DNA of 64,000 nucleotides. It comes from an uncultured Kordiimonas sp. (lineage in GTDB: Bacteria; Pseudomonadota; Alphaproteobacteria; Sphingomonadales; Kordiimonadaceae). Every line of letters begins with the position of its first letter. Positions within the stretch are counted from its first letter, which is position 1. The stretch lies in assembly GCA_947503575.1 (NCBI GenBank), contig CANNDZ010000001.1:1674001-1738000 (forward strand), in the 5' to 3' direction. Below are positions 1 to 64,000 of the stretch, in pieces. A program made the position numbers and the translations under genes. The notes under the pieces were generated by a model. It made no database searches. It was given only the letters and a program-made list of their open reading frames with translations, and had not been told where the DNA came from.

Positions 1-305
1 CACATGATATCGTCTCGCCGAAAAGCGGCGGCAACATGGCCACAATTTGAATTTCTACAGGCATATTGCCTGCAACAGCCTGAATAGGACCTGAATGATC
101 CTTGGCTATTTTTCTGTTCGCTGAATACGATTCGGCTGGCTTTCACGGGGAAGTCTGATACGCTGAAACAGTTGGTGGTTGAACGGACCGCTAACACATG
201 TCCGCTTCCGTTTCGCTGGTTGAAACCGGCCTTGCTCAGGGCGCATAGATATTGCGCGGTGATGTGCATATTGCACGAGGGATGAGCAGAGGAAGGGGTC
301 CCGGA
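1..305. other. non-coding stretch at window start
   Basis: I see no convincing gene, RNA or terminator here. The last 20 bases hold the ribosome binding site of the Sel1-repeat gene that follows. A gene ending left of the window could have its 3' flank here. Confidence 0.4.
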
Positions 306-587
306 ATGTTACTATTATCCAATCACTTACTAGAAGTTGAGGAACTTATCAGGTCTGATGGTTCGGAGTCTGCACTTGCTGGTAAACTGTATGAATTAGG
401 CTTGGACTATGCGACCGGCCATGGCGTTGAGCCTGACCTTATTGAAGCCCACAAATGGCTGAACCTAGCGTCCGTGCGCGGTTATACCGCCGCGGCGATT
501 GACCGCGACGATGTAGCGTTAGAGCTTAGTAGCGGCGAAATTGGTTGTGCACTGCGCTTGGCCCGCGAATGGGAAGCGACGCATTAG
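306..587 (+). CDS. small Sel1-like repeat protein
   Basis: A 93-residue protein. Residues about 24-60 carry one Sel1/TPR-like repeat, with the pattern LY-LG--YATG-GV--D-IEAHKWLNLA--RGY. In known proteins such repeats form paired helices that scaffold protein contacts. One repeat is short for the family, which usually carries several. The ATG at 306 is chosen because AGGAAGGGG lies just upstream; an in-frame GTG-type start at 252 lacks this. No signal peptide or membrane segment is visible, so it is probably cytoplasmic. Function is unknown. Confidence 0.65.
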   Translation: MLLLSNHLLEVEELIRSDGSESALAGKLYELGLDYATGHGVEPDLIEAHKWLNLASVRGYTAAAIDRDDVALELSSGEIGCALRLAREWEATH

Positions 588-698
588 TTCAGGAATTAGA
601 CCTCTATAACGTTTGGGCGGTGCTAGTTGGTCGCTCAGTAGCTCAACTGCGCGAACTCGAAAATGGTGACCACCAGACGCATCAGCGCACGTCACATC

Positions 699-3449
699 TC
701 AGCTACCGTTTACCTCAAGCGCCTTGTCGATCAGAAAAGCGACATGGTCGCGATGCGCCCGCGTTGCCGCGTTGCCCCGCCACCGTGCCATACTGCTGCG
801 AATTTGGCGCAGATTTGAAAAGGCATTTGACCGCGCGACGTAATCATACTGCCCCATATTCATTATATTAATCAGGCCCTTAACATACATGATCTGCAGC
901 ATTTGCCGGTGGCTGTTAACGGCGCTGCGGCTATCGTCCTCAAAAATGGCGGCTGTTACGTCGGCCAAAACCTCGGTGACACTGTAGCCGTTGCCATACA
1001 AGCCGCTGTCAGTCATGCGCTGCATTGTGGTGGGGTGCAAAATATGGTTCAGGATGTCCGCCTGAATGGCGGCAACACGACCATGGAGTTTCGGGTCTTC
1101 TGTGCGGCCACCATGCAGGAAACCACGATGTTGGATCGCCAGATGCTGCAACAATTGCGGGTCAGCCTGAAAAGCGTCAGGGCCAAGGATATGGTCCCGC
1201 AGCAGTTTCATGGCTTGCCTTTGTTTGGCTTCTTCAACCGGGCGGTAAGGCGCGGTTGCGCCGTCTTGGCCCGCGCGCGCGGTGTCAACATAAACGCCGC
1301 CAATGTAGCGGGATGCCACACGGCCCTGCCACATCATGTCTGCCGTCAGGATAAGATAGGCGTTACGCAGTTCCTGATAGCTTCCGCCGTCTTTGGTGAA
1401 TCGGCGTCTTAATTTGCCCATCGCAGCCCGCGCCAGTTTCAGGCGATCTTCTGCAAATTTGACAGCATCATCGCTCATATCAAAGATATTCACCCGTGGG
1501 TCAATACCGCGACCAGGGGCGCGCATGTCATCTGCGTCATTGGCAAAACCCAGACCTTTTTCCGTGGAGCGCGCCAGATGTGCTTCCCGAACCGCAGGGT
1601 CATCCATCGCCGGGTCGTAGCCAAACTGGATGGCCCATGTGTCATACGGGCCTGGTTTTACAGGATAAAAATAAGCCTGGTCTTCACCGGGAGGCGCAAA
1701 GTTAATGGCGGGATAGTCCATCACCGAACCGGAAAGGCCGTCATCCTGCGCACTGGCATCATAGACTGTGTCATAGTCGCGGGCATGTGTGCCCTTCATG
1801 TTGTGATTGAGGCCGAGCGTGTGCCCCACTTCATGCAGGATGAGATAATACAGCGACTCTTCAACCATCCGGTTGGTTAGGTCCGCGCTTTGGTTTGCGA
1901 CCGCTGCCAGTGTTTTACCTAGCATGGTGTTCAGGTGCAGGTGAGCCCCAAGGCTACAACTGTTGCCATGCTTGGACAGACGCTGCATGAAGCTTTCAGC
2001 CTCAATGCTATCTTCCTGTGCAATTGGCATGATTTCGCCGGGCGCGTTTATGGCGGGCAGCGCAGCCGTTTCAAAAATATTGTTTTGGTTCAATCGGTTG
2101 GTCAGGAACGAATATTCCAGCATGATATCTGCAGCCAGGATTTGCCCGGTGCGGGGGTTGGAAAAACTAGGTCCATAGCCACCAAATGGGGGTTGCGGGC
2201 TTGAGGTCCAGCGCAGCACATTGTAGCGGATGTCCCCTGCGTCCCACGTGGCATCATCGGGCTGAATTTTGACAACGACAGCATTTTTAAAACCGGCGGC
2301 TTCAAACGCCGGATTCCAGCCCTCTGCCGCTTTTTTGATGATCGGGCGTAATTCCTCGGGCGTTGTGTTTTCAATCCACCAAACAATGGGTTCTACAGGT
2401 TCGGAAACCGCGGCTGACGGGTCCTTCTTTACCAAATGCCAGCGGTTGATAAGATCGCGCCATGGCGTTGCCGACTGGCTGGTCTGGTCGTTGACATAGT
2501 CAAGGAAGTAGCCGATGCGGCTGTCGTCCCGGCGGGGAACAAAATCGTTTTCCGGCATGGCAACCAGCGTATGTTGCACACCGACCGTGACGTTTCTTGC
2601 GTCGGTTATGTCAAACCAGTTGCCACGATTAACCGGCGCCGGATTTGAATAAACATAGTCAACCTCAACAGCGGTGTTTTCCGGATAGTTGCGAACAGTG
2701 GTGATTTGTGTTTTGCCGCGGTTAAGCTTTCCAAGGCTGAACAACTGCCCCGGCTGCACGCCGGGTCTTTTGCTGGGGCGAATCTGGTCAAAGGTCTCGC
2801 TTTTGAACAAGCCGTCTGCGTTGATCAGAAAGGCTGTGTCATCTTCATTGTTTGCGCGGATTTTGTTAATCGAAATAACCGCATCAGAAATGTTTGCCTG
2901 TTCCGCGCGCGCCAGATTGTTTTCAGGGTCAAAGTAAAAGTAGGGGTTCTTTTCAATGAAGGCGAGACGGTCGAAGCGTTTTTCGATTGTGATTATTTTC
3001 TGGCTTCGGAACTGGCCCCGGAAATGGCCACCTTCAACAACGCCGTCAGCGATATGAGAGTAATATATGAATTCTTTGCCAAGTTGATCGGCGCGAACTT
3101 CCATGTTGATTGAACCGGTTTTGGGATCGCGGTACAGCTTGAACAAGCCATCCATATAGTCATGATCTTCAACTAGGTCTTCAATCAGCTTCTTATTCTT
3201 CTTTTTTTCCTTCTTTTCGTCATTTTCTTCATCGTCTGACGGTTTTTCTTTCTCGTCATCCGACTCTTTTTCTTCAGGTTCTTCCTGTTTTTTTGAAGCA
3301 GCAGGTTTTTCAGGCTCTTCACCTGGTTTTGGATCCTGCAACAATGCCGCATGCGCAGGCAGCGTTGTCGGTATCGCTGCGATGCAAAAAGCAAGAATGC
3401 TTACCGCACATGTTGCCGCGATCTGCTTCAAAATTTCAGAAAATTTCAT
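699..3449 (-). CDS. secreted zinc metalloprotease, DUF5117/DUF4953 type
   Basis: A 916-residue protein. An N-terminal signal peptide of about 34 residues ends near AHA. It is followed by a very charged Lys/Glu/Asp-rich low-complexity linker (about residues 40-90). The body matches the layout of the DUF5118-DUF5117-DUF4953 family of zinc-dependent metalloproteases. The zinc motif HEVGHTLGLNHN begins at residue 539, a metzincin-like HExxHxxGxxH pattern supplying three His ligands and the catalytic Glu. It is likely periplasmic or surface-exposed and degrades peptides, but the substrate is unknown. It is the last gene of a leftward group that also contains an M1 peptidase, so the two may both serve peptide scavenging. 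The family call is firm; the role is inference. Confidence 0.88.
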   Translation of the reverse strand: MKFSEILKQIAATCAVSILAFCIAAIPTTLPAHAALLQDPKPGEEPEKPAASKKQEEPEEKESDDEKEKPSDDEENDEKKEKKKNKKLIEDLVEDHDYMDGLFKLYRDPKTGSINMEVRADQLGKEFIYYSHIADGVVEGGHFRGQFRSQKIITIEKRFDRLAFIEKNPYFYFDPENNLARAEQANISDAVISINKIRANNEDDTAFLINADGLFKSETFDQIRPSKRPGVQPGQLFSLGKLNRGKTQITTVRNYPENTAVEVDYVYSNPAPVNRGNWFDITDARNVTVGVQHTLVAMPENDFVPRRDDSRIGYFLDYVNDQTSQSATPWRDLINRWHLVKKDPSAAVSEPVEPIVWWIENTTPEELRPIIKKAAEGWNPAFEAAGFKNAVVVKIQPDDATWDAGDIRYNVLRWTSSPQPPFGGYGPSFSNPRTGQILAADIMLEYSFLTNRLNQNNIFETAALPAINAPGEIMPIAQEDSIEAESFMQRLSKHGNSCSLGAHLHLNTMLGKTLAAVANQSADLTNRMVEESLYYLILHEVGHTLGLNHNMKGTHARDYDTVYDASAQDDGLSGSVMDYPAINFAPPGEDQAYFYPVKPGPYDTWAIQFGYDPAMDDPAVREAHLARSTEKGLGFANDADDMRAPGRGIDPRVNIFDMSDDAVKFAEDRLKLARAAMGKLRRRFTKDGGSYQELRNAYLILTADMMWQGRVASRYIGGVYVDTARAGQDGATAPYRPVEEAKQRQAMKLLRDHILGPDAFQADPQLLQHLAIQHRGFLHGGRTEDPKLHGRVAAIQADILNHILHPTTMQRMTDSGLYGNGYSVTEVLADVTAAIFEDDSRSAVNSHRQMLQIMYVKGLINIMNMGQYDYVARSNAFSNLRQIRSSMARWRGNAATRAHRDHVAFLIDKALEVNGS

Positions 3450-3613
3450 GACCCTGATACTCCTTTACTGTCAGTCTTGGCGAAGCCTCTTTGACCAGAC
3501 AGCATGACTTACTAACACTGCTATTTTGCGGGACGGCACAACGGGGTCAATACCCGAAGCCTTCCGTTGGCCTGTGCTAACTCTCGTTTTATCTCATTTT
3601 GTGGTGTTCAAGG

Positions 3614-3961
3614 CTATCGGACACTGCGACGCGCCTTGTCAAACACAGTTATAAAGTCGGCGCAGCCACCGGTTGGCTGACGAACCGTGTAGGCGTCCAG
3701 AATGTTTTTAAACTCTAGGCGAGCCAGTACTTTTTCGTAATCATCCCGGGCGATTGAAGACAGGCGCGCTTCGGCTCTTGCAATAAATTCTTCAACGTCA
3801 TCCGGGTCAAAATTACAGTAGCGCGCGCCACCAGCAATGACGGCGCTGTCCCGCGCGAGTTGCATAAGCTGGGTCTCGGTGGATTGTGCGATGGTCGGTC
3901 CTGTTGCAGACCATGTCATGCAAGTCATGAGGAACAAGAGTTGTATAAATTTTGTCTGCAT
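3614..3961 (-). CDS. small secreted hypothetical protein
   Basis: A 115-residue protein with a clear signal peptide (Lys, then a Leu/Met-rich core, probable cleavage after a TIAQS-type site). The mature part has two cysteines, in YCNFD and GGCADF contexts, which could form a disulfide. The ATG at 3961 is preferred over an upstream in-frame ATG at 4021 because it puts the signal peptide at the N terminus. It lies immediately downstream of a DUF6702 gene on the same strand and is probably co-transcribed with it. I do not recognise a named family. Confidence 0.6.
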   Translation of the reverse strand: MQTKFIQLLFLMTCMTWSATGPTIAQSTETQLMQLARDSAVIAGGARYCNFDPDDVEEFIARAEARLSSIARDDYEKVLARLEFKNILDAYTVRQPTGGCADFITVFDKARRSVR

Positions 3962-4022
3962 ACTGTCTATCCGTTTGCCTGAGCCTAGCGTCGGGTTATT
4001 CCTTAAACAAGTCACGAACATG

Positions 4023-4541
4023 TCAAAAAGTGAACCGAAGGGGGCCGGTTTCCCAATTTATGTCCCCGCCCTGGCGAGTACCATTAACCGTCGCCAGAAC
4101 CGAGTTGATTTGCCCGGCCAGGTCAGGCAGGAAAATCTGGTTCATAAAGTCAATTGACGTGGGGGCTTGTGGCCAGTCTTGCTCCAGATAGGCCACCACA
4201 GTCTGGCCATCAGTTTCGATGCCAAGAAAGATCAGATCAAGGGGAATATCATCCAGCATCAGGTTGATGTTGGACCGCAGGTACGACCCGGTTGCCGCTT
4301 CCAGTTCGCGGAAGTCTTCGTCATTCAAAAAACTCAACCGTTTGTCCAATAATATGGACAGTTTTTCTTCTAATTCGTGGCTATGGATTTGCACGACAAG
4401 TTCGATGGAATTGTCGCTTTCGTTCCAGTCAATCTGGCTAAAACTACTGTAAACATTGTGCGCCTTCAGGGTATGCGCGCTGCTCACAGATAAGACCACC
4501 CCGACAAGCGCCGCGAGCATCAAACGATATCCGATGATCAC
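4023..4541 (-). CDS. DUF6702 family exported protein
   Basis: A 172-residue protein with an N-terminal hydrophobic export signal. The mature start, AHNVYSSFSQIDWN followed by ELVVQIHSHELE, is typical of DUF6702, a family of unknown function in envelope contexts. The start is a GTG whose G is the last base of the upstream cyclase's TAG stop, so the two genes overlap by one base and are probably translationally coupled. An in-frame ATG seven codons in is an alternative start. A role in the envelope is inference only. Confidence 0.7.
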   Translation of the reverse strand: MIIGYRLMLAALVGVVLSVSSAHTLKAHNVYSSFSQIDWNESDNSIELVVQIHSHELEEKLSILLDKRLSFLNDEDFRELEAATGSYLRSNINLMLDDIPLDLIFLGIETDGQTVVAYLEQDWPQAPTSIDFMNQIFLPDLAGQINSVLATVNGTRQGGDINWETGPLRFTF

Positions 4542-5665
4542 TATTCGTATCCTACAACCCGGTTCCGACCATATGTTTTGGCACTGTACAATGCCTTATC
4601 GGCGCGGTCGAGTGCCGGTTCAATACTAGGTTCACCCGGAAGCCACGCAGCGACCCCCATACTTGTCGTAAAGCGAAACACCTCCGCCCCGGCTGCGGTT
4701 TGCATTTGAGTGGTTTGCTTCCTGATGCGCTCTGCCAGGCGGTAAGCTTCGTCCACCGCGCAGTTGGTTAAAATAGCGGCAAATTCCTCGCCGCCCATCC
4801 TGCCCACAAAACCCGCATCAGCAATGGTTTCTTTGATCAACTTGGAAAAGTCCCGGATAGCCACATCACCAGCGGCGTGGCCGTAAGTATCGTTAACACG
4901 TTTAAAATGGTCGATATCCATCATTAAAACCCACAAGGGTTTGGTTTCGCTGGCATCGCTGATTGCTTTCTCCGCAAGAGCCAGAAAACGCCGCCTGTTC
5001 CATATACCGGTCAGCGGGTCTGTGTTGGCAAGCTTTGTTAATTCTGTCTGCTTGTTTTCCAGTTCGGCTTTGGCGTGAAATAGTTGTTCTGCCAATTCTG
5101 CAGTGCGCGCGGCATCTTCTTCAAGCATAGTCTGATGCATAGCGCTGTCGCTGCTTGCCACACTAGCTTGTGTTACGTCTCGCAAAATCCAAATGCGTTG
5201 ATTGGTGCCTTCGATAGGGCGAGTGGTGCGCTCGATAACGCGGCCATCCGTCAGCGTCAATCGGTCCGTAAACTTGATATCCGGCGCGGATAAAACAGCA
5301 TTTAAAACGTCTGCCGCGCTTTGCGGGTCAATCGCCTGGCTTTGCAGCGGCTCCAACAGAGTGGCAGCCGTATCTGCTATTTTGTTAGCTAAAGTAAGCT
5401 GCTTGCAGGCCTTGTTAGCGCCTACCACCTTGCCATTAAGATCTGTGATAAAAATCGCATCCTGAAGGGCGTTGGCATCAATCAACCATCGGTCGTTCTT
5501 TTTGCGACGTTCCTTGCTGCCGAAGCCAGTTAAAATCGCTGAGACGGTTATCAACCCCAGGCCCACGAGCGACAGGATAACCGGATATGCACCAAACGTG
5601 ACCGCCGTGAGCGTGATCGCAGCCAGTGCCAGCGTGGCCAGAATTTTGAATTTGTGCGAAATCAT
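4541..5665 (-). CDS. membrane-anchored PAS-GGDEF diguanylate cyclase
   Basis: A 374-residue protein predicted to make cyclic di-GMP from two GTP. Residues 1-50 hold two hydrophobic segments, so it is inner-membrane anchored. A PAS-like segment follows (about 60-165, with FITDLNGKVVGANKA), then a helical linker and a GGDEF domain (about 205-374). The active-site motif is GGEEF at 291-295, an accepted variant, and the substrate-binding segment around D252 and N258 is intact. The RxxD inhibitory site that usually sits five residues before GGDEF is not conserved, so product inhibition may be weak. The downstream DUF6702 gene overlaps by one base. Confidence 0.9.
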   Translation of the reverse strand: MISHKFKILATLALAAITLTAVTFGAYPVILSLVGLGLITVSAILTGFGSKERRKKNDRWLIDANALQDAIFITDLNGKVVGANKACKQLTLANKIADTAATLLEPLQSQAIDPQSAADVLNAVLSAPDIKFTDRLTLTDGRVIERTTRPIEGTNQRIWILRDVTQASVASSDSAMHQTMLEEDAARTAELAEQLFHAKAELENKQTELTKLANTDPLTGIWNRRRFLALAEKAISDASETKPLWVLMMDIDHFKRVNDTYGHAAGDVAIRDFSKLIKETIADAGFVGRMGGEEFAAILTNCAVDEAYRLAERIRKQTTQMQTAAGAEVFRFTTSMGVAAWLPGEPSIEPALDRADKALYSAKTYGRNRVVGYE

Positions 5666-5810
5666 AGGAACTTGGAGTTGGTTTCTTGCTGCGTGCAGCG
5701 GGATGCGTGGGTGCTCGTGGTTGCTTTCATCGACGGCTAGTTTGGATACTAACCGCCAAATGATACCCTTTGGTTAACGCTGGTGTTTCATAGGCGAGCA
5801 GTCGGCAAAT

Positions 5811-5836
5811 TCCAGAAATCACCAACAATTTCTGGA
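5811..5836. repeat. perfect 9-bp inverted repeat
   Basis: TCCAGAAAT at 5811-5819 and ATTTCTGGA at 5828-5836 form a perfect 9-bp stem with an 8-base loop. It lies between the M1 peptidase stop and the start of the diguanylate cyclase gene, both on the minus strand. No T-tract follows on either strand, so it is not a classic terminator. It could be an operator for the cyclase or an mRNA-stabilising hairpin. Confidence 0.5.
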
Positions 5837-5844
5837 CATCAGAT

Positions 5845-5873
5845 GTCAGGCAATCATTGTCAGATTACCTGAC
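5845..5873. repeat. second inverted repeat downstream of M1 peptidase
   Basis: GTCAGGCAAT and ATTACCTGAC pair over 9 of 10 positions with a 9-base loop. It sits eight bases from the preceding inverted repeat and 16 bases past the M1 peptidase stop. No U-tract is visible. It may protect the 3' end of the peptidase mRNA or be a protein-binding site. Confidence 0.45.
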
Positions 5874-5889
5874 TGTGAGGCTGAAAACC

Positions 5890-8265
5890 TTAATTATCGC
5901 CCTCGTTATTTTGGCTTTCATTCTCTGCCTTGCCTTCCATCGCCTCTTTCATCAGGTTGCGACCCGGGCTTCTTTTAAACAGTTCCACCCGGCTTGTTGT
6001 CGCCTTGGCAGGCCAGCTATTATTGGATGTATCTGCGTCAGCGATTTCCATATAGGGGTCAAGCGTTACCGATGTGATCTGTTTGTTGCGTACCAGCAGT
6101 TTGGTCACCTGTTTTGCGTTTGACCGCCAGATTTCTGCTGGAACTCGGACGTCCTCGCTGCTGCCGTCTGCAAACTCAACTTTTAACACCAACGGCATCA
6201 CGAGGCCGCCTTTGTTTTCAAAGTCGATGAAATACAGCTCATGCCCGAACTTCAGCAGTTCTTTTTCCCAGCCTTTCAGGCCTTTCAATTTGCCCTGGTA
6301 AGCTTTTTTCTGCTTCTCGGTTATGATGAAGTCATCGTTTTCATTGTAAAAATCGATAAGCTCTGGGAAGCGGTCTATCCGGCGCACCATGCCGTCTGCT
6401 TTGTTGCGGGTTTCCGCGACATAGACATTTTCTTTTTCAGCGTCATCCCGTTTGAACTGGTTTTCAACTTCCGGATCACCAGTGTTGATGCGGGCATGTG
6501 TTACCCCTGTAATCGCAATGTCCACATGGTCTGTGGTGTAGAACCAACCACGCCAGAACCAGTCCAGGTCCTTGGCAGAGGCGTCTTCCATGGTACGGAA
6601 GAAGTCTGCAGGGTAGGGACGCTTGAATTTCCAGCGGCGCGAAAACTCCTTGAAGGCAAAATCAAACAGCTCACGCCCCATCACGGTTTCCCGCAGGATA
6701 TTAAGCGCGACCGCCGGTTTGATGTAAGCATTGGGGAAGTATCCCAAAATGCTGTCAGACTGGGTCATAATAGGGGTTTGGTTTGGGCTCACCATATAAG
6801 AAATCGCGCGGTTCGGGTGTCCGTACCGGCTGGGGTAATAGGCCTCCCATTCCCGCTCGGACAAGCTTTGCAGGAAGCTGTTTAGCCCTTCATCCATCCA
6901 GGCCCAGTTACGCTCGTCCGAATTGACGATCATCGGGAAATAGATGTGGCCAATTTCATGGATCACGACAGAAATCAGGCCATATTTCGCGCGTTTGGTG
7001 TAGGTGCGGATTTCTTCGCCGTCTTTTTCTTCAATAACCGGTTTTGGGCCATTGGACGTAATCATGGGATACTCCATGCCGCCGCCAATAGGTCCGTTCA
7101 CTGACCAGGCAACAGGGTAGGGGTACTCAAACGAGTAACGGCTGTATGTTTCCAGCGTGTGCGCGATTGCGTGGGTTGAATATTTGTCCCACAGGGGCAT
7201 TGCCTCGTCTGGATACAGGGACATAGCCATAACGGTGCGGCCACTGTCTGGCATTTTGACACCCATAGCGTCCCACACAAATTTCCGCGATGACCCAAAA
7301 GCAAAGTCCCGCACATTTTCTGCCGAAAATTTCCATGTTTTGGTATCTGTTGTGCGCTCTTTTTCATTCTCCAGCGCTTCTTCCTGCGTGACAATAAACA
7401 CCGGTGTTTCTGAGGTTTCGGCTTCTTCCAGCCGGTTTCTTTGTTCGCGGGTCAATACCTCGCGCGGGTTTTGCAGCTCGCCGGTTGATCCAACGATGTG
7501 GTCTGCCGGTACTGTGATTTCCACGTCATAGTCACCGAATTCCAGTGTAAATTCACCGGTGCCGATAAACTGTTTGTGTTCCCAACCTTTCAGGTCGGTA
7601 TAAGCCGCCAGGCGCGGGAACCACTGCGAAATGAAATAAACATCATTGCCGTCCCGCTCGTAGGGTTCATACCCGCCGCGCGCGCCCATGATTTTGGCTT
7701 CAACAATATTGTACCACCAGTCAATTTCAAAACTGACGCTGTCACCAGGGGCAAGCGGTTCAGGCAGGTCCAGCCGCATCATGGTGTCGCTCATGCTGTA
7801 GCGCAGGTCCCGGCCCTCGGATTGCACACGCGTAACGTTAAAGCCCCAGTCTTTAAATTCCGTGCGGGCGATGTATTCCAGCGTGGAATAAGCCATACGG
7901 TCCTTTGCATTCTGGCCCTGCCGCATGCTGGCAACGGCATCTGAGTGCTTGGAAAACCGGTTCTGGTCCATCTGCAGCCAAAGGTACGTCAGCGTGTCGG
8001 GTGAGTTGTTCTGATACTGAACGCTTTGCGATCCGGTAATGACCCGGTCATTTTCGTTGAGGCTGACCTTGATCGAATAATCGACCTTTTGCTGCCAATA
8101 TTCATGGCCGGGTGCGCCCGAGCCAGTGCGGTAAACGTTCGGTGTCGGCAACTGTTCTTCAAGCTGGCGAAACTTGTCTTCAAATGATCCTTTGGTTTGT
8201 TTAACCGGGTCTGCAGACACAGAAACCGAAATTCCAAATACAGCAAGCAATACCAATAGACGCAT
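5890..8265 (-). CDS. exported M1-family metallopeptidase
   Basis: A 791-residue protein with a signal peptide ending near VSA-DP. The gluzincin signature HEIGH is followed after exactly 18 residues by the third zinc ligand Glu (in WMDEGLNSF). The upstream GGGMEYPM corresponds to the aminopeptidase GxMEN exopeptidase motif. It is therefore predicted to remove N-terminal residues from peptides in the periplasm or outside the cell. The C-terminal part has a Lys/Glu-rich, Asn-rich tail. It is longer than the catalytic core because of N-terminal beta domains typical of M1. It is transcribed leftward, and a 229-bp gap separates it from a divergent lipoprotein gene. Confidence 0.9.
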   Translation of the reverse strand: MRLLVLLAVFGISVSVSADPVKQTKGSFEDKFRQLEEQLPTPNVYRTGSGAPGHEYWQQKVDYSIKVSLNENDRVITGSQSVQYQNNSPDTLTYLWLQMDQNRFSKHSDAVASMRQGQNAKDRMAYSTLEYIARTEFKDWGFNVTRVQSEGRDLRYSMSDTMMRLDLPEPLAPGDSVSFEIDWWYNIVEAKIMGARGGYEPYERDGNDVYFISQWFPRLAAYTDLKGWEHKQFIGTGEFTLEFGDYDVEITVPADHIVGSTGELQNPREVLTREQRNRLEEAETSETPVFIVTQEEALENEKERTTDTKTWKFSAENVRDFAFGSSRKFVWDAMGVKMPDSGRTVMAMSLYPDEAMPLWDKYSTHAIAHTLETYSRYSFEYPYPVAWSVNGPIGGGMEYPMITSNGPKPVIEEKDGEEIRTYTKRAKYGLISVVIHEIGHIYFPMIVNSDERNWAWMDEGLNSFLQSLSEREWEAYYPSRYGHPNRAISYMVSPNQTPIMTQSDSILGYFPNAYIKPAVALNILRETVMGRELFDFAFKEFSRRWKFKRPYPADFFRTMEDASAKDLDWFWRGWFYTTDHVDIAITGVTHARINTGDPEVENQFKRDDAEKENVYVAETRNKADGMVRRIDRFPELIDFYNENDDFIITEKQKKAYQGKLKGLKGWEKELLKFGHELYFIDFENKGGLVMPLVLKVEFADGSSEDVRVPAEIWRSNAKQVTKLLVRNKQITSVTLDPYMEIADADTSNNSWPAKATTSRVELFKRSPGRNLMKEAMEGKAENESQNNEGDN

Positions 8266-8494
8266 GATGAACCCTCCCGTGTGCGGCCTGTCTTCGTGCC
8301 CAAAGGCCGCACGTTTGATGCGTGTTTGTGCGGGAACCTATGCGAAACTAATGGGTGCGACAAGAAAATTGCGACGGGCCGTACCAATGCCGAAGGTTTT
8401 TCTTCGTGTCTACGTAACAAGCTTACGGACATCCGGGCCGAGCAGTCTGGCAAGGCTTCGATACTAATTACATCGACCAAATTGGCTTAACGTA

Positions 8495-10012
8495 ATGGTG
8501 CATTTCAAAATGAACGTGACAACGCGAAACCTAATGGCCACCAGCATGGCTGCTTTGATTTTTACTTTAATCCCGGCGTGCAACGACACAAACGATGGCA
8601 CAGGCGCACAGCCGATTCCACCGATTACTAACCTGCCACCAACTGTGTCGGCGGGTGTTGATCAGGAAGCAACCGAAGGCAGCAGGGTGACTTTGTCAGG
8701 CACCGTGACTGACCCTGAGGATATGCCGTCAGTCACTTGGACACAGCTTGACGGTATTCAGGTTGAGTTGCTGGACCCTACATCGTTGACCCCGGCGTTT
8801 GATGCGCCGCAAGTTTTGGAAGCAGAGGTTTTGCAATTTCAGCTTACCGCGGATGATGGCACGAATGCATCCGTATCTGATACGGTACAGGTTACGGTTC
8901 AGGACAATGGTGTAACGGTCGACAGACTTAACCCGGACGGCGAAAGCTATATTGACCCTGAGATACATCCCCTTCGCGGCGAATTGGTTTATCAAACATT
9001 TGGCGAGGTGTGGGTTGGTGCTGTTGACCTTGCTGATGGTCAATTTGTGTCAGCAACGGGCAAGGATACTTTTATCGGTGACACCATAAGCCTGACGGAG
9101 TCTAAAAACGGTCCGGAGTATGGTTTGGATTCTGGCGGGGTGGCCATTTTCTATAATTCTACTGGGAGTGATGGGTCGCTGCAATTCTCCCGTGCGGCAG
9201 AATTGGGTGGTGGGCAGTATGACGTTCAGCAACTTACACCCGATGGTATTGACCGTATTAATCAATTGGCCAGCCAGGACGAAACCAGTGACACAACATA
9301 TCTGGTCTATGCGCGGGATGCCAATGTTCCTGGCGTAGCCGACGCAACAGGCTATATCGCATATCTTGATGAAAATGCGCCCGATGATGACCAGGATGTA
9401 ACCGCAGTGCGTCCTGGGTTTGCGGGCTTTCGTTGGTTGCGTGGTTCGACACAGTTTACCACCACCGCTGCAGAGGATGGCCCGGATGAGGGCCAGATAA
9501 AGCTGGTAGATGCTGCCACAGGTGAAGAGCGGGTTATCACGAATGATCCGGGGGTAAAATTTGACCCATATCCCTGGTATGCGCCTGAATTTGATGGTGC
9601 TATCGCGGTGCAGGCAACCGTCAATCAAACGGACATTGCAATTTACGTTGACCGGGGCACTGAATTGTTTGAGCGGGTTGCTCTGCTGTCGCCGCCGAAC
9701 TCCACAATCCTTGAATATGTTCAATCGGCGGAACCGTTTGTGTCATCAGAGGGCGTGTCATACATCAGCCTGACTTTGAAGGATAATCCGGGCAGCATAT
9801 TCACAGACGTTTCTGAATCAGAAATATGGATATATGGCATCGAGGACGGCGCTGATCGTTTCACATTGAAGTGTGGTGACGATATTCTGGGCAAAGTCAG
9901 GCATGAAGCAGAGATGGTGTCTGGTGAAAATCAGGTCCTTGTATATTACAACGAGTTTCAGCCGTCCGGCGTTATTGATCTTATTGTATGCCAAAGCGGC
10001 ATAGCGCCATAG
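8495..10012 (+). CDS. lipoprotein with Ig/PKD-like domain and probable beta-propeller
   Basis: A 505-residue protein. A lipobox LIPAC places the lipidated cysteine near residue 29. Residues about 48-140 look like an Ig/PKD-like fold (SAGVDQ-ATEGS-VTLSGTVTDPED, then WTQLDG). Residues about 150-500 contain repeated short beta-rich blocks with Asp/Gly turns that suggest a beta-propeller, as in TolB-like or surface-binding proteins. ATGs at 8495, 8510 and 8534 are all in frame; the first two keep positive charges before the hydrophobic core. It should be attached to the outer membrane. The ligand is unknown. Confidence 0.68.
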   Translation: MVHFKMNVTTRNLMATSMAALIFTLIPACNDTNDGTGAQPIPPITNLPPTVSAGVDQEATEGSRVTLSGTVTDPEDMPSVTWTQLDGIQVELLDPTSLTPAFDAPQVLEAEVLQFQLTADDGTNASVSDTVQVTVQDNGVTVDRLNPDGESYIDPEIHPLRGELVYQTFGEVWVGAVDLADGQFVSATGKDTFIGDTISLTESKNGPEYGLDSGGVAIFYNSTGSDGSLQFSRAAELGGGQYDVQQLTPDGIDRINQLASQDETSDTTYLVYARDANVPGVADATGYIAYLDENAPDDDQDVTAVRPGFAGFRWLRGSTQFTTTAAEDGPDEGQIKLVDAATGEERVITNDPGVKFDPYPWYAPEFDGAIAVQATVNQTDIAIYVDRGTELFERVALLSPPNSTILEYVQSAEPFVSSEGVSYISLTLKDNPGSIFTDVSESEIWIYGIEDGADRFTLKCGDDILGKVRHEAEMVSGENQVLVYYNEFQPSGVIDLIVCQSGIAP

Positions 10013-10176
10013 CTGTTTGCGCATCCGTTAGGTCAGCCGCCCATCAAAATGAGCTTTCACTTTGAAATAACAACGAAGGGTTTTGCGCCCCCCAGCGTAA
10101 CAACCATGACTACTGGATGCAGCGGTTCTCAGGAACAGCCCAGTTTTTGGCAAGACAACGAGCATAGGACAGAAAA

Positions 10177-10746
10177 ATGAAAAAATTGATGATGGCGGTA
10201 GCTTTAACTGGATTGGTGGCAGCCCCCACAGTCGCCCAACCCGGACCTTCAACTGAGATGATGGAAGCGGCGAAGCAACGGTTTCAGGCTTTCGATCTTA
10301 ATGGTGATGGTTCGGTCAGTTACGACGAGTTGATGACGGATGCGGGCAAAAAGTTTGCCGGTTTTGACCAGGACGGCAACGGTATTCTGATACTGGATGA
10401 GTTGCCATTGGAAATGCCGGTGCCTGAACATGTTAGCGCCCGGCGTGCGCACATGAAAAGCCGTATGGAAGACCGCCGTCGTGGTGCGCAGCCGGACAAT
10501 GACCAGCACTTTGCTGAGGCCCGCGAGGAAAGACGTGGCCCAAGCCGTATGAAGTTCATGGCGCGGTTCGATAAAGATTATAATGAACAGCTTAATGTGG
10601 AAGAATTTGCCGCACCATTGATTAAAATGCACAAGCGTGCGGACATCAATGGTGACGGGTCAGTTACCGAAGCCGAATTTGACGAAGCACTGGAACGCGG
10701 CCCGCGGCACAAACGTCGGGGCGGTAAACGGCAAGCTCACGGCTAA
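10177..10746 (+). CDS. exported four-EF-hand protein
   Basis: A 189-residue protein with a signal peptide (MKK start, cleavage near AQP). Four EF-hand loops are visible at D40-E51, D64-E75, D132-E143 and D156-E167. The first and last are canonical DxNxDGxxxxxE loops. The third is less regular (DKDYNEQLNVEE). Such calmodulin-like exported proteins bind calcium in the periplasm, and the partner is unknown. A basic Arg/Lys-rich linker separates the two EF pairs and a basic tail ends the protein. AGGA lies ahead of the ATG. Confidence 0.85.
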   Translation: MKKLMMAVALTGLVAAPTVAQPGPSTEMMEAAKQRFQAFDLNGDGSVSYDELMTDAGKKFAGFDQDGNGILILDELPLEMPVPEHVSARRAHMKSRMEDRRRGAQPDNDQHFAEAREERRGPSRMKFMARFDKDYNEQLNVEEFAAPLIKMHKRADINGDGSVTEAEFDEALERGPRHKRRGGKRQAHG

Positions 10747-10861
10747 TAATCATTCCTGAACACCCTTTCCTGACCCTCCCAACTGGCCATCCTGCGCTTG
10801 CCCTTTTCAAAGGCTGGCGTTAGGGTGCGCCAGATTTTTTGTTCACCATGAGGCGATGGCC

Positions 10862-11749
10862 ATGTTCAAAGGCTCGTTCCCGGCGCTTATTACGCCGTTT
10901 ACCGACACGTATGAAGTTGATGCGGACCGCTTTCAGAAGTTCGTGGACTGGCAAATCAACCAGGGGTCAGATGGTTTGGTGCCTGTTGGCACCACCGGCG
11001 AGTCGCCGACATTGAGCCACGAAGAGCACGGCCGTGTCGTAGAACTGTGTGTAGAAGCCGCGGATGGTCGTGTGCCCGTTATTGCAGGCGCTGGGTCCAA
11101 TAACACTGCGGAAGCGGTAACCCTTATCCAGCATGCGCAACAAGTTGGTGCGGACGGCGCGCTTGTAGTAACGCCTTACTATAATAAACCAAATCAGGAA
11201 GGCTTGTTCCAGCATTTCAGGGCTGTTCATGATGCGTCTGACCTGCCCATACTGATTTATAATATTCCTGGTCGGTCGGTTGTTGATATGTCGGTCGAGA
11301 CGATGACGCGCCTGTTTGAACTGCCGCGTATTGTTGGGGTGAAGGATGCAACGGGTGATCTGGACCGCTGTGCCAGCCAGCGCGCGGCGATGGGGCCAGA
11401 ATTTGTGCAGCTTTCGGGCGAAGACGCAACAGCAGTTGGTTTTAACGCCATGGGCGGTGTTGGCTGTATTTCCGTAACGGCGAATGTGGCCCCCAAATTG
11501 TGCGCAGACATGCAAGCCGCATGTGCCGCCGGGGACTATAAAACCGCGCTCGCTCTTCATGATAAGCTGTTGCCCCTGCACCGCGCCATGTTTATGGAAC
11601 CAAGTCCTGCACCGGCAAAGTATGCGGCCAGTTTGTTGGGTATTTGCAGCGATGCTGTGCGTTTGCCAATTCTACCCGCCAGCGAGAGCACTCGGTCTAT
11701 TATTGCCTCTGCCATCTATCATGCTGGGCTTGGCCCCAGTGGTCTTTGA
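10862..11749 (+). CDS. dapA: 4-hydroxy-tetrahydrodipicolinate synthase
   Basis: This enzyme condenses pyruvate with aspartate semialdehyde in lysine and diaminopimelate synthesis. Starting at the second ATG (10862), GAGG sits 8 bases upstream. The catalytic residues then fall at T44/T45 (GTTGES), Y107, Y133 (YNIPGR) and the Schiff-base K161 (GVKDATG), matching the E. coli numbering. An ATG at 10856 is too close to the ribosome binding site. The protein is 295 residues, normal for the family. Its stop lies within the ribosome binding region of smpB, so the two are coupled, as in many alphaproteobacteria. Confidence 0.97.
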
Positions 11750-11757
11750 GGCACGCT

Positions 11758-12243
11758 ATGGCACCTAAAAAGAAGAAAGATGCCGGGCCACCTAGCCGTG
11801 TTGTGGCGGACAACCGCAAAGCACGCCATGAATTCTTCATTGAGGACGAATTTGAGGCAGGGATTGTGCTGACGGGCACGGAGGTTAAATCTCTGCGGAA
11901 TGGCCAGGCCAACATCAAAGAAAGCTATGCCGAGGAAAAAAACGGCGAACTATGGCTAGTGAATGCCTATATCCCCGAATTCTCGCACGGTAACCGGTTT
12001 AATCATCAGCCGCGCCGCCCACGCAAGCTGTTGATGCATGGTCGTGAGATCGCCCGTCTTGGTGGTGCTGTGCAAAAAGGGGGTATGACGCTGGTGCCGC
12101 TGAAGGTGTATTTCAACGATCAGGGCAGAGCGAAACTTGCGCTCGGTCTTGGTAAGGGTAAAAAATTGCATGACAAACGCGAAACTGCCAAGCAGCGCGA
12201 CTGGGACCGCCAAAAAGCGCGCCTGATGAAAGACCACGGTTAA
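11758..12243 (+). CDS. smpB: SsrA-binding protein SmpB
   Basis: A 161-residue tmRNA-binding protein for trans-translation rescue of stalled ribosomes. The core signature [24 protein letters not shown] and the later AHxYIPxxSHG-like and LxLHxxEI-like segments are recognisable, although the N-terminal and tail lysines vary. The basic C-terminal tail ([26 protein letters not shown]) is complete; it normally folds in the ribosomal A site. GAGG lies six bases before the ATG at 11758. It follows dapA by eight bases. Confidence 0.96.
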
Positions 12244-12334
12244 GATCGGCTTTTTTGCCAAAGATCAGTCTGACTGTTAGCTCACGCCATCAATTTCTGT
12301 TGCAGAAATGCCAACTTTTAAAGAATGTTACATT

Positions 12335-12364
12335 TTGCTTTTAAGAACGACTTGCAAATATAGA
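12335..12364 (+). promoter_or_regulatory. probable promoter of TonB receptor gene
   Basis: TTGCTT (12335-12340) and TATAGA (12359-12364) are separated by 18 bases, a sigma-70-like arrangement 55 bases before the receptor start. The -35 box overlaps the left arm of an inverted repeat, GCTTTTAAGAA. Iron control by Fur or Irr would be expected for such a receptor, but no classic Fur box is obvious. An AT-rich palindrome AATAATTATT lies downstream in the leader. Confidence 0.5.
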
Positions 12365-12411
12365 ATTGCGGTGTTACGCCGATTTCAGTTCTAATAATTA
12401 TTCTTAAAAGC
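12337..12411. repeat. 11-bp perfect inverted repeat in receptor leader
   Basis: GCTTTTAAGAA at 12337-12347 is repeated in perfect inverse as TTCTTAAAAGC at 12401-12411, just ahead of the TonB receptor ATG. A near copy, CTTTTAAAGAA, lies at about 12315. The arms flank the probable -10 region and the second arm lies where the ribosome binding site should be, so either DNA looping or an mRNA stem hiding the start is possible. Confidence 0.55.
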
Positions 12412-12418
12412 AGGTTTT

Positions 12419-14545
12419 ATGCAATATTCCAAAGCCTTTTCTGGTGCAGCGCTGGCTGCGTTGCTCGTGGGCGCTATCTCTCAGGGCTCCAGTGCAGTTG
12501 AAGCTGCGGCAGACGCCGCACCCGAAGAAATTGTTGTAACAGGTAGGGTGCTGTTCTCTGATCAGGTCAACTCTATCAAGGCGCCAACGCCAATTATTGA
12601 TGTGCCGCAAAGCCTGTCTCTTTATTCCGCAGAGGAAATTCTGCAAAGAGGCTTCACAAGCGTTGCAGAGATCATCAACTACACCCCCGGTGTAAACAAC
12701 TCACAAGGGGAAGGGCACCGCGACTCCATCGTTTTTCGGGGTGTGCGTTCCACTGCGGACTTTTTCATCGATGGCGTGCGTGATGATGTTCAATACTACC
12801 GGCCGCTCTATAATCTGGAGCAGGTAGAAATTTTGCGTGGTCCGAATGCGCTGTTATTTGGTCGGGGCGGCACTGGTGGGGTCTTGAACCGGGTTACCAA
12901 AAAGGGTGTGATCGGAGAAAGTTTCAATACTGCGCAAGTTGCCGTGGACACTTTCGGTGAATTTGGTATCCAGGTTGACAGCAATTTTGACGCTGGCGAA
13001 AAGGCTGCGTTCCGCATCAACGCGATGTATGAAAGCCTGAATAACCATCGTGATTTTTACGACGGCGAACGTATTGGCATCAACCCGACAGCCAAGTTTC
13101 TGCTTGGTGACAATACGGTTGTAGATGTTTCCTATGAATATATAGACCATGAACGGTTTATTGACCGTGGTATTCCGACAGGGTCCGATGGTCGCCCGGT
13201 TGAAGCTTTTGAAGATATTGTTTTTGGGGACCCAGACCTGAATACGACAACATTGAAAGCCCACCTTTTCCGGGCCGCCATTCAACATGAATTTTCGGAT
13301 AACGTGAAAGGCAACATCAACGCTTTTTACGGTGACTATGACAAGTTTTATGGCAACTTTTATGCGTCGGGGTACGATCAGGCGAACACGCCTAACCAGG
13401 TTACTCTTGACGGTTACGAGGATGAAACCCAGCGCCAGAACCTGATCCTGTCTGGTAACCTGGTAGGGGAAGCCACCACTGGCGATGTTGGTCATACACT
13501 CATTGCTGGTGTTGAATATATCAACACGTCGTCTGACCAATTCCGGTTTAATTCATTTTGGGACATAACGTCGGACGACAACGAAATATTCACCATCAAC
13601 CGCCCTCTGAACCTACGGAATGGTATTGGTGTTAACGCTGCGGGCGTACCCACCACAAACGACTTCACCGCCGATTTAAACGATGACACACGGGTCACGA
13701 TTGATGTGTTCTCCGCCTATATTCAGGATCAGATTGAATTAGCTGACTGGATTGATGTGGTTGTTGGCGCCCGTTACGACCGTTTTGACATTGAAGTCTT
13801 CAACGTGCCTGCTGATGACACCCGCACCCGCACAGACGACCGCATCTCGCCCCGGCTTGGCTTGATCCTAAAACCACAGGAAAATATTTCACTGTACGCA
13901 AGCTACAGCGAGTCTTTCCTGCCACGCAGCGGCGAACAGTTTGCCAATATCAACGGCAACAATAACCAGTTGGACCCCAATACCTTCACAAATCTTGAAG
14001 CAGGCATCAAATGGGACTTTGACGACCGGCTCAGCCTAACGGCCGCTGTGTTTGAAATTGAGCAAAGCTCCCCCCAAGTTGCAGACAATGACCCGGAAAC
14101 GCTGGATGTAATTGACAGCACCATTCAGGGTTTTGAGGTGCAACTGACCGGCCAGGTAACAGACTTTTGGTTTATTTCTGCTGGCTACAGCTATCTGGAC
14201 GGTGAGCAGGTTGACAGGGGTGGTCCAACAGGCTTGCGGCCGCGCGAACTACCAGAAAACATGTTTTCGCTGTGGAATAACTTTCAGCTCACAGATCGCT
14301 TTGGTTTCGGCGTTGGCATGACCCATCAAGGTCAAAGCTTTATCAACAACGGTAACACGGCCATTTTGCCAAGCTTTACCCGGTTTGATGCTGCGGCGTT
14401 TTATGATGTGTCAGACGCGATCCGACTTCAGGTCAATATTGAAAACCTGACAGACGAATTGTATTTCCCCAATTCGCACGCCACGCATCAGGCAACGGTG
14501 GCACCGCCGTTTAATGCGCGGTTTGCCATAAACGCCCGCTTCTAA
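12419..14545 (+). CDS. TonB-dependent siderophore receptor
   Basis: A 708-residue outer-membrane receptor. It has a signal peptide (about 1-27), a TonB box EEIVVTG (about 36-42), a plug domain (about 55-170, with DVPQSLSLYSAEEI, IVFRGVRSTADFFIDGVRDD and VEILRGPNALLFGRGGTGGVLNR), and a 22-strand barrel ending in the terminal aromatic Phe (NARF). The plug sequence is of the siderophore-receptor subfamily (catecholate/hydroxamate type). It takes up ferric chelates using TonB energy. It sits between smpB and the UDG gene within an otherwise housekeeping block, so it is probably an insertion. A strong terminator follows. Confidence 0.92.
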   Translation: MQYSKAFSGAALAALLVGAISQGSSAVEAAADAAPEEIVVTGRVLFSDQVNSIKAPTPIIDVPQSLSLYSAEEILQRGFTSVAEIINYTPGVNNSQGEGHRDSIVFRGVRSTADFFIDGVRDDVQYYRPLYNLEQVEILRGPNALLFGRGGTGGVLNRVTKKGVIGESFNTAQVAVDTFGEFGIQVDSNFDAGEKAAFRINAMYESLNNHRDFYDGERIGINPTAKFLLGDNTVVDVSYEYIDHERFIDRGIPTGSDGRPVEAFEDIVFGDPDLNTTTLKAHLFRAAIQHEFSDNVKGNINAFYGDYDKFYGNFYASGYDQANTPNQVTLDGYEDETQRQNLILSGNLVGEATTGDVGHTLIAGVEYINTSSDQFRFNSFWDITSDDNEIFTINRPLNLRNGIGVNAAGVPTTNDFTADLNDDTRVTIDVFSAYIQDQIELADWIDVVVGARYDRFDIEVFNVPADDTRTRTDDRISPRLGLILKPQENISLYASYSESFLPRSGEQFANINGNNNQLDPNTFTNLEAGIKWDFDDRLSLTAAVFEIEQSSPQVADNDPETLDVIDSTIQGFEVQLTGQVTDFWFISAGYSYLDGEQVDRGGPTGLRPRELPENMFSLWNNFQLTDRFGFGVGMTHQGQSFINNGNTAILPSFTRFDAAAFYDVSDAIRLQVNIENLTDELYFPNSHATHQATVAPPFNARFAINARF

Positions 14546-14562
14546 GCGATTTTTACCGGACC

Positions 14563-14590
14563 GAAAAAGGGGGCTTTGGCTCCCTTTTTT
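14563..14590. terminator. bidirectional rho-independent terminator
   Basis: AAAAAGGGGGC pairs with GCTCCCTTTTTT around a TTTG loop, giving a stem with one G-U pair and a T-tract on both strands. It lies between the convergent TonB receptor and uracil-DNA glycosylase genes and can end both transcripts. Confidence 0.85.
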
Positions 14591-15248
14591 ATTTGATTTC
14601 CTGCTCAACCAACCGCAGGGCGCTCAGGAACATCGCTTCCGTCAGGCGGTTGGTGTTCACGTTGTAGCGCGAGCAATGATAACTATTCACAAGCACCAAA
14701 CCGTTTGGCAGGCGGTGCACAGCTTCGTGCGCAAATTTATACTCAGCGAGCCGATAGCCAAACGTGCGGATTGTTGTGTCGTGCGCAATTTTGCCCAAGG
14801 CAAACAAAACCTTCAGGTTCGGCAGCGACGCCATGCGCGAAATCAAAAAGGGCCGACAATTGTTCACTTCTGACCCAATGGGTTTGTTCTGCGGTGGTAC
14901 GCAGCGCACCGCATTGGTGATCATAATATCTTTCAGCGTGTAGCCATCATCAGGGCGTTTGTCATACGTGCCTTTGGCCCAGCCCATTATTTTAAGGCAT
15001 TTGTACAAAAGGTCGCCCGCGTAATCGCCGGTGAAGGGTCGGCCAGTTTGGTTCGCGCCTTTTAGACCGGGGGCAAGGCCGATAACCAAAATACGGGCAT
15101 CATCATCGCCAAAACTGGGCACAGCGCCATTGAAAAAGCTTGGGTATGCAGCTTGGTTTGCCTCCCGAAAGTCAACCAATCGGGGACACAGCGTACAATC
15201 AGCAGCCGGTTCCGGCGGCACGTTCGGTACGTCTGTAAAAATAGCCAT
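14589..15248 (-). CDS. uracil-DNA glycosylase, family 5 (UDGb) type
   Basis: A 219-residue base-excision repair enzyme removing uracil and related deaminated bases from DNA. Four cysteines, C18 and C21 (CTLC), C116 (VRCVPP) and C131 (NNCRPF), fit the 4Fe-4S cluster of the UDGa/UDGb superfamily. The segment GLAPGLKGANQTGRPFTGD (from residue 57) is the motif-1 region of family 5, where the usual catalytic Asp is absent. The later NSYHCSRYN is motif 2. The ATG at 15248 is chosen because GGGGAGC lies 9 bases upstream; an in-frame GTG at 15272 has no such site. Confidence 0.9.
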   Translation of the reverse strand: MAIFTDVPNVPPEPAADCTLCPRLVDFREANQAAYPSFFNGAVPSFGDDDARILVIGLAPGLKGANQTGRPFTGDYAGDLLYKCLKIMGWAKGTYDKRPDDGYTLKDIMITNAVRCVPPQNKPIGSEVNNCRPFLISRMASLPNLKVLFALGKIAHDTTIRTFGYRLAEYKFAHEAVHRLPNGLVLVNSYHCSRYNVNTNRLTEAMFLSALRLVEQEIK

Positions 15249-15336
15249 GGCGCTTGCTCCCCGCGTATTCACTTCATCGGCGGCGACAAAATCATGGCTT
15301 TGGCTATGCCGTCAAGCCTAGCGTTGCGTAGAGCTG

Positions 15337-15933
15337 TTAGTTTTGCGGCTCCAAATGGTCTTCATAGGCGGAGTCAATGGGCTCTTCCGCGTCTGCCCCC
15401 CCGTTTGCAGGGCGTGCAATAAGGTCACGCAGTTTTTCCAGGTCCAAAAACTGGTCGGCTTGGCGGCGCAGTTCATCGGCAATCATTGATGGCTGAGTGC
15501 GGTTAGAGCTAACAACCGTTACCCTTACGCCGCGCCGCTGAACGGCCTCAAGAAGACGCCTGAAATCGCCGTCGCCTGAAAATAACACCACATGGTCCAA
15601 CTGATCGGAGATATTCAGCATATCAACGGCAATTTCGATATCCATATTGCCTTTAATTTTACGACGCCCCTGATCGTCTGTGAATTCTTTCACAGGTTTG
15701 GTCACAAGCGTAAAGCCGTTGTAATCCAGCCAGTCAATCAGCGGGCGAAGCGGACTGTATTCCTGATCTTCCAGAATGGCGGTGTAATAAAAGGCCCGTA
15801 CCAAGCGGCCCTTTTTGGCAAAATATGCCCGCATGCTCTTATAGTCGATCTCCATGTCGAGCGCGCGGGCTGTTGCATATAAATTGGCACCGTCAATAAA
15901 AAGCCCAAGCCGTTCTTCCGGATAAAAAAGCAT
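15337..15933 (-). CDS. NYN-domain (LabA/DUF88) PIN-like nuclease
   Basis: A 198-residue protein of the NYN/LabA family, PIN-like predicted RNases. Acidic residues for metal binding are present: D14 in LFIDGANLY, the Asp pair in GNMDIEIAVDML, and SGDGDF. The start at 15933 gives MLFYPEERLGLFIDGAN, the usual alphaproteobacterial N terminus. A GTG at 15948 is less likely. It is divergent from folK and close to rpoZ and rsh, a conserved alphaproteobacterial neighbourhood. The target RNA is unknown. Confidence 0.87.
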   Translation of the reverse strand: MLFYPEERLGLFIDGANLYATARALDMEIDYKSMRAYFAKKGRLVRAFYYTAILEDQEYSPLRPLIDWLDYNGFTLVTKPVKEFTDDQGRRKIKGNMDIEIAVDMLNISDQLDHVVLFSGDGDFRRLLEAVQRRGVRVTVVSSNRTQPSMIADELRRQADQFLDLEKLRDLIARPANGGADAEEPIDSAYEDHLEPQN

Positions 15934-16067
15934 GAATAATTCCAACACAATACATTAAAAACACTAGAGGTTAGGACATAAGGATCGCAATTATTCCGTC
16001 AATGGCGTAATGGTGCGCTTCTTGATCGGAATTGTCTATCGACATGCTGAAATGGGAGGCTAAGCGC

Positions 16068-16640
16068 TTGTCTGAGGCGACGACATGTTATCTGGGACTT
16101 GGGGCAAACCTTCCGTTCGCCGGCAAATCCCCTGATCAAAGCGTTATTGCCGCGATTGATGTTTTGGCGAAGATGGTTTTCGACGACGTTCGCCGGTCTC
16201 CTTTGTATGTCACAACATCGGTGCCTGATACGGGCCAGCCAGATTTCGTGAATTGTGTACTGGTTGGCGAGACACAGTTATCTGTGTCTGACCTTCTAAC
16301 GGCTTGCCAAAAAGTTGAGGCGCAATTTGGCCGCGAAAGACAGGCCCGCTGGAGTGCGCGGACACTGGATATTGATATCCTGAGCTACGGTGATGCTGTG
16401 GTGCCGGCTGACGGCACATGGTCTGCTTTGTCGGCAGATGCGGCAGATGGTGCCGTCATGGCGCCGTTGGCGGTGCCACACCTGAGTTTGCATGAACGTG
16501 CTTTTGTCTTGGTGCCCCTGGTTGATGTTGCGCCGTCGTGGCGCCATCCGGTATTGAATAAAACATCGGTTGAACTTTTACAGGCGTTACCCAAAGCTGA
16601 CCGTGCCTCTGTGCGCCCGTTTTCCGCTGAAAACGCTTGA
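16068..16640 (+). CDS. folK: 2-amino-4-hydroxy-6-hydroxymethyldihydropteridine diphosphokinase
   Basis: HPPK transfers pyrophosphate from ATP to the pterin in folate synthesis. The N terminus YLGLGANL and the signature [15 protein letters not shown] are present, as is the late [10 protein letters not shown] block. I chose a TTG start at 16068 because GGGAGG lies 8 bases upstream, giving a 190-residue protein that starts just before the family core. In-frame alternatives are an ATG at 16044 and a TTG at 16032, neither with a good ribosome binding site. rpoZ follows after about 90 bases with its own promoter. Confidence 0.93.
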
Positions 16641-16648
16641 TTCAGGGC

Positions 16649-16677
16649 TTTACACAAGCGCGTGTGCTGATTATAAG
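16649..16677 (+). promoter_or_regulatory. probable sigma-70 promoter of rpoZ
   Basis: TTTACA at 16649-16654 and TATAAG at 16672-16677 are separated by 17 bases, the ideal spacing. The start of rpoZ is 55 bases downstream. It lies right after the folK stop codon. Confidence 0.65.
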
Positions 16678-16731
16678 CGGGCGCTGGACCAAACAGGGCT
16701 CTGCCCTACAACTCGCATATGGAGATCATGC

Positions 16732-17112
16732 ATGGCTCGCGTTACCGTTGAGGATTGCGTCGATAAAGTAACTAACCGGTTTGATCTGGTGCTTGTGGCT
16801 GCTCAGCGCGCCCGCCAGATTTCAGCCGGGGCCCCGCTTGAAGTAGAACGTGACAACGACAAAAATGCTGTTGTATCGCTGCGCGAAATTGCGGAAGAAA
16901 AAGTCCTTGAGGATGACCTGAAAGAAGCGGTGATCCATAGCATGCGGAAAGTTGTCGAATCAGACGAGCCTGAAGAAGTTGATATGTCGATCCTGATGGC
17001 TGGCATGGACAACACACAGGCACCCGCCGCGGCTGCAGCTGAAGACGTAACCACAGAAGCAGTGGAAACACCTGCAGTTGAAGCAACGGCTGAAGAAACG
17101 CCGCAAGAGTAA
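16732..17112 (+). CDS. rpoZ: RNA polymerase omega subunit
   Basis: A 126-residue omega subunit that helps assemble beta-prime. In many proteobacteria omega also forms one ppGpp-binding site on RNA polymerase. The N terminus [20 protein letters not shown] and the following QRARQISAG are diagnostic. The C-terminal 40 residues are Ala/Glu/Thr-rich low complexity, a common alphaproteobacterial extension. GGAG lies 7 bases before the ATG. The rsh gene nearby makes the functional link to the stringent response plausible. Confidence 0.97.
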
Positions 17113-17174
17113 CAGTCTTTTGCGGCGCCAAAGTCTGGTGCCAAAATATTGTATCAGACTATGGTTACTCATCA

Positions 17175-17200
17175 AAACCCGGCTTTAGGCCGGGTTTTTT
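17175..17200. terminator. rho-independent terminator after rpoZ
   Basis: AACCCGGC and GCCGGGTT form an 8-bp GC-rich stem followed by a T-run on the plus strand and a shorter T-run on the minus strand. It sits between rpoZ and the convergent dehydrogenase gene and can serve both. Confidence 0.85.
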
Positions 17201-17203
17201 GTT

Positions 17204-18184
17204 TTAGGCTATATCAATAATGATCTTACCGCGGGCGCGCCATGTTTGGCTTCTAGCAAAGGCGTGCTCAATCTCGTCAAGGCTGAAGTGGCTGTCGACG
17301 ATGGTTTTCATTTTGCCTTCAATGATCATGGCGGCCATGGCTTCAAGGTCTTTGGGGTGAGGTCTCACCAGTATCAGGTGTGTGCTTTTGCGCTGACCAG
17401 GCAATAAGCTGCGGGCGAGCCAGCTTTTGGTCGCTGCAATGGCGGTATCAAGCCCAGGAATTGTTGTAATGTATCGCCCACCAGGCTTTAGCGCAGCAGC
17501 TACTTTGTTGGGGCTGGAGCGACCGATCACGTCATAGACAATGTCATAGGCAGCCACGCGAACGGCGAAATCTTCTTCATTGTAATTGATCACTTCATCC
17601 GCACCGAGTTCTTTGCAAAAGGCCAGGTTGTCTGGCCCGCATACGGCAATTACATATGCTCTCATTGCTTTGGCGATTTGCACGCCGTACACACCAACAC
17701 CGCCAGAAGCACCGTTCACCAGCACGACCTCACCGGGCTTGGTCTGGGATATGTCATGCAATGTTTGGTAGCTGGTCATACCCGCACAGGGCATTGCCGC
17801 AGCATCAACGTGGGAAATGCCGTCCGGTTTTTTAGCCACAACGCTCGCGCTCACTTTCACATATTCGGCGAATGCCCCAAACTTTCCTTTTAGGGGCTGC
17901 ATGGCAAAGACATCATCACCGACCGAAAAGCCCGTTACCTGTGAGCCTGTCTCGACAATGGTGCCGGAAAAATCGCTGCCCAGCGTAACAGGAAGCGGCT
18001 CAATTGTGCGTTTCGCCTGATAGATTCCGCGCATGGTCAGCCAGTCACGCGGGTTAAGGGACGCCTTACTGACTTTCACCAACACGTCGTTTGGCCCCGG
18101 TGATGGCCGTTCGACTTCCTCAACTTTCAGGACACCAGACCGGCCATATTCATGAATGCGTGCTGCTTTCATGGCATGTGTCAT
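17204..18184 (-). CDS. MDR-family NAD(P)-dependent alcohol dehydrogenase/quinone reductase
   Basis: A 326-residue medium-chain dehydrogenase/reductase. The N-terminal GroES-like half (ARIHEYGRSGVLKVEEVERPSPGPNDVLVKV, then SLNPRDW) and the Rossmann segment VLVNGASGGVGVYGVQIAK are clear. The catalytic and structural zinc ligands of classic alcohol dehydrogenases are missing, so it belongs to the zinc-free quinone reductase-like branch using NADPH. The substrate is unknown. GGAG lies 7 bases before the ATG. It is reversed relative to its housekeeping neighbours and breaks the usual rpoZ-rsh adjacency. Confidence 0.85.
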   Translation of the reverse strand: MTHAMKAARIHEYGRSGVLKVEEVERPSPGPNDVLVKVSKASLNPRDWLTMRGIYQAKRTIEPLPVTLGSDFSGTIVETGSQVTGFSVGDDVFAMQPLKGKFGAFAEYVKVSASVVAKKPDGISHVDAAAMPCAGMTSYQTLHDISQTKPGEVVLVNGASGGVGVYGVQIAKAMRAYVIAVCGPDNLAFCKELGADEVINYNEEDFAVRVAAYDIVYDVIGRSSPNKVAAALKPGGRYITTIPGLDTAIAATKSWLARSLLPGQRKSTHLILVRPHPKDLEAMAAMIIEGKMKTIVDSHFSLDEIEHAFARSQTWRARGKIIIDIA

Positions 18185-18305
18185 GATCTGTCTCCGTTTG
18201 ATGAATTTATTGCTGAATCAAATAAATGGGCTGAAATTCGATGTGGGAAAGGCTATTTGATGGAATGGTACCGTATAGTAACTATGCAAAAAGAACGAGA
18301 CACCC

Positions 18306-19793
18306 TTGATACGCCAGTTTGAACTTGTTGATCGCGTTCGAGCCTATGACAAAAATGTCGATGAGGCTTTGCTGAACCGCGCGTATGTTTTTGCCATGCA
18401 GGCGCACGGCACACAACTTAGGGCGTCTGGTGATCCGTATTTTTCTCATCCGCTGGAAGTGGCGGGCATTCTGACTGATATGAAGCTGGACAGCGACACG
18501 ATCGCAACGGCTCTGTTGCATGATGTGGTGGAAGACACGGTTGCCACCCATGAACAACTGGAAGACTTGTTCGGCGAAAAAATCGCTGAACTGGTGGATG
18601 GTGTTACCAAGTTGTCGAAAATTGAGCTGCAGGCGGAAAGCGTTCGTCAGGCCGAAAATTTCCGCAAATTTTTGCTCGCCATGTCCAACGATATTCGGGT
18701 GCTGTTGGTCAAGTTGGCGGATCGCTTGCACAATATGCGGACACTACATTTCATCAAGAAGCCCGAAAAGCGCAAACAGAAGTCTTTGGAAACACTAGAG
18801 ATTTATGCGCCGCTTGCCGAGCGGCTGGGCATGAACGAGTTGAAAGACGAGCTGGAGCATCTGGCGTTTGGTAACCTGGACCCGGAAGCGATGGAGTCGA
18901 TCACCGCGCGGCTTAATTATCTGATTGAAGAAAGCCCGGACCTTGAGCGCGAGATGGTTGCTGCCCTACAGGAATTGATGGACCTGTCGGATATCAAGGC
19001 AACCGTTAGTGGCCGCATTAAAAGGCCCTATTCAATTTGGCGTAAGATGGAGCGCCAGAACATTAGTTTTGAGCAGCTTAGCGATGTCATGGCGTTCCGT
19101 GTAATTGTGAACAATGTTGAAGAATGTTACCGCGTGCTGGGCATCATTCATGGCCGATATTCAACCATTCCGGGCCGCTTTAAGGATTATATTTCTACAC
19201 CTAAGCCAAATTTTTACCGTTCTTTGCATACAGCGGTTATCGGGCCCAAAAACCGCCGGCTTGAAATACAAATCCGCACCCGTGACATGCACGCCGAAGC
19301 GGAAATGGGTGTGGCTGCGCATTGGCAATACAAACAGGCTGACGACAAGGTTGAGGGGTCACAATATGTTTGGATGCGGGAACTCCTGGAGATATTGGAA
19401 CATGAGCATGACCCAGAAGAATTTCTGGAAAATACCAAGCTTGCTATGTTCCAGGACAAGGTGTTCTGCTTTACGCCAAAAGGGGAGCTGATTTCCCTAC
19501 CGCGAGGGTCGTCCACCGTTGATTTTGCCTATGCCGTACACACAGAGGTGGGGGACCACTGTGTTGGCGCCAAGGTGAATGGCCGTATGGTGCCGTTGCG
19601 GCACCGGCTGGAAAACGGCGACCAGGTCCAGATTTTGACCTCCAAAGCGCAGGAACCCTCGCAGCGCTGGGAGTCGTTTGTTGTAACAGGCAAGGCCCGC
19701 TCTGCGATCAAACGGCACATTCGTCAATCCCGTTATGCAGAGTTCTTGAGCCTTGGCAAAACGCTGCTTGAAAAGGCAGCGCAGTGGGCTTGA
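18306..19793 (+). CDS. RelA/SpoT (p)ppGpp synthetase/hydrolase, N-terminal part, frameshifted
   Basis: A 495-residue reading frame from a TTG start (MIRQFELVDRV is the usual alphaproteobacterial N terminus). It carries the HD hydrolase domain (H48, H72-D73, E76-D77), the synthetase domain with the RFKD motif typical of bifunctional enzymes, and the TGS domain (VFCFTPKGELISLPRGS). It stops at a TGA right after the TGS-following segment LGKTLLEKA. The rest of the family's sequence continues in the +1 frame in the next feature, so one gene has been split by an indel near 19770-19790. Both catalytic domains are in this part. Confidence 0.9.
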   Translation: MIRQFELVDRVRAYDKNVDEALLNRAYVFAMQAHGTQLRASGDPYFSHPLEVAGILTDMKLDSDTIATALLHDVVEDTVATHEQLEDLFGEKIAELVDGVTKLSKIELQAESVRQAENFRKFLLAMSNDIRVLLVKLADRLHNMRTLHFIKKPEKRKQKSLETLEIYAPLAERLGMNELKDELEHLAFGNLDPEAMESITARLNYLIEESPDLEREMVAALQELMDLSDIKATVSGRIKRPYSIWRKMERQNISFEQLSDVMAFRVIVNNVEECYRVLGIIHGRYSTIPGRFKDYISTPKPNFYRSLHTAVIGPKNRRLEIQIRTRDMHAEAEMGVAAHWQYKQADDKVEGSQYVWMRELLEILEHEHDPEEFLENTKLAMFQDKVFCFTPKGELISLPRGSSTVDFAYAVHTEVGDHCVGAKVNGRMVPLRHRLENGDQVQILTSKAQEPSQRWESFVVTGKARSAIKRHIRQSRYAEFLSLGKTLLEKAAQWA

Positions 19794-20439
19794 CCTAACA
19801 CCTGCCGTGATGACGGAAGCTGCCAAAATCCTCAACCAGGAAGACGAAGAAGCATTGTATGTTTCTGTGGGCGAGGGGTCTATCACCGAGGATGCGGTCC
19901 TTGAAGCTGGTTTCCCGGGGTTTGAACGGGATACAGACGATGACAAGCTACCCATGGTTCATGATGACTGGGAACAGGCAGGCGACGGCACGGGGCCAAT
20001 CTCCGGCATTGCAGATGCCGCCATAATTCATATGGCAAATTGCTGTCACCCGGTTCGCGGTGACCGTATTGTGGGCATCAAAATTGTTGGCAAAGGCATT
20101 GATATCCACACCATTGATTGCCCCAAACTGGCGGAATTTGATGACAGTCCGGACCTGTGGCTTGATCTGGGATGGCGCCCCAGCATGCTGGATGACAACT
20201 ATTATACAGGACGCTTGCACCTGGACGTGGTGAACGAACGGGGAGCCTTGGCATCCATTGCATCTGTCGTGTCCAAAAGTGGCGGAAACATTTCCAACCT
20301 GTTTATTGAAGACCGAGACCCGGAATTTGTTGTGATGGTCATCGATGTGGACGTACGTGACGTAAAGCACCTTAATGATGTGTGCCGTGCTCTGCGCGTA
20401 AGCCGGGTGATCAGCAGGGTAGACAGGCAGGCTGAGTAA
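19753..20439 (+). CDS. RelA/SpoT C-terminal regulatory part (RIS/ACT), out of frame
   Basis: This frame continues the rsh gene. Homology resumes at about SGLDLTPAV (19785 onward) and runs through GISGIADAAIIHMANCCHPVRGDRIVGI (zinc-finger/RIS region with the CC pair) to a C-terminal ACT domain (RLHLDVVNERGALASIASVVSKSGGNI). No plausible ribosome binding site precedes the only early start codon (TTG at 19753). It is therefore either not translated independently, reached by frameshifting, or an artefact of a sequence error. The C-terminal part normally lets the enzyme sense ribosome and metabolite state. Confidence 0.85.
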   Translation: MAKRCLKRQRSGLDLTPAVMTEAAKILNQEDEEALYVSVGEGSITEDAVLEAGFPGFERDTDDDKLPMVHDDWEQAGDGTGPISGIADAAIIHMANCCHPVRGDRIVGIKIVGKGIDIHTIDCPKLAEFDDSPDLWLDLGWRPSMLDDNYYTGRLHLDVVNERGALASIASVVSKSGGNISNLFIEDRDPEFVVMVIDVDVRDVKHLNDVCRALRVSRVISRVDRQAE

Positions 20440-20577
20440 GTTGGCCTGAGAATACTTTCGAATACGCCGGGCGCGACCAGTCGTCGCTAGCGGTGATTTG
20501 ATCGATTTCTGCTTGACGAAAGCGCTGCAATATCCCACTCCGCGACACAGCAGTCAGTACAGCCATCAGGAGGTGAC

Positions 20578-21162
20578 ATGGACCAGGATCAGGTATTAGA
20601 CGAATTTCGGGCGGCAGGTGCGCTGCTTGAAGGGCATTTCAAGCTGTCATCCGGCTTGCACAGCCCTGTGTATCTGCAATGTGCGCGTGTTCTGATGGAC
20701 CCAAAACGCGCTGCGAGACTGTGTGCGGCTTTTGCTGCAAAATTCCGCGAGACAGGCGCAGAAATTGACCTTGTGGTCAGCCCCGCCATGGGCGGAGTTA
20801 TTGTTGGCTATGAAGTGGCCCGGCAATTGGGCGTTCCGGGCATTTTCACGGAACGTGTTGACGGCGAGTTTGCTTTACGCCGCGGCTTTGAAATCCCGTC
20901 AGGCGCGCGCATTTTGATGATGGAAGACATCATTACAACGGGCCTGTCGTCACGCGAATGCATCAAGACTATTACCGAATGGGGTGGCAATGTTGTCGCG
21001 GCGGGTTGCCTGATCAACCGCTCTGGTGGCCGCGCCGAAGTGGGCGCACCCGTTACGGCATTGGCGACAATTGATGCGCCGACGTACAAACCCGAAGACG
21101 TGCCGGACAGTTTGCAGGCGATCCCTGCCATCAAACCAGGGAGCCGGGGCCTGAAGTCCTGA
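20578..21162 (+). CDS. pyrE: orotate phosphoribosyltransferase
   Basis: A 194-residue enzyme joining orotate to PRPP in pyrimidine synthesis. The PRPP-binding motif RILMMEDIITTG and the upstream VVSPAMGGVIVGYEVARQLG are intact, with a catalytic loop in ERVDGEFALRRGFE. The start is certain from a near-perfect AGGAGGTGAC before the ATG. It follows rsh by about 140 bases and precedes a DUF2062 gene by 26 bases, so they may be co-transcribed. Confidence 0.97.
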   Translation: MDQDQVLDEFRAAGALLEGHFKLSSGLHSPVYLQCARVLMDPKRAARLCAAFAAKFRETGAEIDLVVSPAMGGVIVGYEVARQLGVPGIFTERVDGEFALRRGFEIPSGARILMMEDIITTGLSSRECIKTITEWGGNVVAAGCLINRSGGRAEVGAPVTALATIDAPTYKPEDVPDSLQAIPAIKPGSRGLKS

Positions 21163-21188
21163 CACTGAGTAGTTAAGAGTATGTAGGC

Positions 21189-21770
21189 ATGCTGTTTCGC
21201 CCAAAGCATAAACCAACATTTTTGGCCAACTTGCGCAGTTGGGTCTGGCCCCGGTCTGGTTGGCGCCGTGCCGGCGCTTATATCTGGCATCGTTTGGCGC
21301 GTTTACCGGGCACGCCCCACAGCATCGCGGCAGGGTTTGCATCTGGCGCAGCGATGTCGTTCACGCCGTTTTTGGGCCTGCATATCCTAATGGCTTGCGG
21401 CATCGTATATTTGGTTCGGGGGAACTATCTGGCCGCGGTCATCGGCACAGTGGTCGGCAACCCCTGGACCTTCCCGCTATTTTTTGCTCTGACAGGCACT
21501 GTTGGCACAGCTATTATAGGCGGCGACGCCATCGCGGAAATTCCGGTGTGGGACTGGAACGCTATTTTCATGTCTCCCGTTGATTATTTTTCCCGCTTTT
21601 TGCCCGTGGTTTTCCCACTGATTGTTGGCGGCATTCCTGTTGCTATCTCGGTTTGGTTTTTGGTTTATTTGGTTTTCAAAGAACTGGTTACCAAGTATCG
21701 TGCGGGACGCAAACAGCGTGCTGCAAACCGCGCCGCCGGTGATAGCCGGGGAGAGGACCAGAATGAATAA
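21189..21770 (+). CDS. DUF2062 membrane protein
   Basis: A 193-residue protein with the DUF2062 core: PGTPHSIAAGFASGAAMSFTPFLGLHI, then NPWTFPLFF, and three to four hydrophobic segments. Members are inner-membrane proteins of unknown function. Its last 8 bases overlap the pdxJ start, so the two are translationally coupled. This is the usual alphaproteobacterial position just before pdxJ. Confidence 0.88.
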   Translation: MLFRPKHKPTFLANLRSWVWPRSGWRRAGAYIWHRLARLPGTPHSIAAGFASGAAMSFTPFLGLHILMACGIVYLVRGNYLAAVIGTVVGNPWTFPLFFALTGTVGTAIIGGDAIAEIPVWDWNAIFMSPVDYFSRFLPVVFPLIVGGIPVAISVWFLVYLVFKELVTKYRAGRKQRAANRAAGDSRGEDQNE

Positions 21771-22542
21771 AGAATACACGTCTGATACCCCAAAGCCTGC
21801 CACGTTGAGGTTGGGTGTTAACATCGACCATGTCGCCACCATCCGGAACGCGCGTGGTATTCGCCACCCTGACCCCGTGCGGGCTGCGGGTCTGGCTGTA
21901 AGGGCTGGTGCGGACGGCATCACGGCACACTTGCGCGAAGACAGGCGTCATATTTCGGACGAAGATATCGCGGCACTGTCTGATGTTTTGACTGTACCGC
22001 TAAACCTGGAAATGGCTGCCACCGACGAAATGTTGGAAATCGCCTTGCGGCACAAGCCGCATGCCTGTTGTATCGTGCCTGAGAAACGGCAAGAGCTGAC
22101 AACAGAAGGTGGCCTTGATGTGGCGGGTCAGCATAATCGTTTACAGCATTATGTTGGGGAGCTGGTTGCTGCAGGCATCCGTGTCAGCCTGTTCATTGAC
22201 CCGGACAAAACCCAGTTGGATGCTGCCAAGTCTTTAGGCGCGCCGGTTACCGAGTTACATACGGGCCTTTATTGCGAGCTGTCTGGTCAGCCACAGGAAG
22301 AAGAACTTGAACGCATTCGCAACGCAACGCGTTACGGCGCGTCGCTCGGGCTGGAAATGCACGCCGGGCACGGCTTGTCCTATGACACTGTTGGTCCGAT
22401 TGCTGCCATCCCGGAATTGAAAGAGTTGAATATTGGCCATTTCCTTATCGGAGAAGCCATTTTCCATGGCCTGGAAGCCTCTATCGTTGAAATGCGGCGC
22501 CTTATGGACGAAGCCCGTCTGATGGGCGAGGCTGCTTCGTGA
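21763..22542 (+). CDS. pdxJ: pyridoxine 5'-phosphate synthase
   Basis: A 259-residue TIM-barrel enzyme forming pyridoxine 5'-phosphate from 1-deoxyxylulose 5-phosphate and aminoacetone phosphate. LRLGVNIDHVATIRNAR, GADGITAHLREDRRHI, ELHTGLY and the late AGHGLSYDTVGPIA and ELNIGHFLIGEAIF motifs are all present. The ATG at 21763 has GGGGAGAGG upstream and is used instead of upstream in-frame codons. The stop overlaps the rnc GTG by four bases (GTGA). acpS and lepB, which often follow pdxJ in this class, are absent. Confidence 0.96.
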   Translation: MNKEYTSDTPKPATLRLGVNIDHVATIRNARGIRHPDPVRAAGLAVRAGADGITAHLREDRRHISDEDIAALSDVLTVPLNLEMAATDEMLEIALRHKPHACCIVPEKRQELTTEGGLDVAGQHNRLQHYVGELVAAGIRVSLFIDPDKTQLDAAKSLGAPVTELHTGLYCELSGQPQEEELERIRNATRYGASLGLEMHAGHGLSYDTVGPIAAIPELKELNIGHFLIGEAIFHGLEASIVEMRRLMDEARLMGEAAS

Positions 22543-23234
22543 CCAAAAAAGGAAAGCCAGCACCAGACCTGCCTGCCGAGATCGCAGGCTACAGGTTTGA
22601 TGCTATCAGCTATCTGGATGAAGCATTAACTCACCCATCGCTGTCTGGTACCTACAACTATCAACGGCTGGAATTTTTGGGTGATCGGGTTCTTGGGCTC
22701 GCGGTTTCAACCTGGCTATTGGAAGAATATCCAAAAGATGCCGAGGGTCGTTTGAACCGGCGATATACATCGCTTGTCAGGCGGGAAACGCTTGCTGAGC
22801 TGGCCAGGAAACTAGGGCTTGTTAAATACCTCAAGCTAACACCGGGTGCCGAGGCGGAGGGTACGCGTGATAAGGAAGCTATTCAGGCAGATTTGTGCGA
22901 ATCTGTGATTGGTGCGATCTATCTGGATGGTGGGTTTGCTGCGGCCAACGCTTTTATTCGCAACCACTGGGAACCACTGATTGGTGCGGGAGTGGACTCC
23001 CACAAGGACAATAAAACCCGCTTGCAGGAATGGTGTCAGGCGCGCGCCTTGCCGTTGCCCAAATATGTCGTGATAGATCGGACTGGCCCTGATCACGACC
23101 TGATTTTCACAATTGAAGCAGTTGTCGAAGGGCATGGCAGCGCTAAGGCCAAGGGCGCAGCGAAACGGGTTGCAGAGCAAGCCGCTGCTGAGCGTTTGTT
23201 AGACCATTTATCAGGAGGCCATGATGGCAACTGA
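22539..23234 (+). CDS. rnc: ribonuclease III
   Basis: A 231-residue double-strand-specific RNase acting in rRNA and mRNA processing. The signature RLEFLGDRVLGL and the second acidic cluster ADLCESVIGAIYLDGGF give the four metal-binding acidic residues. A double-stranded RNA-binding domain follows (from about residue 160, ending KGAAKRVAEQAAAERLL). The GTG start overlaps the pdxJ stop, and its end overlaps the era start, so the operon is tightly coupled. Confidence 0.97.
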   Translation: MTKKGKPAPDLPAEIAGYRFDAISYLDEALTHPSLSGTYNYQRLEFLGDRVLGLAVSTWLLEEYPKDAEGRLNRRYTSLVRRETLAELARKLGLVKYLKLTPGAEAEGTRDKEAIQADLCESVIGAIYLDGGFAAANAFIRNHWEPLIGAGVDSHKDNKTRLQEWCQARALPLPKYVVIDRTGPDHDLIFTIEAVVEGHGSAKAKGAAKRVAEQAAAERLLDHLSGGHDGN

Positions 23235-24165
23235 CCAATCCCCCAAACAACCCCCTGAACAACCCGGCGAGCAAGCCCAAAAGTGCGGTTTTTTCGCCAT
23301 TATCGGGGCTCCTAATGCTGGCAAATCAACACTGTTGAACCAACTTGTTGGTGCCAAAGTGGCGATTGTGACCCACAAGGTGCAAACAACCCGTACGCGC
23401 GTGACGGGAATTGGTATGCATGACAACACGCAGTTGGTTTTCATTGATACGCCGGGTATTTTTGCACCAAAACGCAGGCTAGACCGCGCCATGGTGAACG
23501 CCGCCTGGAAAGGGTCGGAAGACGCTGAAACCACAATCCTGATGATTGACGCCAAAAAAGGCGTTGACGACGATGTGGAACGCATTCTGAAAGGCATGAA
23601 AACCGCCGGTCGCACCGCCATTCTTGTGATCAACAAAATTGATACCGTAAAGCGTGAAAACCTGTTGGCCTTGGCTCAAAAACTGAATGAAACAGGCCTA
23701 TTTACTGATACCTTCATGGTGGCTGCATTATCTGGTGATGGTGTCGCTGATTTGAAAGCACATTTAGCCGGTGTAGCGCCCCTTGGCCCCTGGATGTACC
23801 CGGACGATCAGATCGCAGATGTTACGATGCGGTTGCTGGCGGCAGAAGTTACACGCGAGAAAGTATATCTGCGCCTGCACGAAGAATTACCTTATGCAAT
23901 TACAGTCGAGACCGAGGCATGGGACGAACGCCCAGACGGGTCTGTGCGCATAGAACAGGTTATTCATGTGGAACGGGAAAGCCAAAAGGGCATTGTGATC
24001 GGCAAGGGTGGCAAGATGCTTAAGCTTCTGGGCCAAATGGCGCGGGAAGAAATGAATGAGAGTTTTGGCCGAAAAGTGCATCTGTTTCTTCATGTGCGTG
24101 TCACTGAAAAATGGGCAGACGATAAGACCATGTATGAAGATATGGGCCTCGATTTTGTTGATTAG
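23224..24165 (+). CDS. era: GTPase Era
   Basis: A 313-residue GTPase for 16S rRNA processing and 30S assembly. The G motifs are GAPNAGKST (G1), TRTRVTG (G2), DTPGIF (G3), NKID (G4) and SALSGDG-like (G5). A C-terminal KH domain contains VIGKGGKMLKLLG. Two ATGs are adjacent; the one at 23224 is preferred because AGGAGG is then 5 bases away. A Pro/Gln-rich leader of about 20 residues precedes the G domain. It overlaps rnc. Confidence 0.97.
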   Translation: MATDQSPKQPPEQPGEQAQKCGFFAIIGAPNAGKSTLLNQLVGAKVAIVTHKVQTTRTRVTGIGMHDNTQLVFIDTPGIFAPKRRLDRAMVNAAWKGSEDAETTILMIDAKKGVDDDVERILKGMKTAGRTAILVINKIDTVKRENLLALAQKLNETGLFTDTFMVAALSGDGVADLKAHLAGVAPLGPWMYPDDQIADVTMRLLAAEVTREKVYLRLHEELPYAITVETEAWDERPDGSVRIEQVIHVERESQKGIVIGKGGKMLKLLGQMAREEMNESFGRKVHLFLHVRVTEKWADDKTMYEDMGLDFVD

Positions 24166-24209
24166 AAACGCGTAAGGTGCCTCTAAATATGGCTGCTAAG
24201 GGGTAAATC

Positions 24210-24953
24210 ATGGAATGGCAGGACGATGGTATTGTGCTGTCTGCCGGGCGTTTTGGTGAACATGATGCCATCCTTGAAGTCATGACCCCAAACCATGGCC
24301 GCGCCCGCGGGTTTGTAAAAGCGGGGATGAGCCGCCGCACAAAAGCTAACCTGCAGCCCGGCAATAGGCTTCGGGTTACCTGGCGGTCCAGACTGGAAAA
24401 CAATCTGGGCCGGTTTCAAGCAGAACTGGTTCACAGCCCCATCGGTAACCTGATCAGTGACGGCGCGCGCATGACCGCGCTGGCCGCCGTTTGTGCTGAT
24501 ATCATAAGCACTATGCCCGAACGCGAGCAGCACCCATCAGTTTTTGGCGCGCTGGAAGGGTACTTATCCATGCTCGAGGCTGAGGGCGGCACAGTGGCCC
24601 TGTGGGCGTCGGCGCTGGCGCGCATTGAACTGGGCATACTGGAGGGGCTCGGGTACGGACTTGACCTTGGGACATGCGCAGCGACGGGCGCAGAAGATAA
24701 CCTGATTTACGTGTCGCCAAAGTCAGGTCGGGCGGTGTCTGCGGAAGCCGGGGCGCCCTATAAGGATAAATTGCTATCGCTGCCTTCATTCCTTGTGTCG
24801 GACACAGTGTCTGACGCTGGCGCCCGTGATGCGCTTGCAGGCCTGAGGCTGACAGGATTTTTCCTGGAGCGAAACGTCTGGATAGTTAACGGCACGGGAC
24901 AGCCAGACGCGCGGGAACGCTTCCAGCAGTTTCTATCCCGGCACATGGTTTGA
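24210..24953 (+). CDS. recO: DNA repair protein RecO
   Basis: A 247-residue RecFOR-pathway protein that loads RecA on SSB-coated single-stranded DNA. An N-terminal OB fold (MEWQDDGIVLSAGRFGEHDAILEVMTP) and the later CAATG----LIYVSPKSGRAVSAEAGAPY block are typical of alphaproteobacterial RecO. It has a single cysteine there, so no full zinc finger. AGGGG lies ahead of the ATG. It follows era by 44 bases and precedes parC, as is usual. Confidence 0.95.
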   Translation: MEWQDDGIVLSAGRFGEHDAILEVMTPNHGRARGFVKAGMSRRTKANLQPGNRLRVTWRSRLENNLGRFQAELVHSPIGNLISDGARMTALAAVCADIISTMPEREQHPSVFGALEGYLSMLEAEGGTVALWASALARIELGILEGLGYGLDLGTCAATGAEDNLIYVSPKSGRAVSAEAGAPYKDKLLSLPSFLVSDTVSDAGARDALAGLRLTGFFLERNVWIVNGTGQPDARERFQQFLSRHMV

Positions 24954-25107
24954 CGCCCGCTGAACATAGACCCCGCCGCACATGAAATGATGACCGTAAA
25001 GGGCCAAGCAGTCGGTCCATATCCTGCAAAAGCCTTTTCGCTGAAATTTCTGTGGAAAAACCACAACATCGTGTAGCCATGGCGCGCCGTGATGCTATAA
25101 GTAGTGC

Positions 25108-27351
25108 ATGTCTGAATTAGTACCTGAATCGATTGTCGAAGCCCCGTTTGCGGAGGCACTGAGCGAACGTTATCTTGCGTACGCCTTGTCCACCATTATG
25201 TCCCGGTCATTGCCGGATGTGCGTGACGGCCTGAAACCCGTTCACAGGCGGCTTTTGTACGCCATGCGCATGCTGAAGCTGGACCCCAAAACCGGGTACA
25301 AAAAATGCGCCCGGGTTGTGGGGGATGTGATCGGTAAATATCACCCGCATGGGGATCAGTCGGTGTATGATGCCCTTGTACGTCTGGCGCAGGACTTTTC
25401 GGTGCGGTATCCGCTGGTCGACGGACAAGGTAATTTTGGCAACATCGACGGCGATAACGCGGCGGCCATGCGGTACACCGAAGCGCGCATGACCGAAGTG
25501 GCCGCCATCCTGATGGAAGGCCTGGAAGAAAACGCTGTTGATTTCCGCCCCACTTATGACGGCGAAGAAGAAGAACCAGTGGTGTTCCCGGGTGCTTTCC
25601 CGAATTTGCTTGCGAATGGGTCCAGCGGGATTGCCGTTGGTATGGCCACCAACATCCCGCCCCATAATGTGGGGGAATTGATGGACGGCCTGCAATTATT
25701 GATTGAAGCGCGCCGCGACCCGTCTGTTGATGTAACAACGGCGCAGTTGATGGACCGGATACCGGGTCCGGACTTTCCAACAGGTGGCCAGATTGTAGAG
25801 CCGCGCGAAAACATTCTCCAGGCTTATGAGACAGGTAGGGGCAGCTTCCGTGTCCGCGCCAAATGGGAAAAGGAAGAGCTTCCGCGCGGGCTCTATAACA
25901 TCGTCATCACGGAAATCCCGTTTCAGGTGCAGAAATCCAAGCTTATTGAAAAAATCGCTGAACTGATTTCCGACAAAAAACTGCCGATCCTGACCGATGT
26001 GCGCGACGAGTCTGCCGAAGATATGCGGATTGTGCTGGAACCTAAAAACCGCACCATCGATGAAAAAATATTGATGGAAAGCCTGTTTAAGCTGACCGAT
26101 CTGGAAACCCGTTTTTCGCTAAATTTGAATGTGATTACGGCGGATAACAAGCCGCATGTGTTGTCCCTGAAGCAAACACTTGATGCGTTCCTTGATCATC
26201 AGGTTGAGGTGCTGGTGCGCCGCAGCCAGTTCCGGCTCGAGAAAATTGAGCGACGGCTTGAGATACTTTCGGGCTATCTGATCGCATACCTCAATCTGGA
26301 TGAAGTGATCCGCATTATCCGCGAGGAAGATGATGCCAAAGCCTCGTTGATGAGCACATTCAAGCTGACGGACATGCAGGCAGAGGCGATCCTGAATATG
26401 CGTCTGCGGGCGCTGAGGAAGCTGGAGGAAATTGAAATCCGCAGCGAGCACAGCAAGCTTGAGGAAGAACGTTCTAAACTCAAGGCGCTTATTGGCTCCA
26501 AACGGCTGCAATGGCTCGATCTGGGGGATAAGTTTGCCGATATTAAAAAGCGCTTCGGGCCTGATACCGACCTTGGCAAGCGCCGTACCCGGTTTGGCGA
26601 AGCACCTGTGGCAGAAGTTGTGCCGCTGGAAGCCATGATCGAAAAAGAACCCATAACAGTTGTCTGCTCCAAACGTGGCTGGATCAGAGCGCTGAAAGGC
26701 CACACTAAAGCCGAAGAAGTCTTGAAATATAAGGAAGGCGATGAAGAGCGTTTCCGCTTCCACGCCTACACGACGGACAAGATTTTTCTGTTTGCCTCCA
26801 ACGGCAAGATATACACGCTGGGCGGCGACAAGCTGCCGGGTGGGCGCGGTAACGGTGAACCCGTGCGCCTGATGGTGGATATGGATGCCAACGACGAAGT
26901 GATATCGCTATTACCCTATATGCCGGGTGGTAAGATGGTGGTCGCCAGTTCCATCGGCAAGGGTTTTGTGGTTGAGGCCGATAACGCGGTCGCGATGACC
27001 AAAGGCGGGAAGCAAATCCTCAATTTGCCGGGCGACTCGATGGCAACGCACTGTATTCCGGTCACGGGGGATAGTGTTGCGGTTATTGGTGACAATCGCA
27101 AATTGCTGGTGTTTGGCCTTGATGAATTGCCGACCATGAACCGGGGGCAGGGCGTTACGCTGCAACGCTATAAGGACGGTGGCATGAGTGACCTGATCAC
27201 CTTCCACCGCGAAGAAGGGCTCACCTGGCCAATGGGCGGTGCATCTGAGCGTTGGCGCACGGAAACCGACCTTGCGCCCTGGACCGGTAAACGCGGCAAT
27301 GCAGGGCGGTTGCCGCCGATGGGGTTTCCGCGCAACAAAAAGTTCCGCTGA
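25108..27351 (+). CDS. parC: DNA topoisomerase IV subunit A
   Basis: A 747-residue type IIA topoisomerase subunit for decatenation. Features are the N-terminal winged-helix region ([22 protein letters not shown]), the catalytic Tyr in MRYTEARM, the tower and coiled-coil segments (rich in Glu/Lys/Leu at about 370-480), and a C-terminal beta-pinwheel-like domain ([21 protein letters not shown]). Length is normal for alphaproteobacterial ParC. The ribosome binding site is weak and the gene probably has its own promoter in the 154-bp gap after recO. Confidence 0.96.
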
Positions 27352-27408
27352 GTTGGTGATGATACGCGGCACCCTTTCCTGACCAAGACCAAGCAGAGGT
27401 ATACTTCC

Positions 27409-27807
27409 ATGAGCAAAGAAAACCTTCAGCGTTGGTATGACTTTATGGAAAACCATAATGAACAGGCGCTGTCTGACATGCTGGCGGATGATGTGGTGTT
27501 CCATTCACCGGTTGTGCATACACCGCAAGAGGGCAAGGCCATCACGTTTGCGTATCTTGCTGCGGCGGGCAAGGTGTTGGGCGGCGATCATTTCCAGTAT
27601 GTGAACGAATTTGTAAGTGATACCGGCGCGGTGATTGAATTTGTTACAGAAATTGATGGTATCAAAATCGATGGCATTGACATGATCACCTGGAATGCTG
27701 ACGGCAAAATCATTGAATTCAAGGTCATGGTCCGGCCTTTGAAAGCCGTGAACAAGGTTCATGAAATGATGGGTCTGATGCTGGAACGGATGAAAGCTGG
27801 CGGCTGA
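27409..27807 (+). CDS. SnoaL/NTF2-like protein
   Basis: A 132-residue cone-fold protein of the SnoaL-like NTF2 superfamily: an N-terminal helix (WYDFMENHNEQAL), then DMLADDVVFHSPVV and a beta-rich half (FVTEIDGIKIDGIDMITWNADGKIIEFKVMVRPLKAV). Such folds bind small hydrophobic ligands or act as ketosteroid isomerase-like enzymes. The specific activity is unknown. AGAGGT lies 9 bases before the ATG. Confidence 0.75.
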   Translation: MSKENLQRWYDFMENHNEQALSDMLADDVVFHSPVVHTPQEGKAITFAYLAAAGKVLGGDHFQYVNEFVSDTGAVIEFVTEIDGIKIDGIDMITWNADGKIIEFKVMVRPLKAVNKVHEMMGLMLERMKAGG

Positions 27808-28032
27808 TACAGCCGACACTGCCACAAACACGTAAACCGGCTCCATATTTCAGCAAAAATATGCGTTCCTGTGCTGCCAGTTTTGACATCCGTCAACATC
27901 GCAGTTTACCGTTTGTTGCAAGGTCCAGGGGTTGATGGGCTGGAATCGACGGACTGAGGTCGATGTAGTGAATTTGACTACTGGGGTTAAAGACTGCCCT
28001 GTCAGGTCGAGGCGCTGGATTTTTGGGGTACC

Positions 28033-28758
28033 ATGAAGCAATTTTTGCGCACTATTATGGATGCACTGCGTGACCTCGCGCCGATTATTCTGGTTATTCT
28101 GTTTTTCCAACTGATTGTTTTGCAACAGCCTTTCCCAACACCAGGGCGTATTTTGCTGGGGCTTGTTGCTGTGGTTCTGGGCCTTGCGCTGTTTATTGAA
28201 GGCCTGCAACAAAGCCTGTTCCCCTTCGGCGAAAACATGGCAGGTGCGTTTGTGCGCAAGGGCAGTGTTTTCTGGCTGCTTACATTTGCTTTTGCCCTTG
28301 GGTTTGGCACAACCGTCGCTGAACCTGCGCTGATTGCGGTATCCAACGAAGCCGCGCGTATTACCGCCAGCGCTGGCATGATTGAGCCTGGCAGCTCCGC
28401 ACAAAATGCTTACGCCCTTGGGCTGCGGGCAACAGTGGCCGTCTCAGTTGGCCTGTCGTTGGTGGTTGGCGTCCTACGCATTCTTAAAGGATGGCCAATT
28501 CACTATATCATCATTGGCGGGTATCTGGTGATTGTTGCGCTCACGCAGTTTGCGCCTAAGGAAATTATCGGTGTCGCTTATGACAGTGGTGGTGTCACCA
28601 CATCGACCATAACTGTGCCGCTTGTCACGGCGCTGGGTATTGGCTTATCGACGATCATCAAGGGGCGCAACCCCATGATCGACGGGTTCGGGCTCATTGC
28701 TTTTGCCAGCCTTTTTCCCGTCGCGTTTGTTCTGGCTTACGGGATGGTGGTTTCGTGA
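28033..28758 (+). CDS. DUF1538 membrane protein, first copy
   Basis: A 241-residue inner-membrane protein with about six hydrophobic segments. The family-specific motifs are [15 protein letters not shown] in the middle and [23 protein letters not shown] near the C terminus. Both recur in the next gene, so the pair is an ancient duplication; in other bacteria the two halves can be fused. DUF1538 proteins are predicted transporters with no firmly known substrate. The stop TGA overlaps the next start, so the two are made together and probably form a heterodimer. Confidence 0.82.
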
Positions 28759-29543
28759 TGGATCAAATTCTCAACAATATCCTGCTGACTGTCCTGTCGA
28801 CTATTCGGGATGTTCTGCCCATTGGCCTGTTGTTGGTGTTCTTCCAGCTTGTCGTCCTAAAGGAAAGAATTCCCAACCTGAAACGCACTATTATAGGGTT
28901 CCTGTATGTCATTGCAGGTCTGGCGCTGTTTTTAATTGGCTTGCAGGAAGCATTGTTTCCGCTGGGTGACATTATGGCCAAACAGCTTACAGACCCGGCC
29001 TTTCTTGCCCCGGGCGGTGATACCAGCGTTACTATCGAATGGTGGCATTATTATTGGGTTTACATCTTCGCAGCCGCCATTGGTTTTTCAACTACCGTGG
29101 CCGAACCGTCGCTTATGGCCGTCGCGATAAAGGCGAACGAAGCCTCAGGGGGTGCCATCAGCCCCTGGGGTTTGCGGATTGCGGTCGCCATTGGCGTGGC
29201 GATCAGCATCGCCCTTGGTGCGTTCCGTATCGTCACCGGAACCCCGCTCGCAGCCTATATGATTGTTGGGTATTTGCTGGTTGTTGTCCAAACCATGTTT
29301 GCGCCCAAAATGATTGTGCCGCTCGCATACGACAGCGGCGGTGTCACCACATCAACGGTTACAGTGCCTCTGGTTACCGCGCTGGGGCTTGGACTTGCGT
29401 CCACCGTTCCCGGGCGCAGCGTGTTGATTGACGGGTTTGGCTTGATCGCGCTGGCAAGCTTGTTCCCGATGATTACGGTCATGGGGTATGCGCAGTTATC
29501 ACATTTTACGGCCCGAAAGCGGGATGACACCAACAAAGATTAG
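28758..29543 (+). CDS. DUF1538 membrane protein, second copy
   Basis: About 261 residues, paralogous to the upstream gene. It repeats the motifs TTVAEPSLMAVAIKANEASGG and [25 protein letters not shown]. The ATG at 28758 overlaps the previous stop by one base; an in-frame GTG at 28755 is an alternative. A P-II-like gene follows after 29 bases. The conserved Glu-Pro and Asp-Ser-Gly-Gly motifs inside hydrophobic segments suggest ion or solute coordination, which is inference. Confidence 0.82.
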   Translation: MDQILNNILLTVLSTIRDVLPIGLLLVFFQLVVLKERIPNLKRTIIGFLYVIAGLALFLIGLQEALFPLGDIMAKQLTDPAFLAPGGDTSVTIEWWHYYWVYIFAAAIGFSTTVAEPSLMAVAIKANEASGGAISPWGLRIAVAIGVAISIALGAFRIVTGTPLAAYMIVGYLLVVVQTMFAPKMIVPLAYDSGGVTTSTVTVPLVTALGLGLASTVPGRSVLIDGFGLIALASLFPMITVMGYAQLSHFTARKRDDTNKD

Positions 29544-29572
29544 ACGGTTAGTATCAAGATGAGGAATTAGAT

Positions 29573-29923
29573 ATGAGATTCAAATTGATCATCGCCCTGG
29601 TGGCGGACGAATACACTGAAAAAGTGATAGACGCTGCGCGCGGTGCGGGCGCAACCGGGGCGACCGTTATCAAAAGTGCCCGGGGGGAAGGCCTAAAACC
29701 AGTGAAGACTTTTCTGGGTCTGACACTGGAAGGTCAGGTGGATGTTATCCTCTATATCGTAGAACAACATCTAAGCCGCAAAATTCTGGAACGTATCGCC
29801 GAAGAGGGCCGTTTTGGGGATAAACCCGGTTCTGGGGTGGTTTTTCAGGTGCCGGTTGAAGATGCAGTTGGCCTTGGTTCCCAACTGGATACAATCAAAC
29901 AAGAAATCGAGGGACAGTTATGA
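29573..29923 (+). CDS. P-II-like regulatory protein of the DUF1538 operon
   Basis: A 116-residue protein with the P-II ferredoxin-like fold. The nucleotide-binding B-loop-like segment GATGATVIKSARGEG and the C-terminal GDKPGSGVVFQVPVEDAVGL correspond to the P-II pattern. The T-loop (about residues 37-55) is short and lacks the uridylylated Tyr of GlnB/GlnK. It is therefore a P-II-like regulator, probably trimeric and binding adenine nucleotides, tied to the adjacent membrane proteins as GlnK is to AmtB. Its stop overlaps the CBS gene start by 4 bases (ATGA). Confidence 0.8.
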   Translation: MRFKLIIALVADEYTEKVIDAARGAGATGATVIKSARGEGLKPVKTFLGLTLEGQVDVILYIVEQHLSRKILERIAEEGRFGDKPGSGVVFQVPVEDAVGLGSQLDTIKQEIEGQL

Positions 29924-30321
29924 GCGACCAAAAATATCTATCCGTTCAGGATGTCATGACATCAGACATTGAAATGATTGATGGCATGACATCAGTGGCT
30001 GACGCACTGGAACGCCTGCGTCGCAAACAGATCAGTTCATTGATTGTGGAGCGCCGGGATGACAGCGACGAGTATGGCATGCTGACGGTCGGTGACATCG
30101 CACGGGGCGTTTTGGTACCAAACCTGTCGGCAGAAAGGGTTAGTGCCTACGAGATTATGACCAAGCCCGTCCTGTCAGTGGATGCTGGTATGAATATTCG
30201 CTATGCGATCCGGCTTTTGACGCGCTTTTCTGTGTCCAGGGCGCTTGTTTTGAACGCTGGCAAGGCGATTGGTATTGTCACCCTGCGCGATATGGTATTG
30301 CGCAGTGCTGAATTCCAGTAG
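29920..30321 (+). CDS. CBS-pair protein
   Basis: A 133-residue stand-alone Bateman module with two CBS domains, about 6-60 (VQDVMTSDIEMIDGMTSVADALERL) and about 72-131 (AYEIMTKPVLSVDAGMNIRYAIRLL, then ALVLNAGKAIGIVTLRDMV). Such modules bind AMP, ATP or similar ligands. As the last gene of the DUF1538/P-II operon, overlapping the P-II gene, it is probably a second nucleotide sensor for the transporter. No terminator is seen directly after it on this strand. Confidence 0.85.
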   Translation: MSDQKYLSVQDVMTSDIEMIDGMTSVADALERLRRKQISSLIVERRDDSDEYGMLTVGDIARGVLVPNLSAERVSAYEIMTKPVLSVDAGMNIRYAIRLLTRFSVSRALVLNAGKAIGIVTLRDMVLRSAEFQ

Positions 30322-30360
30322 GCGCAAGTCTCGGTGGGTTGCGCGGCTTGATCGCCACAT

Positions 30361-30392
30361 AAAAAAAGGGCGGTCAGGAGAGGCCGCCCTTA
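30361..30392 (-). terminator. rho-independent terminator of VOC gene
   Basis: AAGGGCGG and CCGCCCTT form an 8-bp stem with a ten-base loop. On the minus strand the stem is followed by seven T residues, about 90 bases past the VOC-family gene stop. Confidence 0.75.
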
Positions 30393-30481
30393 GGTCTTGG
30401 GGAAGGTTTAGCTTTTGTCTTATTGGGGCTCTAAATTGGAAGTGCTGAGCCCACCTGGGGAGCTTGGTTTATCGCGTGTGT

Positions 30482-30865
30482 TTACGCAGGACCCATGTAA
30501 AAAGCGTTCAGCTTGTTACCGTCCAGATCGCGGAAGTATGCTGCATAAAAAGTACTGTCATCGCCGCCCCTGAGGCCGGGTTCCCCTTCATCGGTTGCAC
30601 CAAGCGATAATGCTTTCTCATAAATCTTATCAACAGTGGTGCGGTCTGGTGCAGCAATAGCAGCCATAACACCGTTGCCAACCGTTGCAGGCTCACCATT
30701 GAAGGGTTTTGCGATAGCAATGCCAGCGCCACCTGGCGTGTTGCCCCATGCAATGAAGCTGTCGTCTTCCCAGACGCGTTTGCCGCCCACGACGCTCAAA
30801 AGCGCGTCATAAAACGCTGTTGCCTTGGCAAAATCATTGGTGCCTACAGAAATGTAACCCAGCAT
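30482..30865 (-). CDS. VOC/glyoxalase-family protein
   Basis: A 127-residue vicinal-oxygen-chelate fold protein. It starts LGYISVGTNDFAKATAFYDALL and ends with FRDLDGNKLNAFYMG, the two ends of the paired beta-alpha-beta-beta-beta modules. The metal-binding residue spacing is not complete enough to assign an enzyme; glyoxalase I and resistance-type proteins share this fold. GGAGGGAC lies directly before the ATG. Single-gene unit with its own terminator. Confidence 0.85.
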   Translation of the reverse strand: MLGYISVGTNDFAKATAFYDALLSVVGGKRVWEDDSFIAWGNTPGGAGIAIAKPFNGEPATVGNGVMAAIAAPDRTTVDKIYEKALSLGATDEGEPGLRGGDDSTFYAAYFRDLDGNKLNAFYMGPA

Positions 30866-31001
30866 TTGTCCCTCCGTGATAGCTGAAATTCTCGTCTGCT
30901 ACAGAATGATATGGAGCGGGGCCTGCATACTTTAAAGTCTTTGCACCGCATAGCAGCCCTACAAAAATGAATGGTTAACTGATCAATTGACCATAGTTTG
31001 A

Positions 31002-31463
31002 TCAAAAACCATTATCATTCAGGAAGGCTTCTATCTTTTCTGGTGTTACCAGACCGGCTTTTCGAGCGGCCTCCCGGCCATTATTATACAGCACCATGGT
31101 GCCTGTATGGCGAAAGGCATAGCGTTCAAGGAATTCTGTATCCCGGTCAAAATCCACGCGAATGGCGCGGATTTCAGGGCCACGCCCCGCAGCATGCAGG
31201 CTCTGAAGGGCACGATGTTGCAGCAGGCAGGTTGGGCACCACGATGCGTACACTTCTACCAGCATGGGCTCGCCGCGTTGCATTAATTCTTCAAATCGTG
31301 GTGCGGAATACTCTTCCCAGCCCGGTAAAATCGGGTCCGAAGGGCGCAGGTTCATATAAATCAGGTTGCCCCACAACAGGATGGCAATCAGTCCGATAAA
31401 GCCAACTTTGGCCCATATTTTTTTGACCAGGGACGGAGCCTGATTATGCGTAGTGTTTTCCAT
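31002..31463 (-). CDS. membrane-anchored thioredoxin-like protein
   Basis: A 153-residue protein: one transmembrane segment (about 19-38), then a periplasmic thioredoxin fold with the redox motif CPTC in EVYASWCPTCLLQH, and the late cis-Pro region replaced by HTGTMVLYNNGREA. It probably reduces or isomerises periplasmic disulfides. The cis-proline usually seen before the fourth strand is not obvious (TGTMVLY), which may change specificity. It is upstream of the VOC gene and downstream of the TRAP genes on the same strand. Confidence 0.8.
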   Translation of the reverse strand: MENTTHNQAPSLVKKIWAKVGFIGLIAILLWGNLIYMNLRPSDPILPGWEEYSAPRFEELMQRGEPMLVEVYASWCPTCLLQHRALQSLHAAGRGPEIRAIRVDFDRDTEFLERYAFRHTGTMVLYNNGREAARKAGLVTPEKIEAFLNDNGF

Positions 31464-31528
31464 GCCAGTTGACTAGCAGCGCACTGGGCTTGCGGCAACT
31501 AAAGCGCGATAAACTTTCTGTCAGGTGT

Positions 31529-33109
31529 TTAGTCTCTGAACAGAAGATCCGGCAGCCACGTCACCAATTCTGGCTCCAGTGAAATCAACAACAGCGCAAT
31601 CACCTGAATAACAACAAAGGGCAAAACCCCCTTATATATGGCGGTTGTTGGCACGTCTTCGGGCACCACGCCGCGCAGGTAAAACAGCGCAAAGCCAAAT
31701 GGCGGGGTCAGAAAGCTGGTTTGAAGGTTCATTGCCATCAACACCCCAAGCCAGATAGGACCGTAAGTGCCATCCATCGCCAGCAGCGCTGGGGCCACCA
31801 CCGGCACAACCACAAAAGTGATTTCTATAAAATCCAGGAAAAATCCCAGTACAAACATCAAAAGCATCACGAGCAAAAGCGCCGTGAACTGCCCGCCCGG
31901 TAGGTTATGCAGCATATTTTCAATAATTTCATCGCCGCCAATGCCCCGGAATGTCAGGGAAAACAGCGATGCGCCAATGAGAATGGCGTAAATCATTGTG
32001 CTGATTCGAACGGTGGAGCGCAGCACATCGCTGAGAACGCCGCTTCTATGGGTGCGCCAAAGGGCGATGCCAAGCCCGGCAAAAAACAGGATCGACAGTA
32101 AAACGGCGGCCCAATAAGCAATTTGGTCACTGCTTGGTACCACTTCGCGGTGCATACGCAGGTCAAAGTTGGTTGAAATCAACAGCAGCAATACAATCGC
32201 GATGATAGAGCCAACCACGATGCGCGGCATAACACCGCCAAGTCGCGATGCCCCGAGGAGAATGGCACCAATAGCGCCCACCGACGCCGCCTCTGTCGGG
32301 GTGGCGATGCCGGTTAGGATAGAGCCTAGCACTGCAACGATCAGGAACAGCGGCGGTAAAAGCGCGAAGAACAGTTTGCGATAGAGAGTGCCGCTTGTGT
32401 CTGTGTCTTGCTCGATAGCGGGCGACGTTTCAGGCCGAAAAACCGCCATGCCGACCTGATACAGGATGTAAAGCCCAACCAGAATAATGCCGGGGATCAG
32501 CGCACCCGCGAACAGTTCGCCCGCGCTCATGGGCACAGGTGAAAACATGCCCTTGTTCAATTGCGCCTGCTGCCAGGCGTTTGACATTACGTCAGCAAGC
32601 AAAATCAGGACAATAGATGGTGGGATGATCTGCCCCAAAGTACCAGCCGCCGCGATAGATCCGGTAGCAAGTGATGTGTCATATCCCCGGCGCATCATGG
32701 TGGGCAGTGACAACAAACCCATGGTGACAACCGTTGCCCCAACAATGCCGGTGGATGCCGCCAACAGCGCGCCAACAATAGTGACAGAGATGCCCAGACC
32801 GCCGCGCAGGGGACCAAACAGTTTGCCCATGCTTTCCAGCAGTTCTTCTGCCACATTGGATTTTTCCAGCATCACACCCATGGTGACAAACAGGGGCACG
32901 GCGAACAAAAGTTCGTTGCGGATCACGCTTCCGAACAGGCGGTTAGGCAGGATTTCAAGGAACGAGAGGTCCATCAAGTCAGTTGCAATGCCAATGCCGC
33001 CAAACAGCAAGCCTGTGCCCGCCAGCGTAAAAGCGACGGGAAACCCGGTCATCAATAAACCCACCAGCGTGACAAACATGGTGATTGTCAGGATGATATT
33101 GATGTCCAT
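31529..33109 (-). CDS. TRAP transporter large permease (DctM type)
   Basis: A 526-residue integral membrane protein, the substrate channel of a sodium-driven tripartite transporter. Family segments include FAVPLFVTMGVMLEKS, GIVGATVVTMGLLSLPTMMRRGYD and the late LDFIEITFVVVPVVAP. It is about 90 residues longer than the classic DctM. The extra part (about residues 300-365) adds two hydrophobic segments in mid-protein. The start codon overlaps the small-permease stop, so translation is coupled. Confidence 0.92.
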   Translation of the reverse strand: MDINIILTITMFVTLVGLLMTGFPVAFTLAGTGLLFGGIGIATDLMDLSFLEILPNRLFGSVIRNELLFAVPLFVTMGVMLEKSNVAEELLESMGKLFGPLRGGLGISVTIVGALLAASTGIVGATVVTMGLLSLPTMMRRGYDTSLATGSIAAAGTLGQIIPPSIVLILLADVMSNAWQQAQLNKGMFSPVPMSAGELFAGALIPGIILVGLYILYQVGMAVFRPETSPAIEQDTDTSGTLYRKLFFALLPPLFLIVAVLGSILTGIATPTEAASVGAIGAILLGASRLGGVMPRIVVGSIIAIVLLLLISTNFDLRMHREVVPSSDQIAYWAAVLLSILFFAGLGIALWRTHRSGVLSDVLRSTVRISTMIYAILIGASLFSLTFRGIGGDEIIENMLHNLPGGQFTALLLVMLLMFVLGFFLDFIEITFVVVPVVAPALLAMDGTYGPIWLGVLMAMNLQTSFLTPPFGFALFYLRGVVPEDVPTTAIYKGVLPFVVIQVIALLLISLEPELVTWLPDLLFRD

Positions 33110-33615
33110 CAGGCACGCCCCCCAAACAGGGTTTGGCCATGGCGGATCAGGTCGGCAATTGCATGCAACGACAGCGTTAGCGCAAACAGCAGCAGTGTTG
33201 ATTTCAGTAAATAAACGAAGGGCAGGCCGCTTGATTCAACGCTGGACTCCTGGATTGCCCAGCTATCGGTTACATAGGGTAGGCTGGCATGCCAGAACAG
33301 CACCAGAAATGGCACCAATAGCAAAAGCGTTCCCAGGAAATTAACCCAGGCTTTGCCGCGCTCGCCCAGCTTGCAATACACCAGGTCGACGCGCACATGC
33401 TCGTCCTTAAACGCGGTGTAGCCCGCACCGCCCAGGAACATCATTGCGTTGATATATTGCAGACTTTCCTGCAACTGGATGCTGCCGGTTGAAAAGACAT
33501 ACACCATCAGCACAACACCAAACTGCACCAACACCAACATAAGCGGCAAGGCTGCAAGGATATGACCGGTTCTGTCCGCAAACCCGTCAAGCTGCCGGAG
33601 GATCGTCTCAAGCAT
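33109..33615 (-). CDS. TRAP transporter small permease (DctQ type)
   Basis: A 168-residue protein with four hydrophobic segments and the family pattern around MMFLGGAGYTAFKDEHVRVDLVY. It forms the small membrane subunit with the DctM-type protein. It sits 8 bases after the binding-protein gene and overlaps dctM by one base, a standard P-Q-M operon. Confidence 0.9.
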   Translation of the reverse strand: MLETILRQLDGFADRTGHILAALPLMLVLVQFGVVLMVYVFSTGSIQLQESLQYINAMMFLGGAGYTAFKDEHVRVDLVYCKLGERGKAWVNFLGTLLLLVPFLVLFWHASLPYVTDSWAIQESSVESSGLPFVYLLKSTLLLFALTLSLHAIADLIRHGQTLFGGRA

Positions 33616-33623
33616 AGGGGTGT

Positions 33624-34790
33624 TTATCCGTCAGACAGGGTGCGGGCGTCCATAAACGCTTTTTCCGCAATATTGCCCCACCGCATGCTGCCGGCCCGTG
33701 CCTGGGTAAAGCTGTCGTATATTCGGCGTGACAGGTCATCATGATTGGCTGTTTCAAGGACCACCTCTGCTGACACGCGGCCTAGTATTTTGAGTATCTC
33801 GTCATCGAATTTTCGCAGTGTAACGCCGTGTTCGTTGATAAGTGTGTCCAGCGAGCGGGCGTTGTTGGCGTTAAATTCCGCCAGCATGACATCGTTTTCC
33901 GTTGCCGTTGCCGCTTCAATCCATGCTTTTTCGGTGGGCGTCATATCATTCCAGATATCTGTATTCAGCCCAAGTGCCAGCGCTGTGCCTGGCTCATGAA
34001 TGCCTGGGTAATAATAATTTTTCACAATGGAATAAAAGCCAAACGCCAGATCGTTCCAGGGGCCAACCCATTCGGTGGCGTCGATGTTGCCCTGGCTCAG
34101 CGCCTGGAAGATTTCGCCGCCTGCTTTGGTAACCGGTGTTGCGCCGACCCGCTTCATCACTTCGCCGCCCAGACCCGGCATGCGGATGCGCAAGCCCTGG
34201 AAGTCTTCAATGGAATTGATTTCCTTGGCAAACCAGCCGCCCATTTGGGTGCCTGAATTGCCCGCCAAAAAGGCTTTCACATTGAACTGACCTGACAGTT
34301 CGTCCCACAGGTCCTGCCCGCCGCCAAATCGTATCCACGAGGTAATCTCAGGCGCTGTCATTCCCATGGGTACAGCGCTGAAAAAATTGAAAGCAGGGGA
34401 CTTGCCCTGCCAATAATATTCGGCACCATGATACATGTCGGCTTTGCCTTGGGATACGGCATCAAACGCTTCCAAAGGGCCTACCAGTTCACCGCCCGCA
34501 TACACGCGGACCGTAATGTTGCCATCAGACAGAGCCTCTATTCGGCGGGCAACCCGCTCAGCCCCTGTGCCAAGGCCTGGGAAATTTTTCGGCCAGGTCG
34601 TCACCATTTTCAGCGTGCGCTTTTTGCTGACAATCGCTGGGCTTCCAGTGGTGTTATCAGACGTGCCGCCGCTGTCACATGCTGCCAGCAACCCTGCCGC
34701 GCCAACCGCTGTTGCGCCTTTCAACAAACGACGGCGGTTCATTTTTTTTGTTGATGCCACCGCTGTCCCACCTTTTTGTTTGTCGCCCAT
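33624..34790 (-). CDS. TRAP transporter substrate-binding protein, TakP-like
   Basis: A 388-residue periplasmic binding protein. It has a twin-arginine-type signal with a lipobox (RRRLLKG, then LLAAC), so it is probably a Tat-exported lipoprotein. The body follows the DctP fold: TTWPKNFPGLGTGAERVARRIE, the conserved Arg in GLRIRMPGLGGEVMKRVGATPV, and EWVGPWNDLAFGFY. The resemblance to TakP suggests 2-oxoacids as ligands, but this is inference. The ATG at 34790 has AAGGGTAAGG upstream. An in-frame GTG at 34811 and an ATG at 34742 are less likely. Confidence 0.88.
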   Translation of the reverse strand: MGDKQKGGTAVASTKKMNRRRLLKGATAVGAAGLLAACDSGGTSDNTTGSPAIVSKKRTLKMVTTWPKNFPGLGTGAERVARRIEALSDGNITVRVYAGGELVGPLEAFDAVSQGKADMYHGAEYYWQGKSPAFNFFSAVPMGMTAPEITSWIRFGGGQDLWDELSGQFNVKAFLAGNSGTQMGGWFAKEINSIEDFQGLRIRMPGLGGEVMKRVGATPVTKAGGEIFQALSQGNIDATEWVGPWNDLAFGFYSIVKNYYYPGIHEPGTALALGLNTDIWNDMTPTEKAWIEAATATENDVMLAEFNANNARSLDTLINEHGVTLRKFDDEILKILGRVSAEVVLETANHDDLSRRIYDSFTQARAGSMRWGNIAEKAFMDARTLSDG

Positions 34791-34974
34791 GACCTTACCC
34801 TTACGTGTCACGATGATGCCCCCACATCTGGCCTACGCCTGTTATCTTGTGTGCTAAGTCCCACGCGGGCGCGGGAATATTGGCGCCAGTATAGAAGCAG
34901 AATGCATGGGGGCAAGCAAAGAGCAGCTAAAAAGCGGCAAACGGCGCTTTCGGTCCGGTCAAATGGCCCTCAGC

Positions 34975-35694
34975 CTAGTCAAAAGGGTACCAGCCATTCG
35001 GCCCCAGCCGTTCCAGTGGCTTGAAGCGGGCCTTATAATTCATTTTGGAACTGTCTTTGACGTAATAGCCCAAATATACATGCGGCTGATTCGCCCGCGC
35101 CGAGCGCAGAATATGATCATGGATCAGATACGTGCCAATAGACCGGCGTTCCATATCCGGGGCGAAGAAACTGTACACCATAGAGAGACCATCGGTCAGC
35201 TCGTCGGTGAGCGCGACCGCAATCAATTCGCCTGTGATGGATTTGCGGTATTCAATCTGCACGGTCTGTACCGGGCTTGATTCGACCATGTCGTCAAATT
35301 CACTTCGGGTCATCCCCGCCATGGACCCGTCACCGTGACGCGCCCCCAAATAGCGGCTCAGCAGGTCAAATTGTTCGTCTGTGGTAACCGGTGGCTTTAC
35401 CTCTGCGCTCAGGTCGGCGTTCAGCTTGGCAATACGTCGCTGTGAGCGGCTGGGCGTATATTGCTGCGCCAGAACCCGAACAGACACACATTCCGCGCAG
35501 GTTTCGCACGCGGGGCGGTATACAACTGTCTGGCTACGTCTGAAGCCCACTTTGCCCAGCGCTTCATTCAGCGCTTCCGCATCCGGGCCTCTCAGTTCCG
35601 TGAAAACCTTGCGTTCTTCCTGCCCCTCAATATAGGGGCAGGGCGACGACGCGGTCACATAGAACTTCGGAAACTGAATGCCTTGGTCGGTCAT
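34975..35694 (-). CDS. bpt: aspartate/glutamate leucyltransferase
   Basis: A 239-residue transferase of the Ate/Bpt family. It adds leucine from leucyl-tRNA to proteins with N-terminal Asp or Glu, marking them for ClpAP. The N-terminal cysteine region (SPCPYIEGQEE, CETCAECVSVRV) and the C-terminal DILRSARANQPHVYLGYYVKDSSKMNYKARFKPLE are diagnostic. It is a single gene between the SLC13 permease and the TRAP operon. Confidence 0.93.
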   Translation of the reverse strand: MTDQGIQFPKFYVTASSPCPYIEGQEERKVFTELRGPDAEALNEALGKVGFRRSQTVVYRPACETCAECVSVRVLAQQYTPSRSQRRIAKLNADLSAEVKPPVTTDEQFDLLSRYLGARHGDGSMAGMTRSEFDDMVESSPVQTVQIEYRKSITGELIAVALTDELTDGLSMVYSFFAPDMERRSIGTYLIHDHILRSARANQPHVYLGYYVKDSSKMNYKARFKPLERLGPNGWYPFD

Positions 35695-35731
35695 ACGGTT
35701 TTATCGCCAGAGGTTAGGGAACGAATGTTGG

Positions 35732-37567
35732 TCAAAGTAAACCATAATACCACGGCACAAACAAAGTGAATGTGATCCACATAACCACAATCAGCGGTGT
35801 ACCAACGCGGACAAAGTCCACAAAGCGGTAATGCCCGGGTGCCATCACCAGCAGGTTTGTCTGGTAACTCATCGGTGTTGCAAAGCTGCAGTTCGCGCCA
35901 AAAATGACCGCCAGCAGGAAGGGCATTGGGTCGACCTCCAACTGAAGCGCGATGGATACGGCAATCGGCGTAAACAGCACAGCCGTGGCATTGTTGGACA
36001 AAACGTTGGTCAGTAAGGCAACAAGCAGGAAGAAGCCTGACAAAATCACCCAGATGGGCGCGCCCATCATCAGCTCAAGCGAGGTATGGGCCAGCCATGC
36101 CGCCCCGCCGGTGCCCTGCATTGCGGCCCCGAGAGCCAGCGCGGCCCCAACAATTGTAAACACCCGCCGGTCAATCGCGCGGCTGGCTTGCCGCACGTTC
36201 AAACAGCGTAAAATCATCATCATGGTTGCGCCTAACAGCGCCGACACAACAATCGGCATAATTTCCAGCGCGGCGGTAAACACCACACCGGCAAACACCA
36301 TCAGCGCACGCACCGCATATTCCTTCATCGGCACGTCAGACGCCGACGACTCCATCAACAAAACGTCCTGGTTATCGCGCAGGTCCAATACGTTGTTGCG
36401 CTCACCCATCACCAACAGCACATCGCCGGCTTCCAGCCGCAATTGCGACAAAGCGGCGCGGATCATGCGGCTGCGGCGCTGGACGCCCAGCACAGAACAG
36501 CCGGTTTCCGCCCGAAAGCCAGATTGCGAGAGCGTGCGCCCATCCATGCGGGACGCTGGCGCAATTACCGCTTCTGCAATGACCCGGCGCTGACCCGCCT
36601 GATCTTCCTGGCTTTCCTCACCCTCGGCGTCTGCCACCAGATCTGGCGATGCGTTCAACAGTTCGGTCATCACCCCGCGGGTTGCCGCCACCATCACAAT
36701 GTCGCCAACGCTGAGCGTAATGTCGTCGTATGGCGGCAAAAGCTTCAGATGCCCGCGCTGGATCATGCGCACGGTAACGTCCTTCAACCCTGGGAACATG
36801 CCTGCCACCGCTTTTTGACCAACCAGTCCGTTGTCGGGGGCTAGCTCCATCTGGAACAAAAACTGTTTGCCGCCGCTGCCCGCCAGACGTTTGGCAATGC
36901 CGCTGCGGTCCACTAGCAGCCGGGGTGCGACAAAAATCACATAGATAAAGCCAACTGCTGCCATGGCGGCGCCGGGGATGGTAAAATCAAAAAAGCCTAT
37001 CGTGCCGCCATGCGATTGTTCGTAGGCACCCGCCGCCAACAGGTTGGTACTGGAGCCGATTTTGGTCATGTTGCCACCCAAAATCGCCGCAAAGCTAAGC
37101 GGGATCATCACCTGAGCCGATTGCTTGCCCAGCTTTTCGGCCAGCGCCCCCAAAATCGGTATGAAGATCACCACAACCGGTGTGTTGTTCATAATCGCAG
37201 AAATCAGCATCACAACCGCAAGGCACGCCAGCAGCACCGTGTTGGGGTGGGATTTGCCCCAGCCCACCAGCATGCTTGCAGGGCCGTTTAAGGCCCCGGT
37301 TTGCACCAACCCCTGACCAACAACCAGAAGCGCCATAATGGTGATAAGGGACGGGTCCGCAAACCCCTTCAAAATGTCCCGCGCATCCAAAACGGCGTTG
37401 CCGTCCCCGTCCTGCATCGGCAGCATATGAAACACAAGCAACAGCAGCGCAACTGTGGCAATAGATGACAGTTCAAGCGGGATGCGGTCATAGGAATAGG
37501 CGACAATCGCCCCCACGACGATCGCGAACGTCAGCCACATTTGCAGGGTTGGTTCGATTATTTCCAC
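35732..37567 (-). CDS. SLC13-type permease with two RCK_C domains
   Basis: A membrane carrier of about 611 residues. The N-terminal half has repeated hydrophobic segments and the motif MNNTPVVVIFIPILGALAEK. Two central cytoplasmic TrkA-C/RCK_C-like domains follow (about 210-290, and about 320-390 with ILGVQRRSRMI and LEAGDVLLVMGE). The second hydrophobic half has NVLSNNATAVLFTPIAVSIA. Such proteins carry dicarboxylates or sulfate with sodium; substrate unassigned. The start is uncertain: a GTG at 37567 has GGGCGG 12 bases upstream, while a TTG at 37600 and an ATG at 37540 are alternatives. Confidence 0.88.
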   Translation of the reverse strand: MEIIEPTLQMWLTFAIVVGAIVAYSYDRIPLELSSIATVALLLLVFHMLPMQDGDGNAVLDARDILKGFADPSLITIMALLVVGQGLVQTGALNGPASMLVGWGKSHPNTVLLACLAVVMLISAIMNNTPVVVIFIPILGALAEKLGKQSAQVMIPLSFAAILGGNMTKIGSSTNLLAAGAYEQSHGGTIGFFDFTIPGAAMAAVGFIYVIFVAPRLLVDRSGIAKRLAGSGGKQFLFQMELAPDNGLVGQKAVAGMFPGLKDVTVRMIQRGHLKLLPPYDDITLSVGDIVMVAATRGVMTELLNASPDLVADAEGEESQEDQAGQRRVIAEAVIAPASRMDGRTLSQSGFRAETGCSVLGVQRRSRMIRAALSQLRLEAGDVLLVMGERNNVLDLRDNQDVLLMESSASDVPMKEYAVRALMVFAGVVFTAALEIMPIVVSALLGATMMMILRCLNVRQASRAIDRRVFTIVGAALALGAAMQGTGGAAWLAHTSLELMMGAPIWVILSGFFLLVALLTNVLSNNATAVLFTPIAVSIALQLEVDPMPFLLAVIFGANCSFATPMSYQTNLLVMAPGHYRFVDFVRVGTPLIVVMWITFTLFVPWYYGLL

Positions 37568-37666
37568 AGGTGTTTTGGTCCGCCCTTCATTCCATCGCAA
37601 CCCTTATTGTTAACGGTGCCATGGTCGATGAACAAGCAGAAAGCAAATACTGCGTATGGGAAAGGC

Positions 37667-38590
37667 CTAGTTACCGCCGGTAAGATTAGGCGGCACAACG
37701 GGTGCTTCTCTCAGGATAAGCACCGTAATCCGGCGGTTTTCCGACCGGGTCGGATTGTCCGGGTACAAGGGGTCTGTGCCAGCTTTGCCAATCACTTCAA
37801 AAAAGCGGTCACCTGTGACGCCAGAGGTATCCAGCACTCGGCGTGCCGAATTGGCGCGATCTGCGCTCAGCTCCCAGTTGGTGCCGCCCTGCGTCCCCTG
37901 AAAATTACCGCCATCCGTGTGGCCCTGGATAGTGATGCGGTTGGGTAGGTTTTGGACGGACTGTCCAACTTCCGTCAACATATCGCGGGCATAGCCATAC
38001 AGCTCGTCTGTGCCCTTGCGGAACATGGCGCGCTGGTCTTTGTCAATCAGCTGAATCTTCATGCCATCTTCGGTGATTTCCATAATCAATTGATCAGACA
38101 TATCCGACAGCGTCGGTGATTGCTGTATGGCAAGGCGCAACTGTTCCTGCATTTGTTCAAATGACAGGTCTTCCTGTTGCCGGATGCGATTGGCGGCTTC
38201 CATAATGTCGCGAATGTCCGGGTCGCCGCCGCCTTCCACGTCGGCACCTGTGCCATCACCAGCCGTGGGGCCGGTTTGGGGCGGTCCGGGCTGAGCAATC
38301 AATACGGCTGGGGAAGGGTTGGACCCCATAGAATCTTCCGATGGTGGGTTGATGGCATCAACGCCGGATCGGCCAGATACGGCGGCTGTTGTCGGGGAGA
38401 AATAGTCCGCGAGCCCCGCAAGCGTTTCTGGCGGCGCCACATTCAACAACCACAACAGCATGAAAAACGCCATCATGGCTGTGGTGAAATCGGCGTAGGC
38501 AACTTTCCAGGCACCGCCATGGTGCCCGCCGCCCTGAACCTTCTTCACCTTTTTGATGATTGGTCTTAACGCTTCGTCTTCGCCTGCCAC
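37667..38590 (-). CDS. MotB-family flagellar stator protein
   Basis: A 307-residue protein. A short basic N terminus leads into the transmembrane helix AWKVAYADFTTAMMAFFMLLWLL, where D34 is the proton-conducting Asp. A long Pro/Gly-rich linker follows, then a C-terminal OmpA-like peptidoglycan-binding domain (ITIQGHTDGGNF, LSADRANSARRVL). MotB pairs with MotA in the flagellar stator. No motA is next to it in this window, although the two are usually adjacent or close. Confidence 0.9.
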   Translation of the reverse strand: MAGEDEALRPIIKKVKKVQGGGHHGGAWKVAYADFTTAMMAFFMLLWLLNVAPPETLAGLADYFSPTTAAVSGRSGVDAINPPSEDSMGSNPSPAVLIAQPGPPQTGPTAGDGTGADVEGGGDPDIRDIMEAANRIRQQEDLSFEQMQEQLRLAIQQSPTLSDMSDQLIMEITEDGMKIQLIDKDQRAMFRKGTDELYGYARDMLTEVGQSVQNLPNRITIQGHTDGGNFQGTQGGTNWELSADRANSARRVLDTSGVTGDRFFEVIGKAGTDPLYPDNPTRSENRRITVLILREAPVVPPNLTGGN

Positions 38591-38711
38591 GTAAGTGTCC
38601 GTTCCTGTATCCGTTTGATCCGGTTACTATGGCACCAGATGGTTAACAAGTCGTTCACGTTAGCTGCTTCACCGGCTGCTGTGTAAGGCTGCCCGGTGAG
38701 GCTGGCGGTAT

Positions 38712-41150
38712 CTATTTTTGTGGCTTGAGCGTCAGAACATGATCGGCATCCGCCGGAACAGCCGCAGTGGTCGGGATGGTAAAATAATCAACCGCGCGCC
38801 AGCTATCGAACAAGTCGCCGTAATGCTTCGAGAAGGGGTTACCTGACTGACCTGTTGGTTGCATGTAAAGCGATTTTTCCAGGTCCGACAGGTCAAAAAT
38901 TCCTCGATAACTTGGCCCGAACGTTGACTGGTTCAATGTGGCAGAGCTTGTGCTTACTCCCGCCACGTTAACAGTAAACCGACCGCCGGATACCGGGGCG
39001 GTCAAGCCAAAAATATCTTTTAAAACAGGAATTTGGCTCATCGGTCTATGACTTTGGTGTAACGTGTGACTGTCGCCCCAGCGCCAATCTGCCCAGTTTT
39101 CACCATACGTGCTGCTCAGTTCTTCGATGGTATCTGCCATCGCGCGGTTCGCCAGGGCGGCACAGGTTTCCACCGTTTCCTCGGTGCGGGTATCATCGCA
39201 CCAGCCCAGCGATGCATCGCGGTTCAGCACAGGCAGCGCATAATATCCGGTGTTCCATTCATCGCCGCCAGCATTTGCCGCCCAATACAGGCTGGATTTG
39301 ATCAACCGGGGGCGTTGGCGGCGGAAGCTGGCATACATATCGCCCAATTCGTCTTCCATCAACAACGCCTGATAATGACGCAACCAACTATAGAAGATCA
39401 GGGGCTCTGGCGTGTCGGCATCCATGCTGCCCGACCATGCGGCCATGGCTGACTTGATGGGGGTATTTTCAAGGTGCGTTACCATCCATGGCAGGATATC
39501 GCGCGCCATGTCTGACACTACATCGGCGTGAAGGGTGCCGAAGGTATCAGCCGTGTGGTTTTCTATTGCCGTCAATTCAGCCCGAATACGATTACCGCGA
39601 TACGGTAAAGCCCAGTCATGTGTGATGAAATGTGGATAACTGTCATCAATGATCTTTTCGTTCGCTGTTGCAATGACGCCGGTATCCGGATTGTAGCGGG
39701 TTGGCAGTTCATCGTATGGCAAGAACCCTTGCCAATCGTATTTGGCATCCCATCCGGGTGATGGAAGCAGGCCTCCAATTTCGTTATCTGCGCGGCGCAC
39801 CGGGACGCGGGCAGGGGCGTAATACCCAATATTGCCCTCGGTATCGGCAAATATCATGTTCTGCTGCGGCCCGCCATAAAGCGCGCCTGCTGTCTTGAAT
39901 TCCTCAAAGTTTTGCGCGGCACCCAGTTGCAACAGGGCAACCGACCCTGTGTCTGTCGGCATCAAGGCAGTCCACTGCAGCGCAATAACATGCTCGTCGT
40001 CAGTGAAAGTCTCGCTGCCGTCATAAATGTCTGAAACAACAGGACCATGCCGGGTTTCCCGCACCGTTAACACCACATCGTCGCCGTCACGGACTTTGAT
40101 AACTTCCTCTCGAACGTCAAAAGCCATCGGGCCATCAGGCGTTAGGTAGCTGTCCTCGTCGACCAGTTTTTCAACAAACAGGTCCATGATGTCAGGGGCT
40201 GTGTTGGTGAAACCCCAGGCAATGGTGTCGTTGCGGCCCAGCACAATACCGTGCGCGCCAGGAAAGCTGACACCGACGACATTAGTGTCCTTGGTTCTGT
40301 TGTGCAGACGTGCAAGATACCAGATTGAAGGTGTTGTCAGCCCCAAATGTGGGTCATTGGCCAGAAGCGGCATACCGCTTGCGGTACGGGTGCCTGAAAC
40401 CACCCAGTTGTTGGACCCGTAGCCTGCTGGCTTTGCAGGGCCAAGCGCCTTGGCCGCTGCAAGAAGGGGGGCGCTATCGTAGAGGTTTGCCATGGATGGC
40501 ATCGTGCGCGGTGCTTCGCCGGGGTAGGCTGGGTACAGTGTGGCAACTTGTTCTGGGGTTAACTTGGTCAGCAACTGCGCCCGTGCTACTTCGTGGCGGG
40601 CATTGCCCGACAGGTCCAACCACATCATTTTTTGCCAAACAAGCGAATCCCTTGGGGTCCAGGGCTCGGGTGTGACACCAGTGATCAGAAACTCGGGCGG
40701 CAGTGCGCCCTGATGGTTTGCGACAAAGGCATTCACGCCGCTGGCATAGCTTTCCAGTATTTCGACAGCATAGGAAGGCAAGGCTGCAAGGGCTGTTTCT
40801 GCCCGGTGCGTAAAGCCAAGGGTGCGGAAATAGCGGTCAAAACCAAGGCCGGGTTCGCCCAGCACTTCTGCCACCCGGCCTGTGCCGATGCGGCGGTTCA
40901 TTTCCATTTGCCACAGGCGGTCTTGTGCGTGGACATAGCCAAGACCAAAGGCAAGGTCGTTTTCGCTGGCGGCGTTAATGTGCGGCACGCCGCGACTGTC
41001 GCGGGCGATGGTGATGCTGTCTTGCGGGCCGTTAACAACCACCGTTCCATCAATCGTCGGCAGGCTGCTTTTTAGCCAGCCAAAACCGATGAGGACAATT
41101 GCTGCCAAAATGACACCGACAGACGTCAGCCAAAACTTCCAGGATTTCAT
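38712..41150 (-). CDS. penicillin acylase-family Ntn-hydrolase
   Basis: An 812-residue enzyme with an N-terminal membrane or signal segment (about 8-27). The alpha-chain pattern (ARDSRGVPHINAASENDLAFGLGYVHAQDRLWQMEMNRR) is followed by the autoprocessing site: Ser in GSNNW at about residue 246 becomes the N-terminal nucleophile of the beta chain. Homologues cleave amides such as beta-lactams, cyclic lipopeptides and acyl-homoserine lactones, so quorum quenching or siderophore maturation are possible. The ATG at 41150 has AAGGG 8 bases away; an in-frame GTG at 41159 does not. Confidence 0.93.
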   Translation of the reverse strand: MKSWKFWLTSVGVILAAIVLIGFGWLKSSLPTIDGTVVVNGPQDSITIARDSRGVPHINAASENDLAFGLGYVHAQDRLWQMEMNRRIGTGRVAEVLGEPGLGFDRYFRTLGFTHRAETALAALPSYAVEILESYASGVNAFVANHQGALPPEFLITGVTPEPWTPRDSLVWQKMMWLDLSGNARHEVARAQLLTKLTPEQVATLYPAYPGEAPRTMPSMANLYDSAPLLAAAKALGPAKPAGYGSNNWVVSGTRTASGMPLLANDPHLGLTTPSIWYLARLHNRTKDTNVVGVSFPGAHGIVLGRNDTIAWGFTNTAPDIMDLFVEKLVDEDSYLTPDGPMAFDVREEVIKVRDGDDVVLTVRETRHGPVVSDIYDGSETFTDDEHVIALQWTALMPTDTGSVALLQLGAAQNFEEFKTAGALYGGPQQNMIFADTEGNIGYYAPARVPVRRADNEIGGLLPSPGWDAKYDWQGFLPYDELPTRYNPDTGVIATANEKIIDDSYPHFITHDWALPYRGNRIRAELTAIENHTADTFGTLHADVVSDMARDILPWMVTHLENTPIKSAMAAWSGSMDADTPEPLIFYSWLRHYQALLMEDELGDMYASFRRQRPRLIKSSLYWAANAGGDEWNTGYYALPVLNRDASLGWCDDTRTEETVETCAALANRAMADTIEELSSTYGENWADWRWGDSHTLHQSHRPMSQIPVLKDIFGLTAPVSGGRFTVNVAGVSTSSATLNQSTFGPSYRGIFDLSDLEKSLYMQPTGQSGNPFSKHYGDLFDSWRAVDYFTIPTTAAVPADADHVLTLKPQK

Positions 41151-41376
41151 GCGTTTCACCCTTGCCCTTCATAATTTTGTTCAGGCGAGACTATATGGCG
41201 TTTGTGCTGGTTGCCAACTGCCTAATTGCGCCCCGGGGGTAATTTGTCGCCAGTCACACGCGCATCACCGATTGGTGTTTTGGTTTTATGTGCATGCCAT
41301 CCGCAAATCACTTAGGTTTAACCCAGTCGGTAGAATGAAACATGTCCGGTAGGGCAATTTTGAAAAAAGGTGCGTG

Positions 41377-41901
41377 ATGAAAATTTGTCTGAAAACGGTG
41401 ATGTTGGTGGGTGGCATGGCAGTGGCCGCGACGGGTGTTCGGGCGACCAGCGACAATACAGCATGGCTTATTGCCAGCAAGGTAAACCAGTCAGCCAATC
41501 AGGCGTCAGAAACGCAGGACGCCCCCCTTGCGATTGGCGGGTATGACCCCACGCTCTATTTTGCGGGTGGCCTGCCAAAACCTGGCAACGCAACAATTAC
41601 CTATGTTTTTGAAGGGCAGACCTATCGTTTTGCCACTTATCAAAGCCGCCAGACCTTCATGGAAAACCCAACAAAATACGCGCCGCAATATGGTGGGCAT
41701 TGTGCTTTTGCCATGTCGGAAGACAGCACCGTGCAGGCAAATCCTGCAGTTTTTGCGGTGCAGGATGACAAGCTCTTTTTGTTTGAAAATGAAATGAAGC
41801 TGGAGATGTGGAAAAATAACAGCCGCAAATTTCGGGTGCTGGCGGACAAACGCTGGGAATTTGAAGCCAAGAATTTTTCCCGCGTGAGGGCAAAATTCTA
41901 G
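41377..41901 (+). CDS. exported YHS-domain protein
   Basis: A 174-residue protein with a signal peptide ending near RA-TS. Residues about 45-130 have the YHS-type arrangement GYDPTLYFAGG, ITYVFEGQTYRFATYQSRQTFMENPTKYAPQYGGHCAFAM. The family's characteristic second cysteine is replaced by the GGHC context, so metal binding is uncertain. A distinct Lys/Trp-rich tail follows. The ATG at 41377 has AAGG 7 bases upstream. Function unknown. Confidence 0.78.
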   Translation: MKICLKTVMLVGGMAVAATGVRATSDNTAWLIASKVNQSANQASETQDAPLAIGGYDPTLYFAGGLPKPGNATITYVFEGQTYRFATYQSRQTFMENPTKYAPQYGGHCAFAMSEDSTVQANPAVFAVQDDKLFLFENEMKLEMWKNNSRKFRVLADKRWEFEAKNFSRVRAKF

Positions 41902-42475
41902 GGCATCTCAAGACTGCCATTGTAGCAACAAGCTGAAAACGCACAAACCAATCTACAGACGGTAGGAAAATTGTCATCAACCGGGGCGCATAGACGACAT
42001 GCGTTCCCGCTTGCTCTCACTAAAGGTTATTCGCCTGTTTTCCCCTTTTCCGCTATGGCCACAGCCATAGTGATGGCCCGAGGCTAAACCCCAATAATTC
42101 ATATTCAGTTACCGTGCACGTCGCGTGATCTTGCCAGAGACGGTTGGCACATAAAGGTTGGTGCAGCGGTGACGGTGTCCAAGGTGCTTGGCGTATTGCT
42201 TTTGTTATGACTTCTTATCGCGCTATAGGTCTACACCCAGTGCATTTAGCTGAGACTCGCCTTGGGATGGGCTGCTCTCAAATTACATGCCTTGCCGATT
42301 ACACCATCCTGATTGCCTAGATTGCTGTGCACTACGCAAAAACGGGTATCGTTATCAAAGCCTGAACGAGAGTTCTTTCATGAAGAATGGACCGATTTGT
42401 TGCGGGCAGGTCAAATTCCCCATCTGGTAAACAAAAGGTATAGCTGCTAGCCTCCCAATCAGGCGTCACAAGAAA
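41902..42475. other. non-coding stretch with one strong hairpin
   Basis: No gene is supported in these 574 bases. The only clear structure is a perfect 7-bp stem with a CACA loop at 42053-42070 (CTATGGC and GCCATAG). It has no T-tract, so it is not a terminator. Some short open frames on the minus strand look random. Confidence 0.45.
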
Positions 42476-42913
42476 ATGAGGGATCCATTGGCAGACCTTG
42501 AACCCGAATACATTGTTGCTGTGGCTGAACAAATTTCTTTTGTAAGCGCGTTCCTGGGCGGTCTTTCAGCAACCATTCTGGTCACTATCGTGGTGTTTAC
42601 TTCGCCCAGTAAGTCGGTGAGCTGGATCGTCTCCTCTTCAGCCTTTGCCGCCTGTAGTTTGTTGATTGCGGTTGTTGCTTCATGGCGGCTGATTATTATG
42701 TTGCATCCGGCTTTTCCCCTCCCAATTGAGCCGACGTTGGTAAACATCCTGTGGAACGGTATGTTGCTTGGGTATAGTGTTGGGTTTATCAGCCTGTTGG
42801 TTAGTGTTGGACTTTCGGGATGGCTTCGGTCCAGGAAAATTGGTCTGATTACCGCTTCTATTGCTTTTGTAGCAGTTGTCTTTTTTGTCGCTGCAACCCC
42901 GTTTGGTATTTAG
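42476..42913 (+). CDS. small four-helix membrane protein
   Basis: A 145-residue protein with four hydrophobic segments (about 17-40, 48-72, 88-112, 118-143) and an acidic N terminus. No named family is recognised. There is no strong ribosome binding site, so the start is uncertain. It stands alone between non-coding stretches, and the composition of its surroundings is somewhat AT-richer than the housekeeping block. Confidence 0.55.
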   Translation: MRDPLADLEPEYIVAVAEQISFVSAFLGGLSATILVTIVVFTSPSKSVSWIVSSSAFAACSLLIAVVASWRLIIMLHPAFPLPIEPTLVNILWNGMLLGYSVGFISLLVSVGLSGWLRSRKIGLITASIAFVAVVFFVAATPFGI

Positions 42914-43078
42914 GAATTGAAAACTGGTCGGCAATTCGTTGTAAATAGCTGGTAGGTTTTCCGGTTTGCTGCTGCTGGCATATACAGGGGGCTGGTCTCG
43001 TGCTCAGACTTCCCGGGACATAACAGTAATTGATGCCTCCGCTAATCAGGGACGGCAAAACACACGCAGGAGGGCACT

Positions 43079-43963
43079 ATGGCAAATGTAGCATTCATTG
43101 GTTTGGGCGTTATGGGGTACCCGATGGCTGGGCACCTGGCGCGTGCCGGGCATTCGGTCACGGTTTATAACCGTACGGAAAGTAAGGCGAGCCAGTGGCT
43201 GGAGGCTTATTCGGATGCGGCGGCGGGCGACCTGTTTGCCGCGCCCACCCCGGCGGGCGCGGCGGCAGACGCCGACCTGGTGTTTGCCTGCGTAGGCGCA
43301 GACAAAGATGTGGAAGATGTTTGCATCGGCGCTGGTGGTGCGTTTGACGCCATGCGCACCGGCGCTGTGTTTGTCGACCACACCACCGCATCCGCTGATT
43401 GTGCCCGCGCCATGGCGGCAGAGGCGGAGGCCCGCGGTATCGGCTTTGTGGATGCCCCTGTTTCAGGCGGCGAAGCAGGGGCGGTGAACGGCGCCCTGAC
43501 CATCATGTGCGGCGGCGAGCAAGGGAATTTTGATGCCGCAGAAAGTGTGATGCAGGCGTATGGGAAATCCATTCGGTTGTTGGGCGGCGCGGGCTCTGGC
43601 CAGCTTGCCAAAATGGTTAATCAGGTCTGTATTGCAGGTGTTGTTCAGGGCCTGTCAGAGGCCGTGCATTTTGGCATGGAAGCCGGCCTGGACATGAAAG
43701 CTGTCGTTAATGTGATCGGCAAGGGCGCGGCACAAAGCTGGCAGATGGATAACCGCGCCAGCACCATGATTGACGGCGAGTTTGATTTTGGCTTTGCGGT
43801 GGACTGGATGCGCAAGGATTTGGGTATTGTGCTCGAGGAAGCATCGCGCATGCAGGTGTCTTTGCCTTTAACAGCGCTGGTTGATCAATTTTATGCCGAT
43901 GTGCAAAAAATGGGGGGTAACCGCAATGACACCTCCAGTTTGATAAGGCGGTTCCGCGGGTAG
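43079..43963 (+). CDS. 3-hydroxyisobutyrate dehydrogenase-family enzyme
   Basis: A 294-residue beta-hydroxyacid dehydrogenase. The N-terminal Rossmann motif FIGLGVMGYPMAGHLARAGHSVTVYNRT fits NADP preference (Arg after Asn). The signature FVDAPVSGGEAGAVNGALTIMCGG and the catalytic Lys in GQLAKMVNQ are present. The family includes 3-hydroxyisobutyrate, tartronate semialdehyde and succinic semialdehyde reductases, so the exact substrate is open. GGAGGG lies before the ATG. Confidence 0.9.
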   Translation: MANVAFIGLGVMGYPMAGHLARAGHSVTVYNRTESKASQWLEAYSDAAAGDLFAAPTPAGAAADADLVFACVGADKDVEDVCIGAGGAFDAMRTGAVFVDHTTASADCARAMAAEAEARGIGFVDAPVSGGEAGAVNGALTIMCGGEQGNFDAAESVMQAYGKSIRLLGGAGSGQLAKMVNQVCIAGVVQGLSEAVHFGMEAGLDMKAVVNVIGKGAAQSWQMDNRASTMIDGEFDFGFAVDWMRKDLGIVLEEASRMQVSLPLTALVDQFYADVQKMGGNRNDTSSLIRRFRG

Positions 43964-43988
43964 GGGCCACGCCTGCCGTTTTTGCCGG

Positions 43989-44037
43989 TTTTCGTGCCTT
44001 TTTGGGGTATTTTCGTAATTTTCCTGCAAGTTTTCGT
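43989..44037. repeat. three TTTTCGT direct repeats at exact 21-bp period
   Basis: TTTTCGT occurs at 43989-43995, 44010-44016 and 44031-44037, each exactly 21 bases apart, which is two helical turns. The array lies 80-130 bases upstream of the persulfide dioxygenase-like gene. Same-face spacing suggests cooperative binding of a regulator. No known sulfur regulator site is matched by eye. Confidence 0.55.
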
Positions 44038-44117
44038 AACTTTTTTGGTGGCTAAATATTTATTTTGAGCTTTTTTGGGCAAATACTTGAGTGACCGGTT
44101 GAGCCGCGGAGGGATAG

Positions 44118-44864
44118 ATGGCTTTAGAACAAACAAACATGCCGCCAGTGATTTTGCGGCAACTGTTTGACCATGATACCTGGACCTACACCTATTTGCT
44201 GGCCGACCCGGCAAGCTATGACGCCGTGATCATTGATCCAGTCGTCGAGAAAATGTCTCTTTATCAGCAGCTTATCGGGGAACTGGGGCTAAAGCTCAAA
44301 TATGGAATCGACACCCATGTGCATGCCGACCATGTGACGGCGCTGGGGGCTTTGCGCGAAACCTTTGGCGCGCGGTCCATCCACGGTATGGGGTCAAGCG
44401 CCACCGGCATTGACCGCTTTGTCGAAGACGGCGAAGTCATTGATTTTGGAGGGTTTTTCCTTACTGCGATCGCCACCCCCGGTCACACCGATGACAGTTT
44501 CAGCTATTTGTTCACGGGTGGGGAAACGCCCATTGTGTTCACCGGTGATACGCTGTTTATCCGGGGCACTGGCCGCACCGATTTCCAAAACGGCGATGCT
44601 GGGCAACAGTATGATAGTATTCACGAAAAGCTGCTGACACTGCCGGATGATACCATCGTTTACCCCGGTCATGATTACCGCGGCATGACACAAAGTCGCA
44701 TCGGCGAAGAGCGCCGCTTCAACCCGCGCCTTCAGGTTGCCAACAAAGCCGAATACATTGAATTGATGGGGAATTTGAAGCTCGCGGACCCTAAATTCAT
44801 GGATGTGGCCGTGCCTGCCAACCTAACCGCTGGCATCACTTACACCGGCGAATATCAGATATAA
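44118..44864 (+). CDS. persulfide dioxygenase-like (ETHE1-type) MBL-fold protein
   Basis: A 248-residue metallo-beta-lactamase-fold enzyme. The metal motif THVHADH is at residues 66-72; the later GHTDDSFSY, FTGDTLFIRGTGRTDFQNGD and YPGHDYRG match the ETHE1/persulfide dioxygenase branch, which oxidises glutathione persulfide to sulfite using one iron. No rhodanese or other sulfur gene is adjacent. GGAGGG lies before the ATG; a Met eight codons in is a weaker alternative. Three phased repeats upstream suggest regulation. Confidence 0.9.
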   Translation: MALEQTNMPPVILRQLFDHDTWTYTYLLADPASYDAVIIDPVVEKMSLYQQLIGELGLKLKYGIDTHVHADHVTALGALRETFGARSIHGMGSSATGIDRFVEDGEVIDFGGFFLTAIATPGHTDDSFSYLFTGGETPIVFTGDTLFIRGTGRTDFQNGDAGQQYDSIHEKLLTLPDDTIVYPGHDYRGMTQSRIGEERRFNPRLQVANKAEYIELMGNLKLADPKFMDVAVPANLTAGITYTGEYQI

Positions 44865-44907
44865 TCGCAAAACGTGGCAAAAACCGCCGAAAACTCGTGT
44901 TTTTCCG

Positions 44908-44934
44908 TTGACTTTGCCTCTGCATCCCTATACC
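44908..44934 (+). promoter_or_regulatory. possible rpsD promoter
   Basis: TTGACT (44908-44913) and TATACC (44929-44934) are separated by 15 bases, slightly short for sigma-70. It lies about 117 bases ahead of rpsD, leaving a leader long enough for S4 feedback control, which is not shown. Confidence 0.4.
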
Positions 44935-45050
44935 ACCCGCTCTTTAATGAATGGTCAGGGCAATAGTGACCCTGTCCGCGCGAGCAATATAGTGCCTTAT
45001 CGATTTCGGACTGCACACGCTCGTGGCGCTTAAAAGAAGGAGCGATTCGC

Positions 45051-45662
45051 ATGTCCAAGCGTATTCAAGCGAAATACAAGATCGACCGCCGTATGGGTGA
45101 AAATATCTGGGGCCGTACAAAATCCCCAGTGAACCGCCGTGATTATGGCCCCGGCCAACATGGTCAGCGCCGCAAAGGCAAACTCTCGGATTTCGGTATC
45201 CAGCTGCGCGCCAAGCAGAAGCTGAAAGGCTACTACGGTAACATCACCGAAAAGCAGTTCCGCCGCTATTACGACGAAGCTGTACGCCGCAAGGGCGATA
45301 CCGGTGAAAACCTGGTTGGTATCCTTGAGTGCCGTCTCGACGCGCTGGTGTACCGCGCCAAGTTTGTCCCAACTGTGTTTGGTGCCCGTCAGTTTGTAAA
45401 CCACGGTCACGTGCTGGTAAACGGCAAGCGCTGTAACATCCCGTCTCGCCAGTTGAAGCCTGGTGACGTTGTGGAAGTCCGTGAAAAAGCGCGCGGTATT
45501 CCGATGGTGATTGAAGCAGGTCAAAGCCCAGAGCGTGATTACCCCGAATATGTTTCCGTTGATGGCTTCAAGGCGACGTATGTGCGCGTTCCAAGCCTGG
45601 ACGAAGTGCCATATCCAGTGATCATGGAACCAAACCTGGTGGTGGAATTTTACTCTCGTTAA
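45051..45662 (+). CDS. rpsD: 30S ribosomal protein S4
   Basis: A 203-residue primary 16S rRNA-binding protein. The N-terminal [22 protein letters not shown] is the alphaproteobacterial form, and the S4 RNA-binding domain ([37 protein letters not shown]) is intact. AGGAG lies 9 bases before the ATG. It is a single-gene unit, with a terminator directly after, as in other alphaproteobacteria. Confidence 0.98.
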
Positions 45663-45686
45663 TCACGAGGAAAATTCAAAGAATTT

Positions 45687-45721
45687 TGGGGCTGCCCGCT
45701 GGGGCGGCCCTTTTTCTTTTT
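45687..45721 (+). terminator. rho-independent terminator of rpsD
   Basis: GGGCTGCCC and GGGCGGCCC form a 9-bp stem (one T-G pair) with a short loop, followed by TTTTTCTTTTT. It begins 25 bases after the rpsD stop. Confidence 0.88.
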
Positions 45722-45754
45722 GTGATCAGCGGTTTGCTGGTTTAGGTAAAAGAC

Positions 45755-46030
45755 ATGGCCGTTTATGTTGATAACGCAATGATCCCGTTTCACGGGCTGC
45801 ATATGAACCATATGCTGGCAGACAGCCTTGAAGAACTGCTTGCCATGGCAACCCGATTGGGCATCGACCACAAATGGCTGCAATACGGCGGTACCCACCG
45901 CGAACATTTTGACATCAGCGCAGAACGCCGCGCGCTCGCGCTCGCCTTCGGCGCGCAGGCTATCACCTACCGCGAAAGTGGCCGCATCACATACCGCAGG
46001 CGGCAGGTGATGCTGTTGGCGGCCGAGTAG
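45755..46030 (+). CDS. DUF4031 family protein
   Basis: A 91-residue protein matching DUF4031: MAVYVDNAMIPFHGLHMNHMLADSLEELLAMATRLGID--WLQYGGTHREHFDI----RALALAFGA. The pattern of conserved His/Asp residues suggests an enzyme, but no activity is known. It stands alone after rpsD. Ribosome binding site is modest. Confidence 0.82.
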   Translation: MAVYVDNAMIPFHGLHMNHMLADSLEELLAMATRLGIDHKWLQYGGTHREHFDISAERRALALAFGAQAITYRESGRITYRRRQVMLLAAE

Positions 46031-46590
46031 GGCTATGACTAGGTTGTAGATTTGGGCAATGGCTCAAATTCTGTGCAAGAACAATAAGATATCGGCTTTT
46101 GTTGAACACAAAAAAGGCTTAGCAGAGCCTTGACGGTGTGCGTTTAAACATGGGGAACTAGCAAACCATGAACGAAAAAAGCGTTCATCCGAGGGATTAG
46201 TTGAGTCTAAAGCCGTAAACCAGTCAGTATCTGCACTTCCGTGAATAGCCGCTGCTGTATTGGTCCAGCCTTGGTTAAAGCAATGCACGCCTATGCCGTA
46301 TCGTACCTGTTAGATGAGTTGTTGGAATAACTTGGTACAGTTAATTCTACCGGTTTCAGGCCGACTTTGGTCAGCCATTGCGTTCGGTGCTGTTGCGAGT
46401 GACTAGTGGTTCTTTTCAACCTCCCTAGGGAACTGTCTGCTTACAGCGGAAAAAATCAGTGCAAACTGTTTTAATTACGATAATGCAAAAAGTTCTGTTT
46501 TATGGGATTATTCGGAGAACTAGGTTTTCTATCGCTCTGTAGGTGTGATTGCCCGAGCGGTTATGTAGGATGAACAGGCTGGAGAGTAGA
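46031..46590. other. AT-richer non-coding stretch before nuclease gene
   Basis: No gene is supported in these 560 bases. The base composition becomes AT-richer towards the nuclease gene. At about 46546-46562 the sequence TTGCCCGAGCGGTTA resembles the D-arm start of a serine or leucine tRNA, but no acceptor stem, anticodon arm or T-arm follows. It could mark a former integration edge. Confidence 0.4.
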
Positions 46591-47640
46591 ATGTTTAGCG
46601 ATCAGATCAAAAACTTGGCGGCACAAGTGGACCAAAGAAGTAGTGTCATCAATACCGAAGAGGCTACTAAAACTGCTTTGGTAATGCCGTTTTTGTCTCT
46701 GCTTGGTTATGACGTATTTGACCCGTTGGAGGTGACTCCGGAGTTCACTGCGGATGTCGGCACAAAGAGGGGTGAAAAAGTAGATTATGCCATATCTTTG
46801 GGCGGCGAACTCTCGATTTTGATTGAGTGCAAGGCTTGCAATTCAGACTTATCTGATGCCCATGCCTCACAATTATTTCGGTATTTCGGTACGACAGACG
46901 CTCGTTTCGCCATTTTGACCAACGGAATTCAATATAGGTTTTACACGGATTTGGACAAACAAAATCGAATGGATGAAAGACCATTCTTTATCTTTAACTT
47001 GAAGGACTACGACGAAACAACTCTCTCGGAACTGTCGCGGTTTCGTAAAGAAGTTTTCGACATTGACACGATTTTGGGTAAGGCTACTGGCCTCAAATAC
47101 ATTAATTTGTTGCGAGGATATCTGAAGTCTCAATTCGAGGAACCTGATGAAGATTTTGCCCGCTTTGTGGGTAAGCAAGTATTTTCTGGAAAGATGACGC
47201 AACAAGTCTTGGCTATGTTTCAAGGATTGACCAAAAGGGCGATTGAACAAATTGTTAAAGAGCGTCTAAGAGAGCGTTTTGATCATGTTTTGAAGGATGA
47301 GGAAACAGATTCTGCTCCTGAAGGTGAAGTAAATGATGAAAAAGTTGATAATCTGATTGTAACAACGGACGAAGAGATTTTAGGTTTTCGAATTATCCAA
47401 GCTATTGCGGCTCAAAAGACCGAGTCCTCCAGAGTATTCATCAGAGATGCCAAAAGCTATTGTGCAATTCTGTTTGATGATAACAATCGCAAACCCCTTG
47501 CCCGGCTTCACTTCAATTCTTCATCTAAGCGTATCAGCTTGTTTCACGATGATAACGACAATCTGTTTGAAGTAGCTTCTGTTGAAGACTTGTATCTCTA
47601 TCAAGAACAGATTTTAGCAACAGTGGACAAATATCTATAG
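46591..47640 (+). CDS. orphan nuclease with type I HsdR N-terminal domain
   Basis: A 349-residue protein whose first half (about 20-150) is an HsdR_N_2-type PD-(D/E)xK domain: a Glu in the early helix region, the Asp in GEKVDYAISL, and ELSILIECKAC giving the E-x-K pair. No helicase motor, HsdM or HsdS gene is nearby. The C-terminal half has a helical segment and a beta-rich tail (SYCAILFDDNNRKPLARLHFNSSSKRISLF) seen with stand-alone members. GGAGAG is 6 bases before the ATG at 46591. The gene is much AT-richer than its neighbours, so it is probably acquired. DNA cleavage in defence is inference. Confidence 0.82.
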   Translation: MFSDQIKNLAAQVDQRSSVINTEEATKTALVMPFLSLLGYDVFDPLEVTPEFTADVGTKRGEKVDYAISLGGELSILIECKACNSDLSDAHASQLFRYFGTTDARFAILTNGIQYRFYTDLDKQNRMDERPFFIFNLKDYDETTLSELSRFRKEVFDIDTILGKATGLKYINLLRGYLKSQFEEPDEDFARFVGKQVFSGKMTQQVLAMFQGLTKRAIEQIVKERLRERFDHVLKDEETDSAPEGEVNDEKVDNLIVTTDEEILGFRIIQAIAAQKTESSRVFIRDAKSYCAILFDDNNRKPLARLHFNSSSKRISLFHDDNDNLFEVASVEDLYLYQEQILATVDKYL

Positions 47641-47911
47641 TCATAAAGACAACCTTAGATGCAGCAAGCGATTGGCGTTGGCACTCGTCCATGTATAAGC
47701 CAACTAGACTCGCTGAACTTTCGAGGTCAGAGGCCAGTCATACCACTTCCCCAAAAGAGCCAAAGAAACAAATGGGCGGTGCGTCGTTTTGGTAATTTGA
47801 GGAGGGAGCAGGGCGATAAAAAGTCCAGTTCGAAATTATGAAATAAGACGGAATATACATTGAGTGAGGATAAAAAAGTTTCACCGATGGCAACTAAGTA
47901 CTAACGATATT
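47641..47911. other. AT-rich non-coding stretch after nuclease gene
   Basis: No supported gene. A 60-codon open frame at 47659-47841 has no ribosome binding site and no family resemblance. The stretch ends at the stop of the leftward racemase-like gene. Confidence 0.35.
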
Positions 47912-48595
47912 CTAAATAAGGACACTGTCGCCTGCCCAATCAAATATCGCATCGACATGAAGGAGGGCGCTGTCGAGCACTCGGTAGCCTGGGTCAAATC
48001 CGTCAAACGCTAGGCAAAGGTCCGTGCCTGCCAGCATCACAGCATCCGCGCCGCGATCCATCAAGGCCTGCCCTTCCTTGAAAAATAATGTCCGCTGGTC
48101 TTCGGTGCAGGTGCCCGCGTGTGCGATGGAAAAATAGGCGTCGCTCACATTACTAAAAGAAGCCCCTTCAGGATGAATGAGTTCAGCACTGGTGATACCG
48201 CCATACAGGCCGCTTTTCATCACGCCGTCTGTGCCCAATAGGCCAACACGTCTCAGGCCGCAGTTGGCGAAATATTCGTTGATGGCCGGAATGGCATTTA
48301 ACACGGGCAGGGGCGATATGGCGGTTAGTTCTTTGATGCAAAAATGCCCAGCCATGGAGGTGACGGCCACCGCGTCACTCCCCGCCGCCTGCAAGCGTTT
48401 TGTATAGTTCAGGAATATCTGCGCCTGTGTTTCGCGGGCACCTTTTTTGAAATTGCTGATCATTTCGCCGGTGTCTGCATGCACGATGGTCAGCTCCATT
48501 TTGGTGCCTGCATCCGCGTGGTGTTTCACCAGATTACGGTAATAAAATTCTGTCGCGGCGGGACCGATACCGCCAATCAGGCCAATATGCTTCAT
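47912..48595 (-). CDS. aspartate/glutamate racemase-family protein without catalytic cysteines
   Basis: A 227-residue protein with the family N terminus KHIGLIGGIGPAATEFYYRNL. At the first catalytic position, where CNTxH is normal, it has TSMAGH (T79), and at the second, where GCTE is normal, it has GTDLC (G190-T191). Both expected cysteines are therefore replaced, although C86 and C194 lie close by. It may not be a racemase, or may use displaced cysteines. It is upstream of nothing on its strand and next to a PLP gamma-family enzyme. Confidence 0.8.
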   Translation of the reverse strand: MKHIGLIGGIGPAATEFYYRNLVKHHADAGTKMELTIVHADTGEMISNFKKGARETQAQIFLNYTKRLQAAGSDAVAVTSMAGHFCIKELTAISPLPVLNAIPAINEYFANCGLRRVGLLGTDGVMKSGLYGGITSAELIHPEGASFSNVSDAYFSIAHAGTCTEDQRTLFFKEGQALMDRGADAVMLAGTDLCLAFDGFDPGYRVLDSALLHVDAIFDWAGDSVLI

Positions 48596-48700
48596 GTGTC
48601 TTCTCGCTTTATTTTGCCGAGAATTACTGCTGAAGTCACATGCTGCAAATGAAACTATCTTGTGTATTTGATTAGCTGCGGTTTGCCGCCGAGGTTAGGC

Positions 48701-49879
48701 TTATGCTTGGGACAGCGAAACATTTATATCCTGAAGCAAGTCTTTGATGTTTTCGATCCCTACAGACATTCGTACGAGGCCAGGTTGTATTCCTTGAGCC
48801 AATATGTCTTTTTCTGACATGCGTGCCCTAAACATGGCTGCCGGTTGGACAACGAGCGTGTCCACGCCGCCAAGGCTGGGCGCGTTGAGACAAAGATTGA
48901 GTCCAGCGATAAATTTCTGTGCAGCGTCATATCCGCCAGAAAACTCAAATGACAGCATGCCGCCGTGTCCTATCATTTGTTTTTTTGCCAGTGCATGTTG
49001 GGGGTGTGTCTTTAGACCAGGATAGTAAACCGATTTGATTGCAGAACTGTTCTCAAGCTGAGAAGCGATGTCCATTGCATTTGAATTATGACAATGCATC
49101 CGCGACTGAAGGGTTCTTATACCTCTTAACCCAAGCCAGGCGTCAAAAGGTGCGCCAATTGGGCCAAGGTCCATGCTGATGCCCCAAATCGCTTCTATGC
49201 ATTGGCGTGAGCCCACAACGGTGCCTGCCAAGAGGTCATGATGGCCACCGATATATTTCGTGGCACTATGGACAACAAGATCAATTCCCCAATCCAGAGG
49301 GCGTTGATTGATGGGGCTGGCAAGGGTGTTGTCGCAGACTGTAACAATACTGGCTGCTTTTGCTATTGCACTCACGGCTGAAAGGTCGGTTATTGTCATT
49401 GCCGGATTAACAGGGGTCTCTAAGAGTATCATCTTGGTATTTTGCATTATTTCACTGGCAAATGCTCTTGGTGAAGTCTGGTCCACGAGGGAAACCTCGA
49501 CACCAAAACGTTTGAGGAAGCCTGTCAGAAAGCTGTTCGTTGCGCTGTAGTGATTGCGCTGTGCAATAACGTGGTCGCCGCTACTTAAGAAAGTCAGCAG
49601 GGTGGTTGTGATGGCTCCCATGCCTGAGGACAGGATCATGCCGGCCTCAGCGCCTTCCAGTTGGGCAACAACCTCGGCAAGTCGCGCTGCGTTTAGGTTG
49701 CCATGTCGCCCATAGAAATCCGTGTTGAGTGCTTCAATGGCATGGTCCGCAAACTCTTGGGATTCTTTAAAGTAATAGGAAACAGATTGATGAATGGGCG
49801 GCGCCACGGATTTGTCCTTTGCCAATATCCTGTCTGCGTGAAGGGCAATGGTTGCCGCATCTAGTGTCTTCGTTTGCAA
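48701..49879 (-). CDS. cystathionine gamma-synthase/lyase-family PLP enzyme
   Basis: A 392-residue Cys/Met-metabolism PLP enzyme. The PLP Lys is at about residue 208 in HSATKYIGGHHDLLAG; the SSGMGA phosphate-binding segment, the CDNT Asp and Tyr/Arg in DFYGRHGN are present. The family includes cystathionine gamma-synthase, gamma-lyase and methionine gamma-lyase; which one is open. I chose a TTG start at 49879 because AGGAG lies 6 bases upstream; a TTG at 49900 lacks a site. It diverges from an AraC regulator that may control it. Confidence 0.88.
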   Translation of the reverse strand: MQTKTLDAATIALHADRILAKDKSVAPPIHQSVSYYFKESQEFADHAIEALNTDFYGRHGNLNAARLAEVVAQLEGAEAGMILSSGMGAITTTLLTFLSSGDHVIAQRNHYSATNSFLTGFLKRFGVEVSLVDQTSPRAFASEIMQNTKMILLETPVNPAMTITDLSAVSAIAKAASIVTVCDNTLASPINQRPLDWGIDLVVHSATKYIGGHHDLLAGTVVGSRQCIEAIWGISMDLGPIGAPFDAWLGLRGIRTLQSRMHCHNSNAMDIASQLENSSAIKSVYYPGLKTHPQHALAKKQMIGHGGMLSFEFSGGYDAAQKFIAGLNLCLNAPSLGGVDTLVVQPAAMFRARMSEKDILAQGIQPGLVRMSVGIENIKDLLQDINVSLSQA

Positions 49880-49929
49880 TTGCTGCTCCTGTGCGATCAA
49901 TTAGTGGTGTTAGTTTCGTCTATCGTATA

Positions 49930-49955
49930 CTGGCCTAATCGGTTAATCTGGCCAG
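49930..49955. promoter_or_regulatory. candidate operator between PLP enzyme and AraC gene
   Basis: CTGGCC occurs at 49930-49935 and again at 49948-49953, 18 bases apart, and the second copy extends into GGCCAG, making an inverted partner. Two same-orientation half-sites in a short divergent intergenic region are the usual layout for AraC-family regulators. Binding is not shown. Confidence 0.4.
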
Positions 49956-49975
49956 ATATTCATTGATCGGGTCAC

Positions 49976-50737
49976 ATGGATACTGGAATGAAACAATCCC
50001 TCGCTGCGCCGGTACAAAAGATTCCGCGGCCGGTTGTGCTATTTGCAAAAACATATGAAGACGGGACCAAGGTTAATCTGCATTCTCACCCGCGCACCCA
50101 ACTGCTTTATGCGACGTCAGGTGCGATGCTGGCGCAGACGGATGACGGAAGTTGGGTCGTGCCCACCGGATATGGACTGGTGATCCCAAACGGAGTTGCT
50201 CATGAGGTAGATATGTGCGGCGCGGTAGCACTCCGCTCTGTTTACATTCAGCCCTCGTTTTTTGCGACGGGTAAGCCGTCAACGCTTGTGGTGATAAAAG
50301 TATCAGACTTGCTTAGCGTCGCGATTGATCGATTTGCCGAACGGCCGCCAATGTATGAAGAAAAAGATATTGCTCACTATTTGGCGAATATCATTGCAAT
50401 CGAAATCGTCGGCACACCTAGTGCTCCATACGCAATTGCCTTTCCGGCCAACTATCGGTTGAGAGGTATCTGTGAACGGCTTTTAGCGCAGCCGAAGCTC
50501 CGGCAAACGATAGACGATTGGGCAATAGAAGCAGGCATGAGCCGCCGCGCCTTTACACGTGCTTTTAAAACGGAAACTGGGATTACTTTTGATCGCTGGC
50601 GTCAGCGTCTTCGATATCAAATTGCTACAGCACAATTGGCCAAAAGTATCGTGCCAGAACAAGTGGCCAAGCATGTTGGATATGGCTCCGCCGGTGCCTT
50701 AACGACCATGATGAATAGGCTGGAAGGTCATCAATAA
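49976..50737 (+). CDS. AraC-family transcriptional regulator with cupin N-terminal domain
   Basis: A 253-residue regulator. The N-terminal cupin-like ligand domain (HSHPRTQLLYATSGAMLAQTDDGSWVVPTGYGLVIPNGVAHEV) is followed by two helix-turn-helix motifs (TIDDWAIEAGMSRRAFTRAFKTETGITFDRWRQRLR and a second around EQVAKHVGYGSAGALTTMMNR). It is divergent from the PLP enzyme with about 95 bases between them, so it probably controls that gene in response to an amino acid. ATGs at 49976 and 49988 are both possible. Confidence 0.88.
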   Translation: MDTGMKQSLAAPVQKIPRPVVLFAKTYEDGTKVNLHSHPRTQLLYATSGAMLAQTDDGSWVVPTGYGLVIPNGVAHEVDMCGAVALRSVYIQPSFFATGKPSTLVVIKVSDLLSVAIDRFAERPPMYEEKDIAHYLANIIAIEIVGTPSAPYAIAFPANYRLRGICERLLAQPKLRQTIDDWAIEAGMSRRAFTRAFKTETGITFDRWRQRLRYQIATAQLAKSIVPEQVAKHVGYGSAGALTTMMNRLEGHQ

Positions 50738-50790
50738 GGGGCTCAAGCAGTGTGCATTTTCGTCGGCTTTAATATAAACGGACACGCCGA

Positions 50791-51558
50791 TTAGTTGGGC
50801 TTGCGGAATTTGGCGATAAAGCGCTGGCTGCTGTCACGGCCCGTCGGCAATTCCCTGAAATGAATGGTCTGCGGGTCGTTTGGGTTGGCCAGAATATCCG
50901 ACGTGCCTGCCAGTTCGAAGCCTGATGACGTAACATCATCTACGGCGTTTTGCAGGGTCGCTCGGTGCCATTCCGCGCTATCTTCGCGGCGGGTCCCGTT
51001 GGGCGCCTGATGGTCGATAACAACCAGAATGCCGCCCGGTTTCAAAAGACGAAAAGCTTTATCAAAAAAGACAGATGCTCGCGCTGGGCGTCCGTTACCG
51101 GCATTTTCGCTGTAATGCATGTGATGATAAATCAGGCCCAGAAAGACCATATCAAGGGTTCCGTCCTTGCCTTCAAAATCCTGAATTGACGTCACCGCTG
51201 GTTCAACGTTGCCCAGCATTTCATAGCGGGGCTCTAGTCCATCTCTCAGGCGTTCCCAACCGCGTTCGCTTATTTGGGCATAGACCTTACCTATTGGGCC
51301 AACCGCCTCGGAAAAAAGCGTGGTATAATACCCCGTTGCAGAAGCATGGTCCCAAATTTTCATCCCTGGCTTAATATCCAGATACGCCATTACTTCCTTC
51401 GGCTTGCGGCCTGCATCGCGCGCGATTTGTGCGGCTGGGCGATCTGGCATAGCCTGCGCAGCGCTGGCGTGATGGCTTGTCTCCAGGGCCATGCTGCCGG
51501 CAAAAATAGCGGCCGCCACAAGAAGTGCTCTAGTGCAGGTTTTTAGCGGTCGGATCAT
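50791..51558 (-). CDS. exported methyltransferase-fold protein
   Basis: A 255-residue protein with a signal peptide (cleavage near ASA) followed by a class I methyltransferase-like fold: KPGMKIWDHASATGYYTTLFSEAVG is motif I (without the full GxGxG), then LDMVFLGLIYHHMHY and FRLLKPGGILVVIDHQAP. It resembles the COG4798 predicted methyltransferases. S-adenosylmethionine is not expected in the periplasm, so it may not be an active methyltransferase. A paralogue lies at 62633-63514. Confidence 0.8.
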   Translation of the reverse strand: MIRPLKTCTRALLVAAAIFAGSMALETSHHASAAQAMPDRPAAQIARDAGRKPKEVMAYLDIKPGMKIWDHASATGYYTTLFSEAVGPIGKVYAQISERGWERLRDGLEPRYEMLGNVEPAVTSIQDFEGKDGTLDMVFLGLIYHHMHYSENAGNGRPARASVFFDKAFRLLKPGGILVVIDHQAPNGTRREDSAEWHRATLQNAVDDVTSSGFELAGTSDILANPNDPQTIHFRELPTGRDSSQRFIAKFRKPN

Positions 51559-51808
51559 GGTTCCCTCCAGCTCCGTGCCTATGCGCCCATAATTTGCCTG
51601 GTCGCGGTTTATTATCTAACGCTGTCAGACAACCTTGGACCGATTGTGGCGTCTATATCAATCTTTGTTACACGGTGTATGTTGGTGTCAAGCGTATGAT
51701 GATCATAAACTATTGATTTAAATTCTATATTTCAGATGATCCGTGGCTTTGGTAAGCTGAAGTCACAGAAATGTGTTTATCAACCACACCCATAAAGGAC
51801 CAATCAGA

Positions 51809-52306
51809 GTGACCTTGGATATCTACCATCCGCTTCGGCCCGTGCGCAATAAAGATGCAGACGGGCTTTTTGGCCTGATTGAGCGATGTTTCGCAGAATA
51901 TGACGGCGTCTTTGTCGAGCGGGACGGTCTGGATGCCGACCTGAAAATGTATGCCACGTTTCTGGAGAACATCGCTGGTGAAGGGTATGTGATTGATGAC
52001 AAGGATCAGATTGTGGCGCTGGTTTCCTGTGCGCCGCTGGATGAGAGGCGGTACCAGCTTAAGCGGCTTTATCTGGACCGCAGTTTGCGGGGCAAGGGCC
52101 TGTCGCAAAAAATGCTCGCGCTTGTTGAGGCGCGTGCCGTCGCTGCGGGTGCGGCATCATTGGAATTATGGTCCGATACGCGGTTCAAGCGCGCGCACCG
52201 CTTTTATGAGCGGGAGGGGTTTGTGCGGCAACAGCAAACCCGCGACTTGAACGACATTTCAAATACAACCGAATATCAATTCATCAAGCCGTTGCCCTTC
52301 GGGTAA
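51809..52306 (+). CDS. GNAT-family acetyltransferase
   Basis: A 165-residue N-acetyltransferase-fold protein: beta strands and helix PLRPVRNKDADGLFGLIERCF, then LKRLYLDRSLRGKGLSQKMLALVEARA with the acetyl-CoA-binding RGKGLSQK loop, and ending with HRFYEREGF. The acceptor substrate is unknown. A GTG at 51809 has AAGGA 9 bases upstream and is chosen; an in-frame ATG at 51773 would add 12 residues. Confidence 0.78.
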   Translation: MTLDIYHPLRPVRNKDADGLFGLIERCFAEYDGVFVERDGLDADLKMYATFLENIAGEGYVIDDKDQIVALVSCAPLDERRYQLKRLYLDRSLRGKGLSQKMLALVEARAVAAGAASLELWSDTRFKRAHRFYEREGFVRQQQTRDLNDISNTTEYQFIKPLPFG

Positions 52307-52455
52307 ACCCGCCAAAAACCAGCCCGTGTGCTGATATCCGGGCAATAAGCGGCAATAGATGGGCTGTTGGTATTTTGTCCATAAATTTTAGCCGCCAATT
52401 TTGCTTGCGGTTGATCGTGCCGGGTCGTAGGCTTGCGCCATCATTTTAACCGTTC

Positions 52456-54425
<1,970 letters not shown>

Positions 54426-54451
54426 GCCGAGTAAGTCTTTCTAGCAAACAA

Positions 54452-54488
54452 AAAGGAGCTGGGGCAGCGATGCCTCGGCTTTTTTTTG
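54452..54488. terminator. bidirectional terminator after thiC
   Basis: AGCTGGGGCA pairs with TGCCTCGGCT around a GCGA loop, with T-runs on both strands. It serves thiC and the convergent lipoprotein gene. Confidence 0.8.
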
Positions 54489-54512
54489 TATTGTCTGCTG
54501 ACAAAAAGACGA

Positions 54513-54965
54513 TCAGTTTTCGAAAACAAACGATTTTTCGACCTGATAAAACTCCTGGCCTTTAACCGCCGCCAATTTGTACGTTAGCTCCACGCCCGGA
54601 ACAATCGGCACCAGCAGAACATAGTAGCCGGGCGACAGTTCATTCATTGTCTGCATGTGCACGGGTTCATCGCTCATCGGGCCAAACAAGAAAACCGTGA
54701 CCTGCGCGTTCCCGACGGGGGCGCCGTTTTGCTCCTCCAGCTCAAAAACCAACAGCCGCACTTCAGGGTCACTGTCATCGGGTATGGCCTCTATTGAACT
54801 GACCCAGTTTGATTGCACGAGCACGTCTTCTTCTTGCGCGCCGGAGGTTGATGATTGCTCATCCGGGCCGTTTCCGCATCCAGTTAAGGCGAGGGCTAGT
54901 AAAACGAAGGCGGTTGCCCTGAATGCTGCGGCTACCAGGGCGGCGGGTGGTTCTGTCCAATTCAT
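54513..54965 (-). CDS. small lipoprotein, possibly YtkA/FixH-like
   Basis: A 150-residue protein. The lipobox ALTGC follows a hydrophobic segment, so it is a predicted lipoprotein. The mature part has one beta-rich domain with NGAPVGNAQVTVFLFGPM and ELSPGYYVLLVPIVPGVELTY, which resembles the YtkA/FixH-type Ig fold found near cytochrome oxidase and copper genes. No such genes are adjacent here. The ATG at 54965 has AGGGG 8 bases upstream; longer in-frame starts up to 55130 do not make sense for a lipoprotein. Confidence 0.62.
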   Translation of the reverse strand: MNWTEPPAALVAAAFRATAFVLLALALTGCGNGPDEQSSTSGAQEEDVLVQSNWVSSIEAIPDDSDPEVRLLVFELEEQNGAPVGNAQVTVFLFGPMSDEPVHMQTMNELSPGYYVLLVPIVPGVELTYKLAAVKGQEFYQVEKSFVFEN

Positions 54966-55102
54966 GGCGTTAACCCCTGTATTGTATAGCGTTTGATCGA
55001 CGCTATCGTAGTTTGCCGTGTTTGTGAAGCAACACCCGGCGGTGTGTGCTATGCCATAAAGCTGAAATGCCAACATGGACACAATGAGCGAAGAGGGAGT
55101 GT

Positions 55103-55588
55103 ATGTCTGGCGATACTTTAGCCAATCCAAAAGCTGGGGACTATCATCTGGCGCAGTTGAATGTGGGCATCATGCGTGGCCCTCAGGACAGCCCCGAAAT
55201 GGCGGAATTTATGGGGGCGCTGGATGCCATTAACCTGCTGGCGGAAAGTTCGCCAGGGTTTGTCTGGCGATTGCAGGACGAAACCGGTAACGCCACCAGC
55301 ATCAGCGTGTTTGACGATGATACGCTTGTGAACATGAGCGTATGGCAGGACCGCGACAGCCTGTTCAAATATGTCTATAACTCAGGCCACACGCACTATA
55401 TCGGGCGGCGCAAGGAGTGGTTTGAAATGCCTGCTGAGGCGCACATGGTATTGTGGTGGGTGCCGGCGGGGCATGAACCCACCCCCCTTGAGGCAAAAGA
55501 GCGCCTGATGCATCTGCGCAAACATGGCCCGACCGAGCATGCCTTTACCTTCAAACAGCATTTTCCTGTACCGGTTTTGCAGGACTAG
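55103..55588 (+). CDS. DUF3291 domain protein
   Basis: A 161-residue protein with the DUF3291 pattern: YHLAQLNVGIMRGP-DSPEMAEFMGALDAINLLAE-SPGFVWRL, TSISVFDDDTLVNMSVW, and the C-terminal AHMVLWWVPAGHEPTPLEAKERLMHLRKHGPTEHAFTFKQHFP. The family is dimeric alpha/beta-barrel-like with no known reaction. GAGGGAG lies before the ATG. A broken paralogous copy of its last third lies at 56211-56393. Confidence 0.85.
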   Translation: MSGDTLANPKAGDYHLAQLNVGIMRGPQDSPEMAEFMGALDAINLLAESSPGFVWRLQDETGNATSISVFDDDTLVNMSVWQDRDSLFKYVYNSGHTHYIGRRKEWFEMPAEAHMVLWWVPAGHEPTPLEAKERLMHLRKHGPTEHAFTFKQHFPVPVLQD

Positions 55589-55627
55589 TAAAGTAGCCAA
55601 GTCTTAGAGAAGGCAGAAAACCACCGC

Positions 55628-56113
55628 TTATTTGGCTTTTGTAGCTGGTGCTTTGTCCGACCTTGCAGTAGCTTTTTTCGCGGGCTTTTCTTTTGGGTTT
55701 TCGGCGGGTTTTTCGTTGGGCTTTTGGGTGGGTTTTTCCGCCTCGGTCGCATCTGCCGGCGCGCTGGGCGCGTCATCGTACCGGCCTGTTACCGGGTCAG
55801 ACGCGGCAGGCGACAGGGTGAAAGTGTCGGTAAACAAGGCAATTTTCAGCGTTTGATGATTATCCGCCTGTGAAAGCTGGCACCGCGCCGTGCCGGTGAT
55901 CGCCGTGTCTTTCAGCTGGAAGGACACGGTCCAATCCGTGCCAACCCCGCCGGGGAAGCTGTATTTTTTGTTGCGGGTCGTCAGGCTGTCAGAAAGCGCG
56001 TTGTCCTGTATCAAGGGGTGCACGTCCCCGCCGACAGTTACCGACAGCGTGACATCCTTAATGGTTGTGCCGCATTCGTTGCGGATTGAAACATACCCGG
56101 TTAGGTCTGGCAT
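55628..56113 (-). CDS. hypothetical protein with Pro/Lys/Glu-rich tail
   Basis: A 161-residue protein. The first 105 residues look beta-rich (YVSIRNECGTTIKDVTLSVTVGGDVHPL, WTVSFQLKDTAITGTARCQL) and may form an Ig-like fold with two cysteines. The last 55 residues are low complexity with repeated PxEKPAxxPKEKPA-like units and a basic end. No signal peptide is visible. I do not recognise the family. A GGGGG-type site precedes the ATG. Confidence 0.5.
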   Translation of the reverse strand: MPDLTGYVSIRNECGTTIKDVTLSVTVGGDVHPLIQDNALSDSLTTRNKKYSFPGGVGTDWTVSFQLKDTAITGTARCQLSQADNHQTLKIALFTDTFTLSPAASDPVTGRYDDAPSAPADATEAEKPTQKPNEKPAENPKEKPAKKATARSDKAPATKAK

Positions 56114-56210
56114 TCTTTGGCCCCCATCATTACGTTGTCATCACCATAACACCCTTGCCGCACCAATGGCTATCACCCAAAACACCAAAACCTCTGATTT
56201 GAATTTCCTA

Positions 56211-56393
56211 GATCGGGCGGCGCAAGGAATGGTTCAAAATGCCAGCTGAGGCGCACATGGTATTGTGGTGGGTGCCCGTGGAGCATGGGAGCACACCCTT
56301 GAGGCAAAAGAGCGCCTGATGCACCTGCGTGAGCACGGCCCCACCGAGCGTGCTTTTACCTTCAAGCAGTTTTTTGAAGCGCCGGTTGACGGA
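56211..56393 (+). pseudogene. remnant of a second DUF3291 gene
   Basis: This stretch closely matches 55400-55580, the C-terminal third of the intact DUF3291 gene: RRKEWF-MPAEAHMVLWWVPV, then LEAKERLMHLREHGPTERAFTFKQFFEAPV. A one-base loss near 56295-56301 shifts the frame, and the first two thirds are missing. It is a decayed paralogue just left of the nucleotidyltransferase pair. Confidence 0.8.
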
Positions 56394-56545
56394 CAGAACA
56401 AGGCGCAGCAAATGTGGCTGGTAAAAACTAGCGTGACGCCAAGGAGCTCTATAGGCAGTCAATATTCGTTCAATCAAACAACCTGGTAGAATTTGTAAAA
56501 ACTTTAGGTGGCTCTTTTTTGAGGGCAGCGTAAAATTTAGTAGTG

Positions 56546-56575
56546 TTGATTCCACTATAAGAAAAGTTGTATATT
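56546..56575 (+). promoter_or_regulatory. probable promoter of nucleotidyltransferase pair
   Basis: TTGATT (56546-56551) and TATATT (56570-56575) are separated by 18 bases. The ATG at 56601 would leave a leader of about 20 bases. A TATAAG at 56556 has no matching -35 box. Confidence 0.45.
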
Positions 56576-56600
56576 CATCAGGTGGTTGCAAGGGGGATAT

Positions 56601-57578
56601 ATGCCAGCAACGATTTTTGATGAGCGTCAGGAGTTTTGCTTAGGACGCCTCAATAACCTTAGACAACTTTTGGAAGGTCTCGATCGTGAAGAGCGCTCCA
56701 AAGAGTGTTGTGTCTATGTAGTAGGTTCTTACGCGAGAGACGAGGCAACGATTCATTCTGATTTGGACGCCTTCCTTGTAGCAAGCCCTGCGAAAGGGAA
56801 ATCGATACCGAGGGTTATGGAAGCGCATCTTGTTTCGGCACTTGCTAGTGCCCAGAAAGACATGGGCTTGCCCGACTTTACTGATGGTGGTGAATTTTTG
56901 GAAGTGCACCTTTCGGACAATATGGTTGGTAATCTGGGCCATAGCGAAGACGACTATAAGAATACATTTACTGCCCGAATGCTTCTTTTGCTGGAAAGTA
57001 AGTGTATTTTTAATGAGGCGATTTACCACTCTGTGATACGCAGGGTCGTACAAAATTACTTTAAGGACTTCCACAAGCATTCGTCTGACTTTCAGCCAAC
57101 TTTTCTGATGAATGACATTCTGCGTTTTTGGCGTACACTTTGCCTGAACTATGAACATGGACGACAGTGGAGAGTTGAAAGCGACGCCAGTCGGGCCAAG
57201 GGCCATCTGCAAAATTATAAACTGAAGTTTAGTCGACTATTAACCTGCTTTTCTACTGTCGCACTGCTTTTAAGTAAGGCACCCGGTGTAGAGCCAGATG
57301 ATGTTATAGGCATGTTAAAATTGTCCCCGATGAGGCGATTGCAAATGGCCTGCGAGCACTTTGGGTCACTAAATGGTGATTTAGAGGCTGTCCAACAAGA
57401 ATATGCGTGGTTTCTGAGTTCTTTAGCTAGTAGCAAAGACGAAACTCGCGCGTGGATAATGAATGAGGAAAACCGTGTAGAAGCGTTTGACCATGCATCG
57501 GCGTTTTGTGATAGAATCTATAATATTGTCCGTACAATTGCAGACGAAAGAAATTTAGCTCGGTTTTTGGTGATTTGA
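56601..57578 (+). CDS. polymerase-beta-type nucleotidyltransferase
   Basis: A 325-residue protein with the nucleotidyltransferase core GS-x10-DxD: G42-S43 in VVGSYARDEATIHSDLDAFLV, catalytic D54 and D56, and a probable third acidic residue E101 in FLEVHL. The helical C-terminal half contains ARMLLLLESKCIF and FLMNDILRFWRTLCLNYE, typical of DUF294-like/GlnD-like putative nucleotidyltransferases. It could nucleotidylate a protein, or a small molecule or RNA. AAGGGGGA precedes the ATG at 56601. The gene is AT-rich and abuts a 2H phosphoesterase-like gene with no gap. Confidence 0.8.
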   Translation: MPATIFDERQEFCLGRLNNLRQLLEGLDREERSKECCVYVVGSYARDEATIHSDLDAFLVASPAKGKSIPRVMEAHLVSALASAQKDMGLPDFTDGGEFLEVHLSDNMVGNLGHSEDDYKNTFTARMLLLLESKCIFNEAIYHSVIRRVVQNYFKDFHKHSSDFQPTFLMNDILRFWRTLCLNYEHGRQWRVESDASRAKGHLQNYKLKFSRLLTCFSTVALLLSKAPGVEPDDVIGMLKLSPMRRLQMACEHFGSLNGDLEAVQQEYAWFLSSLASSKDETRAWIMNEENRVEAFDHASAFCDRIYNIVRTIADERNLARFLVI

Positions 57579-58160
57579 ATGAGGTATTTTGGGTTCGTAG
57601 GGGTTCAAGATGCTAAATATCGAACTCTACTGAATGCCGCTATTCTGCTAGCTGATCCATCTGAAAAAACGCCAGTTCATGTAACAGTTTCCGGGCCATT
57701 TTCCGCACGTCCTCGACATAAGGCAGGACAAAACCACGTTGCAGGAGAGAAGATATCTGTCATCGGAGTTGATCGGTTTGTTGGTGCTAAGCAATCCACT
57801 GTGTTTTTGGAATGCGGTTTCCCGAGTGCACGGGGTATTTGGAATAAAAAAGATTATGGTTTTAAGCCTCATCTGACTATTTTTGACGGTAAAGATATAG
57901 AGTTTGCTGACAGACTATATGGTCGATTGCAGAAAAAGCGGCTTTTCTTCAATTTTCGTGCGGGACCATTGTATTTTTATAAATCAGTCTCAGGTCAAAA
58001 GGGGTTTGAGGCCGCACTGAGTTTAGATTTTCGATTGCTCGGTTGTATACTTCCTAACTTGTCCAGTCTCGAGGACTTCAAGAATCTTACAACTGAGAGT
58101 CGGCTATGTGGAATCGAGTTAATTATAGATGAGTGCAACAAGGTACATACCACTGTGTAA
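57579..58160 (+). CDS. 2H phosphoesterase-like protein
   Basis: A 193-residue protein with two H-x-T-h motifs, H34-V-T36-V (PVHVTVSGPF) and H98-L-T100-I (KPHLTIFDG), 64 residues apart, the signature of the 2H superfamily (LigT, CPDase, phage Acb1). Such enzymes open 2',3'-cyclic phosphates, hydrolyse cyclic nucleotides or remove ADP-ribose products. The start codon follows the upstream stop directly, so translation is coupled. The last 32 bases overlap the broken DUF3574 gene. AT-rich like its partner. Family call is by motif, not by search. Confidence 0.68.
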   Translation: MRYFGFVGVQDAKYRTLLNAAILLADPSEKTPVHVTVSGPFSARPRHKAGQNHVAGEKISVIGVDRFVGAKQSTVFLECGFPSARGIWNKKDYGFKPHLTIFDGKDIEFADRLYGRLQKKRLFFNFRAGPLYFYKSVSGQKGFEAALSLDFRLLGCILPNLSSLEDFKNLTTESRLCGIELIIDECNKVHTTV

Positions 58161-58584
58161 GGTATTACTATTTATCACTTTGTTGGCGAAGTTTGGTTCG
58201 GCTACCGTGTCAGCCTGCCCTTCCAATACCCTCGCATGGACGGAAACGCGGTTGTTTTTCGGGCGGGATATTGGCGAAACCGGCGAGGTCACGGACGAAC
58301 AATGGCGCAGCTTTACAGTGGCTGAAATCATCCCGCGCTTTGGTGATGGCTTCACCGTCATAGACGGCGCTGGCTATTGGCAAGGCGAAAGCTGCAAGGC
58401 TGATAATGTCGCCCTTAATGGTGGTTGCGAAAAAACCAAGGTTTTGCTGATCCAGTACCCGCCCGGCGCATAAGCCGACGCCAAGCTGCAGGCGATCACG
58501 CAGGCCTATATCAAACAGTTTGATCAGGAAGCCATCATGCGGTCCGACACGCCCGTATGTACGCAGTTTATTACCCGAGACTAG
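58129..58584 (+). pseudogene. DUF3574 gene interrupted by an in-frame stop
   Basis: The frame reads a signal-like N terminus, then the DUF3574 pattern WTETRLFFGRDIGETGEVTDEQWRSFTVAEIIPRFGDGFTVIDGAGYW up to a TAA at 58471-58473. Past the stop the same frame continues with the rest of the family (ADAKLQAITQAYIKQFDQEAIMRSDTPV) to a TAG at 58582. So a single nonsense change splits a 150-residue gene, unless the stop is read through or is a sequence error. Its beginning overlaps the 2H gene, probably an insertion junction. Confidence 0.8.
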
Positions 58585-58620
58585 GCAAGCCTGTTCGGTC
58601 ACAAAAACCGTGTCGCCGCT

Positions 58621-58932
58621 TTAAACGCCGGGTTGTGGCGGATACGCAGGCAGGTCAGGCAAAGGGCGCAGCATCCGCGTATGCTGTATTTTGCGCCACA
58701 GGATGTAGGACGACATCATAAAGGTGCAACTGCAGGATATCATCAACGGCATGCTGTTGGTAACAATACCATAAACAAGCCACAGCGCGATACCGATGAC
58801 GGTCATGCCATACATGCCAAGAGACACGCCCTCGGTGTTATTGGTGCGCCACACCATGTAGGCCTGCGGCACAAAGGCAGTCGTTGTTAAAAAGGCGGCG
58901 ATAAAGCCAAGCGTGTCATTTTCAAGTGACAT
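58621..58932 (-). CDS. SemiSWEET-type sugar transporter
   Basis: A 103-residue protein with three transmembrane segments and the PQ-loop motif FVPQAYMVWRTNNTEGVSLGMY near the N terminus, as in SemiSWEET proteins, which work as dimers and carry sugars passively across the inner membrane. The C-terminal tail is Pro-rich. The substrate is not identifiable by eye. Confidence 0.87.
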   Translation of the reverse strand: MSLENDTLGFIAAFLTTTAFVPQAYMVWRTNNTEGVSLGMYGMTVIGIALWLVYGIVTNSMPLMISCSCTFMMSSYILWRKIQHTRMLRPLPDLPAYPPQPGV

Positions 58933-59152
58933 AGCGGTATACTCAGCTCGTCCGGGGATACGGACATGGCGCGGGGTTATACGCCTTTTTTTGCAATTGA
59001 AAAGAGGAAAAATGCCGCCGAATGCATTTTTTTCAACCGCGCTCTATCCGTTGCTGAAAAAGGGCTACAGCAGTTTTGGGTGGTATTTTTATAACGGCGC
59101 GTTTACGATGTTTTTTCGGCAGATTTCAGCCCGTTCTTTGGGGAGCATTGTT

Positions 59153-59452
59153 ATGATCATTGTTATTGGGTCGGTTATCACCACGCCTGAAACGCACGAA
59201 GAGATGCAGCGCCTGAGTGTTGAGCACTGCGCCCGCTCACGCACGGAACCGGGCTGTATTGCCCATAATGTGTATACGGACTGCGAAGCCCCGAACAAAC
59301 TGGTGTTTGTGGAATATTGGGCCGACTTGGCGGCCCTGAAGGCACATTTTCATGTGCCGGAGTCGAAAGAGTTTGTCGAAAAACTCAGCGCAATGTCACC
59401 TGACGCACCGGATATGCAGATTTATGCGGCAGAAAGCCAAATGCCGGGGTAA
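59153..59452 (+). CDS. antibiotic biosynthesis monooxygenase-domain protein
   Basis: A 99-residue ferredoxin-like-fold protein of the ABM/YgiN type: MIIVIGSVITTPETHEEMQRLSVEHCARSRTEPGCIAHNVYTDCEAPNKLVFVEYWADLAALKAHF. Homologues are quinol monooxygenases or heme-degrading enzymes acting as dimers. The ATG at 59153 has GGGGAG 7 bases upstream; a much longer in-frame start at 58913 has no family support. Confidence 0.87.
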   Translation: MIIVIGSVITTPETHEEMQRLSVEHCARSRTEPGCIAHNVYTDCEAPNKLVFVEYWADLAALKAHFHVPESKEFVEKLSAMSPDAPDMQIYAAESQMPG

Positions 59453-59476
59453 CGGTTGGCGGTGCCGCTTTGGGCA

Positions 59477-59884
59477 CTATTCGGCAGCTTGTGCCGCTTT
59501 CCTGAGGCGGCGTTTGTTCCAGGCGTATATTGCGCGGGCGGCCACGTGTTCATACATCCAGCAGGCAACAGGGTGGACAACCGGCAAAGCCATCACCCGT
59601 GCCAGCCAGCGCCAGCGCGGCAACGCCTGCCAAATCAGGATAAAGGCGTCAACACCCACCACCAGTTTGCCATTTGCGTCCAGGGCATATAACCGGCGAT
59701 AGGCCATGTCTTGGGTAACACCGTAGTGGGCAAGCGCATCGCCATTGCCGTCTGTTGACACATCAACCCAGCTCAGCGAGGCCTTGACGGCGTTTGCATC
59801 CGCGCGGTACCGGCCAATTTCCATGCTGCACAAGGGGCAGGCCCCATTGTAGAAAGTTGTGCATTGGGCTATTTTTTCGGTCAT
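59477..59884 (-). CDS. DCC-family (DUF393) thiol-disulfide oxidoreductase-like protein
   Basis: A 135-residue protein with the DCC-family motif YNGACPLCSMEIGRY, then ALAHYGVTQDMAYRRLYALDANGKLVVGVDAFILIW, and a C-terminal hydrophobic helix. The CxxC is predicted to be redox-active. GGAGG precedes the ATG at 59884. It is 24 bases after an asparagine-synthetase-like gene on the same strand and may be co-transcribed with it. Confidence 0.87.
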   Translation of the reverse strand: MTEKIAQCTTFYNGACPLCSMEIGRYRADANAVKASLSWVDVSTDGNGDALAHYGVTQDMAYRRLYALDANGKLVVGVDAFILIWQALPRWRWLARVMALPVVHPVACWMYEHVAARAIYAWNKRRLRKAAQAAE

Positions 59885-59907
59885 GGTGTGCCTCCATATC
59901 GGTCCTT

Positions 59908-61707
59908 TTACGTGGCGGTGTGGCCCATTGGATTGCGGTGATCCGCCGCAGCCCACAGCAGCATTTGATATAGGCCAAGTGCGCCTTTTGCTTCGGCCTC
60001 GCTGCCAGAAAAACCGTTATGTGACGCCAGTTCTGCCAGAACTTTTTTCCGGTTCAGATAGGTCCATGGTTCAGCGCTTGCAGGCAAGCCGTGAACGAGC
60101 GCAGCGAAGCCGGGTTGCACAGCCTTTAGTGATTGCCGGTAACTTGGGCCGGGGGCCTTGTTTTTCCTGAAGGCTGTCAGCAGTTGGCTTGCGGCACTGC
60201 CACCAACAAGCTGGGTACATAGGTCTTTGATGACCTGTTCGGATGAGTGTTGCGGCGCGATGCGTTGCAGCGTGCGCAAAGACACCATCGGGTCAAGCAG
60301 CGGCGAATACACCTCATGCCCTGCTACCCTAACGCGCGGCCTGCCACCAACCTGTCGCCGCATGCGGTTTTGGTTATAGAAACGGTTGCTTAGCTGACCG
60401 GACACCATCAGATTATCGCTGACTTCTTTATGAAGGGCCTGCGTTGCCTGTCGCAAGAAACCGCGAGTGAAATAAGGATGCATTGCCTGGTTTTGCTGCA
60501 TCAGGCTGTAGGTCCAGCGGGCAGCGACGGCTTTTTTGCTGGTAAGCATGCCTGCTGCCAGATTGCCTGCACAAACGGATAAAACCGGATCTCCGTTGGA
60601 GAATTTTGCGATGCTGGAAAACGGTGTTCGCATGAACATTGCCCCCCATTTGGGGCGGGCAAGCGGATCAAAAAGAGCAGGGTCTGCCGACGCATCAAGG
60701 ACGCATTCCTCGCCCGGCGCGCCTGCAGCCATTAGCGGCCAAATGTGAGATGCTGCCCCCTCCGCCCTGTCAGCGGCAGCTTTGAATGCTGCGTCATCTA
60801 TCTGGTTTGCAGGGGCAGAAGCCGCAGTATTGGGCTGATACCTGTTACCCAGAATGTGTTTTGCAGCCTGTTCTGTGTGTTTTGGGGTGTTTGGTGCCAA
60901 AGAAACGGCTTTGATATCTGATGCTGTCGCAGCGGCAAGAACGACAGAGGAGGCTGCGTTTCCGGTAATATTGAGTATTGCGGGCAGGTTTGCACCCGAT
61001 GCTGTGTAGGCGGCATTTACCGTGTTTTTCAAACGCTGTGCAGTTTGCTCCAGCCATGGTTCGTATCCGTCCGGGGCGGGCAAGCCATGGGGGGCAGTGT
61101 CAATCAACCGCCAGTTTGGCCCAATGCCCGCCACCATTTTGCCGCGGGGCAACAGGGACACTTCGCGGAATCCGGTGCGGTCTGCCATTGCGCCGCCAGC
61201 CGCGATCTGTTGCGCTAGTGCCTTGCTGGAACGCGTTAGTGTTAAGCCGAACGAAGCAACAGCCGCCGCAATTAAGAGGCTGTTGTTGCTGACCATCAGC
61301 GTGTCGCCAAACCCGCAAATGAACACCTGATAAAGAGACAATGGGTCAGCGGCGACATTGAATGCCTTTGTATGAGGGTTGACCCGGATCAGTGAAAACA
61401 GCCCCATAAGGTCGCACGTATTGGCGGCGTCAAGGCAGCCATCCAGATACCGGCTGGCCAGATCAACACCGGGCGGTGCTTGCATCCCGCTGGAATATGC
61501 TGTTTTGCCGTCTATTGCATAGCCATCAAAGCCCACAGCGCAAATATCATTGGCTGTCAGGTCGTTCGCGGCGACAAACAGGCTGCCAAAATCGTAATAT
61601 TGCAGGGGGGACGCGCCGGGGTGCAATAGCGGAATGGCCGCTAAACTAACCTCCAAAGGCTTTTGCACGCTGTCCAGCTCAGGTGACGATATAATCAGGA
61701 ATTCCAA
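59908..61707 (-). CDS. degenerate asparagine synthetase-like protein
   Basis: A protein of about 599 residues with the outline of a class II asparagine synthetase. The N-terminal part has LMGLFSLIRVNPHTKAFNVAADPLSLYQVF, like the glutaminase domain, but there is no N-terminal Cys. The ATP PP-loop is reduced to NITGNAASSVVLAAA in place of SGGxDS. The C-terminal synthetase-domain outline (YSPLLDPMVSLRTLQ) remains. It is therefore probably not a working asparagine synthetase, though related proteins occur in natural-product and glycan gene clusters. Start uncertain: a TTG at 61707 has AAGGCGGGGG upstream; ATGs at 61731 and 61737 are also in frame. Confidence 0.62.
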   Translation of the reverse strand: MEFLIISSPELDSVQKPLEVSLAAIPLLHPGASPLQYYDFGSLFVAANDLTANDICAVGFDGYAIDGKTAYSSGMQAPPGVDLASRYLDGCLDAANTCDLMGLFSLIRVNPHTKAFNVAADPLSLYQVFICGFGDTLMVSNNSLLIAAAVASFGLTLTRSSKALAQQIAAGGAMADRTGFREVSLLPRGKMVAGIGPNWRLIDTAPHGLPAPDGYEPWLEQTAQRLKNTVNAAYTASGANLPAILNITGNAASSVVLAAATASDIKAVSLAPNTPKHTEQAAKHILGNRYQPNTAASAPANQIDDAAFKAAADRAEGAASHIWPLMAAGAPGEECVLDASADPALFDPLARPKWGAMFMRTPFSSIAKFSNGDPVLSVCAGNLAAGMLTSKKAVAARWTYSLMQQNQAMHPYFTRGFLRQATQALHKEVSDNLMVSGQLSNRFYNQNRMRRQVGGRPRVRVAGHEVYSPLLDPMVSLRTLQRIAPQHSSEQVIKDLCTQLVGGSAASQLLTAFRKNKAPGPSYRQSLKAVQPGFAALVHGLPASAEPWTYLNRKKVLAELASHNGFSGSEAEAKGALGLYQMLLWAAADHRNPMGHTAT

Positions 61708-61802
61708 GGCAAGCCCCCGCCTTGTTTCCATCTGCATTTGCAAAACTGCATTTCCGACAACATGTTAGCATCCAGCACTAGGTCGTCTGCGTATAACACG
61801 CC

Positions 61803-62531
61803 ATGCATGAAGAGAAAGCAAGAGTTGCCGTAGTATGGGGTGCTGGTGGGTTGGGGATTGCCTTGGCTGAGGCGCTGTCCCGCCGGGGTGCCTATGATCA
61901 GGTGGTTTTGGTTTCCAGGAAACCTGAGAGCCACACGTCGTCCGCTTACACAGTGATGGAAGGCGATTTGCTTGACGAGGCATCGATTGAGCGGGTCATC
62001 AGTGATGTGAAGGCATTAGGACAGGTGGTAACTGTTGTATCCGCTGTTGGCGTCTTGCACGGCGATGATTTGCAGCCTGAAAAAGCCTTACGCCAGGTGA
62101 ACAGCCAGAACCTGCACCATGTGTTTTCGGTTAACGCCATTGGCCCTTCGTTGCTGGCGAAACATTTTGTACCCATCATGCCGCGAAAAAGCCGGGCTGT
62201 GTTTGCGGCCATTTCTGCCCGGGTAGGCAGTATTTCAGACAATCGGTTGGGTGGGTGGCATGCTTACCGTGCATCAAAGGCCGCGCTGAATATGATGTTA
62301 AAAACGATTTCGATAGAGTGGCAGCGGGCAAACCCACACTCGGTTTGCATTGGTTTGCACCCAGGCACGGTGGATACCGATCTGTCCAAACCGTTCCAGC
62401 GCGGGGTGCCGCCAGAGAAGTTGTTTACGCCTGAACATTCCGCGACCATGCTGGTAGGCGTGCTGGAAAACGCGACAAGTGAGCAAACTGGCGGTGTTTT
62501 TGACTATGCTGGCAAAAAAGTTCCCGAATAG
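61803..62531 (+). CDS. short-chain dehydrogenase/reductase
   Basis: A 242-residue SDR. The cofactor motif VVWGAGGLGIALAEALSRRG is a modified TGxxxGxG, Ser in AAISARVGS and the YxxxK in HAYRASKAALNMM give the catalytic residues. It resembles the CsgA/C-factor type. Divergent from the asparagine-synthetase-like gene with about 95 bases between starts. Substrate unknown; no good ribosome binding site is seen. Confidence 0.85.
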   Translation: MHEEKARVAVVWGAGGLGIALAEALSRRGAYDQVVLVSRKPESHTSSAYTVMEGDLLDEASIERVISDVKALGQVVTVVSAVGVLHGDDLQPEKALRQVNSQNLHHVFSVNAIGPSLLAKHFVPIMPRKSRAVFAAISARVGSISDNRLGGWHAYRASKAALNMMLKTISIEWQRANPHSVCIGLHPGTVDTDLSKPFQRGVPPEKLFTPEHSATMLVGVLENATSEQTGGVFDYAGKKVPE

Positions 62532-62632
62532 GAGAGCCGATTTGCAATTATCAGTTTTAGCGACGAGCAATTTCTGTAATTGTTCTGCGCCTATACCCAA
62601 ACTTTAGTGGTTTTATTGATCAGGAGGGCTAA

Positions 62633-63514
62633 ATGATCACCAAACTAAAAAGCCTCGGTCTTGTGACCGTTGTCTTGTCTTGTGTTGCGGGGCTAAGCGG
62701 GATTTCATCTGCTGCCGAGTTGACAGCAGCAGAGAAAGCAAAGCTTGCGACAGTGCTGGAGGCTCAACCCGATGCGGTGAAAGCGCGCTACCAGTACCGT
62801 CATCCAATGGAAACGCTTGAGTTTCTCGGAATAAAGCCCGGTATGACGGTGGCGGATACGCTGCCTGGCAGCTATTATGGCAATATCTTTTTGCCTTATC
62901 TGGGTGATGACGGAAAACTCATTGGTGTCAGTTATTCAATCGCGCACCGCGAACTTGATTACGCCGATAATGCAGAACGTATGGCGGGCTTCCGGGCCTG
63001 GCCGCAAAAATATGTTGCCGACGCTGAGACCTGGCGCGGCGAGGGTAAAACCGAAATTGACGCCTTTTTGTTTGGTGCTATGGACGACGACATTAAGGGC
63101 ACCGTAGATGCCTTTTTGCTGTTTCGTGCCATGCATCATTTGAACAAATATGAAGACCGTGCAAACACGCGCAGCGATGCCTTCGCTGACATTTATGCAG
63201 CGCTTAAGCCAGGCGGTATTGTTGGCATCGTTCAGCACCGTGCCCCTGCAGACAGTGATGATGAATGGGCAAAAGGCTTCAACGGCTATATCAAACAAGC
63301 GCCGCTAATTGCCAACATGGAGGCGGCAGGCTTCGAGTTTGTGGGTGCGAGCGAAGTAAACGCAAACCCCAAAGATCAACCGGTATCAGGTGATTATGTG
63401 TGGCGTTTGCCGCCAAGCCTGGCAACGAGCAGAGATGATCCGGAAAAACGGGCCGAGATGCAGGCGATTGGCGAGTCTGATCGTATGACCTTGAAGTTCC
63501 GCAAGCCGGAATAG
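62633..63514 (+). CDS. exported methyltransferase-fold protein, second copy
   Basis: A 293-residue protein with a signal peptide ending near SSA-AEL. The fold follows the class I methyltransferase order: MTVADTLPGSYYGNIFLPYLGD (motif I without GxGxG), DAFLLFRAMHHLNKY, YAALKPGGIVGIVQHRAP, and a FEFVGASEVNANPKDQ tail. It is paralogous to the protein at 50791-51558, including the final DRMTLKFRKPE compared with QRFIAKFRKPN. AGGAGGG lies before the ATG. Methyl donor and substrate in the periplasm are unknown. Confidence 0.82.
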   Translation: MITKLKSLGLVTVVLSCVAGLSGISSAAELTAAEKAKLATVLEAQPDAVKARYQYRHPMETLEFLGIKPGMTVADTLPGSYYGNIFLPYLGDDGKLIGVSYSIAHRELDYADNAERMAGFRAWPQKYVADAETWRGEGKTEIDAFLFGAMDDDIKGTVDAFLLFRAMHHLNKYEDRANTRSDAFADIYAALKPGGIVGIVQHRAPADSDDEWAKGFNGYIKQAPLIANMEAAGFEFVGASEVNANPKDQPVSGDYVWRLPPSLATSRDDPEKRAEMQAIGESDRMTLKFRKPE

Positions 63515-63566
63515 GGCCCTTTTAAACCTGTAGACGGCGAGCTGTGACTGTGCTCGCCGTCAGCTA

Positions 63567-64000
63567 TCACACCCAGCGACGCACCCGCGTTTTGTAGCTG
63601 TCAAACTCCTCGCCGAACACCTTTTGCATCTTCATTTCTTCAAATGGAATGTACCACCAGTTGGCGACGGCAAAGAAAAGCCCAACAAACAAAAGGCTCT
63701 CCGCAGTTCCTATGCGGATCGCGACGCCAATTATGATTAGCAGCATGCCCAAGTACATGGGATTGCGCGAAAACCGGAACGGGCCTTCGGTCACCATTTT
63801 GTCCGGGCTTTTGTATGGAATAATGTTGGTTTGCCTACGGCGGAATATCTGCGCGCTCCAGGCAGGTAGGGCAATGCCAATTATCAGGAACACATACCCC
63901 AATTCCCGTATATTGCCGGTGAGCACTTTTGTTAGTGAGCCATAGCTATCCAGCAGCATCATGCCAACGATGCATAAAACCATCATCAAAGGGGGAACAA
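63567..64000 (-). CDS. isoprenylcysteine carboxyl methyltransferase-family protein, partial
   Basis: At least 140 residues with four to five hydrophobic segments. The signatures GPFRFSRNPMYLGMLL and the end EEMKMQKVFGEEFDSYKTRVRRW are typical of the ICMT/PEMT membrane methyltransferases. Upstream of a Met run the frame reads Val-Pro-Pro-Leu and stays open to the window edge, which fits the usual N terminus, so the gene probably begins outside this window. An internal ATG at 63986 is possible but has no ribosome binding site. Confidence 0.78.
   Translation of the reverse strand, partial: VPPLMMVLCIVGMMLLDSYGSLTKVLTGNIRELGYVFLIIGIALPAWSAQIFRRRQTNIIPYKSPDKMVTEGPFRFSRNPMYLGMLLIIIGVAIRIGTAESLLFVGLFFAVANWWYIPFEEMKMQKVFGEEFDSYKTRVRRWV

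Follow-up and report, generated by a model that had tools for sequence, protein, structure and literature searches.

A nucleotidyltransferase and a predicted 2H phosphoesterase as a co-inherited gene pair and candidate adder/eraser module in an uncultured Kordiimonas

Two adjacent genes in a 64,000-nucleotide stretch of DNA from an uncultured Kordiimonas sp. (the whole stretch is referred to here as the window) encode a putative nucleotidyltransferase (NT) and a protein with a predicted 2H phosphoesterase fold, and comparisons with relatives in several phyla suggest that the two travel together. We read the pair as a mobile two-gene adder/eraser module, a reading to which we assign a probability of about one half, in which the NT would make a phosphodiester and its partner would hydrolyse it. 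More specifically, the NT would transfer one or more nucleotides from an NTP to an acceptor and thereby form a phosphodiester, while the 2H protein would hydrolyse this bond or its product and so reset or restrain the NT, the module probably serving an anti-phage or stress response. Both activities, the substrate, which protein restrains which and the role in defence are points that we infer.

Results

The two genes and their products

The NT gene (56601..57578, plus strand) runs from an ATG at 56601 to a TGA ending at 57578 and encodes a PDC-M70A/DUF294-like protein of 325 aa; a TTG at 56586 offers an alternative start, giving 330 aa. The hexamer AGGGGG (56591..56596, plus strand), read from the sequence 4 nt before the ATG, is its likely ribosome-binding site. 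Further upstream of the pair, the promoter-like TTGATT-18-TATATT (56546..56575, plus strand) matches at 9 of 12 positions, a weak candidate because the region holds five such sites against 2.9 ± 1.6 in shuffles.

As the initial annotation had stated, the first protein carries GS-x10-DxD with D54 and D56, read here as the pol-beta-type motif G42-S43-x10-D54-x-D56. That the motif is not a chance occurrence is confirmed at the level of profile matches by scores exceeding the curated cut-offs of Pfam DUF294 (1e-6, 29.1 bits, cut-off 21), the best Pfam match of the NT, and of NTP_transf_2 (4.7e-5, 24.1 bits, cut-off 21). The residues noted in the window protein are GS42-43, D54, D56, D117, R126, E132, N171-D172, R175 and R212; in an alignment of 87 family members, G42, S43, R46, G113, R126, E132, Y153, N171, D172, R175 and R212 occur in 87 of 87 rows, and D54 and D56 each in 86. 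The same alignment reveals a conserved C-terminal half that is specific to this family. By these sequence features the protein is a pol-beta nucleotidyltransferase of the PDC-M70A type.

The 2H phosphoesterase-like gene (57579..58160, plus strand) encodes 193 aa and starts with the ATG at 57579 directly after the TGA of the NT gene, and its product bears H34-V-T36 and H98-L-T100, so that both the immediate succession of the genes and the two H-x-T motifs (HVT34-36, HLT98-100) reported earlier hold. Across an alignment of 28 2H proteins both histidines are invariant, with T or S two residues on in 28 of 28 rows. The sole Pfam match of the window protein is 2_5_RNA_ligase2 at 9.6e-5 and 22.9 bits, which is below the model cut-off of 27. 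When six 2H relatives were scanned against Pfam, L027 (34.9 bits) and L085 (41.2 bits) scored over the cut-off, L020 and the fused L024 scored under it, and the fused L043 and L003 gave no match to any 2H model. The assignment of the window protein to the 2H superfamily, a predicted fold, rests on the motifs and on the two relatives over the Pfam cut-off. Both genes look intact, with the family-conserved residues present in each product.

Setting in the window and in the genus

The pair had been described as AT-rich, and its GC content is indeed 43.8% against 52.5% in the whole window; a value as low was found in 6 of 313 sliding 1560-bp windows, some of which overlap the pair itself. To the left lies an intact DUF3291 gene (55103..55588, plus strand; Pfam DUF3291, 4.2e-58), followed by a minus-strand ORF and by a frame-broken, partial second copy of the DUF3291 3' end (56208..56375, plus strand; 85% over 169 bp). 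After the NT and 2H genes comes a DUF3574 gene (58129..58473, plus strand; Pfam DUF3574, 2.2e-14), whose ATG falls within the last codons of the 2H gene and whose 3' end is truncated by an in-frame stop, leaving 114 aa against open frames of 152-265 aa in nine genus relatives. The broken DUF3574 gene and the decayed DUF3291 stretch named in the initial annotation are thus both present, but the latter is the partial second copy and an intact DUF3291 gene stands beside it.

Among the relatives, G291 is the only one with DUF3291 and DUF3574 adjacent: there the two overlap by 4 nt just after a gene named thiC-like by eye, and its DUF3291 is the most similar within the genus to that of the window (81%). 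In six others with both genes on one contig (G289, G294, G299, G302, G303 and G306) they are about 4 to 14.5 kb apart. A scan of 31 relatives (19 of the genus and 12 of the order) with the PADLOC model of the NT returned three matches, placing the NT in 1 of the 19 genus genomes, that of the window, and finding it missing from the 18 others; the two remaining matches cover 47 and 73 residues and lie outside the genus. Compared with G291, the cassette sits in the DUF3291/DUF3574 junction, for which recent acquisition would be the simplest reading.

Relatives of the NT and their partner genes

When GTDB genomes were scanned with an alignment of 10 NTs, 276 relatives were confirmed. The tally below covers the best 80 of them (L013-L092), which represent the top-scoring fraction and were picked up by two peptide patterns. 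Genes were called as the longest stop-ended ORFs, and partners were searched in all ORFs of each locus by local partner profiles; overlaps such as -185 (L025) and -322 (L077) therefore arise from the choice of start codon, and a partner interrupted by the end of a contig was missed.

In 27 of the best 80 of the 276 relatives, the NT gene is immediately followed, on the same strand, by a 2H gene. These 27 loci span Pseudomonadota, Bacteroidota, Acidobacteriota, Myxococcota and Campylobacterota, with L085 carrying no phylum label. Another 40 have a DEDD exonuclease gene upstream, 36 on the same strand and 4 divergent (all 4 in Actinomycetota), the partner of L045 matching Pfam RNase_T at 6e-6, and 6 have an HD protein upstream, that of L087 matching Pfam HD at 1e-9. 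Seven of the best 80 carry neither 2H nor DEDD nor HD; in five of them (L015, L037, L038, L082 and L092) the contig ends within 29-372 nt on the side where the partner lies in their clade, and the near-identical L083 and L084 have a HAD hydrolase gene 31-32 nt upstream of the NT.

Four plasmid records with an NT add a TIM-barrel-type partner twice, a histidine phosphatase once and an HD protein once. The TIM-barrel partner of L010 lies just over the cut-off of Pfam AP_endonuc_2; that of L009 has no match to this model and matches PADLOC PDC-M70B at 2.6e-106, from which we take PDC-M70 to be the version of the system that combines an NT with a TIM barrel. The single histidine phosphatase partner (n = 1, L011) lies in what looks like a biosynthetic cluster, amid glycosyltransferase and MFS genes. 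The HD and NT pair occupies a 4.5-kb E. coli plasmid, where the HD gene (350 aa) runs across the start of the record, and is present in 1 of 5,426 E. coli genomes. NT and DEDD genes were also found on two viral contigs. The phage collection searched gave no match for the NT and none for the 2H of L030, a search for 2H in plasmids and viral contigs gave nothing useful, and a single-sequence 2H genome scan returned 41 stretches, none of which was confirmed.

In a class sample of 289 genomes, not ranked by score, the NT occurred in six. Its partner is 2H in the window genome and in G128 and HD in three genomes that belong to one genus; in G267 it is an orphan. In a phylum sample of 398 genomes, at E 1e-20, the NT occurred in four, namely the window genome and G267, G643 and G646, which belong to one genus. 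In the 10 kb read around the NT of G267 (the same as L008) and of G643, the profiles detected no 2H, DEDD or HD gene, and inspection by eye revealed no hydrolase partner of another kind. Orphan NTs are real, as these flanks show, and must be explained.

Co-inheritance of NT and partner

Conserved adjacency in other genomes, to which the initial annotation had looked for support of a functional pair, is borne out by the 27 loci among the best 80 of 276, and NT and 2H co-vary. On an NT tree of 87 of the 91 loci, from which the duplicates L004 (= L033) and L005 (= L086) and the fragmentary ORFs L046 and L052 were left out, partner type follows the tree: 13 changes are needed against 42.9 in shuffles, with 0 of 200 shuffles as low, the tree being midpoint-rooted, its bootstrap not fully settled and its histidine phosphatase row a long branch. 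The NT and 2H distance matrices of 28 loci are correlated (Mantel r 0.76, 0 of 10,000 permutations), as are those of a 21-row core (r 0.61, 0 of 10,000 permutations). For L023/L033, the only one of five locus pairs tried whose dS is unsaturated, dN/dS is 0.065 in the NT gene and 0.155 in the 2H gene.

A 2H-family profile found no copy in the 397 other phylum genomes at E 1e-5, and because these give none and the sole other match in the class sample adjoins an NT, 2H is absent without an NT in these samples. The comparisons argue that the NT and 2H genes form a unit that is inherited together.

Links to defence

The NT matches PADLOC PDC-M70A at 7.9e-31 over residues 22-314; the window 2H protein has no PADLOC match, even at E 5. 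PDCs are the output of a guilt-by-embedding screen, and most of those in the core defensome await validation (PMC12988326).

In 5 of the 27 2H loci (among the best 80 of 276), 2H is fused to a DNA methyltransferase as its N-terminal domain. One set of fusions comprises L024, L028 and L030, each about 1,240 aa; L024 matches type IIG enzymes at 5e-177, and L030 (58%) and L028 (45%) align to it over almost the full length. The other set, L035 and L043, is about 715 aa long, with the two aligning at 37% and L043 matching type II at 1.8e-88. The NT tree requires that the fusions arose twice, separately. L024 and L030 also share an extra overlapping gene of about 212 aa at 53% identity, which is recognised by neither Pfam nor PADLOC. 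By eye, its product resembles a PD-(D/E)XK nuclease.

A 2TM effector-like gene (4.7e-19) follows the 2H-methyltransferase of L043 after 3 nt, and a SLATT/DUF4231-like 2TM protein (7e-4, below the cut-off) is encoded 6 nt upstream of the NT of L028. L031 adjoins a CBASS-like set of cyclase, 2TM and QueC genes, and in L027 the R subunit of a type I restriction system is encoded 94 nt upstream. A 2TM or SLATT protein as a general third component was considered and rejected: it is operonic in L028 and L043 only, and that of L031 belongs to the adjoining CBASS.

When 90 neighbouring ORFs of at least 200 aa from 22 stand-alone 2H loci were scanned with PADLOC, 163 families were matched at 1e-15, a count of families, not of proteins or loci. 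Among the matches listed were a type I restriction enzyme (that of L027, by its score), the L031 cyclase, TGT and OGG; type I specificity, DNA methyltransferase and mad6 models were also among them. Five neighbours, from L016, L017, L018, L022 and L085, had no PADLOC match, and a housekeeping-type gene lies beside at least five stand-alone 2H loci (L016, L017, L019, L023 and L085). A link of the predicted module to defence is indicated because the NT matches PDC-M70A, 2H is fused to DNA methyltransferases, and CBASS or restriction genes neighbour some loci; the defence role that had been suggested as possible is in this way indicated, not proven.

Discussion

Relation to known systems

The closest match of the window NT, PDC-M70A, belongs to a system whose second component, PDC-M70B, is of TIM-barrel type, whereas the window partner is 2H; with no TIM barrel beside the window NT, the pair was rejected as PDC-M70 proper. 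HepT/MntA (type VII toxin-antitoxin) resembles the pair in its GS-x10-DxD NT and two-gene cassette and differs in that the partner is not a HEPN protein and the NT is much larger, 325 aa against 106 positions of the NCBIfam MntA model, which it matches at 0.01 and 15.7 bits (cut-off 60). With the HEPN partner absent and the MntA score far below the cut-off, HepT/MntA proper was rejected as well.

GlnD, the uridylyltransferase/uridylyl-removing enzyme, has its NT and HD domains fused. The window NT shares its NT motif (87% across 33 columns against the E. coli protein), the pairing of an NT with a phosphodiesterase follows the same logic, and one NT clade has HD partners; however, the window genes are separate and without HD or ACT domains, and the similarity found is confined to the motif. 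Membership of GlnD was rejected, since the window NT lacks the fused HD and ACT domains. DUF294 is the best Pfam match of the window NT, and a search for DUF294_C in the same order found two full-length genes among five matches, and in both cases a gene for a DEDD-type exonuclease comes next (DEDD type and CBS were judged by eye in these loci). The window NT, in contrast, has no DUF294_C or CBS match and a profile match of 5.5% with one DUF294 protein, and the exonuclease that accompanies this protein cannot be aligned by BLASTP with that of L045. By analogy, GlnD, through the motif match, and the DUF294_C genes with their following exonuclease serve as precedents for an NT combined with an eraser.

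For the 2H protein, LigT/ThpR, an RNA 2',3'-cyclic phosphodiesterase of the 2H superfamily, aligned in hhalign with both H-x-T motifs over 105 columns (25% probability, E 0.00077); the likeness is distant, the window 2H family being separate, with its own C-terminal part and tied to the NT. Phage Acb1 also has 2H chemistry. CBASS CD-NTases, which occur with 2TM effectors, share the pol-beta NT with the pair, but the window NT has no SMODS match in Pfam and scored 0.6% in hhalign against one SMODS cyclase, on which grounds CD-NTase/CBASS membership was rejected. The part of the literature that was searched contained no paper naming PDC-M70 and none on a DUF294 nucleotidyltransferase with an exonuclease, and the NT-2H pair, partner swapping and 2H-methyltransferase fusions were not found described in it.

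An adder with exchangeable erasers, and its rivals

Pol-beta NTs make phosphodiesters, and 2H, DEDD and HD proteins cut them. Since the usual substrates of 2H and DEDD enzymes are the ends of nucleic acids or small nucleotides, we judge an RNA or DNA end or a nucleotide to be a likelier acceptor than a protein. Because NTs of this family alternatively use DEDD, HD, a TIM barrel of the AP-endonuclease type or a histidine phosphatase, phosphoester hydrolysis, and not one fold, seems to be the constant need, which suggests that the partner of the NT is chosen for what is cut. The proposal of a maker/eraser unit in the initial annotation therefore gains from the several unrelated phosphoester-hydrolase folds found as partners, although a toxin-antitoxin system with the NT as antitoxin still rivals it. 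Counting against an adder/eraser module are the orphan NTs, the single case of a histidine phosphatase and the housekeeping-type neighbours.

The main rival, which we consider unlikely, is a toxin-antitoxin system of the HepT/MntA kind in which the NT would be an antitoxin that nucleotidylates a nuclease-like toxin partner (2H, DEDD, HD or TIM barrel). Its precedent is MntA, which polyadenylylates its own toxin and shares the GS-x10-DxD spacing (PMC7641770), and the rival would account for a cassette of two genes, which overlap by 4 nt in 11 of 27 2H loci, for the patchy distribution, for a constant unit with swappable partners and for the weak NCBIfam MntA match (0.01, 15.7 against 60 bits). 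What the partners have in common, however, is phosphoester chemistry and not evident toxicity, the histidine phosphatase being no obvious toxin; gene order varies with the partner, the NT is three times the length of the MntA model with its own conserved C-terminal half, and orphan NTs would be odd for an antitoxin. We regard as more doubtful still a second-messenger system in which phage attack would prompt the NT to synthesise an oligonucleotide, either linear or cyclic and perhaps 2'-5' linked, and 2H or another phosphodiesterase would clear it, with effectors in the fused restriction-modification protein, in 2TM/SLATT proteins or elsewhere. The 2TM effector match 3 nt downstream of the L043 fusion (4.7e-19) and the SLATT/DUF4231-like 2TM 6 nt before the L028 NT (7e-4, below the cut-off) would suit it, and cyclic and 2'-5' linkages are within the range of 2H enzymes (PMC5512222). 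Yet an operonic 2TM-type gene occurs in 2 of 27 2H loci by a hydropathy and homology screen and none lies beside the window pair, the 2TM of L031 belongs to the adjacent CBASS with its own cyclase, and the NT falls outside the CD-NTases, giving no SMODS match and 0.6% against one SMODS cyclase.

Metabolic roles are common for TIM barrels and histidine phosphatases, and the L011 pair lies amid glycosyltransferase and MFS genes, as would be expected if the two enzymes carried out consecutive steps in the synthesis or tailoring of a small molecule such as a nucleotidyl sugar, with no switch involved. No biosynthetic cluster is found beside the window pair or among the scanned neighbours, however, and 2H is fused to DNA methyltransferases, so that this route appears improbable. 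Finally, the broken flanking genes might mark the pair as chance neighbours in a decaying patch with no functional link. Against this stand the adjacency kept in 27 of the best 80 of 276 relatives and the correlated distances (r 0.76), and with the NT-2H order so retained we rejected chance adjacency, leaving it a negligible probability.

Returning to the adder/eraser module, a broader reading, which we put forward tentatively, is that a single NT family may have taken on phosphoester hydrolases of at least four and perhaps six structurally unrelated kinds (2H, DEDD, HD and TIM barrel, with histidine phosphatase and HAD as the further two) to erase one and the same nucleotide mark or signal, and that the eraser was twice welded to a DNA methyltransferase. 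This would amount to a modular, as yet unnamed defence chemistry in which the erasing reaction is conserved rather than the eraser. If right, the computed candidate PDC-M70 would be only one version of a wider system. The partner folds would also narrow the chemistry: the product of the NT must then be cuttable by 2H, DEDD and HD proteins alike, which would make it directly searchable, and small two-gene cassettes would be on offer for rapid testing, including the natural E. coli HD and NT pair on its 4.5-kb plasmid.

Surroundings of the nucleotidyltransferase-2H pair

Besides the AT-rich patch holding the nucleotidyltransferase (NT) and 2H phosphoesterase-like (2H) genes, only the patch of an HSDR_N-like gene fell below 46% GC in sliding 1560-bp windows across the window. 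This gene (46549-47640, plus strand) encodes a stand-alone protein of 363 aa (HSDR_N match, 3.7e-14), for which a PADLOC scan returned no match. Between the two DUF3291 copies upstream of the pair lies an ORF of 161 aa (55631-56113, minus strand) with a Lys/Pro-rich C-terminus, for which a Pfam scan gave no match.

Neighbours and partners of related loci

At L031, another NT-2H locus, the pair is followed downstream by a CBASS-like set of SMODS cyclase, 2TM/SLATT and QueC genes (2438-6112), and the PADLOC matches listed for scanned neighbour ORFs of 2H loci include the TGT and OGG models. Loci L024 and L030 share a gene of approximately 212 aa (9661-10302 and 9673-10311, respectively) that overlaps a 2H-type IIG fusion; its product matched no Pfam or PADLOC model and is by eye PD-(D/E)XK-like in appearance.

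An NT of the same family (711-1706) is borne on a 4.5-kb E. coli plasmid (L012, NZ_CP092257.1) beside the gene of a 350-aa HD protein that spans the record start (4131 to 684), and the pair is present in one of 5,426 E. coli genomes. The NTs of L145 (genome G267) and L146 (G643) carry the GS...DxD motif, with no hydrolase partner found in the 10 kb around each. Alignment of two DEDD-linked NTs revealed the loss of one DxD aspartate in each (N54 in L060, G56 in L066). Separately, in L158 (G308) and L159 (G315) a DUF294_C gene is followed by a DEDD-type exonuclease gene, as assigned by eye, an arrangement with the same logic as the NT-partner loci but involving a distant NT family.
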